From positions 1-32,772 of IMG/VR virus record IMGVR_UViG_3300044614_001837: 32,772 nt of DNA. The stretch is one strand, 5' to 3'. This document shows positions 1 to 32,772 of the stretch, piece by piece (position 1 is the stretch's first letter; each line of letters opens with the position of its first letter). The notes under the pieces are model-generated. The model was not told the origin of the DNA and ran no database searches. It saw only the letters and a list, made by a program, of their open reading frames with translations. Made by a program: the position numbers and the translations under genes. The DNA comes from a virus.

Positions 1-2
1 TA

Positions 3-476
3 AGTTTTTCAAATTTTATGAATGGTACATCTATAACATCCATACCCGCTGATATATTTGATTTTTCACCTAATGTAACATCATTTGCTAGTGCATTTGC
101 AACAATTAATACAATATCAACTGTACCAACTGGATTATTTGATACTGCGGTAAATGTATCATCTTTTGCATCCTGTTTCTTTGCGTGTGCGAGTTTAACT
201 TCCGTACCATCAACTTTATTTGACCTAAATATCAATGTAACAAGCTTCTCTGGTACATTTAGAAATTGTAGAGCATTAACAAATGTATTACAATTTACAT
301 TTAATACAGCGGTAACAACATTCTCACAAGTTTATAATATGAGTTCAACTTCAAATGCTTTAGTAGGTACTGCTCCTGAATTATGGAATAGAGTACCAAC
401 ACCTGCTGGAACTGATGCATTTAGAAATTGCACCGGTTTAACAAACTTCGCATCAATACCACCAACATTTACTTAA
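3..476 (+). CDS. Tail fibre/adhesin C-terminal part with LRR (BspA/DUF285-like) repeats, 5' truncated
   Basis: The frame is open to the left edge, so the ATG at 18 is an internal Met and not the start. The bases before it encode SFSNF, which fits the repeat register. Four degenerate repeats of about 25-27 residues are visible. Each has a phase such as SFASxF, then LTSVP or ISTVP, then a LFD-type end (for example SFASCFFACASLTSVP). This pattern resembles BspA-like/DUF285 leucine-rich surface repeats. The end (WNRVPTPAGTDAFRNCTGL) caps the array. Next to a tail-chaperone-like gene and a giant fibre, it is most likely the receptor-binding or distal part of a virion fibre. The role is inferred from context; the repeat structure is directly visible. 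Confidence 0.6.
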   Translation, partial: SFSNFMNGTSITSIPADIFDFSPNVTSFASAFATINTISTVPTGLFDTAVNVSSFASCFFACASLTSVPSTLFDLNINVTSFSGTFRNCRALTNVLQFTFNTAVTTFSQVYNMSSTSNALVGTAPELWNRVPTPAGTDAFRNCTGLTNFASIPPTFT

Positions 477-477
477 T

Positions 478-921
478 ATGTATTTACGAATTATAAATAA
501 TGAAATCAGTTATCCTTATACAATTAAGGATTTAAAAGCTGCGCATAGAAATATTACATTCCCAAATGAAATTGGAGAAGAAACTATGACTCAATTTGGT
601 TTATATGAAGTTGAACAAACTCCAAAACCAAATGATTACACAAAAAATATTACCGAAGGAACGCCAATATTAGTGGATGGTGTATATTATCAAAATTGGG
701 TTCAAGTAAATGCATCCGAAAGTGAAATAGATTACAGATTAGAAAATCAATGGTTTGTTGTTAGAGAAATTCGAAACGAATTATTATCAGAGTGCGATTG
801 GACGCAATTATCGGATATTCCATCCGAAACAAAAGTAATTTGGTCTGAATACAGACAATCTTTAAGAGATATCACATCTCAAACTAATCCATTTAATATA
901 ACTTGGCCGGTTAAACCTTAA
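478..921 (+). CDS. Phage tail assembly chaperone-like protein (Phage_tail_APC type)
   Basis: 147 residues, starting one base after the stop of the fibre gene, so the two are probably translationally coupled. The C-terminal third (residues about 98-147) reads RNELLSECDWTQLSDIP, then YRQSLRDI, then NITWPVKP. This is the R-N-x-L-L-x-x-x-D-W-T-Q-L and Y-R-Q-x-L-R-D-I plus terminal W-P-x-x-P pattern of small tail-fibre assembly/chaperone proteins (Pfam Phage_tail_APC). The N-terminal half has no recognised domain. Proteins of this kind commonly sit just after a fibre gene and help fold or attach it, which fits the neighbour. The family call is by motif only. Confidence 0.7.
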   Translation: MYLRIINNEISYPYTIKDLKAAHRNITFPNEIGEETMTQFGLYEVEQTPKPNDYTKNITEGTPILVDGVYYQNWVQVNASESEIDYRLENQWFVVREIRNELLSECDWTQLSDIPSETKVIWSEYRQSLRDITSQTNPFNITWPVKP

Positions 922-930
922 AAGGGAAAA

Positions 931-944
931 TATTTATATTTATA
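931..944 (+). promoter_or_regulatory. Candidate phage late promoter motif (two overlapping TATTTATA)
   Basis: TATTTATA occurs at 931-938 and again, overlapping, at 937-944. It lies 28-41 bases before the start codon of the gene at 972, in the short gap after the chaperone gene. It belongs to a recurring set of the same octamer before virion genes in this window. Function is inferred from position. Confidence 0.5.
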
Positions 945-971
945 CCTATAACAAAAAGCATATAGATATAG

Positions 972-1238
972 ATGATTATACATAGTCCAATATTTTCGGG
1001 TTCAATTACACAGGCATTATCTGCTTACGCAAATTTAAGTGGCTCATTTACTGGCTCTTTTAAAGGAACTATTGATGTTCAACAGGCATCATTTGATAAT
1101 CTTATTGTAAACAATAGTTTGGCAGTAAGTGGCTCTATAAGAATGACTGGTTCAATGAATTTAACAGATGGTGGATATTTAGTAGATGGAGTTGATGTAT
1201 TGGATTCGTCTATTGCATTTGCAATAGCATTAGGATAA
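972..1238 (+). CDS. Small Gly/Ser/Thr-rich virion protein, probably fibre-associated
   Basis: 88 residues. I do not recognise a named family. The composition is rich in G, S and T with the phrases NLSGSFTGSFKGT and LAVSGSIRMTGSMNL, which resemble the beta-rich N-terminal part of the giant fibre downstream. It ends in GGYLVDGVDVLDSS. It is the first gene after a TATTTATA motif and is followed after 13 bases by the next small gene, so 972-8853 and probably 9289 form one late transcription unit. No signal peptide or membrane segment is visible. A structural role is inferred from composition and context only. Confidence 0.6.
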   Translation: MIIHSPIFSGSITQALSAYANLSGSFTGSFKGTIDVQQASFDNLIVNNSLAVSGSIRMTGSMNLTDGGYLVDGVDVLDSSIAFAIALG

Positions 1239-1251
1239 AAAAAATAAAAAA

Positions 1252-1584
1252 ATGGCAAACGCATTTAAAAATAGTATAACGGGTTCAATTGGAACATCAG
1301 GTGTTAAAGTTTACGAAACTCCTGTTAATACATCTACAACTGTAATTGGTGTTGGTGTAGCGAATGTAAACACAAATAATATTTCAGTTAGTGTGATGGT
1401 TAGAGATAACTCCGCAAATAAAGTTGTATATGTTGTGAAAGATTCACTAATTTTACCTGGTAGTTCTAACATATTGGTTGGTGGTGAGCAAAAATTAGTT
1501 TTAGAAGCTGGAGATTTTCTTTCAGTAACCTCATCATTAGCTAACTCTGCGGATGTAATTGTTTCAGTATTGGAGATAACATAA
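1252..1584 (+). CDS. Small beta-rich virion protein, function unknown
   Basis: 110 residues, hydrophobic and beta-prone, with alternating V/I patterns such as VIGVGVANV, ISVSVMV and VVYVVKDSLIL, then LEAGDFLSVTSS. This looks like a single beta-sandwich domain, of a kind often seen as small accessory structural proteins near fibres in marine and freshwater myoviruses. There are no Cys residues, no signal peptide and no catalytic motif. The start ATG follows an A-rich leader (AAAAAAATAAAAA), which suits a Bacteroidota host. It lies 12 bases before the fibre gene, so co-expression with it is likely. Function is not assigned. Confidence 0.6.
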   Translation: MANAFKNSITGSIGTSGVKVYETPVNTSTTVIGVGVANVNTNNISVSVMVRDNSANKVVYVVKDSLILPGSSNILVGGEQKLVLEAGDFLSVTSSLANSADVIVSVLEIT

Positions 1585-1596
1585 AAGTTTTAATGA

Positions 1597-4500
1597 ATGG
1601 AATATTTAGGCGGTAACCCTAATGGTTTAAATCAACAAACTAAAGATAAAATTTCTTTATTTGTAAGCGGGAGTAGAATAGCTAATTTCTCATCTCAATC
1701 GGTAGATGTAGTTGGTAATTTTAGTGCATCTAAGATTCAAACTGATGAAATTGATTCTTTTGGTAATAATCCGCTTCAAATAAACACAAATACACAAATT
1801 AGTGGTTCGATTAATATTTCATCATCAATATCCGCATCTTTATTTAGAGGCGATGGTGGTGGTTTATTTAATATAAGTGCCGCATCTATTGGTGATTTAG
1901 ATAGATTAAAATCTGGTTCGGCAACTGCAATAATTTCTCCAAATAAAGGACTAATAGTTAATACTGACTTAACAGTAGCAGGTACAATAAATGCAACTGA
2001 ATTAAAAGTAATTTATATTTCATCATCTATAATTTATTCATCTGGTTCAAATAAATTTGGTGACTCTCAACTCGATAAACAAGAATTCACAGGAAGTGTT
2101 GGGATAACAGGTTCACTATCATTTGGAGATGGTTCATTGCAACAAGATGGTAGTACAAATGAAGTTTTAGTTTATAATTCATCAACTGGTAAAATTGGTA
2201 TAAAAACCGCAGCGGCAACTTCCGGTACATCAGGAACTTCCGGTACATCTGGTACTTCGGGTACAAGTGGAACATCTGGTACATCTGGTACTTCGGGTAC
2301 AAGTGGAACATCTGGATTAGATGGTTCTTCGGGAACATCAGGAACTTCTGGTACATCCGGCACTTCAGGAACATCAGGAACTTCCGGAACATCTGGAACA
2401 TCTGGTTCTTCCGGAACATCGGGAACATCAGGCAGTAGTGGAACTTCTGGTACAAGTGGTTCATCAGGAACATCTGGTACTTCTGGTTCTACTGGTAGTA
2501 GTGGTACAACCGGGTCATCTGGTACTTCTGGTTCATCCGGAACAAGTGGCACGCGTGGAACATCAGGAACTTCTGGAATAAGTGGTTCATCTGGAACATC
2601 GGGATCAAGAGGTACATCGGGAACTTCTGGAATAAGTGGAACATCAGGAACAACAGGCTCAGCCGGTACATCTGGTATAAGTGGTAGTAGTGGTACATCT
2701 GGCTCTGGAGGAACTTCGGGAACTTCGGGAACATCTGGAATAACGGGAGCAGGTGGTGGAACTGGTTCGGCCGGTTCTGCAGGAACTTCCGGTACATCAG
2801 GAACTTCCGGAACATCGGGAATAACTGGAGCTGGCGGAACTGCAGGTTCATCGGGAACATCAGGCACATCTGGTACATCGGGAACAAGAGGAACTTCTGG
2901 AACTTCGGGAGTAAGTGGAGCTGGTGGTGGTAGTGGTTCAGCGGGTACGTCAGGTTCATCGGGAACTTCGGGAACTTCTGGAACATCAGGAACTTCTGGA
3001 ACATCTGGAAGCAGTGGTTCATCGGGTACTTCAGGTACTTCTGGATTAGGGGGTTCATCAGGAACTTCCGGTACATCTGGAACTTCTGGTACAAGTGGAG
3101 CACAAGGTTCTTCGGGAACATCGGGAACTTCTGGTACAAGTGGTTCGGCAGGAACTTCTGGAACTTCTGGTAGTGGAACTTCTGGTACATCGGGAACATC
3201 AGGAATAAGTGGAACATCTGGTACATCTGGAATAAGTGGTACATCGGGAACATCTGGTACAAGTGGAAGTGCCGGTACATCTGGAATAAGTGGTACATCG
3301 GGAACTTCTGGCACAAGTGGAACTAGAGGAACATCTGGTACATCTGGAATAAGTGGAACTTCTGGAACTTCAGGAAGTAGTGGTACATCAGGTTCATCTG
3401 GAACAAGTGGAACTCGAGGAACATCGGGAACATCAGGAATATCTGGCACATCGGGAACTTCTGGTTCAAGCGGTACATCGGGAACATCTGGCACAAGCGG
3501 TACTAGAGGTACATCTGGCACAAGTGGAAGTAGTGGTACATCGGGTTCTTCTGGCACAAGTGGAAGTAGTGGTACATCAGGTTCTGCTGGTACATCCGGA
3601 TTATTGGCATTAACTGGTACAACTGATAATGGTGTAATTACTTTAAACGGAAGTGCACCAAACGGGACAGTAGAATCAAATTTAACTTTCAATGGTACTC
3701 TATTAACAGTAACTGGTAACGCTACAATTACTGGTGACCTTACTGTAAGTGGTACTACAACATATATTAATACAACAACTTTAAATGTAGGTGATAACAT
3801 CATTACATTAAATGCAGATATTGGAGCATCAACGGCACCAACTGAAAATGCCGGCATAGAAATTAAGAGAGGTAATGCGGCAACAAAACAATTCATTTGG
3901 AATGAAAGTACGGATAGATGGTCATTTGATGATACTATAAACGTATCAGGTAATGTAGTTCTTAGTGGTACAATTGATACTGGAATAGGTGCAACTGAGG
4001 TTTATTTAATGGACCAAAACGTAAGAACTACCGATGCTGTAACATTTGCAACCGTTAATACCGGACAAGGTGCTAATGAATTATATGCAATGGACCAAAA
4101 TGTTCGTACAACGGACGCAGTAACATTTGCAACTGTAAATACTGGACAAGGTGCAAATGAATTGTACGCAATGGACCAGGCGGTTCGTACAACCGATGCT
4201 GTAACATTTGCAACCGTAAATACCGGACAGGGGGCTACGGAAGTTCATTTAATGAATCAAAATCTTAGAACAACCGATTCACCTACATTTGTAAACGTAA
4301 CATCAAACTTAAGTGGTATAGCAACATCGGCTAATCTACTAAACGCATTGGCTAACTATGGTTGGAATGCAGCAACCTTACCAACTTCATTTGGACAAGG
4401 TATAACAAACGCATTTGTTTCATCGGCAGAAGGATTTCCAAATTATGGTTCTGTAATGATGATGAGAACATATGCTGGTGGTGGTGGTTCATTACAATTA

Positions 4501-7500
4501 TATACACCATATAGTTCTGTTTATGGTGGTACTAGATTACAAGCTCGTTTTGGTGATTATGGTGTAAGTAGTGGTAACTCTTGGACTGCATGGAGATTGA
4601 TATTAGATAGTGTAAGTGACCCTTATGCATATAATATGAATCAGTATGTGAGAACAACTGATAATGTAACATTCAATCAGGTAATATCTTCAACTGGAGT
4701 TTATGCGGCCGGTACATCTGGATTTTATAGTACAACATATGCTGGTAATGTTAGAAATCCAATTTGGAGATTTGGAAATGCCGATGGATATGGTATAAGT
4801 TACTTCCAAGGAAATGCTGGAGCTTATAGTAACTTAGATACCATTGGTATTCATATGGGAACAGCAACAGCTGCAGGTTCTCAATGGCAGTTCAATCAAG
4901 CAGATAATTCATTTAGGTCATCAGGTCCAATATACTTTACAAACTATCTTTATGGTAATAGTAAGCAAGCATTAGATACAACTGATTCTTATTTAAGATT
5001 AAACCAAGCTAATCAATTTAGTAGTGGTACTTATACCCCATATAACTTTAGAGCAGATGGTACAATTTATGTAGGTGGTACATCATACTATATTAATAGT
5101 AGTACATCTCGCTTAAATGCACTCGAAACATCAGATAGAGTTGTAATTGGCGGAAACTTTAGCAATCAAGCATATAGTTCGGTAGCTTCTACTAGATTAC
5201 ATTTTGGTGGAGGTGATAGTGATGCAAATTCAAATTATTACATAGGTACTAACTTAGAAAACTTTGGAGGTAATTATACTAAGTTAGATTTAAGATGGCA
5301 CACTGGTATTCGTATGGGTGCACAAGCTGGCTATGGTGGGGTTAGGATATTTGATTCAGAAGATTTAGGAACTAGATTATTTTCAGTTGGTGAAGGTGAT
5401 ACGCATGTAAGGGTAACAAATAATTTATATGTTGCAAACAATTTATTTTTTACCAACTATCTTTATGGTAATAACAAACAAGCACTAGACACAACCGATG
5501 GTTGGTTGAGATTAAACCAGGCTAATCAATTTAGTAATGGTACTTATACTCCGTATGTATTAAGAACGGATGGTGGATTTGAATCATATGGTTCAACAAG
5601 ATTAAGAAATAATTATAGTAGTGGAGCAACCATTATATTAGATTTAGATAACGCATCTCATTATGGTTTAATAGATTTTAGAGAAAATAATTCACATAAA
5701 GGATTTTTTGGATTAGGTGGTACATCACAATCATTTGGAACATATGCAGCATATACCGCAGATGGTTTCAGTTGGAATCACGATGGCGCTGGTAAAATGA
5801 TTATTTCCAATAGAGGTGCATCAAAAAGAATTGATTTAAATACAGGAACTGAAGGTAATTCCAATTTTACTACATTAAGAATGACAAATCAGGATGTTTT
5901 TATAACTCCTGATTCCAATACCGGTAATTTACGTTCACCACTTTTTTATATTCAAAATGATACAACTTATTTATGGAATAGTAATAGAATAGTAGTAAAC
6001 CAAGTAACATTCCCTTATAGAGAATGGGATTTTGGTTGGGGAGCACATGGTACTGGAAGTGGTACACAACCAATGTCATTTAGAATGTGGGATAACTACA
6101 CTCAAGGTGGAGCACCATCTTCATATGGTACATTGATTGAATATTATGGGTTGGTAGGTCACCAACATGACCAATTTTATTTCTATCAGGGTGAAATTCT
6201 TCATAGATACGGGTGGTATGGTACTACAAACTGGCAAAGTGGATGGAGAGCAATGTTGCATGCTGGAAACTATTCTGGATACGCAATTCCTGTTTCTGGT
6301 GGTATAAATATGACCGGTTCTTATGGTTTGAATGATAATAGATTATACCTAAGAACTAATGGTGATACAAACCACTTTTTATGGAATGCAGCCGATGATT
6401 GGGAAGAATTGGTATTTTATTCTGGAACTGGATTTAGAATAGCAGGTAGTAATGGTGGTAACTATGCACAAATAACCACATCAGGTATCAACGCCACAAA
6501 TATGACCATTGGTGGTGCACAGGTTTGGTATAATAGTGGTGGCTGGATGGCCGATTTCGCTTCTTATGGATTTACTAGACATTGGGGCATTAATGTTTCT
6601 GGTGGAGAGTTTGTTACTTTATATGCAAGTGGACAAGTATCTACATTAATTGATGGTAGTTATTTTGCTGGGGAAAATAATGGATTCTTCTCATTGAATG
6701 GTTCTAATCAATACACATCAAGAGTAGGTTTCTCTAATAGTGGTGGTGGTGTTGCAAACTTCAACGCACCAATCCGAATCAATACAAACAATAACATTTA
6801 TTTAGATTACAACTACGGACAATCTATTGTGGGGGTTTATACATCTACTAGATACCAGGGTGTATTCGCAATGGGTGATTCATATAAATTGGCAATTGAT
6901 GGTTCATCTCCTGGTTCTTTATATGGTTTAGCTTGGTCACATCCAAACGCTGGAGGACAAGCATCATTGGGTTTAAATGACCACGGCTTGTTGGTAATGA
7001 ACTATGGTACTACATTTGCGGGAATTTCTTCTAGAATTTGGGCAAGAGACCAAATGAACGCACCAATTTACTATGATAGAAATACTGCATTTTATTTGGA
7101 TGGTGATTCTAATTCTAGATTAAATCACGGAAGATTTGTTGGTTCATCTGGATATTATTCATTATTATTAGGACCTGATACATTGGCAACGAATGGTTCG
7201 ACTTCAGTATATCCTGATGGTGATAGATATGGATTGGTATTGAATGCACCATATTATCCACATCTTTATATTAATTCATACGCAGATAGTGGTAATACAA
7301 CGCATGGTGGTGTTTTATCATTCACTGGTATTAAAACTGCCGGCGGATTTAGAAGATGGGGCATTGGTATTGCAAACCGAAACCCGGATGAAATGAGTTT
7401 TGGATGGTATGACAACAACTATAACCCACATTATGGTGTGGGAATTAACTGGTCATATCCAGCATCTGTTTGGGTTGATACTGGTAATAATTGGTATGCT

Positions 7501-8853
7501 AGAGGTTCAATGAGAGCACCAATATTCTATGACCAAAATGATACTGGAAGGTATATGGACCCCAACGGACAATCATATATTGTTAATTTATGTGTTGGTC
7601 AAAACAATTACTCACACGCATATCCTGGCGTTCTTCAAGTAGGTAGTACATCTTATAACTATAACTTCTTAAATGGTAGTTGGGCAGGTGCAATTACAAC
7701 TGGTATATTAGCAAACTGCGCAGATGAATGGGAATTTGCTGTTCATGATAGTGGTACTAGGGTAGCATCGGCATTTATATTCCAAAGTGGACCTAATAGA
7801 TTCCTAATGGGTAGAGGTCTGTATTGGGGTACATCTTATGTTGAAGCTGCTGAATCTTCTAGAGCACCTATATTCTATGATTCAAATAATACATCATATT
7901 ATTGTGACCCAACCGGATATTCTCAATTAAGTTCTGGTGAAGCTAACAACTATTGGAGAGCAGCAAGATATGATATGACTGGAGTTGGTGGTAACTCTGG
8001 GCAAGGAGCACATGCATATTCTATCTTCCAAGAAGGTGGTGGATGGGGTTATCCTTATCCGGATTTAAGAATTGCATATCATACCGGTATTAAAATGGGA
8101 GCTAATGCTGGTTCGTATGAAGGTATTAGAATTTACGATGATTACCCAATGAGTAGCCTGTTAATACAATTAAGTGGTTCATCAAATTATTCATTCTGGT
8201 ATACTTGGCAGAGATTGGACGGTTATCATGGAATTTATTCTTACCTAAACTCTGCACACTTCTATCCAAATAACTCAACTTATGGAACATGGAGAGTTGA
8301 TGGTAGTAGAAATGGATATGGTGGTATATTATTTGATGTAGGTAATACACCGGTTGTAATGTTTGATGGAGGTGGTAATGGTGGTATTTATTATCAATCT
8401 GGTAGATGGATGTTCTATCATTATTTCCCATACAATTGTGTAGGTGTAAACACATCTTCAACATCACCTTCGTATGGTATGTATGTTAGTAGGGGTATCT
8501 ACGCTACTGAAAACATTGTGGCGTATTCCGATAGACGTGCAAAAGAAAATATAGAAACAATAGATTCTGCATTAGATAAAGTTTTACAATTAAGAGGAGT
8601 TTACTATAATAGAATTGATGATGTAGATAAGAAAAGACAAGTTGGGGTAATTGCACAAGAAGTTGAAGAAGTATTACCTGAAGTAGTAACTTATTGTGGT
8701 GTTAATGATGAGTATGGAGTTGCATATGGTAATCTGGCTGGTATACTAATTGAAGCAGTTAAGGAACAAAATAAAATAATAGAAAAACAATCAGACGAAA
8801 TTAAAGAATTAAAAGAAATTTTAAATAATTTAATACTTAATATTAAAGGATAA
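1597..8853 (+). CDS. Giant tail fibre: collagen-like Gly-X-Y stalk, repeat shaft and C-terminal Peptidase S74 chaperone
   Basis: 2418 residues. Residues 1-208 are a beta-rich head-proximal part. Residues 210-668 are a Gly-X-Y repeat of mostly GTS with some GSS, GIS, GTR and GAG triplets. Residues 669-797 include TVTGNATITGDLTVSGTT, a shaft-like phase. Residues about 798-905 are four tandem 27-residue units. The long remainder (about 906-2310) is rich in G, N, Y and W and carries repeated APIFYD-type motifs. The end (2311-2418) matches the intramolecular chaperone domain Peptidase_S74: YSDRRAKENI with the Ser2311/Lys2316 dyad, then GVIAQEVEEVLPEVV and a closing coiled coil (EQNKIIEKQSDEIKEL). 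In this family the chaperone trimerises the fibre and cuts itself off before the Ser. The protein is very probably the main host-binding fibre. Confidence 0.92.
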   Translation: MEYLGGNPNGLNQQTKDKISLFVSGSRIANFSSQSVDVVGNFSASKIQTDEIDSFGNNPLQINTNTQISGSINISSSISASLFRGDGGGLFNISAASIGDLDRLKSGSATAIISPNKGLIVNTDLTVAGTINATELKVIYISSSIIYSSGSNKFGDSQLDKQEFTGSVGITGSLSFGDGSLQQDGSTNEVLVYNSSTGKIGIKTAAATSGTSGTSGTSGTSGTSGTSGTSGTSGTSGTSGLDGSSGTSGTSGTSGTSGTSGTSGTSGTSGSSGTSGTSGSSGTSGTSGSSGTSGTSGSTGSSGTTGSSGTSGSSGTSGTRGTSGTSGISGSSGTSGSRGTSGTSGISGTSGTTGSAGTSGISGSSGTSGSGGTSGTSGTSGITGAGGGTGSAGSAGTSGTSGTSGTSGITGAGGTAGSSGTSGTSGTSGTRGTSGTSGVSGAGGGSGSAGTSGSSGTSGTSGTSGTSGTSGSSGSSGTSGTSGLGGSSGTSGTSGTSGTSGAQGSSGTSGTSGTSGSAGTSGTSGSGTSGTSGTSGISGTSGTSGISGTSGTSGTSGSAGTSGISGTSGTSGTSGTRGTSGTSGISGTSGTSGSSGTSGSSGTSGTRGTSGTSGISGTSGTSGSSGTSGTSGTSGTRGTSGTSGSSGTSGSSGTSGSSGTSGSAGTSGLLALTGTTDNGVITLNGSAPNGTVESNLTFNGTLLTVTGNATITGDLTVSGTTTYINTTTLNVGDNIITLNADIGASTAPTENAGIEIKRGNAATKQFIWNESTDRWSFDDTINVSGNVVLSGTIDTGIGATEVYLMDQNVRTTDAVTFATVNTGQGANELYAMDQNVRTTDAVTFATVNTGQGANELYAMDQAVRTTDAVTFATVNTGQGATEVHLMNQNLRTTDSPTFVNVTSNLSGIATSANLLNALANYGWNAATLPTSFGQGITNAFVSSAEGFPNYGSVMMMRTYAGGGGSLQLYTPYSSVYGGTRLQARFGDYGVSSGNSWTAWRLILDSVSDPYAYNMNQYVRTTDNVTFNQVISSTGVYAAGTSGFYSTTYAGNVRNPIWRFGNADGYGISYFQGNAGAYSNLDTIGIHMGTATAAGSQWQFNQADNSFRSSGPIYFTNYLYGNSKQALDTTDSYLRLNQANQFSSGTYTPYNFRADGTIYVGGTSYYINSSTSRLNALETSDRVVIGGNFSNQAYSSVASTRLHFGGGDSDANSNYYIGTNLENFGGNYTKLDLRWHTGIRMGAQAGYGGVRIFDSEDLGTRLFSVGEGDTHVRVTNNLYVANNLFFTNYLYGNNKQALDTTDGWLRLNQANQFSNGTYTPYVLRTDGGFESYGSTRLRNNYSSGATIILDLDNASHYGLIDFRENNSHKGFFGLGGTSQSFGTYAAYTADGFSWNHDGAGKMIISNRGASKRIDLNTGTEGNSNFTTLRMTNQDVFITPDSNTGNLRSPLFYIQNDTTYLWNSNRIVVNQVTFPYREWDFGWGAHGTGSGTQPMSFRMWDNYTQGGAPSSYGTLIEYYGLVGHQHDQFYFYQGEILHRYGWYGTTNWQSGWRAMLHAGNYSGYAIPVSGGINMTGSYGLNDNRLYLRTNGDTNHFLWNAADDWEELVFYSGTGFRIAGSNGGNYAQITTSGINATNMTIGGAQVWYNSGGWMADFASYGFTRHWGINVSGGEFVTLYASGQVSTLIDGSYFAGENNGFFSLNGSNQYTSRVGFSNSGGGVANFNAPIRINTNNNIYLDYNYGQSIVGVYTSTRYQGVFAMGDSYKLAIDGSSPGSLYGLAWSHPNAGGQASLGLNDHGLLVMNYGTTFAGISSRIWARDQMNAPIYYDRNTAFYLDGDSNSRLNHGRFVGSSGYYSLLLGPDTLATNGSTSVYPDGDRYGLVLNAPYYPHLYINSYADSGNTTHGGVLSFTGIKTAGGFRRWGIGIANRNPDEMSFGWYDNNYNPHYGVGINWSYPASVWVDTGNNWYARGSMRAPIFYDQNDTGRYMDPNGQSYIVNLCVGQNNYSHAYPGVLQVGSTSYNYNFLNGSWAGAITTGILANCADEWEFAVHDSGTRVASAFIFQSGPNRFLMGRGLYWGTSYVEAAESSRAPIFYDSNNTSYYCDPTGYSQLSSGEANNYWRAARYDMTGVGGNSGQGAHAYSIFQEGGGWGYPYPDLRIAYHTGIKMGANAGSYEGIRIYDDYPMSSLLIQLSGSSNYSFWYTWQRLDGYHGIYSYLNSAHFYPNNSTYGTWRVDGSRNGYGGILFDVGNTPVVMFDGGGNGGIYYQSGRWMFYHYFPYNCVGVNTSSTSPSYGMYVSRGIYATENIVAYSDRRAKENIETIDSALDKVLQLRGVYYNRIDDVDKKRQVGVIAQEVEEVLPEVVTYCGVNDEYGVAYGNLAGILIEAVKEQNKIIEKQSDEIKELKEILNNLILNIKG
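2221..3600 (+). repeat. Collagen-like Gly-X-Y coding repeat (about 150 triplets)
   Basis: Gly recurs every third residue for residues 210-668 of the fibre. The only phase break I see is a two-residue unit (GS) near 3169-3174. GTS dominates and proline is absent. The DNA is not a simple repeat: Thr and Ser codons vary (ACA, ACT; TCA, TCT, TCC, TCG, AGT), although near-exact local copies occur around 2251-2316. Confidence 0.95.
3988..4311 (+). repeat. Four tandem 81-bp (27-residue) repeats in the fibre
   Basis: Units start at 3988, 4069, 4150 and 4231. Each encodes G-A-x-E-x-x-x-M-D/N-Q-x-x-RTTD followed by a T-F-x-x-V phase. Units 2 and 3 differ by one residue (N or A before VRTTD). Unit 4 is diverged. 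A lone relative (MNQYVRTTDNVTF) appears near 4636-4675. Confidence 0.9.
4936..5583 (+). repeat. Duplicated 45-residue module in the fibre (4936-5070 and 5449-5583)
   Basis: Two 135-bp segments encode FTNYLYGN, KQALDTTD, LRLNQANQFS and GTYTPY in the same order with a few substitutions. They are 513 bp apart start to start. This looks like duplication of a fibre shaft module. The segment between the copies is not itself duplicated. Confidence 0.85.
7052..7925 (+). repeat. Three dispersed APIFYD-type motifs in the fibre
   Basis: NAPIYYDRNTAFYLD (about 7052-7120), RAPIFYDQNDTGRYMDP (about 7510-7585) and RAPIFYDSNNTSYYCDP (about 7858-7925) are copies of one short motif spaced about 350-450 bp apart. 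A weaker copy is SPLFYIQNDTTYLW near 5935. Motifs of this kind recur in S74-type fibres and mark shaft repeats. Confidence 0.8.
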
Positions 8854-8857
8854 TAAT

Positions 8858-9289
8858 ATGGCACTAATTAGAGATTACGAATTACCAGGAACTGGTGTAG
8901 TTATACCAAATTCATATCATGTAGTTACAAATGTTGCAATTGAGAAAAGAACATCAAATGTACCTGCACCTCCAGACCCAACAAGACCAGATGGTGTAAC
9001 TTTTGGTGCAAATCAAATAGGAAACGAAGTTTATTGGAAAGCTGGATATGTTGCAGAAGCATCGGTAACTATATGGAAAGATAAAGCTGCAAGAGAAGCA
9101 GATGCAAAACCAATTGGGTTTATTGGAAGAAACCCATCAGATAATAAATATGGTGTATCTATTGGAACTGAAGGAATGGACCATCATTGCCGTTTCTTTT
9201 TACAAGTTCCATCTGAATTAAATCATATAGAACAAGCATACAAACATTTATTAACTACTGATTATTATAGTGGTTCGTTAGAAGATTAA
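8858..9289 (+). CDS. Conserved-looking small virion protein, function unknown
   Basis: 143 residues. It begins 4 bases after the fibre stop with the leader AAAGGATAATAATATG, nearly identical to the leader of the tube gene at 12313. The sequence has an N-terminal MALIRDYELPGTGVVIPNSYHVV and a C-terminal QVPSELNHIEQAYKHLLTTD that looks helical. No catalytic motif, signal peptide or membrane helix is visible. Its place between the giant fibre and the tail genes suggests a fibre-linked or neck/baseplate accessory protein. I cannot assign a family. Confidence 0.6.
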   Translation: MALIRDYELPGTGVVIPNSYHVVTNVAIEKRTSNVPAPPDPTRPDGVTFGANQIGNEVYWKAGYVAEASVTIWKDKAAREADAKPIGFIGRNPSDNKYGVSIGTEGMDHHCRFFLQVPSELNHIEQAYKHLLTTDYYSGSLED

Positions 9290-9304
9290 AATAAAAAAGT
9301 TTAA

Positions 9305-9312
9305 TATTTATT
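9305..9312 (+). promoter_or_regulatory. Candidate late promoter motif (TATTTATT variant)
   Basis: TATTTATT starts 23 bases before the ATG at 9328 in the 38-base gap. It is a one-base variant of the TATTTATA octamer that precedes other virion units. The same variant also occurs inside the fibre gene near 8385, so this one is weaker than the exact copies. Confidence 0.35.
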
Positions 9313-9327
9313 AAAAATAAACACATT

Positions 9328-9732
9328 ATGGGATTTACATACGAATGGAAATTAACAGGATTAAAAAAACAAAACACAGTTGATTTAACTGATGTTATTG
9401 TTGGTACGAATTGGAAAATAACGGCAACCGATGAAGATGGTAATTCCGGGACATTTAATGGTGCAACTCCGTTTACGGTTGAAGATTTAAACGCAGATGG
9501 TTTTGTAGATTATCGTGATTTAACCGAAGAATTGGTTATAGGATGGGTTAAAAATTATGTAAGTGGTTCGGCTCCATCGAATTATATGTCTCACATCAAT
9601 CAACAAATACAAAAACAAATAGATACTGTTAAATTTGCGACATTAGATGTTGGCGCAGCGGATATGCCGTGGTCACCTACATCCGGTAGTGCAACAACAC
9701 CATCACCGGAAATTGCAGCAACAAATCCATAA
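9328..9732 (+). CDS. Small virion protein related to myovirus proteins of the type EWKLTGLK...LTEE..GWVKN, with an EF-hand-like loop
   Basis: 134 residues. The order EWKLTGLK, then WKITATDEDGNSGTF, then LTEELVIGWVKNYV, then HINQQIQKQID resembles a small protein I recall from T4-like cyanophages and other marine myoviruses. Its function is not established. Residues 53-64 (DLNADGFVDYRD) fit the 12-residue calcium-binding loop pattern D-x-N-x-D-G-x-x-D-x-x-D of EF-hand/dockerin sites. The C-terminus is Ser/Thr/Pro/Ala-rich and probably disordered. The start at 9328 follows TAAAAATAAACACATT. It sits alone between a TATTTATT motif and the sheath gene. A structural role is likely; metal binding is only a pattern match. 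Confidence 0.6.
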   Translation: MGFTYEWKLTGLKKQNTVDLTDVIVGTNWKITATDEDGNSGTFNGATPFTVEDLNADGFVDYRDLTEELVIGWVKNYVSGSAPSNYMSHINQQIQKQIDTVKFATLDVGAADMPWSPTSGSATTPSPEIAATNP

Positions 9733-9772
9733 TGATTTCGTATCTTTATTATTAAATGTCCAACGCATTAAT

Positions 9773-9797
9773 TTATAAACAAAATTATAGTTTGTAA
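9773..9797. other. 8-bp hairpin in the 175-base gap before the sheath gene
   Basis: TTATAAAC (9773-9780) can pair with GTTTGTAA (9790-9797), with one G-T pair and a 9-base loop. No run of T follows, so it is not a good intrinsic terminator. It may be an RNA-processing or stabilising element in the leader or trailer. The rest of 9733-9907 shows no gene. Confidence 0.35.
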
Positions 9798-9817
9798 TAT
9801 CGATTCTTAATAATTAA

Positions 9818-9849
9818 TTTGTGTTTTGAATATTTTGTTTATATTTATA
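9818..9849 (+). promoter_or_regulatory. Candidate late promoter for the sheath gene (TTTG, 20 bases, TATTTATA)
   Basis: TATTTATA at 9842-9849 is preceded by TTTG at 9818-9821 with exactly 20 bases between, the spacing of Bacteroidota promoters. It lies 58 bases before the sheath start, the longest leader among the motif-bearing genes here. Most other copies of the octamer lack the upstream TTTG. Confidence 0.5.
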
Positions 9850-9907
9850 TGAGTATTACTGTAAGTTATTACTAATACAAACTTAAAATACAAATCGAAG
9901 AAATAAA

Positions 9908-12259
9908 ATGGCAGAAAGAATCGTATCACCTGGCGTATTCACAAGAGAAAATGACCTATCCTTCTTAGCTCAAGGAGTGGGAGAAATTGGAGCAGCATTT
10001 ATAGGACCTTTTAAACAAGGACCTGCATTCGTTCCAACAATCGTAAGAACGCAATCAGAATTTGAAGATATCTTCGGAACACCTGATGGAACTTATTATA
10101 CAGAATATGCAGTACAAAATTATTTAAGAGAAGCTGGACAAGCAACAATCGTAAGAGTTGCCGGAATTGGTGGTTACTCACAGGCAGCACCTTTGGGTAT
10201 ATTGGCATCCGGTTCTCAAGGCAACAAACTAGTTGGAGTTTTATATTCAACTAATTTTGGCGATGAGGGTGTTGGATTTTTAAACGCTTCTACTAACATT
10301 ACAAGTAGTGCATCGGTATCCGGTTCATTTGTAATATCAGGACTAATTGGTTCTGGTTCTGCAGCAACTAGTATATCAGCATCAATTTTTCAAGAAGCTA
10401 CAAACGATATTTCTGACGTATTTGGTGAATCTCCATTTGGTGCTAAAGCAGCTTATGGATATTTGTATTTTGAAAGTTCATCATTAGGATTTAAAAATGA
10501 TAGTACTCCACATGGTGTACAAATATACGAAGTTAACCTACCAACACAGGTGTATGGTGATGCTAGTGAAGCAGAAACTCCAATCGTAGTATCTCAATTA
10601 ATTAGTGGTGAAAGATATAATTTATTTAAATTCGAAACAATAGGACATGGTACATTATATAATACTAAATTTAAAGTTGGTATTTCTAATGTAAAAGCAG
10701 CTGGTGAAGATGGTTCAACTGACTATTCAACATTTACTGTAACTATTCGTTCATACGGTGATACTGATAAGAGAAAGAGTGTAGTTGAAACATATAATAA
10801 CGTAAACTTAGACCCTGCATCTCCTAACTATATAGCTAGAAGAATTGGTGATAGAAAGTTAACAATTGATTCTAATGGAAAATTAACCGAAACTGGTGAT
10901 TACTCAAATAAATCAAACAATGTAAGAGTAGTTGTACAAGACGCTAATTCTAATATCTTAGGACCAGGTTCTTATCCAATATCAGCAGCACCATTTGGAC
11001 ACGCAGCATATGTGAATCCAATTAAAACAAATTCTACAATAGAAGCAAATTGGGTGCCTGCCGTAAATTACCAAACAGGTTCAGCAAATAACACATCATC
11101 ATCTCCGGTTTATTTTTCTGGATTTGATTTTGAAGATGCATATAAAGCAATAGATAACAACCAATATTTAAAACCAATTCCTGATGGAGCAGAAGCTGGT
11201 GCTAACGTAACATTCGCATTTGATTCACAATTATCATATGTAATGACTGGTTCAGCATCAACTGATATGGTTAAAAGACAATTTGTATTAGGATTCCAAT
11301 ATGGATTTGATGGTATGAATCCAACCGTAAGAAAAGCTAAGGCTGGTGATACTGATTGGGGAAATTCAAATACACAAGGATTTAATTGTTCGAACTCATC
11401 ACAAAATGGTTCAATCGCATATACTAAAGCAATCAACGCAGTATCTAATCCTGATGAATATGATATCAATATGGTAGTAACTCCTGGTATCGTAAGAAGC
11501 CTTCACCCATCAGTTACTTCTAAAGCAATTGATATGGTTGAAGAAAGACAAGATTGTTTCTATATCGCTGATTTCAACGATTATGATGATTCAATTACTG
11601 AAGCAACTGAGCAAGCAAATTCAGTAGATTCAAACTATGTAGCAACTTACTATCCTTGGATGAAAACAATTGATAGTAATACAAACAAACTTACAACTGT
11701 TCCACCTTCTACATTGTTACCAGCGGTTTACGCTTCTAACGATAGATTGGCAGCTGAGTGGTTTGCACCTGCGGGTTTGAATAGAGGTGGTATTACCGGA
11801 GCAGTTAGTGTATTGAATAGATTAACACACTCTGAAAGAGATACTCTATATGAGAACAAAGTAAACCCAATTGCGGCATTCCCTGGACAAGGTATTGTAG
11901 CATTCGGACAGAAAACATTGCAAGATAAGGCATCTGCTTTAGATAGAATCAATGTTAGAAGATTACTTATCAACTTGAAAAAATTCGTTGCATCAACATC
12001 TCGTTTCTTAGTATTCGAACAAAATACTTCGACAACTAGACAAAGATTCTTAAACACTGTGAACCCTTACTTAGAATCAGTACAACAAAGACAAGGACTT
12101 TATACCTTTAAAGTTGTAATGGATGAAAGTAACAACACACCTGATGTAATTGATAGAAACATATTAGCAGGACAAATTTTCTTACAACCGGCTAAGACAG
12201 CGGAATTTATCGTAATAGATTTCAACATCTTACCAACTGGAGCAAGTTTCTCAGCATAA
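9908..12259 (+). CDS. Contractile tail sheath protein (T4 gp18-like)
   Basis: 783 residues, close to or somewhat longer than typical sheath proteins. The N-terminus MAERIVSPGVFTREND is the classic sheath start and is followed by AAFIGPFKQGPAF. The C-terminal domain (about 660-783) carries RRLLINLKKFVASTSRFLVFE, then NPYLESVQQRQGLYTFKVVMDESNN, then QPAKTAEFIVIDFNI. These are hallmarks of the conserved sheath core that donates the interlocking strands. The middle (about 110-450) is a variable insertion domain with Ser/Gly-rich turns. Sheath subunits stack around the tube and contract to drive it through the envelope. The tube gene follows directly, the usual order. Confidence 0.95.
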   Translation: MAERIVSPGVFTRENDLSFLAQGVGEIGAAFIGPFKQGPAFVPTIVRTQSEFEDIFGTPDGTYYTEYAVQNYLREAGQATIVRVAGIGGYSQAAPLGILASGSQGNKLVGVLYSTNFGDEGVGFLNASTNITSSASVSGSFVISGLIGSGSAATSISASIFQEATNDISDVFGESPFGAKAAYGYLYFESSSLGFKNDSTPHGVQIYEVNLPTQVYGDASEAETPIVVSQLISGERYNLFKFETIGHGTLYNTKFKVGISNVKAAGEDGSTDYSTFTVTIRSYGDTDKRKSVVETYNNVNLDPASPNYIARRIGDRKLTIDSNGKLTETGDYSNKSNNVRVVVQDANSNILGPGSYPISAAPFGHAAYVNPIKTNSTIEANWVPAVNYQTGSANNTSSSPVYFSGFDFEDAYKAIDNNQYLKPIPDGAEAGANVTFAFDSQLSYVMTGSASTDMVKRQFVLGFQYGFDGMNPTVRKAKAGDTDWGNSNTQGFNCSNSSQNGSIAYTKAINAVSNPDEYDINMVVTPGIVRSLHPSVTSKAIDMVEERQDCFYIADFNDYDDSITEATEQANSVDSNYVATYYPWMKTIDSNTNKLTTVPPSTLLPAVYASNDRLAAEWFAPAGLNRGGITGAVSVLNRLTHSERDTLYENKVNPIAAFPGQGIVAFGQKTLQDKASALDRINVRRLLINLKKFVASTSRFLVFEQNTSTTRQRFLNTVNPYLESVQQRQGLYTFKVVMDESNNTPDVIDRNILAGQIFLQPAKTAEFIVIDFNILPTGASFSA

Positions 12260-12280
12260 TACGAAAATAAAGGAAGTAGA

Positions 12281-12288
12281 TATTTATT
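12281..12288 (+). promoter_or_regulatory. Candidate late promoter motif (TATTTATT variant)
   Basis: TATTTATT starts 32 bases before the tube ATG at 12313. The leader then reads AAAAGGATAATAAAATG. It is a one-base variant of the recurring octamer. Confidence 0.4.
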
Positions 12289-12312
12289 AATATAAAATAA
12301 AAGGATAATAAA

Positions 12313-12801
12313 ATGGCAGAAATATTAGAGTTTGACAAGATGTTCTATACGAACTTCGAACCTAAAATGAAAAATAGATATGTGATGGAGATAGATACTA
12401 TCCCTTCATATCTTGTAAAGGCAATGAACAGACCTACAGTTCAGTTTGAAACAATTTCTTTAGACCATATCAACGTTAAAAGAAAATTACAAGGTAAAGC
12501 TGATTGGCAAGATTTGACTATAACATTGTATGACCCAATTGTACCTTCTGCAGCGCAAAAGGTAATGGATTGGATTCGTTTAGGACACGAATCGATTACC
12601 GGTAGACGTGGATATGCAGATTTCTATAAAAAAGATATTACTTTCTATTTGTTAGGACCTGTTGGTGATAAGATTGAACAATGGACTTTAAAAGGTGCAT
12701 TTATTCAACAAGCAAACTTCGGTGAATTGGATTTTTCATCAAACGAAGTTGCAACCATTGAATTAACATTATCTTATGATTACGCAATTCTTGAATTCTA
12801 A
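12313..12801 (+). CDS. Tail tube protein (T4 gp19-like)
   Basis: 162 residues, the usual size for gp19-type tube subunits. MFYTNFEPKMKNRYVMEID at the N-terminus, then VKAMNRPTVQFE, then WQDLTITLYDPI, and a C-terminal LDFSSNEVATIELTLSYDYAIL match the conserved strands and the C-terminal strand of the T4_gp19 tube family. Hexameric rings of this protein form the inner tube that the sheath surrounds. The gene lies between the sheath gene and the hub/chaperone and tape-measure genes. It is closed by a strong intrinsic terminator at 12822-12851, so it probably has its own high-level transcript. Confidence 0.93.
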   Translation: MAEILEFDKMFYTNFEPKMKNRYVMEIDTIPSYLVKAMNRPTVQFETISLDHINVKRKLQGKADWQDLTITLYDPIVPSAAQKVMDWIRLGHESITGRRGYADFYKKDITFYLLGPVGDKIEQWTLKGAFIQQANFGELDFSSNEVATIELTLSYDYAILEF

Positions 12802-12821
12802 TTTAAGAAAAATATAAAAAC

Positions 12822-12851
12822 AAAGGGGATATCAAAAGTATCCCCTTTTTT
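12822..12851 (+). terminator. Rho-independent terminator after the tube gene
   Basis: AAAGGGGATA (12822-12831) pairs with TATCCCCTTT (12839-12848) around a 7-base loop, followed by further T residues. It separates the tube transcript from the next unit, which has its own TATTTATA motif 25 bases downstream. Confidence 0.9.
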
Positions 12852-12875
12852 ATTTCCAATTTTTTAAAAACTATG

Positions 12876-12883
12876 TATTTATA
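12876..12883 (+). promoter_or_regulatory. Candidate late promoter motif (TATTTATA)
   Basis: Exact octamer starting 35 bases before the ATG at 12911 and lying just after the terminator of the tube gene. That is the arrangement expected of a promoter for a new unit. Confidence 0.6.
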
Positions 12884-12910
12884 TATACAAACTTAAAAAC
12901 GAATAACGTT

Positions 12911-13669
12911 ATGGCAGAAATACAATATGATTTTCCAACGGAAGTATTAGACCTTCCATCGCAGGGTAAGGTGTATCCAAAAGACCATCCACTTGCTTCG
13001 GGTAGAATTACTATAAAACATATGACAGCAAAAGAAGAAGATATTCTTTCAAATCAAAATCTTATTAAAAAAGGTATTGTTTTGGATAAATTATTTGAAT
13101 CTATTATTGTTGGCAACGTAAATCCTAGTGAAATTATTTTAGGAGATAAAAACGCTATTATTCTTGCAACTAGATTGTTGGGGTATGGTCCGGAGTATCT
13201 TTTTAAATTTTATTCATCTAAATTAAATGAATCAATTGATGCAAAGGTTGATTTGGGTAAAGTAAAAACAAAAGAAGTAGATTTATCAATATTTGATAAT
13301 AAAAATGAATTTGAATTCGTATTGCCATCTAATAAGAAAAAAATTATATGTAAATTACTTACACATGGTGACGAAATAGCAATAGATAAAGATATTCAGG
13401 CTATTGAAAAATTAGGTGGAGCGGGTGCCGAAATTACAACTCGTCTACGTTATATGATTCAATCAGTTGATGGGGATAATTCATCAACAACTATAAACAA
13501 ATTTGTAAATGGATTGTTGGCAATAGATAGTAGAGCATTAAGAAGTTATGTAAAAAAAATATCACCTGATGTTGATATGAAATTTACTCATATCCATGAA
13601 GATGGAGAGGTGGAGGAGGCGCCTATCACTATGGGTGTCAGCTTTTTTTGGCCTAGCACGGAATCATAG
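12911..13669 (+). CDS. Baseplate hub/assembly protein of the T4 gp26 type (T4_baseplate family)
   Basis: 252 residues. LDLPSQGKVYPKDHPLASG at residues 13-31, then KHMTAKEEDILSNQNLIKKG, then DKNAIILATRLLGYGPEYLF follow the conserved order of the T4_baseplate family (gp26-like). The frame ends ITMGVSFFWPSTES. The +1 frame is open across this end and continues as a typical-looking domain (see 13670-13862), so a fusion of about 316 residues may be the true or an additional product. Its position between tube and tape measure is where many phages encode tape-measure chaperones, often by frameshift. In T4, genes 26 and 51 are also adjacent and both are needed for hub assembly. Confidence 0.75.
   Translation: MAEIQYDFPTEVLDLPSQGKVYPKDHPLASGRITIKHMTAKEEDILSNQNLIKKGIVLDKLFESIIVGNVNPSEIILGDKNAIILATRLLGYGPEYLFKFYSSKLNESIDAKVDLGKVKTKEVDLSIFDNKNEFEFVLPSNKKKIICKLLTHGDEIAIDKDIQAIEKLGGAGAEITTRLRYMIQSVDGDNSSTTINKFVNGLLAIDSRALRSYVKKISPDVDMKFTHIHEDGEVEEAPITMGVSFFWPSTES
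13643..13669 (+). other. Candidate +1 frameshift region (T7 run and CCT-A)
   Basis: In the upstream frame the codons are AGC TTT TTT TGG CCT AGC and then four more ending in TAG at 13667-13669. A +1 slip on the T run (13643-13649) gives FF-GLARNHS; a slip at CCT-A gives FFWP-ARNHS. Both enter the downstream open frame. A one-base error in the T run could produce the same picture. Confidence 0.5.
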
Positions 13670-13862
13670 TATTCAAGTTCATACCCAAATATTTGATATG
13701 GTTCAATATGGGAATGGTTTTACCGTAATGGAACTTTATAAAATGCCAACTTATTTAAGGATGTTTTACTATAATAAATTGGTAGATGCTAAAAAGAAAG
13801 AAGCAGATGAAGTAAAAAAATCAAACAAAGCAAGTAATTCAAAAGTTAGGGTTAATAGATAA
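13670..13862 (+). CDS. C-terminal extension of the gp26-like gene in the +1 frame (or a gp51-like small gene)
   Basis: The +1 frame encodes NHSIQVHTQIFDMVQYGNG, then MELYKMPTYLRMFYYNKLVDAKKKEADEV, and ends with a Lys-rich tail at 13862. The phrase YxMPxYLRxFYxxKL is the kind seen in small hub-assembly proteins downstream of gp26-type genes. The first ATG in this frame (13596) lies deep inside the upstream gene and would add an unnatural basic leader (KMERWRRR), so I do not believe it. The next ATG, at 13698, would lose the conserved IFD start. This favours a frameshift fusion over an independent gene, but reinitiation at 13698 after the stop at 13669 remains possible. Confidence 0.6.
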
Positions 13863-13877
13863 TCCTAACTTTTTTTA
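13841..13877 (+). terminator. Rho-independent terminator overlapping the end of the +1-frame gene
   Basis: AAAAGTTAGG (13841-13850) pairs with CCTAACTTTT (13864-13873), followed by more T residues. The left arm lies inside the last codons of the reading frame. This compact design supports 13862 as a real gene end. Confidence 0.85.
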
Positions 13878-13886
13878 TTAATAGGA

Positions 13887-13894
13887 TATTTATA
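13887..13894 (+). promoter_or_regulatory. Candidate late promoter motif (TATTTATA)
   Basis: Exact octamer just after the terminator and starting 28 bases before the ATG at 13915. It would drive the tape-measure and baseplate unit from 13915 to 21956, whose genes are separated by gaps of only 1-35 bases. Confidence 0.6.
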
Positions 13895-13914
13895 GATGTT
13901 AAACTATAACGAGT

Positions 13915-14154
13915 ATGAAGAAATATAAAATATCAAAATCCAATTTAAAAGAATTTTTTGGATTATTCGGTAAAAAGAAACCGCAAACATTGCAATCAAT
14001 CATAGATGCAGACCCGGTAATGAGAAAATTAGATAATGAAATGGAAGATATTGCTAAAACTTTTATTCCTAGAATTAGAAAAATAAAAGATACACAACCT
14101 GAATTATTTAAAAAAATGCAAGATTTGGGTATTATAGATAAGGATTTTAAATAA
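13915..14154 (+). CDS. Small conserved phage protein preceding the tape measure, function unknown
   Basis: 79 residues, charged and mostly helical: ISKSNLKEFFGLFGKKKPQ followed by SIIDADPVMRKLDNEMEDI and KKMQDLGIIDKDF. No known domain is recognised. A short protein with the same phrase order (LKEFFGLFGKKK, then DADP) is, as far as I recall, found next to tail genes in other environmental myoviruses. That is memory, not a search. It opens the tape-measure transcription unit and ends 11 bases before the tape measure gene. A tail-assembly helper or small structural role is inferred. Confidence 0.6.
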   Translation: MKKYKISKSNLKEFFGLFGKKKPQTLQSIIDADPVMRKLDNEMEDIAKTFIPRIRKIKDTQPELFKKMQDLGIIDKDFK

Positions 14155-14165
14155 CATTGATTTAA

Positions 14166-16598
14166 ATGGCAGTAGCACCACTAACACCAGCAGAACAGGC
14201 AGAATTAAATCGTTTATTAGAAGAAAACGCAGAAATAAAAGAGCGTATTCGTATTATAAACGAAAAAATAGCTACTGCCACCGGCTCTGAAAGAGACGAA
14301 TTGGAGGGTATGGTACAAACGGAGAAAATACGTTTAAGATTACAAACCGATTCTGCTAAAGGGCTCAAAAAAAGACAAGAGTATTTAGATTATGAAGAAA
14401 GTAGTTTAACTTCATTGGCTAATATGTCAAAAGGTGCATTGAGCGTTTTAAAAAAACAAACAGCCGGCGCAAATACATTATCAAGTTTAACTGCAACAAT
14501 TTTAGCAAGAAAAGAAGCAGAATTGCAATTAGAAGGTGATGCTTTAAAAGCTTCACAAAAAGAAACTGCGGTTTTGGAAAGCATGAACGCATCAATAATG
14601 CTTAAATCAGAAGAACTTGCTGCTATTAAACATCAAATATCCGATGCAGATAAAGAAATAGAAAACGTAGAACGTTCAATTGCACATTTATCAGGAGAAG
14701 CAAAGGAAGAAGCAGAAGCTCATTTAAAAACATTAAAAAATCTTAATCAACAATTAGCAAGAACTGAAGCAATTCATGAAGCTAATCATGAACTTTTACA
14801 TCATATGCCTGGATTTATAGGAGATGCATTGGGTATGGCAAAAAAGATGGTAGCACAAATAGCTGCAATGGGAGCACCGCTTGTAATAATGTATGCACTA
14901 ATAGGAGCAGCATTGCACTCATTTATAGCGTTAGATGCAGCGGCACAAGATTTTAGAAAAGAAACCGGATTATTAAATTCACAAACAAAGGATTTAGTTC
15001 ACAACGCACATCACATTGAAATGAATTTCAGAGATGCTGGTGTTGAGTTAAAAGATGTATTTGATACTGCAAAAGCATTAAAAGAAGAATTTAGTGATAC
15101 TGTAAATGTTTCTGAAGAAGTATTGGCATCATTAACCGTAATGGGTAAAAACTTCGGAGTTTCTGCGGGTAATGCTGCAAAAGTACAAAGTGTCCTTGAA
15201 AGCGTTGGAGGGTTATCATCGGAAACAGCAGCTAATGTAGGAAATCAAGTTGCAAATATGGCTAAATTAGCCGGAGTTGCACCTGATAAAGTATTTAAAG
15301 ATATTGCCGAAAACGCTGAAGCTGCATCTACATTCTTTAAAGGTGATATAAATGCATTAACTAAAAACGCAATACAAGCTCAAAGAATGGGTACTTCGTT
15401 AAAACAACAGGTATCATTGGCAGAAAAATTATTAGATTTTGAAAATGGTATTGAGCAAGAAATGGTAGCTGCAACGTTTGTAGGTGGTGAGTTTAATTTA
15501 AGTAGAGCAAGAGCATTAGCAATGGAAGGTAAACTTCAGGACGCAAATGAAGAAACCCTAAAACAAATTCAAAGAAGTGGTGATTTCCGTCAAAAAGATT
15601 ATTTTACACAACAACAATTGGCTAAAGCAGCCGGTATGAGTGTTGAAGAAATAAATAAGCAGTTAATGATGCAAGAAAAGTTGAATGGATTAACTGAAGA
15701 AGAAAAGAAACTTGCATCGGATGCTATTGATAAAGGATTGGATATTACCAATATGACCAAAGAACAATTGGCAGAAGAAACTAAAAAAATAGCAGCACAA
15801 AACGAACAACAAGGGCAATTGGCTAGAATGCAAAACGCATTTATGGGAATTGTTGCAACTATTGGTGGGGCGTTATCTCCACTATTAGAAGGAGTGGCAA
15901 CCGTATTAAATTTAATAATGATACCAATAAATGCAGCAGCAGACGGATTTGCGGCTTTAGTTGGTTTTATGAAAGAGGCATTACCATTAACCGCTGCATT
16001 GGTAGCGGGAGCAGCTACTTATTTTTATTATAAAAATCAAGCTCTAATTACAGATAAAGCATCTGCGGCTTGGGCGGTAGTAAAAACTGGCGCGGAAGCC
16101 ACATACAATGGTATTATAGCTGCCGGTAATTTGATAAAGAAAAGGGGATTATTAGGAGCGATTGCTGAAATGGCTATGAGAGCATTTACATCTGTATCGG
16201 CAATACCATTTATAGGTCCTATATTGGGTGTGGCTGCAGCGGCTGGTGCATTGGCATTGGGTTATCAATATTATAGTAAGGCGGGAGACGTAATGTCACC
16301 AGCTGATGGAAAGACCAGAGTATCGACCAAAGAAGGTGGGTTATTTGAATTAAGTAAAAATGATGATTTAATGGCTGGGCCAGGATTAGCCGGAGGTGCA
16401 GGAGGTGGAGGAGGTGGAGGAAGTTTATCTGCATTAGCCGCACCATTAGCAGCAGTAGTAAACGAAATTAAAGCATTAAGAGCGGATATGGCATCTGGAA
16501 AAATAGCAGTGTATATGGATTCTGCAAAGGTTACTTCGAATGTTAATACTCAAGTTGAAAAAACAACGAGAAATAGCTATAACATGGGACAAGCATAA
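14166..16598 (+). CDS. Tail tape measure protein
   Basis: 810 residues. Residues 1-220 are strongly coiled-coil (EQAELNRLLEENAEIKERI and long Glu/Lys/Ala helices). Four hydrophobic segments follow, at about 229-255 (APLVIMYALIGAALHSF), 558-600, 612-635 and 675-700 (AIPFIGPILGVAAAAGALA). These are typical of tape measures that cross the envelope on injection. The C-terminal part has GDVMSPADGKTRVSTKEGGLF, a Gly-rich linker and a last helix. The gene sits between the hub/chaperone genes and the baseplate genes. At roughly 0.15 nm per residue the length would give a tail of about 120 nm. No lytic domain is visible. Confidence 0.85.
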   Translation: MAVAPLTPAEQAELNRLLEENAEIKERIRIINEKIATATGSERDELEGMVQTEKIRLRLQTDSAKGLKKRQEYLDYEESSLTSLANMSKGALSVLKKQTAGANTLSSLTATILARKEAELQLEGDALKASQKETAVLESMNASIMLKSEELAAIKHQISDADKEIENVERSIAHLSGEAKEEAEAHLKTLKNLNQQLARTEAIHEANHELLHHMPGFIGDALGMAKKMVAQIAAMGAPLVIMYALIGAALHSFIALDAAAQDFRKETGLLNSQTKDLVHNAHHIEMNFRDAGVELKDVFDTAKALKEEFSDTVNVSEEVLASLTVMGKNFGVSAGNAAKVQSVLESVGGLSSETAANVGNQVANMAKLAGVAPDKVFKDIAENAEAASTFFKGDINALTKNAIQAQRMGTSLKQQVSLAEKLLDFENGIEQEMVAATFVGGEFNLSRARALAMEGKLQDANEETLKQIQRSGDFRQKDYFTQQQLAKAAGMSVEEINKQLMMQEKLNGLTEEEKKLASDAIDKGLDITNMTKEQLAEETKKIAAQNEQQGQLARMQNAFMGIVATIGGALSPLLEGVATVLNLIMIPINAAADGFAALVGFMKEALPLTAALVAGAATYFYYKNQALITDKASAAWAVVKTGAEATYNGIIAAGNLIKKRGLLGAIAEMAMRAFTSVSAIPFIGPILGVAAAAGALALGYQYYSKAGDVMSPADGKTRVSTKEGGLFELSKNDDLMAGPGLAGGAGGGGGGGSLSALAAPLAAVVNEIKALRADMASGKIAVYMDSAKVTSNVNTQVEKTTRNSYNMGQA

Positions 16599-16609
16599 AA
16601 TATAATTTA

Positions 16610-18565
16610 ATGCCAACAATAGAAGAATTATTTAAAACCAAAAAGTTGATAAGTGGACAAACCGCTGAACAACAATATGATATTCGTAATACTGCCGATA
16701 TAAAAAGAACGCCGTATAATGTCCTAATGCGTCCATCTTTTAAAATTGCAGAAATTGCAAGGAGAAATTTATCTAGTAGATTAGGAGAAACTAAATTAGA
16801 AGCAGAAGTAACTGGATTAAGAATATTAGCAAGTACAACATCTCCAATTATATATGGAACTGATATACTTAAATTTGCGAAAAAGACCAGAGGTATTGTT
16901 GAGGATATGAAGCAAGGAACCAGTGGTGCAGAGGCGGGTGTTGGGAAATTAACTTCATTTATAAATAAAGCTGAAAAATTTGGTAGTGATTTGTTATCGA
17001 AAATTGGGGTTAAATTACCAGAAGATTTAATACCAAGCCGTATTGTATTAAATTCTGATTTCAAAAAGGGCAAAGTATCCGATACAATGGTCACATTGAC
17101 TAAGTTAAAAACAAATTCTGGTGGTAATTTATTGGGTAAACTTATTAAAGATAATTTACAAGGAAGACCAAACCCAAATCAAATACTTGGTTCGGCTTTA
17201 GAATTAGGTAAAAAGAAATTAAATAATTTATTATTAGGTTCACCATCACAAGCGGCAGTAAATTTTGCCAAAGATGGTGGTGATAACTATGATATCGAGT
17301 CACCATATGGTAAAGTAATGACTCCAGCTTTGTATTTGAAGGAAGATGCAATTGCACAAAGAAATGATTTATCATCAAAATTTGTTGCGTATGAACCCGA
17401 TAAATTCAATCTACCATTACCAATAACAAATTATATTGCAGTACCAACTTTTTCAAAAGAACCCAAACAAATGTATTCAAAGACAAAATTGATGGATTCA
17501 TTGGAAGTAAAAAGAGGAATGAGAAACGGTTCGGATGAATTAAATAGAATAGTTCAATATGATTCTGCGGATGGATTAAAACCAAGTGGTAGGGATGTGA
17601 ATTTACCAACATTAAAATCACTTGATTTAGTAGAACTAAAGTTTTGGTCTGTTGCTAAACAGGCGGCAGTAAATTTCAGAGCAACCGTAACTGGTATTAC
17701 CGAAACGGTATCACCAAATTGGGATACTCAAAAATTCGTAGGTAATCCATTTAATTTTTACACATATAGTAATATCGAAAGAAGTGTAAATTTTGCATTT
17801 AAAATATATGCACTTAATGCGGATGAGTTAAAAGCTTGTTGGCAAAAAATTAATTTTTTAACCAATTTAACATATCCACAGGGGTATGCGGGAAACATTG
17901 CGGTAGTACCACCATTTATTAGATTTACGTTAGGTAGTATGCATGTTAATAAAGAAGCGTTTATTTCGGATTTATCATATGAAATACCTGACGATGCGCC
18001 GTGGGAAACCGGTGAAGATGGAATGGATGAATATATACTTCCAAAAATTGTTAATGTTACTATGACTCTTAAATTAGTAGAAACGGTTGGTAGTACATAT
18101 CAAATGGCAACCGCTGAGAGAAAAGCGGTAGCTGAAAGTAAAACTGCGGATGGTAAAGTAGTACCTGCAGTTCCGGCAGCACCTGCCGTGGCTGCTTCCG
18201 CAAAACGTTTATATGGATATGGTGCATCTAATCCAAATCAAATACTAAATGATGATAGGATTAAAAATTTAGATAAGGGGGGTGACCCACTCAAACAAAC
18301 ACAGGTTTCCGATTCTCCAAATGCATCGGCAGCTCAAAAAACAGAAAATCCAGTTGCGGAAGCACCAAAAGAAAAAGTAGGTCCAAATGGTATATTTGTA
18401 GAAAAATACAAAGATTTCAATATATACAAAAAACCAAAACTACCTAATTTTGTATATATTACAAGAGATGGAGAGCAACCACTTCATGCAGGACCTGAAG
18501 GTAGAAATGAGGTAGATTTACTTAACTTTGAAAGAAGGTGGATTGATAATTTTATTGGCAAATAA
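16610..18565 (+). CDS. Baseplate protein, probable tube-baseplate junction (gp48/gp54-like role)
   Basis: 651 residues. The N-terminal half is Lys-rich and irregular. The central part (about 340-490) has the tube-like phrases ELKFWSV, NFRATVTGITETVSPNW, FYTYSNIERSVNFAFKIYA, then PFIRFTLGSMHVNKEAFISDLSYEI and DDAPWE. This resembles a gp19-type tube fold in proteins that initiate the tube on the baseplate. A Pro/Ala-rich linker follows (VVPAVPAAPAVAA), then a short C-terminal domain (VEKYKDFNIYKKPKLPNFVYI). It is followed by a LysM-type gp53/tail-X gene, an order shared by many contractile systems. The exact T4 counterpart is not certain. Confidence 0.65.
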   Translation: MPTIEELFKTKKLISGQTAEQQYDIRNTADIKRTPYNVLMRPSFKIAEIARRNLSSRLGETKLEAEVTGLRILASTTSPIIYGTDILKFAKKTRGIVEDMKQGTSGAEAGVGKLTSFINKAEKFGSDLLSKIGVKLPEDLIPSRIVLNSDFKKGKVSDTMVTLTKLKTNSGGNLLGKLIKDNLQGRPNPNQILGSALELGKKKLNNLLLGSPSQAAVNFAKDGGDNYDIESPYGKVMTPALYLKEDAIAQRNDLSSKFVAYEPDKFNLPLPITNYIAVPTFSKEPKQMYSKTKLMDSLEVKRGMRNGSDELNRIVQYDSADGLKPSGRDVNLPTLKSLDLVELKFWSVAKQAAVNFRATVTGITETVSPNWDTQKFVGNPFNFYTYSNIERSVNFAFKIYALNADELKACWQKINFLTNLTYPQGYAGNIAVVPPFIRFTLGSMHVNKEAFISDLSYEIPDDAPWETGEDGMDEYILPKIVNVTMTLKLVETVGSTYQMATAERKAVAESKTADGKVVPAVPAAPAVAASAKRLYGYGASNPNQILNDDRIKNLDKGGDPLKQTQVSDSPNASAAQKTENPVAEAPKEKVGPNGIFVEKYKDFNIYKKPKLPNFVYITRDGEQPLHAGPEGRNEVDLLNFERRWIDNFIGK

Positions 18566-18600
18566 ACCAATCTAAAAGATATAACAATTGTAAATAAAAT

Positions 18601-18894
18601 ATGGAAAGTAGATATTTAAATAATAAAATTAAAACAACAATAGATGGTAGACAGGTATATAGGTCAAAAATATATCCGAATATTCCACCATCTGACCAAG
18701 ATACCTTTGTAGCAACGGAAACCGGTGATAGATTGGATACTTTGGCGTATCAATTTTATGGAGATTCAAGATTTTGGTGGATTATAGCAACATCCAATAA
18801 CATCCATGATGCAAACATTGGATTTGAAGAAGGGACTATTTTAAGAATACCTGCAAATTATATCGAAATAGCAGGAGCATTTACACAATCATAA
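18601..18894 (+). CDS. LysM-like baseplate protein (T4 gp53 / tail protein X type)
   Basis: 97 residues. The core TETGDRLDTLAYQFYGDSRFWWIIATSN, followed by FEEGTILRIP, is the short LysM-like fold of tail protein X and of the T4 wedge protein gp53: the GDRLDxLAxxxYGDxxxWWxIAxxN pattern and the final G-x-x-L-x-I-P strand. In contractile tails this protein clamps baseplate or tube parts together; it does not digest peptidoglycan. It lies between the junction candidate and the hub, separated by 35 and 7 bases. Confidence 0.85.
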   Translation: MESRYLNNKIKTTIDGRQVYRSKIYPNIPPSDQDTFVATETGDRLDTLAYQFYGDSRFWWIIATSNNIHDANIGFEEGTILRIPANYIEIAGAFTQS

Positions 18895-18901
18895 TTTATA
18901 A

Positions 18902-21598
18902 ATGAGTACATTTCCACAATTATCTAACATTGACTCTAAGATTGTAACCAATCTTGTAGCTGGAACAAAAGCCGGCTTAAATGCTTCTCAACGAATTTGT
19001 TGGATTAGAGTATTTTCTGGTGCAAAAACCGGAGCTGCGGAAGGATTGATTATATCATCTAATATGAATTATGGTACATTTAATCCATCTACAACTAATA
19101 ATGCTGGGTTTGCATATGGAAATTCAGTAAGTGGTGGAACTTTTGGTAATACTTGGGCGGGAGGAGCCCTTCTCTCAGCAGGTGGGCCGTTAAGACCTTC
19201 TCCTGGTATAACTGGTTTGCAAATAAAAGAAGGTAAAGACCAAATTTCAAGAGAATGTACTCTATCACTAGAATGTTTTTCATTAGAACAAATGGAACTA
19301 ATGCAAAGGTATTTTTTAGAGCCTGGATATTCTTTATGTATTGAATATGGGTGGAATAGCAATGTAGGGTTAGCGCAAAAAATGCCAAACATTGGTACTG
19401 CGGGTATTTTAGAAGCTGCAGCAAGCCGTAATTTAAATGGTAATAACTTACACCAAAGAAGAATTGATAGTTTGGGAGATTATGATACATTTTTAGGATT
19501 TATAGTAGGTGGGAATGTTCAATCGGATGATGATAAGTGGAAAATATCAGTAAAATTGAGAGGTGCACCGGGAATGCCAACATTTTTGCAATCACAAAAT
19601 AAAACTTTAAAAATAAACAGTGACGGAACAATAGAAGAAAAAGAAGGTGAACCAATATTATATGATGTAGCCGATACGATTTCTCCTGCAGCCGGCGAAG
19701 ATGTGAGAAAGAACAGAAGGTTTAAAAATATGTATAATCAATTACCAACTACAAGACAAATACAAGCGGTAAGGGATTTGTTAACTACTAATAAAGTTAA
19801 CTGGTATGATTTTATAAATTTTGATGCAGCTGTAAATAAGGCAATTACTACATATTCATCTCCTGGATGGTGGGCAAGTACTTTTACAAGTGCTTCCGAA
19901 ACCGTAACAGTTGGAAAAGCTAAAATAGAAAAAGAAAAACTATTCTCAACAAACAAATATATACGATTTGAATTAGCTATTGATATTTTAAATAGAAATG
20001 GAGAATTTAGTGATTATATATTAGCCGGAAAAAAACTTCCTATTACAATTGATATTAGTAATGCAAAAATAGGAGCGTTTCCAAATATGTTTTCCACAAA
20101 AGATTCTAAATTGATAATACCAGGATATATGCCTGATTTTTCTGCATATTTTTTAAATTCAGGCGTAATAAGTCAAAAAGCTGGTGGAAGGTTTGAAGTG
20201 ACGGGAGACGAAGAATCTCCATATGAAGTTATAGATAATAAATTACCAACAGTTGGTGCATTTGTTGAAACCGCAGATACTTCTTTAGGCCCATCTCACA
20301 CGGAAAAAGGAAATTATTGGGGATATTTAAAAAATCTTTATATAAATTTTGAAGTATTTAGGTCAAAAATAGAACAAAAAAATAAAACCATTAGAGAAGT
20401 TTTATTGGATATGTTAAATGAAATGTCATCGGCTGTAAATTCTTTTTGGAATTTTCAGGTAGTTGAACAACAGGATAAAGATGGTAATATTATACTAAGT
20501 GTTGTTGATGAAAATTGGATTGGAAAAAAAACGGGTGGCTCGGTACAATTCTATCATTCGGGTCCTTATTCTATATTTTTAGATGCTAATATAGATATTG
20601 CATTACCGTCTGAAATGACAAATCAAATAATTAGTAGGAGATTGGCATTGGCAAATAATCCAGATGAACCAATTGTTGGAGTTGGTGGGTTTTTTGAAAG
20701 TGCAACGGATTTATTTTTGACTAGTTATACCGATAGCAATGGTAACCCAAAAAAGATACTAACCGAAGACGAAAAAAAGAAAGAAGATGAAGCCGCAGCG
20801 GCAGCAGCGGCAGCGGCAGCGGCAGAAGATAAAAAGAAACCTTCCGAAAAAACCCAAGAAAAAATAGTACAAAGTACAGCCACAGAACAGGCATTAAAAG
20901 ACCAAATAACTAAAATAAGAGCCGATTATGCAAATAAGGGAGCTCGTGTAGGTGCCGTAGAACTTGTACAAGAAGCTGCTAATTTAGCGGCTCGATTAAT
21001 TAGAACCGATGCTGAAATCGCAGCAGCAGAAGAAGCCGAAAAAATAAAAGATGCGTTGGAAGATAAACGAGATGCGGAAATTAAAGTGGTGGAAGATAAA
21101 ATTGCTGCTGAAAAAGCGGCAAGAGAAATTTTACAAAAACAAAAAGATGAGGAAGTAAAAACGGAAGAGGATAAAGATGGTGAAATTGCTGCCAAAGCCA
21201 TCGGTGCTAATTTAGAAAAAATAGATGTTGTACCCAAAGTTGAACTGGATACAATTCCAGAAGAGCTTGGTGATATCACCTCCACAAAAATTTTAAAAGA
21301 AAAATTTCAGATATTTTGTATGGATGATGAGCCATTATTTGATAGATTAAAAAATGATGCATTTGCAAATAAAAATAAAGGTACTACTGAAAAAGGATTA
21401 TCACATCCACTTCCGATAAAATATACTTTTAAAGTTTTAGGTACAAGTGGATTTAGAAGGGGTGACACTTTTAATATTATTGGAATACCAACAAAATACG
21501 CCAAACATGGTTTATTTCAGATTATAGAAATAGAACATAATGTGAGTGGTATGACATGGACAACATCGGTAACCGGACAATATAGACAAATGCAATAA
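18902..21598 (+). CDS. Baseplate hub protein (gp27/gpD-like) with an Ala/charged coiled-coil insertion
   Basis: 898 residues. The N-terminal part has ISRECTLSLECFSLEQMELMQRYFLEPGYSLCIEYGWN (split here only by phrase), typical of hubs in environmental myoviruses. The C-terminal end PIKYTFKVLGTSGFRRGDTF, then GIPTKYAKHGLFQIIEIEH and WTTSVTGQYR is the last hub domain, a beta structure at the base of the tube. Between them, from about residue 629 to 800, is a low-complexity helical insert: a run of 12 alanines, then long Glu/Lys/Ala helices. It is likely a coiled-coil arm. No lysozyme domain is fused, unlike T4 gp5. Confidence 0.8.
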   Translation: MSTFPQLSNIDSKIVTNLVAGTKAGLNASQRICWIRVFSGAKTGAAEGLIISSNMNYGTFNPSTTNNAGFAYGNSVSGGTFGNTWAGGALLSAGGPLRPSPGITGLQIKEGKDQISRECTLSLECFSLEQMELMQRYFLEPGYSLCIEYGWNSNVGLAQKMPNIGTAGILEAAASRNLNGNNLHQRRIDSLGDYDTFLGFIVGGNVQSDDDKWKISVKLRGAPGMPTFLQSQNKTLKINSDGTIEEKEGEPILYDVADTISPAAGEDVRKNRRFKNMYNQLPTTRQIQAVRDLLTTNKVNWYDFINFDAAVNKAITTYSSPGWWASTFTSASETVTVGKAKIEKEKLFSTNKYIRFELAIDILNRNGEFSDYILAGKKLPITIDISNAKIGAFPNMFSTKDSKLIIPGYMPDFSAYFLNSGVISQKAGGRFEVTGDEESPYEVIDNKLPTVGAFVETADTSLGPSHTEKGNYWGYLKNLYINFEVFRSKIEQKNKTIREVLLDMLNEMSSAVNSFWNFQVVEQQDKDGNIILSVVDENWIGKKTGGSVQFYHSGPYSIFLDANIDIALPSEMTNQIISRRLALANNPDEPIVGVGGFFESATDLFLTSYTDSNGNPKKILTEDEKKKEDEAAAAAAAAAAAEDKKKPSEKTQEKIVQSTATEQALKDQITKIRADYANKGARVGAVELVQEAANLAARLIRTDAEIAAAEEAEKIKDALEDKRDAEIKVVEDKIAAEKAAREILQKQKDEEVKTEEDKDGEIAAKAIGANLEKIDVVPKVELDTIPEELGDITSTKILKEKFQIFCMDDEPLFDRLKNDAFANKNKGTTEKGLSHPLPIKYTFKVLGTSGFRRGDTFNIIGIPTKYAKHGLFQIIEIEHNVSGMTWTTSVTGQYRQMQ

Positions 21599-21599
21599 T

Positions 21600-21956
21600 A
21601 TGGTAAATCCAGATAGATATAAAAAATTAAAGAATAATCTTTCCGAGTATGAATTACCGGAAATATTAGCATATATACCAACTCCAACGGAAATTGAGTA
21701 CAAAAGAGGATATATACAAAGGTATTTTGTTCAAAAATCCAATGATATAAATTCTTATATTTTTGAAATAAGTAAATATAATTTTGCATCATTGCAAATA
21801 AATCCATACTTTACAGTAGTTGCTATTCTTTGGAAAATTTCCGGAAATCCAACTGAAATAATGGATGCAAATAGTAAATCAATTAAAATTGGTAATAAAA
21901 CTATTCCATCTTTACACAAATATTTACAAAATACTTTACAATTTTCTAAACAATAA
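21600..21956 (+). CDS. Small conserved tail-region protein, function unknown
   Basis: 118 residues, starting one base after the hub stop and so coupled to it. The sequence reads PDRYKKLKNNLSEYELPEILAYIPTPTEIEYKRGYIQRYFVQKSND, then ILWKISGNPTEIMDAN and SLHKYLQNTLQF (phrases as seen). The YKRGYIxRYFVxK and WKISG phrases are of a type I associate with small proteins beside baseplate genes in other large phages, but I cannot name a family. It is the last gene of the tape-measure unit and lies just before the tmRNA promoter, with no clear terminator between. Confidence 0.6.
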   Translation: MVNPDRYKKLKNNLSEYELPEILAYIPTPTEIEYKRGYIQRYFVQKSNDINSYIFEISKYNFASLQINPYFTVVAILWKISGNPTEIMDANSKSIKIGNKTIPSLHKYLQNTLQFSKQ

Positions 21957-21988
21957 TTTGGAATTGTTATAAAAATTTCATATATTTG
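21957..21988 (+). promoter_or_regulatory. Bacteroidota-type promoter for the tmRNA (TTTG, 20 bases, TATATTTG)
   Basis: TTTG at 21957-21960 and TATATTTG at 21981-21988 match the Bacteroidota housekeeping consensus (TTTG or TTG at -33, TAnnTTTG at -7) with 20 bases between them. The mature tmRNA 5' end is predicted at 22002, so the primary transcript would carry a leader of a few bases. TATTTATT (21989-21996), the late-motif variant, overlaps the space before the RNA. Confidence 0.8.
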
Positions 21989-22001
21989 TATTTATTGATA
22001 T

Positions 22002-22394
22002 GGGGATGTTTTGGAATTGATTGCGATGCGAGACATAGTATCACACGTAGTGGGATGGTTCTTCAACCACTTTAATATCGGAATCAAACAATAACTGACG
22101 TAGAATTATCTACTTGGAACTTCGAAGATGCTATGGCATTTGTAGGAGCTTACGATTACGCTGTAGCAGCATAATCACCACCCGCATCACTCGTGGGTTT
22201 TAAATAGAAGTGAACAAACCGGAGCATTACTTATCGGCTCCCTAAAACTGATAGGTTGGTGGAAACGCTGAACTAACCATTCGGCCCCAATTATTTTGGA
22301 AAGTGAATAAGATTAAACTTTATCCTAAACGTGTGAAAAGCTGGTATTATGGTTACTTCGTAAGACACCGGTTCGAGTCCGGTCATCTCCACCA
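22002..22394 (+). ncRNA. ssrA: Transfer-messenger RNA (tmRNA), phage-encoded
   Basis: 393 bases. The 5' end GGGGATG pairs with CATCTCC near the 3' end to form the 7-bp acceptor stem with one G-T pair, and the encoded tail is ACCA. The T-arm is ACCGG-TTCGAGT-CCGGT. Between these lie pseudoknot-like pairings, for example GGAGC with GGCTCC around 22218-22243. The tag region follows the sequence AATAACT that commonly precedes resume codons, and it stops at TAA 22172-22174. The encoded peptide ends AYDYAVAA, a ClpXP-type degron like the usual ALAA. If the codon right after AATAACT (GAC, 22097) is the resume codon, the tag has 25 residues; a GCA at 22136 would give 12. tmRNA rescues stalled ribosomes and tags the products. 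Confidence 0.95.
22097..22174 (+). other. tmRNA tag reading frame (long form)
   Basis: The frame from GAC 22097 to TAA 22172 is open for 25 codons, starting DVELSTWNF and ending AYDYAVAA. The hairpin containing CCCGC and GTGGG follows the stop at about 22180-22197, as helix 5 does in other tmRNAs. The resume codon is inferred by analogy with tmRNAs in which AATAACT or AATAGTC precedes it. Confidence 0.6.
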
Positions 22395-22400
22395 CTTTTT

Positions 22401-22438
22401 AAATCCCCATTTTACATTTGGTAATTTGGGGATTTTTT
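22401..22438 (+). terminator. Rho-independent terminator of the tmRNA
   Basis: AAATCCCCA (22401-22409) pairs with TGGGGATTT (22427-22435). An inner TTAC/GTAA stem (22412-22415 with 22421-22424) lies in the loop, and T residues run to 22438. It starts 7 bases after the CCA end. Confidence 0.9.
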
Positions 22439-22448
22439 CGTATATTTG
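22417..22448 (+). promoter_or_regulatory. Bacteroidota-type promoter embedded in the terminator (TTTG, 20 bases, TATATTTG)
   Basis: TTTG at 22417-22420 lies in the terminator loop and TATATTTG at 22441-22448 directly follows its T tract, with exactly 20 bases between. It is 15 bases from the end of the -7 box to the ATG at 22463, so the mRNA would have a very short leader. It should drive the small gene and the polymerase-like gene. Confidence 0.75.
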
Positions 22449-22462
22449 TATAAATTGTTTTT

Positions 22463-22729
22463 ATGGGTAGATGGCCGGAAAAACCAAATGATAAACCTAG
22501 AAAATTCCAACATGTCTATAAAGATGATGATGGGGTTGAATCAATTTGGAAATATGATTTAGATAAATTTCCAAATGGACCAATTTCAGTTGAAAATAAA
22601 TACCCACCTCACTATGAAAAGAAATTAAAAGCTCAACAAAAAGAAGCTAAATTGGTAAAAAAACAATCAACATTAGAAAAAGCAAAAGCTGTAAATAAGA
22701 ATGATACGAGTGATAGAAAATATTGGTGA
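22463..22729 (+). CDS. Small basic protein upstream of the polymerase-like gene, function unknown
   Basis: 88 residues, no recognised family. The N-terminal half reads RWPEKPNDKPRKFQHVYKDD, then SIWKYDLDKFPNGPISVEN. The C-terminal half is a Lys/Gln/Ala helix (LKAQQKEAKLVKKQSTLEKAKAV, shown as phrases). Its end overlaps the start of the polymerase-like gene by 29 bases in another frame, which implies coupled translation. It is the first gene behind a host-type promoter and not behind the late motif. A DNA-binding or polymerase accessory role is possible, but this is inference from charge and position only. Confidence 0.65.
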   Translation: MGRWPEKPNDKPRKFQHVYKDDDGVESIWKYDLDKFPNGPISVENKYPPHYEKKLKAQQKEAKLVKKQSTLEKAKAVNKNDTSDRKYW

Positions 22730-23987
22730 GTTGGGAGAATTAAAGATAAAATTGGAAACCGAAGTATCTCTTTGGTATCCTATGTGGGTGGATAATGATA
22801 AGCATCCACGAAACACCCATATATCCTTTATCCTGATACGAACCCTTACCGATAGGTACATTCTACCACACCAACACACCGATACCACAGCCCTCTCTAA
22901 ATCACAAATAGAAGGGGTGCTGAATACAAACGGAGATAAATGGGTTTTTCAAAAAAAGAAGCTACTACAATCATTCTCTAATTTAAGGAATGGATTGAAT
23001 GATATTGATACTGCACATTTTCTTAAAACCGGAGAAACAATAGATTATTCTCAACCAATACAACATTTAGTAGCTCCTTTATTACACAAAGGTTACAAAG
23101 AAAATATCATTCAATCCATTCCTATTCTTAAATTGTGTGAAGCCGTTGATAATGAATTCCTAAAACACCATAGTCAAAAAACTAAAACTTATAATTGGTA
23201 TAATGATATCTTCTTACCAATCCTTTCAGATATTGAACAATTCGGAATTCGGGTCGATAGGGAAAAATTTATTGATAGATGGCCACAAGCTCACAAACAT
23301 CTTTCCTCCGATAACTTAGTGTACACCGAATATAATCCATTTACGATAACGGGTAGACCTTCGAATAGACATGGTGGTGTGAACTATGCAGCCCTAAACA
23401 AATCGGATGGAAGTAGAGACACCCTAATAGCGGATGGGATATTCTTACAAATGGATTACGATTCGTATCACCCACGTCTTATTGGTAAGTTGATTGATTT
23501 TCCCTTACCACAAACTAATGTTCACCAATGGTTGGCTGAGCAATATGGATGTGATGTTGCCGAAGGTAAAGGTGTAACGTTCCGCCTTCTTTATGGTGGA
23601 ATCGATGATGAGTTTCGACAAATCCCATACTTTGATAAGGTTGCTGATTTTATTGATAGGTTTTGGAAGGAAAGTGTGGAAAGGGGTTATATCCAAACTC
23701 CAAACCGCCATATACCATTAAGTTGGGTAGAACAATCCAACCCACAAAAAGTATTTAACTATCTACTTCAAGCATATGAAACTGAAATAAATGTGGGTAA
23801 AATGAAAACCATATTGGATTATATTAAGGGAAGTGGGATTAGTTTAGAATTGTACACTTATGACTCGTTTCTTTTTGATGTACCTACTGATGTGGATAAG
23901 AGTTTGATTATGGGATTGAAGAATATAATTGAGGAAGATGGATATCCTATCAAAGCGAGTTGGGGAAAAACTTACGGAAACCTCTAA
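22701..23987 (+). CDS. Compact family-A DNA polymerase-like protein
   Basis: 428 residues. Family-A landmarks are present in order. TGRPSN is at 217-222. Motif A is MDYDSYHPRL with Asp252. Motif B is KGVTFRLLYGG with Lys290, Tyr298 and Gly299, the same K-to-Y spacing as K758-Y766 of Pol I. Motif C is YTYDSFLFDV with Asp388, where Pol I has HDE. The Arg four residues before the motif B Lys is missing and the Glu of motif C is Ser. The distance from motif A to C is 136 residues against about 177 in Pol I, so the fingers are reduced. Residues 1-150 may be a degenerate exonuclease-like domain; no clear DxE is seen. Alternative starts exist near 22780, but the early residues look genuine. Confidence 0.8.
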   Translation: MIRVIENIGELGELKIKLETEVSLWYPMWVDNDKHPRNTHISFILIRTLTDRYILPHQHTDTTALSKSQIEGVLNTNGDKWVFQKKKLLQSFSNLRNGLNDIDTAHFLKTGETIDYSQPIQHLVAPLLHKGYKENIIQSIPILKLCEAVDNEFLKHHSQKTKTYNWYNDIFLPILSDIEQFGIRVDREKFIDRWPQAHKHLSSDNLVYTEYNPFTITGRPSNRHGGVNYAALNKSDGSRDTLIADGIFLQMDYDSYHPRLIGKLIDFPLPQTNVHQWLAEQYGCDVAEGKGVTFRLLYGGIDDEFRQIPYFDKVADFIDRFWKESVERGYIQTPNRHIPLSWVEQSNPQKVFNYLLQAYETEINVGKMKTILDYIKGSGISLELYTYDSFLFDVPTDVDKSLIMGLKNIIEEDGYPIKASWGKTYGNL

Positions 23988-23993
23988 ATAACA

Positions 23994-24001
23994 TATTTAT
24001 A
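23994..24001 (+). promoter_or_regulatory. Candidate late promoter motif (TATTTATA)
   Basis: Exact octamer 6 bases after the polymerase-like stop codon and starting 33 bases before the ATG of the secreted nuclease at 24027. It marks the return from the host-type promoter island to late genes. Confidence 0.6.
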
Positions 24002-24026
24002 GTATATAGAAAAATAGTGCTATAAT

Positions 24027-24629
24027 ATGAAAAAAATCAGTACCCTTATAGGTTTCCTACTTGTTTCCCTAATTTCGTTTGGACAAGATGTTAGAATTAA
24101 AAACGAAGTATTTGAAGTTCTTTATTCACAATCATTAGAACAGCCTTTAGTGATTAAATATCGTTCAACAAACAGGCCTACAAATGTGAATAGAGGAGCA
24201 ATGGATTTTTACAAAGAGCCAAATATCAAAACATCGGATGCGGATGATTACGCTAAAAATATATACGATAAAGGACATGGTGCACCAGCTGCAACATTCT
24301 CTGATAATATGGTAAACCTAAAACAAACGTTTTCATACTTAAATTGTATAATGCAAGACCAATACCTTAATAGAGGTGAGTGGAGATTGTTAGAAGAACA
24401 AATCCGTAAATGGGACGATACCGAACCAATCACTGTTTTAATAAAAACATTCTTTGATACACCTGTAAAAAGAGTTCCAACTGGAGCGGCAATACCATCA
24501 TATTTACAAAAACATATCTATTTTGAAAAAAGTAACAAATGGAAATGTTTTGTATTTCTAAATCAAAAACCAAAATTTCATTGGGATGAGTTAGAAATGA
24601 TATGCGAAGATGAAGACCACAAATTTTAA
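24027..24629 (+). CDS. Secreted DNA/RNA non-specific endonuclease (NUC1, beta-beta-alpha-metal type)
   Basis: 200 residues. Residues 1-20 are a signal peptide (MKKISTLIGFLLVSLISFGQ), with the cleavage context typical of Bacteroidota. The nuclease core includes VIKYRSTNRP, then YDKGHGAPAATFSDNM with the catalytic-type His84 in DKGH (DRGH in the family), then SYLNCIMQDQYLNRGEW with the metal-ligand-type Asn115, then LEEQIRKW. The His-to-Asn spacing (31) is close to that of Serratia nuclease. Such enzymes cut DNA and RNA in the periplasm or outside the cell. The stop codon shares one base with the next start codon (TAATG), so it is coupled to the giant gene downstream. Confidence 0.88.
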   Translation: MKKISTLIGFLLVSLISFGQDVRIKNEVFEVLYSQSLEQPLVIKYRSTNRPTNVNRGAMDFYKEPNIKTSDADDYAKNIYDKGHGAPAATFSDNMVNLKQTFSYLNCIMQDQYLNRGEWRLLEEQIRKWDDTEPITVLIKTFFDTPVKRVPTGAAIPSYLQKHIYFEKSNKWKCFVFLNQKPKFHWDELEMICEDEDHKF

Positions 24630-27600
24630 TGAATATGAATTTATCTGAATTAATAAACGAAATACTTTCCGAATGGGCTTACCGTTGTAATGATGGAATG
24701 CCAAACCCAAAGAACCCAATCCACCTAAAGGAATTGAGTAATGTACTTTCAGAAATGGGGTTATCTCATATTAAGAATACATTGGTAGAAAATTTACTAA
24801 TGGAAAAAGGAAAAACACCTGAAAAACATGTAGTAGAAGCGGATAAAGCATTCTCTAATCCAATATTAAGTAAAAAAGTATCATATAAAGATAAAGACGG
24901 AAATGCAAAAGATGGTATCGTTGGTAATCTTTTAAGACTACCAAAAGATTCTCCTGGTAGAGTTGCTGCAGAAAAATTATTACCACCAGAGGGAAGTCCA
25001 GAAAGAGATGCAATGAATAAAGATTTGGGTGGAGAAGGACAGCCGAAAAAACCGGAAGATGAAAAGGGTAAAGAAGGTGGTGAAGAAGCTCCGAAAGAAG
25101 ACCCAGCAAAAGCTGCAGCTGCAATGTTTGACCCAAAAGCAGACCCTGCAATGGGAGCTAGAATGGATAGAGAGAAAGATGCTAACGCACAACTAGCAAA
25201 AGATGCAGAAGCAGATAAACAGGCAGAGAAAGAGCAAGAACCTAAGAAAGAAGATGAGTTTGCTCCGATAGATTCAAAAGATGTTGCAAAGGAAATGCCA
25301 CAAGCTGACCCCGAAACATTTAATGGAGATAGTGATATACCAGATGGTATTGAACCTAATGATTTGGAACAATTTAATACCGATATTAGTAAGGTACAAC
25401 AGATGGTTGCGGATGCAAAAGCAAAGGGTGAAAAAGCACCAAACATTAACTTATGTGATGTAACTGTACCTGGTACTAACTTGTATTGTGATGATAATTT
25501 GGGAATACCAAGAGAGGAAATGCCGCAATTTAAAGGCAAACCACAACCTGGTACTCCCGCTGCTGAAATGGCAGTTGATGAAAATGGTGAAGTTGATACC
25601 GAACCATTGTTTAAAAAAATGTTGGAAGAAAAAGGAATTAAAGTTGTTCAAACTGAAGTTCCATCTGATAAATTAAAAGCAACCCAAAGTGAATTAGTAG
25701 GTGCTAAAGTAGTTGGTATGATGGGAGCTTTGGAAGAAAACCCAGAACACCCTTCAATCACCGCACCGATTTATGTAAGTAGAGATGGATTTGTAATCGA
25801 TGGCCATCATAGATGGGCAGCAATTGCGGCGTATAATGCAAAAAATCCTGATAAACAAATACCAATGAAGGTTCAGGTAATAGACCAGGATATTAAAGAT
25901 GCTATTCCAATGTGTAACAAATTTGCAGAAGAGCAAGGTGTAGCAGCTAAAAAAGCAGATGCAAATAAAGAAGGACCATCAGAGCCAACAAAAAGAGAAC
26001 CTGCTAATAATGATCCCGAATCTAAAGCACAGCAATTTAAAGGAAAATCATCTGGTGAAAATATCCAAACAATGGAAATGGAAGGTGGTGGACTTATGTA
26101 TGGAACGAAGCATGATAATACAAAAATGGTTGATGATATATTAGATGATGTTAAATCTAAAATACCAAAAGAACGATGGAAAGATGTTGTGTTTGTGGGT
26201 GAGGGTGGCTTCAAAAATAATGATGGTGAATTCGAATTTAAAGGTGAAATGGACCATTCAGCATCCAAATTTAAAGAAATGGGTTCATCGGTAGATACTT
26301 GGGACGGTGATGATACAGATGTAACTAATAATGAATCTCCACTATATAAACGTCAAGAAGAAGAAACTGGATTAAGTAATGAGGAAGTAATGGCTGCCAA
26401 TTGGGCAAGTATGGTAGGACAAGGTGATAGTGTAGAAGATATGATACCTGAAGATTACTTAACGGATAAAGGTAAAGAACTTTTGAAAAAATCCGCAGAA
26501 GAAGCAAATCTACCTCTATCAGATACGTGGGATTCAAACCCAACTGAAGAAGATGTTGATAGCCTATATAGATTATCTTTTGCCGATGATAATGGTGATA
26601 AAAAAACAAAAGTACATGATGCTCAAGTATCGTTTAATAAGTTTAGAGATGAAAATTTACTAAGAAAAAATAAAGAATTAGCCGCACAAGGTAAAATACC
26701 TATCACTATTGCGGGTGAATCTCATGTTGATTTGGTGGATAAAATGTCGAGAAACGATAAAAAACCATCCCAAAATTTACCTAAACCAGAAAAGCCATCG
26801 GAAGAAGATGGTGGTGTTGTATATAGTGTAGGCGGTGGGTATTATTCAGATAAACCCAATGGACCTGCTCAATATATGGCAAGTGAAAGTGTAGTTGAAA
26901 AGGTACTAATTGAAGGCAATATTAATTTTTCTCATTTATTGTTTGAAGCAGCCGTAACTAAAAAAACTTCTAAAGGAAAGACTGTAAAATTAGTAACAAT
27001 TGACCCAAAAAATCAAGAAAAAGCAACGGCAGATGCAGCGGCATCAAAAGGAGGAGGATGGGAAGAACCTGATTGGATGAAAAATGCAAAACCAGGATGG
27101 GATGCCGAAAAAGTTAAAAATAAAAGTGCATGGGGAGATGAACCAATGCAAGAACCTGATTGGATTAAAAATGCAAAACCAGGATGGAATACTAAACCTT
27201 CTCCTGGAGATGCACCAAGAAATGCAGCTCCTCCGGTTGGAAAGAAAGTGGGAGCAGTTCCACCGCCACCACCGCCACCTCCTCCTGGAACTAAAAAAGC
27301 AGGAGCAGTTCCGCCACCACCGCCACCGCCACCGCCAAGTGCACCAACATCGGCTCCAAAACTTACTGATAAGATAAGACAAAAAATATCAAAATGGACT
27401 GAAAAGGAAAAAGCATTCTTTGATAGAAATGAAGGAGCACCTGGTTCAAAAGAACGTAGAAGTTTAGGACAGGCTTTAAGGGATAAAGCAGCTGGAGCTT
27501 GGAAAGCAATTAAGAAAGGAGCTAAGCATGAAGTTGAAGAATTTAAAGCAGCTGGTAAAGGAGTTCAAAACTTTTTTAGTGGCAAACCTTTAAGTGAGCA

Positions 27601-30043
27601 CGAACAAAAAGCACTCAAATCGGTTGCATTTAAAGTAGTAACCACTGCCGTATTCGGAGCTGCATTTGGTGGATTATCACATGGTGTTGCTGCATTCGGA
27701 AAACATGTAGCAATGGAGTTTATACCTCACATTATTGGTGAGACCCTTCTAAAGGGAGTTGGTAAAGCAGCTGTATTTGCTGATGCCGATGGTGAGGCCG
27801 AAACGGATGCAAATATGATTAAGTTTGCCGAAATGATTTCTAAAGGACTTGAAGAAATGGAAATCACTCCTGAAATGATGGAGCAGATGGTTGATTCTTA
27901 TAATGAGAAAAAAGAAGGTAAAAGTACAAATGAAATGAAAATAGAATCATTAATAAAAGAAATAATTTCTGAAATTAAATTAGAAGCTAAAGAAGGTGAA
28001 TCTAAAAAATATCCTGGTTATTATCATATGGGTGGCGGATACTATTCCAAAAAAGCGGGTGGTGAAATTACCCACAAAACGGTTGATGGTGGTATGAAAG
28101 CCTTATCGGCAAAAGAAAAGGCAGAGAAAAATAAAAATCAAAAACCTGCATCAAAACCACCTCAAACTGTTGCAACTGATAAAGATTTACAAGCTAGAGT
28201 AGGTAGAGAAAAAGCTGCATTGGATAAAGAAAAGGATAAAAAATCTACTACACCGAGTGGTAAACTTCCTAAAAAAATGGAAGAAGATGATGTTTTCTTT
28301 AGTAAAGATGCGGTAGAACGTAAAGCTACTGAAGCTGATACAAAGGTTGATTCATTACCAATCGGTGATAAAGAAAAAGCAATAATAAAGGGTGTAATTA
28401 GAAAAGTATTAAAAGGAGAAGGATTAACAGCAAATGAGATTAAAGTTGCATCCGATTGGATAACATTCCCAGCAACATCTGATGTTAAAATATACTTTGC
28501 ATCTGAAGCCGGTAATTTTAAAGACCACGATAAGGTTGTTATTAGTAGTTCTATGAGTGAAGAAGCTAGAGAACAATTTAATGAATTTTTAGAAAATAAT
28601 GAAGTGTTTGATGCGGGGCATCCTGTTAAGAAAAAATCAATGGTGGCATCTAAATTAACTCCAAAGAGAACATTTACAAAAGTTGAAAATGTTAAAAAAG
28701 ATAAAGAAGGAAATGTGACAAGCGTAACAGTTGGCAATACTACGTTAGAAAGAATCACATTACCTACTGAAAAAGAATTAATAAAAGAATTTAAAAAGCA
28801 AGGGATTGAAAACCCAGAACAAGAAGCTAAAGATACAATAGTGGCGATAGAAAGACACAACGCCAACGTTAACTTTTTAGCTTCTCAGAAAGATATTGAA
28901 ACAATTGATTTTGGACATGATACAAATTCATCAGAAGGAAGGAGAGATACTATTGAAAGTATAAAAAAGATGATGGCCAAAAAATTATTAGATGATTTTA
29001 CAAAGTACTATAAAGGTAAGGCTAATATTCCAAAAGAAGCAAGAAACATTTTAAGTTTAATAAACAATTTAAGTAATCCATATATAAATCCAAGTGGAAA
29101 CGCTGCGGAAAAACTTCAACAAGAAATTGATGCAATTGCAATATTAATGAATAATAATCCTGATTTTAGAGCGGGTGTTCCTGATATGCAAGAGATATTT
29201 GATTTTGTTGTAAAATTAGGACAAGGATATGCGGGATTCATGCCATCTGCATCTAATTGGAAAGTAACTGATATCGTAACATATAAACCAACACAATCAT
29301 TTAAATTTAAAAAAGGAGAATCACCAGCTGAAGCAATCGCTAAAAATCTTCAAACATTTAAATCTACTGTATTGATTGAAGGTGGTTCATCGGTTAAATA
29401 CGAAAAAGGTGGAGCGAGTGCAGGATTGGATAAAATATTAATGACAGTTTATAATAAACATAAAGGATTCGATACTCAGAAAGAATTGGTAAAACTATTT
29501 GACACATACCAATGGTCATTCACTCCAGGTGAAGAAAGCAGAGTAAAAAGTGAAAAAGAAATCCAAGCAAAAGAAGCTGAATTAAATGATACTTTAAATA
29601 GAGCTGTTGCTGCGGGAATTATTTCTTCAGAAGAAAAAGAGGAAATATTGGCAGAAGGAGAAAAGCAAGCAGCTGCTATGGCCGCTAAAGTGGAGAAGAA
29701 AGTACCATTTGAAAAATATAAACAATGTTTTGGAAAATCACCGGAAGAACAAAAGAAAAATTATGACAATTATAAAAAACAATTAGGACTTTGGTGTAAA
29801 ATGGGTGCTATGGCAGAAGTTATCAATAACAATGATGCTAGATATCAATTATTTGGTAACTTGAGAACTAAATATCCCAAAAAAGGAGCTCCAAAGCATG
29901 AAGTAATCGATGGTGTAAACGTATTAAGTGGTATGGGATGGTCTTACGATCCAGGTATATCTGCAACCGGTAAAGATTGTAAATATATATCAATGAATAA
30001 TGCTAACTCATCTCACATAGAACCTATAAAACGAAAAGGTTAA
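24629..30043 (+). CDS. 1804-residue multidomain phage protein, candidate polyprotein of injected/internal head proteins
   Basis: No single family covers it. The N-terminus (MNLSELINEILSEW) resembles capsid-targeting leaders of T4 internal proteins. Similar sites recur at 770-774 (LLFEA) and 1103-1120 (MKIESLIKEIISEIKLE). Residues about 378-425 look like a ParB-type domain (APIYVSRDGFVIDGHHRWAA, with DGHHR at 391-395). Residues 120-250 are Lys/Glu/Pro-rich and disordered. GGGYYS motifs occur at about 735 and 1135. Residues 811-860 hold two EPDWxKNAKPGW copies, and about 877-905 hold two nine-proline runs. A hydrophobic patch (VVTTAVFGAAFGGLSHGVAAF) lies near 1020-1040. The C-terminal 700 residues are charged, helical and unrecognised. 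It fits a polyvalent virion protein delivered with the DNA. An internal start at 27935 is possible. Confidence 0.6.
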   Translation: MNMNLSELINEILSEWAYRCNDGMPNPKNPIHLKELSNVLSEMGLSHIKNTLVENLLMEKGKTPEKHVVEADKAFSNPILSKKVSYKDKDGNAKDGIVGNLLRLPKDSPGRVAAEKLLPPEGSPERDAMNKDLGGEGQPKKPEDEKGKEGGEEAPKEDPAKAAAAMFDPKADPAMGARMDREKDANAQLAKDAEADKQAEKEQEPKKEDEFAPIDSKDVAKEMPQADPETFNGDSDIPDGIEPNDLEQFNTDISKVQQMVADAKAKGEKAPNINLCDVTVPGTNLYCDDNLGIPREEMPQFKGKPQPGTPAAEMAVDENGEVDTEPLFKKMLEEKGIKVVQTEVPSDKLKATQSELVGAKVVGMMGALEENPEHPSITAPIYVSRDGFVIDGHHRWAAIAAYNAKNPDKQIPMKVQVIDQDIKDAIPMCNKFAEEQGVAAKKADANKEGPSEPTKREPANNDPESKAQQFKGKSSGENIQTMEMEGGGLMYGTKHDNTKMVDDILDDVKSKIPKERWKDVVFVGEGGFKNNDGEFEFKGEMDHSASKFKEMGSSVDTWDGDDTDVTNNESPLYKRQEEETGLSNEEVMAANWASMVGQGDSVEDMIPEDYLTDKGKELLKKSAEEANLPLSDTWDSNPTEEDVDSLYRLSFADDNGDKKTKVHDAQVSFNKFRDENLLRKNKELAAQGKIPITIAGESHVDLVDKMSRNDKKPSQNLPKPEKPSEEDGGVVYSVGGGYYSDKPNGPAQYMASESVVEKVLIEGNINFSHLLFEAAVTKKTSKGKTVKLVTIDPKNQEKATADAAASKGGGWEEPDWMKNAKPGWDAEKVKNKSAWGDEPMQEPDWIKNAKPGWNTKPSPGDAPRNAAPPVGKKVGAVPPPPPPPPPGTKKAGAVPPPPPPPPPSAPTSAPKLTDKIRQKISKWTEKEKAFFDRNEGAPGSKERRSLGQALRDKAAGAWKAIKKGAKHEVEEFKAAGKGVQNFFSGKPLSEHEQKALKSVAFKVVTTAVFGAAFGGLSHGVAAFGKHVAMEFIPHIIGETLLKGVGKAAVFADADGEAETDANMIKFAEMISKGLEEMEITPEMMEQMVDSYNEKKEGKSTNEMKIESLIKEIISEIKLEAKEGESKKYPGYYHMGGGYYSKKAGGEITHKTVDGGMKALSAKEKAEKNKNQKPASKPPQTVATDKDLQARVGREKAALDKEKDKKSTTPSGKLPKKMEEDDVFFSKDAVERKATEADTKVDSLPIGDKEKAIIKGVIRKVLKGEGLTANEIKVASDWITFPATSDVKIYFASEAGNFKDHDKVVISSSMSEEAREQFNEFLENNEVFDAGHPVKKKSMVASKLTPKRTFTKVENVKKDKEGNVTSVTVGNTTLERITLPTEKELIKEFKKQGIENPEQEAKDTIVAIERHNANVNFLASQKDIETIDFGHDTNSSEGRRDTIESIKKMMAKKLLDDFTKYYKGKANIPKEARNILSLINNLSNPYINPSGNAAEKLQQEIDAIAILMNNNPDFRAGVPDMQEIFDFVVKLGQGYAGFMPSASNWKVTDIVTYKPTQSFKFKKGESPAEAIAKNLQTFKSTVLIEGGSSVKYEKGGASAGLDKILMTVYNKHKGFDTQKELVKLFDTYQWSFTPGEESRVKSEKEIQAKEAELNDTLNRAVAAGIISSEEKEEILAEGEKQAAAMAAKVEKKVPFEKYKQCFGKSPEEQKKNYDNYKKQLGLWCKMGAMAEVINNNDARYQLFGNLRTKYPKKGAPKHEVIDGVNVLSGMGWSYDPGISATGKDCKYISMNNANSSHIEPIKRKG
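27064..27345 (+). repeat. EPDWxKNAKPGW duplicates and polyproline runs
   Basis: Two copies of EPDW(M/I)KNAKPGW lie about 87 bp apart (27064-27101 and 27151-27188). They are followed by two near-identical units, GAVPPPPPPPPP, separated by GTKKA (about 27250-27345). Copy-like DNA suggests tandem duplication. Such runs are rare in phage proteins and resemble FH1-type proline stretches. Confidence 0.85.
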
Positions 30044-30068
30044 AAATACCCTTTCATCCAATTTTTCA

Positions 30069-30076
30069 TATTTATA
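30069..30076 (+). promoter_or_regulatory. Candidate late promoter motif (TATTTATA)
   Basis: Exact octamer in the 59-base gap after the 1804-residue gene, starting 34 bases before the ATG at 30103. The leader then reads AAAAGAAAAAGAGGATG, which is purine-rich. Confidence 0.6.
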
Positions 30077-30102
30077 GATAATAAAAGAAAAAGAAAAAGA
30101 GG

Positions 30103-30534
30103 ATGAAAACACAGTTATTATGTACGTTTACAACGAAAGGTGAGTTACAGAATACATTACAATTAATTCGTGAAACTTATCACATAGTTTATAATTACAT
30201 TTATATTCTCCAAAATAAGGGGAATTTAGATGAATTATTTATCACGTACAATATAGATACAGCTTTCCAACCGGATACTCCATTGGAAAATACAATATTA
30301 ATACATAGAAAGAAGGAATCTAATTCACTATACACTATTAATGCTCTTAACGAATTGGTTAAAGAGGAAAATGGCGGTGTATTAGATAATTCATTTGTCA
30401 TTAATTGGCAGAAGTTTAAGAATTCAATCATATTAACAAACGCCGAAGGAACTAAAAAAATTCAGACAAGAGTTTTTGAAGTAATTGATTTCGGAGAAGG
30501 AAACAAAGAAGTTACGGAAGAACAACCTAAATAA
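30103..30534 (+). CDS. Conserved-looking phage protein upstream of the endolysin, function unknown
   Basis: 143 residues. It opens MKTQLLCTFTTKGELQNTL, continues ETYHIVYNYIYILQNKGN, then ILIHRKKESNSLYTINALNEL and FVINWQKFKNSIILT, and ends in an acidic tail. The pattern of alternating strands and helices with TFTTK and NTLIHRKKE-like phrases is one I recall from small proteins in environmental myoviruses, without an assigned function. There is no signal peptide or membrane helix, so it is not a holin. It is 8 bases upstream of the endolysin and probably in the same transcript. Confidence 0.65.
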   Translation: MKTQLLCTFTTKGELQNTLQLIRETYHIVYNYIYILQNKGNLDELFITYNIDTAFQPDTPLENTILIHRKKESNSLYTINALNELVKEENGGVLDNSFVINWQKFKNSIILTNAEGTKKIQTRVFEVIDFGEGNKEVTEEQPK

Positions 30535-30542
30535 TTTTTATT

Positions 30543-31379
30543 ATGTTATTAAAAAAAGGCGATAACAACGAAAATGTTAAGTTAATGCAACAAAAGTTGG
30601 GTATTGAACCAGCTGTAACTAACTTTGGACCTAAAACCGAAGAAGCTGTAAAAGCATTTCAAACAAAAAACGGACTAACTCCGGATGGCATTGTAGGTGA
30701 TACTACTTGGGCTAAAATTATGGGGCAAGGTGCACCCATTCCCACTCCAACTGTACAAACAATAGTATCGGTAGGTGGACTAAAATTGGATAAACTGAGA
30801 GGACATATTCCTGATGGAGTAATCCAAATGATTCCTGATACAGCAGCTAAGTTTGAAATCAATACACCGTTGAGATTAGCACACTTTTTAGCACAATGTG
30901 GACATGAAAGCGGTGGATTCAGAGTAACACAAGAAAACTTAAACTATTCGGCTAAAGGTTTAGCGGGTATCTTTAAGAAATATTTCCCAACTGAAGCAGC
31001 AGCAACTCCATATGCTAGAAACCCACAAAAAATTGCAAACAAAGTATATGCAAATCGTATGGCTAATGGTTCGGAAGCAAGTGGAGATGGCTACAAATTT
31101 AGAGGTAGAGGATATATTCAATTGACGGGTAGAGATAACTATACTCAATTTGGTAAAGCAATTGGTGAAGATATAGCATCAAATCCTGATGTAGTATCAT
31201 CTAAATATGCATTATTATCAGCAGCTTGGTTCTGGTCTAAAAACGGATTGAATAAATTAGCGGATGGTGGTGCAACTGATACTACTGTAACATCAATTAC
31301 TAAAAGAGTAAATGGTGGAACTATTGGATTACCGGATAGAATAAAACATTTCAAAGAATACTATCATTTATTGGCATAG
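30543..31379 (+). CDS. Endolysin: peptidoglycan-binding domain plus GH19-type (chitinase-like) lytic domain
   Basis: 278 residues. Residues 1-60 are a PG_binding_1 domain (LKKGDNNENVKLMQQKLGI, then AVKAFQTKNGLTPDGIVGDTTW). Residues about 80-278 are a glycoside hydrolase 19 fold: AHFLAQCGHESGGF with Glu122, ENLNYS with Glu131 as candidate acid/base residues, then the conserved GDGYKFRGRGYIQLTGRDNY and SAAWFW. GH19 endolysins cut the glycan of peptidoglycan. There is no signal peptide, so a holin or other export is expected elsewhere; none is visible nearby. It lies in the late region between an unknown gene and an internal-protein candidate. Confidence 0.93.
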   Translation: MLLKKGDNNENVKLMQQKLGIEPAVTNFGPKTEEAVKAFQTKNGLTPDGIVGDTTWAKIMGQGAPIPTPTVQTIVSVGGLKLDKLRGHIPDGVIQMIPDTAAKFEINTPLRLAHFLAQCGHESGGFRVTQENLNYSAKGLAGIFKKYFPTEAAATPYARNPQKIANKVYANRMANGSEASGDGYKFRGRGYIQLTGRDNYTQFGKAIGEDIASNPDVVSSKYALLSAAWFWSKNGLNKLADGGATDTTVTSITKRVNGGTIGLPDRIKHFKEYYHLLA

Positions 31380-31407
31380 GATTTGGGGATGTAAATAAAA
31401 ATTCGTA

Positions 31408-31415
31408 TATTTATA
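31408..31415 (+). promoter_or_regulatory. Candidate late promoter motif (TATTTATA)
   Basis: Exact octamer starting 25 bases before the ATG at 31433, in the 53-base gap after the endolysin. A TTTG lies 22 bases upstream of it (31382-31385). Confidence 0.6.
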
Positions 31416-31432
31416 GAATATAATAACACATA

Positions 31433-32425
31433 ATGGCAAACATAAGTTTAAAAAGACTATTTGAAGCTGAAGATTTTAAAGCTAAAAGTAAAGAGACCGG
31501 AAAATTAGTACACTTTAAATCAAAGGATTCATATCAAGCCGCATTAAAGGCTGGTACACACGAAGACCCTAAAGCCCAAAAAGGTGGTGCATCTAAAGGA
31601 GCTGCAAAACCAAATGATATGTTTGGTGGAGATTATTCAAAAGATAGAGGTGGTGAACCTAAAGTAGATAGTATGGCAACTGTTAAATCAATTGCAGCTA
31701 AGACTGGGTTAAGAGCAACTGCGGTAGCGGGATGGGCAGACGAGAATGGTGTTAATTTATCAAACTTATCAGCTGATATTGATTCTAAAAAATTGAAACC
31801 AATGGATTTAATGACCGCAATTAGTGGTAATCCTGGTAACAAATACGCTAAAGATATAATCGCAAAGTATTCACAAGGTGGTGGAAGTAAAGCAGAACCA
31901 CAAACCGAACCTACTTCTAAACCAAAAGAAGCTAGAAAAGGTAATCCTACTGTAAACAAAGAAGCTAAGAAAAAAGCAGAAGAATTTGGAATTACTCCAC
32001 AAAAGTTGGGTAAAGATGGATATCAAAAAGCAATGTATCAAGCGGCAGTTGAAGCATTAACTGATGCAAACTTCCACGATGAAGCAAGGGAATTGGTATC
32101 AAAGATTGAAGGAAAACCTGAATGGGCTAAAAGAGTAAACTACCCATCAATGGATGACCCTAAGTATAAAGAGAAAATGGCAGATATTAGAACTAACGGA
32201 GTAGATAGTTCGGAATATTGGGGTGGAGAAGATGGTACACATGAGTTTGGAAGAAAGGTATCACAGGCATCCGGATGGAATGGAGTTGAAGCAGCGGATG
32301 GTATAGCATTCACTTTAAGAATGAATGGTTTTCATAAAGAAGCAGATATGATACAATCCGTATTTGATGATAAACCATATATGAGAGAACAATCAACGAA
32401 ACTAAAAACAATGATTAAAAAATAA
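31433..32425 (+). CDS. Candidate internal/virion protein with a capsid-targeting-like leader, function unknown
   Basis: 330 residues, basic and mostly helical. The start MANISLKRLFEAEDF resembles the leader of the 1804-residue protein and its internal LLFEA site, with an L-x-x-L-F-E-A core. It continues ETGKLVHFKSKDSYQAALKAGTHEDP, a phrase type that recurs in large-phage structural proteins. Residues 75-120 may form a small helical domain (VKSIAAKTGLRATAVAGWA). Linkers are rich in K, P, E and G. The C-terminal half has two helical stretches (EALTDANFHDEARELV; GFHKEADMIQSVF) that look like copies of one helical hairpin. It has its own TATTTATA motif and a strong terminator. Function is inferred only from the leader and context. 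Confidence 0.6.
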   Translation: MANISLKRLFEAEDFKAKSKETGKLVHFKSKDSYQAALKAGTHEDPKAQKGGASKGAAKPNDMFGGDYSKDRGGEPKVDSMATVKSIAAKTGLRATAVAGWADENGVNLSNLSADIDSKKLKPMDLMTAISGNPGNKYAKDIIAKYSQGGGSKAEPQTEPTSKPKEARKGNPTVNKEAKKKAEEFGITPQKLGKDGYQKAMYQAAVEALTDANFHDEARELVSKIEGKPEWAKRVNYPSMDDPKYKEKMADIRTNGVDSSEYWGGEDGTHEFGRKVSQASGWNGVEAADGIAFTLRMNGFHKEADMIQSVFDDKPYMREQSTKLKTMIKK

Positions 32426-32427
32426 CT

Positions 32428-32459
32428 AAAAGGGAGAAACTAAAAATTCTCCCTTTTTT
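32428..32459 (+). terminator. Rho-independent terminator after the 31433-32425 gene
   Basis: AAAAGGGAGAA (32428-32438) pairs with TTCTCCCTTTT (32447-32457) around an 8-base loop, ending in T residues. It starts 3 bases after the stop codon. Confidence 0.9.
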
Positions 32460-32463
32460 ATTT

Positions 32464-32478
32464 TGACACAAGTTGTCA
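32464..32478. other. Short inverted repeat, possible operator
   Basis: TGACA (32464-32468) and TGTCA (32474-32478) form a 5-bp inverted repeat with 5 bases between, upstream of a candidate promoter. Such a short repeat can arise by chance. Confidence 0.25.
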
Positions 32479-32498
32479 CAAATTATTCTCATAAACGC

Positions 32499-32529
32499 TT
32501 GTTTATATCGGACTTTCTTCGTATGTTTA
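32499..32529 (+). promoter_or_regulatory. Possible Bacteroidota-type promoter (TTG, 20 bases, TATGTTTA)
   Basis: TTG at 32499-32501 and TATGTTTA at 32522-32529 have the right spacing, with one mismatch to TAnnTTTG. It lies 23 bases before the ATG at 32553 and has no TATTTATA, so the gene at the right edge may belong to the host-type promoter class. Confidence 0.45.
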
Positions 32530-32552
32530 CTATGTAATAAAACGATAACGAT

Positions 32553-32772
32553 ATGAATACTGTAAGATTTAACCGCCACGAATTGTTCTCCGAAAAAATG
32601 ATGGAGTTCCACTCTACTACCATCCGAATAGTGGAAGATTACCACATCGCTAGAAATGAAAGTTGGCACACCCCTCTATACAATATGTTGTGTGGTATAT
32701 GGGATGGATACTTTTATAGCGAAATGTTAGAGATGGCAAAGCAGATGGGATTACCTACTCACATTACTGACC
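32553..32772 (+). CDS. Small protein, 3' end beyond the window, function unknown
   Basis: 73 codons are open to the edge, starting MNTVRFNRHELFSEKMMEF, then IRIVEDYHIARNESWHTPLYNML, CGIWDGYFYSEMLEMAKQMGLP (phrases). It looks helical and soluble, with many aromatic residues and no recognised motif. It begins 94 bases after a terminator, so it starts a new unit. The start is chosen as the first ATG in a clean open frame, with ACGATAACGAT before it. Confidence 0.6.
   Translation, partial: MNTVRFNRHELFSEKMMEFHSTTIRIVEDYHIARNESWHTPLYNMLCGIWDGYFYSEMLEMAKQMGLPTHITD

Follow-up and report, generated by a model that had tools for sequence, protein, structure and literature searches.

Why phages carry a tmRNA is, to our knowledge, an open question, and most of the proposals we know of treat the phage tmRNA as a copy of the host's. 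Here, we analyzed a viral genome fragment in which a preliminary description, made from the sequence, had pointed to such a gene. The fragment is linear, corresponds to a whole IMG/VR record of 32,772 bases, and is part of a genome; it is called the window in the following. Phage tmRNAs are already known. What is unusual at this locus is the tag that the RNA encodes, which is extended and conserved among related phages.

A complete tmRNA gene

Both ARAGORN and the Rfam model RF00023 call a one-piece tmRNA gene (ssrA), as opposed to a two-piece (permuted) one, at 22002-22394 on the plus strand, with the same ends. The Rfam match has a score of 75.4 bits, for a gathering score of 47 (E-value 9e-28), and covers the full model (1-374) without truncation. 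The tRNA-like domain includes a 7-bp acceptor stem, where the 5' strand GGGGAUG (22002-22008) pairs at all seven positions with CAUCUCC (22384-22390), and this includes G3.U70, the alanine-identity pair. The T-arm (22367-22383), the 3' strand of the acceptor, and an encoded CCA together occupy 22367-22394.

We assessed the structure on an alignment of 27 sequences, with the acceptor, T-arm, helix 2, PK1, helix 5, and PK2 as read from the window. In this alignment, 85% of the cells are paired, which drops to 40-49% once the partners are slid, and 88 cells have compensated changes compared with 30.5 in shuffles. G3.U70 is kept in all 27 sequences, and the T-stem is 100% paired, with covariation in four of its five pairs. 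Changes on both sides were found at 4 of the 6 pairs of helix 5 (22180-22198), which lies directly 3' of the tag stop codon, and at 8 of the 11 pairs of PK2 (22221-22255). The exact pairs of PK1 (22049-22085, where 22049-22053 pairs with 22067-22071 and 22057-22062 with 22080-22085) are present in about half of the aligned rows, because some relatives have another PK1 sequence at the same position. The spacing between PK1 and the resume codon is the canonical one, 11 nt, in 27 out of 27 aligned tmRNAs. The fold energy of the single strand is also below that of shuffles (z of -2.59). Among similar tmRNAs, the PK1 and helix 5/PK2 segments (alignment columns 50-87 and 182-260) differ block by block, e.g., in L003, L007, and L026 relative to the window, which looks like an exchange of modules between phage tmRNAs.

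The tmRNA at 22002-22394 is real, complete, and phage-encoded. The preliminary description of a complete gene, with acceptor stem, T-arm, and CCA, is backed by the covariance model, by ARAGORN, and by a full acceptor pairing that holds on close inspection.

Genomic context and relatives

Upstream of the tmRNA is a large baseplate-region protein (18902-21598, plus strand) without Pfam or PHROG match, itself preceded by sheath, tube, and hub genes. The conserved downstream neighbor encodes the C-terminal part of a DNA polymerase family-A-like protein (22701-23987, plus strand; phrog_17, 2e-7). The tail genes of the window comprise a sheath (PF04984/PF17482 and phrog_23), a tube (phrog_4542), and a hub (phrog_150), and the window also encodes a secreted DNA/RNA nuclease (PF01223) and a peptidoglycan-binding/chitinase-like lysin. 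The presence of these tail genes and of the nuclease on the same contig supports the preliminary view that the tmRNA is on a virus and not on a host chromosome. A tail-fibre-like protein of 2418 residues (1597-8853) has long GTSGTSGTSG repeats and a chaperone-like C-terminal end; the repeats result in long spurious open frames on the opposite strand.

The sheath is closest to those of Microcystis phage Mel-JY01, an uncultured 484-kb phage, and Flavobacterium phage immuto. No tmRNA was found in the sheath relatives Flavobacterium phage immuto and Rhodothermus phage RM378, and, at the DNA level, the tmRNA matched phages only over stretches of the size of a T-arm. Relatives on viral contigs were collected through the polymerase-like neighbor, not through the RNA, and 63 of them had enough upstream sequence. 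In 59 of the 63, a tmRNA is located 53-1198 bp upstream of the polymerase-like gene, and the other four lack it there. The tmRNA is hence nearly fixed in this phage group, and its position between the baseplate-side and polymerase-like genes, proposed for the window, is recovered in these 59 relatives. The preliminary description had called phage tmRNAs uncommon. They had already been counted in 402 of 18,146 phage genomes (PMC9004378), and the present gene is no curiosity of a single genome. The window is not chimeric either, since contigs from many metagenomes share its junctions: the gene order is the same in the 59 relatives, and one independent contig (L002) has a 100% match to the baseplate-region protein together with the same tmRNA. 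This rules out a chimera at 21957-22440.

Promoter, terminator, and probable host

The gene is preceded by a predicted promoter of Bacteroidota type (21957-21988, plus strand), with TTTGG at 21957-21961 and TATATTTG at 21981-21988, separated by 19 nt. TTTGG-N19-TAnnTTTR has the -33/-7 layout known from Bacteroidota promoters. It was found in all 32 distinct upstream regions of the neighbor-found relatives, always with 19 nt, for an average of 0.03 in shuffles; the TAnnTTTG box on its own is not above chance within the window. Given this layout, the host of the virus is probably a member of the Bacteroidota. At the other end, an intrinsic terminator was read from the sequence at about 22401-22438 (plus strand), with a CCCC..GGGG stem and a T run, and a run of at least five T within 60 nt is present in 31 of 31 distinct downstream regions of relatives. 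The promoter and terminator first noted in the window are thus shared by the group, and from these signals the tmRNA is predicted to form its own transcription unit. The gene had also been placed in a late region. It does adjoin virion genes, but with a promoter and a terminator of its own, late expression can be only weakly inferred.

A second promoter-like element, TTTGG-N19-TATATTTG (22417-22448, plus strand), has the same box spacing as the tmRNA promoter, overlaps the terminator, and points to the polymerase-side genes. In a subset of relatives (L139, L145, L190, L197, and others), the usual promoter layout is replaced by AGTTCTTTAA(A)ATAT, or by a sequence close to it, abutting the 5' end of the tmRNA. 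This element resembles the boxA antitermination element.

The tmRNA encodes an extended tag

The tag frame of the window (22097-22174, plus strand) starts at the resume codon GAC (22097-22099), ends at the stop codon TAA (22172-22174), and has 25 codons encoding DVELSTWNFEDAMAFVGAYDYAVAA, with a degron-like AVAA end. Its resume context, AATAACT followed by G, matches that of Bacteroidota ssrA. The surplus of tag-coding sequence appears as an insertion of 46 nt in the RF00023 alignment. A tag frame had been recognized in the preliminary description and is indeed present, but its extended, conserved, and phage-only character had been missed. ARAGORN proposes another tag, VNKPEHYLSAP (22210-22245), which we rejected: it lies beyond helix 5, has the wrong spacing from PK1, and the relatives agree on 22097-22174. 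The program also gives a false tag for several relatives. Standard annotation therefore hides the extended tag.

The tag was not used to search for the neighbor-found relatives, and among these a tag of the same kind, with 23-26 codons, is found in 41 of 41 distinct tmRNAs, all of which keep the frame. The tags of relatives include DEMSTMTFEDLMAFVGADYAVAA, DVELSTWTFDDVMAFVGADYAVAA, and AEELSSFTFEDAMAFVGADYAVAA, and among the more diverged ones DEMSTMTFDSMMEFIGASEYAYAA and ADVELSTMTFEDAMAWMNSFDYAVAA. The C-terminus is YAVAA or YALAA in 56 of the 72 distinct tag sequences, and most of the others have another hydrophobic-Ala-Ala end. Some relatives have tags ending in DEATFA, DEAVMA, or GRLIK instead of xAA, and the ClpX signal is therefore not shared by all of them. 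In L201 (around position 1080, minus strand), the tag reads FDDLMAFVGRLIK before its stop codon and the AA end is gone, which may be an assembly error or a decayed copy.

Selection on the tag

A first test of selection was biased, since a pattern search fixes amino acids, and we therefore used the neighbor-found set. Across its 17 distinct tag cores, pN is 0.186 and pS is 0.433, resulting in a ratio of 0.43, and most changes are thus synonymous. The pairs behind these values are non-independent; a column-shuffle control, which preserves relatedness, gave a pN/pS of 1.04 +/- 0.40, with 1 in 300 shuffles as low as 0.43. The other frames of the same region have ratios of 0.88 (+1) and 1.47 (+2). 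Furthermore, all gaps of the tag region in the 27-sequence alignment are multiples of three. The low pN/pS and the frame-keeping gaps indicate that the amino acid sequence of the tag is under selection. Across distinct cores, S and M are found in 51 of 51 and F in 50 of 51, values to which the search pattern itself contributes in part. Hairpins are also predicted within parts of the tag-coding RNA, and some of the constraint may thus be on the RNA.

The tag in viral and host genomes

To study where the tag occurs, we searched for F[ED]DxMAFVG at the DNA level, with a degenerate pattern. This pattern matches at least 119 viral stretches, and the distinct viral contexts all read as tmRNA tags, 69 in called tmRNAs and 14 in uncalled or truncated ones. 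Across 84,980 bacterial and archaeal genomes, the core motif was found in no tmRNA; there were five matches, all in ordinary protein contexts. Searches by tblastn across 50,697 records of phages and 72,556 of plasmids did not recover the tag, but did find a control peptide of 25 residues. A similar search with an alanine-rich tag attributed to a mycobacteriophage had no match, possibly because of low-complexity masking or of an inexact query sequence, and this comparison was dropped. In the open-access portion of the literature, we found no extended phage tag and no such sequence.

Host tags have 9-10 residues in 30 of the 30 best-scoring Bacteroidota tmRNAs readable by ARAGORN, the top-scoring part of 248 genomes in which unusual hosts may be missed; the phage label is around two and a half times as long. 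Because dozens of related viruses conserve the amino acids of this label, which was found in no bacterial genome searched, the virus seems, from sequence comparisons, to label the products of stalled ribosomes with a mark of its own.

Comparison with known systems

The gene of the window is like the chromosomal ssrA of Bacteroidota in its resume context (TAACT before GGC or GAC), one-piece structure, and promoter type. The difference is in the tag, since those of the hosts resemble GENNYALAA or DNNYSYRLAA, and in the RF00023 score, which is 138-205 bits in the listed Bacteroidota hosts and 75 in the window. In a tree of the tRNA-like domain, the extended-tag tmRNAs fall outside the host clades and have backbones of at least two kinds; the tree has 128 columns, is badly resolved with unsettled bootstrap, and we claim no origin from it.

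Like the tmRNAs of mycobacteriophages (Bxz1 group and Wildcat), Bacillus phage G, Melnitz, and huge phages, the present one is a complete gene, usually found without SmpB. Huge phages with both tmRNA and SmpB are known (PMC7162821), and strong expression of a phage tmRNA has a precedent in Wildcat (PMC7474061). For phage tmRNAs in general, a role in supporting or redirecting rescue has been proposed (PMC4131195, PMC9004378, PMC7162821, PMC7474061). Unlike them, the clade of the window has a conserved tag of 23-26 residues; in Bacillus phage G, ARAGORN gives 13 residues. Another long tag is that of Mycoplasma and Mesoplasma, read by Lon. According to the work cited in PMC9382460 (Gur and Sauer 2008; Ge and Karzai 2009), the extended Mycoplasma tag co-evolved with Lon, a precedent for a changed proteolytic determinant that re-aims the tag to another protease. 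The Mollicutes tag is chromosomal, in bacteria without active ClpXP, and has a NYAFA end, whereas the tag of the window is phage-borne and its relatives end mostly in AVAA; the likeness is in length and aromatic content only.

A possible role for the tag

We consider it fairly probable that this is a functional phage tmRNA which supplements or takes over trans-translation in infection and adds a phage-specific extended tag to the rescued fragments. The sequence supports the first steps: a Bacteroidota-type promoter would drive an RNA with the fold of a tmRNA, including PK1 and the other pseudoknots, the resume site, and an acceptor of alanine identity, and its open frame encodes the 25-residue tag, which is conserved as a protein. 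The RNA would then be charged with alanine by the host alanyl-tRNA synthetase and carried by the host SmpB, or by a phage SmpB in the minority of relatives that have one, to stalled ribosomes, which mRNA cutting in infection may render more frequent. A rescued fragment would gain A-DVELSTWNFEDAMAFVGAYDYAVAA. The tag end, VAA or LAA in most relatives, would keep a ClpX-type signal leading to degradation, and the conserved aromatic and acidic front LSTWTFEDAMAFVG may be recognized separately, a protease or an adaptor being the most likely partner. The candidate routes, suggested by resemblance, are the host Lon or a phage-modified ClpP, by which fragments made during infection might be cleared the phage's way. 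The preliminary suggestion that the RNA replaces or competes with host rescue, or feeds ClpXP, is plausible. We favor a bipartite degron, because the VAA/LAA end fits the ClpX signal, the front is unlike that of hosts, and the Lon-read Mollicutes tag provides a precedent; within this model, the main alternative is that the tag docks to an adaptor of the phage or of the host.

The gene might instead be an ordinary copy of a host tmRNA that boosts host-type rescue with a ClpXP fate, the extra residues being a neutral linker. The VAA/LAA C-terminus of most relatives fits this explanation, as does the tolerance for length implied by natural tags of 8-35 residues (PMC8012679). Yet a neutral linker would drift, while the extra residues are strongly conserved (the pN/pS above is from the unbiased set), and the tag is in no host genome searched, which makes this explanation unlikely. 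There is a smaller chance that the tag is a non-degradative label for rescued fragments or selected host proteins, leading to sequestration or to association with the membrane or the virion. This would account for the conserved aromatic-rich front and for ends without Leu-Ala-Ala (EATFA, EAVMA, and ELELV in the second tag family described below), but most tags end in hydrophobic-Ala-Ala and the binding partner is purely hypothetical.

One might also expect a decoy, a role suggested for the RNA of mycobacteriophage DS6A, which is TLD-only, that binds SmpB, occupies ribosomes, and blocks host trans-translation. A TLD-only molecule does inhibit tmRNA (PMC4131195), and many relatives have the tmRNA without SmpB. 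The intact mRNA-like domain (PK1, resume site, open frame, stop codon, and PK2) and the protein-level selection on the frame render this very improbable. As for a remnant of prophage integration, i.e., an attachment-site copy of the host ssrA, integration of temperate phages at ssrA is known from cases cited in PMC9004378. We give it almost no weight: the gene is complete with its own promoter and terminator, its tag is unlike that of any host seen, and it is syntenic with T4-like myophage structural genes in 59 relatives.

The length of the tag, its conserved amino acids, its occurrence on viral contigs, and its absence from the bacterial genomes searched indicate that the phage depends in some way on the tag as such. 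The question thus becomes one at the level of the peptide, i.e., which partner binds or degrades DVELSTWNFEDAMAFVGAYDYAVAA, and such a tag would also be a naturally occurring starting point for orthogonal degradation tags.

SmpB, ClpP, and other long tags

There is no SmpB gene in the 32.8-kb fragment, which is only part of the genome. Among 20 long relatives (78-294 kb), 18 have the tmRNA, 2 have SmpB, and 5 have a gene of the ClpP family. The phage SmpB genes (L207, 1423-1911; L208, 1498-1953) are in relatives of 134 and 294 kb, both with an extended-tag tmRNA. Six relatives (L094, L181, L199, L226, L228, and L229) have a ClpP-family gene at a fairly constant distance, about 3.3-4.9 kb, from their extended-tag tmRNA, and in L229 (5362-5904) the Ser and His motifs of ClpP are kept, as read by eye. 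These neighbors, present in a subset of relatives, are suggestive of a route.

In a survey independent of the tag, tmRNAs on viral contigs were identified by their 3' end alone. Tags of 8-17 residues are present in 35 of the 43 found, 2 are members of the family of the window, and some of the remaining ones carry long tags of a different type. The latter define a second extended family, with the core MA[PM]S[LV]xEADA[IV]LA[KQ][HY]G and tags of about 30-33 residues, in tmRNA context on phage contigs (L331, L411, L413, L418, L424, L426, L429, L434, L436, and others). The pattern EADA[IV]LAx[HY]G, taken from one of these tags, matched 35 contigs; in 25 of these the match is within a tag frame, e.g., ANNNVDMAPSVAEADAILAKHGWAEEAAVAA and AEDNFDMAMSLEEADAILAQYGFEDAEAELELV, and the C-termini are AAVAA, ELLAA, LQLAA, or ELELV. 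Both families are on phage contigs and have a long conserved core, but their cores and C-termini differ, which suggests convergence. We propose, tentatively and with more doubt than for the role of the RNA, that a large group of Bacteroidota phages may have re-programmed trans-translation, with a conserved bipartite degron or docking tag directing fragments to a protease or adaptor chosen by the phage, or off the host route, and that other phages may have done likewise independently with a different tag.

In the uncultured 484-kb phage (LR756508.1, 92434-92880; L399, 1501-1944), ARAGORN calls the tag GRRKPLSW, and a frame of 36 codons, GVNNADYESAGFTAEDFAQMDGESLYHGSERKPAAV and a stop, begins at the usual context and is a tentative tag. 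Together with the second family, this suggests that long tags arose or spread in several phage groups.
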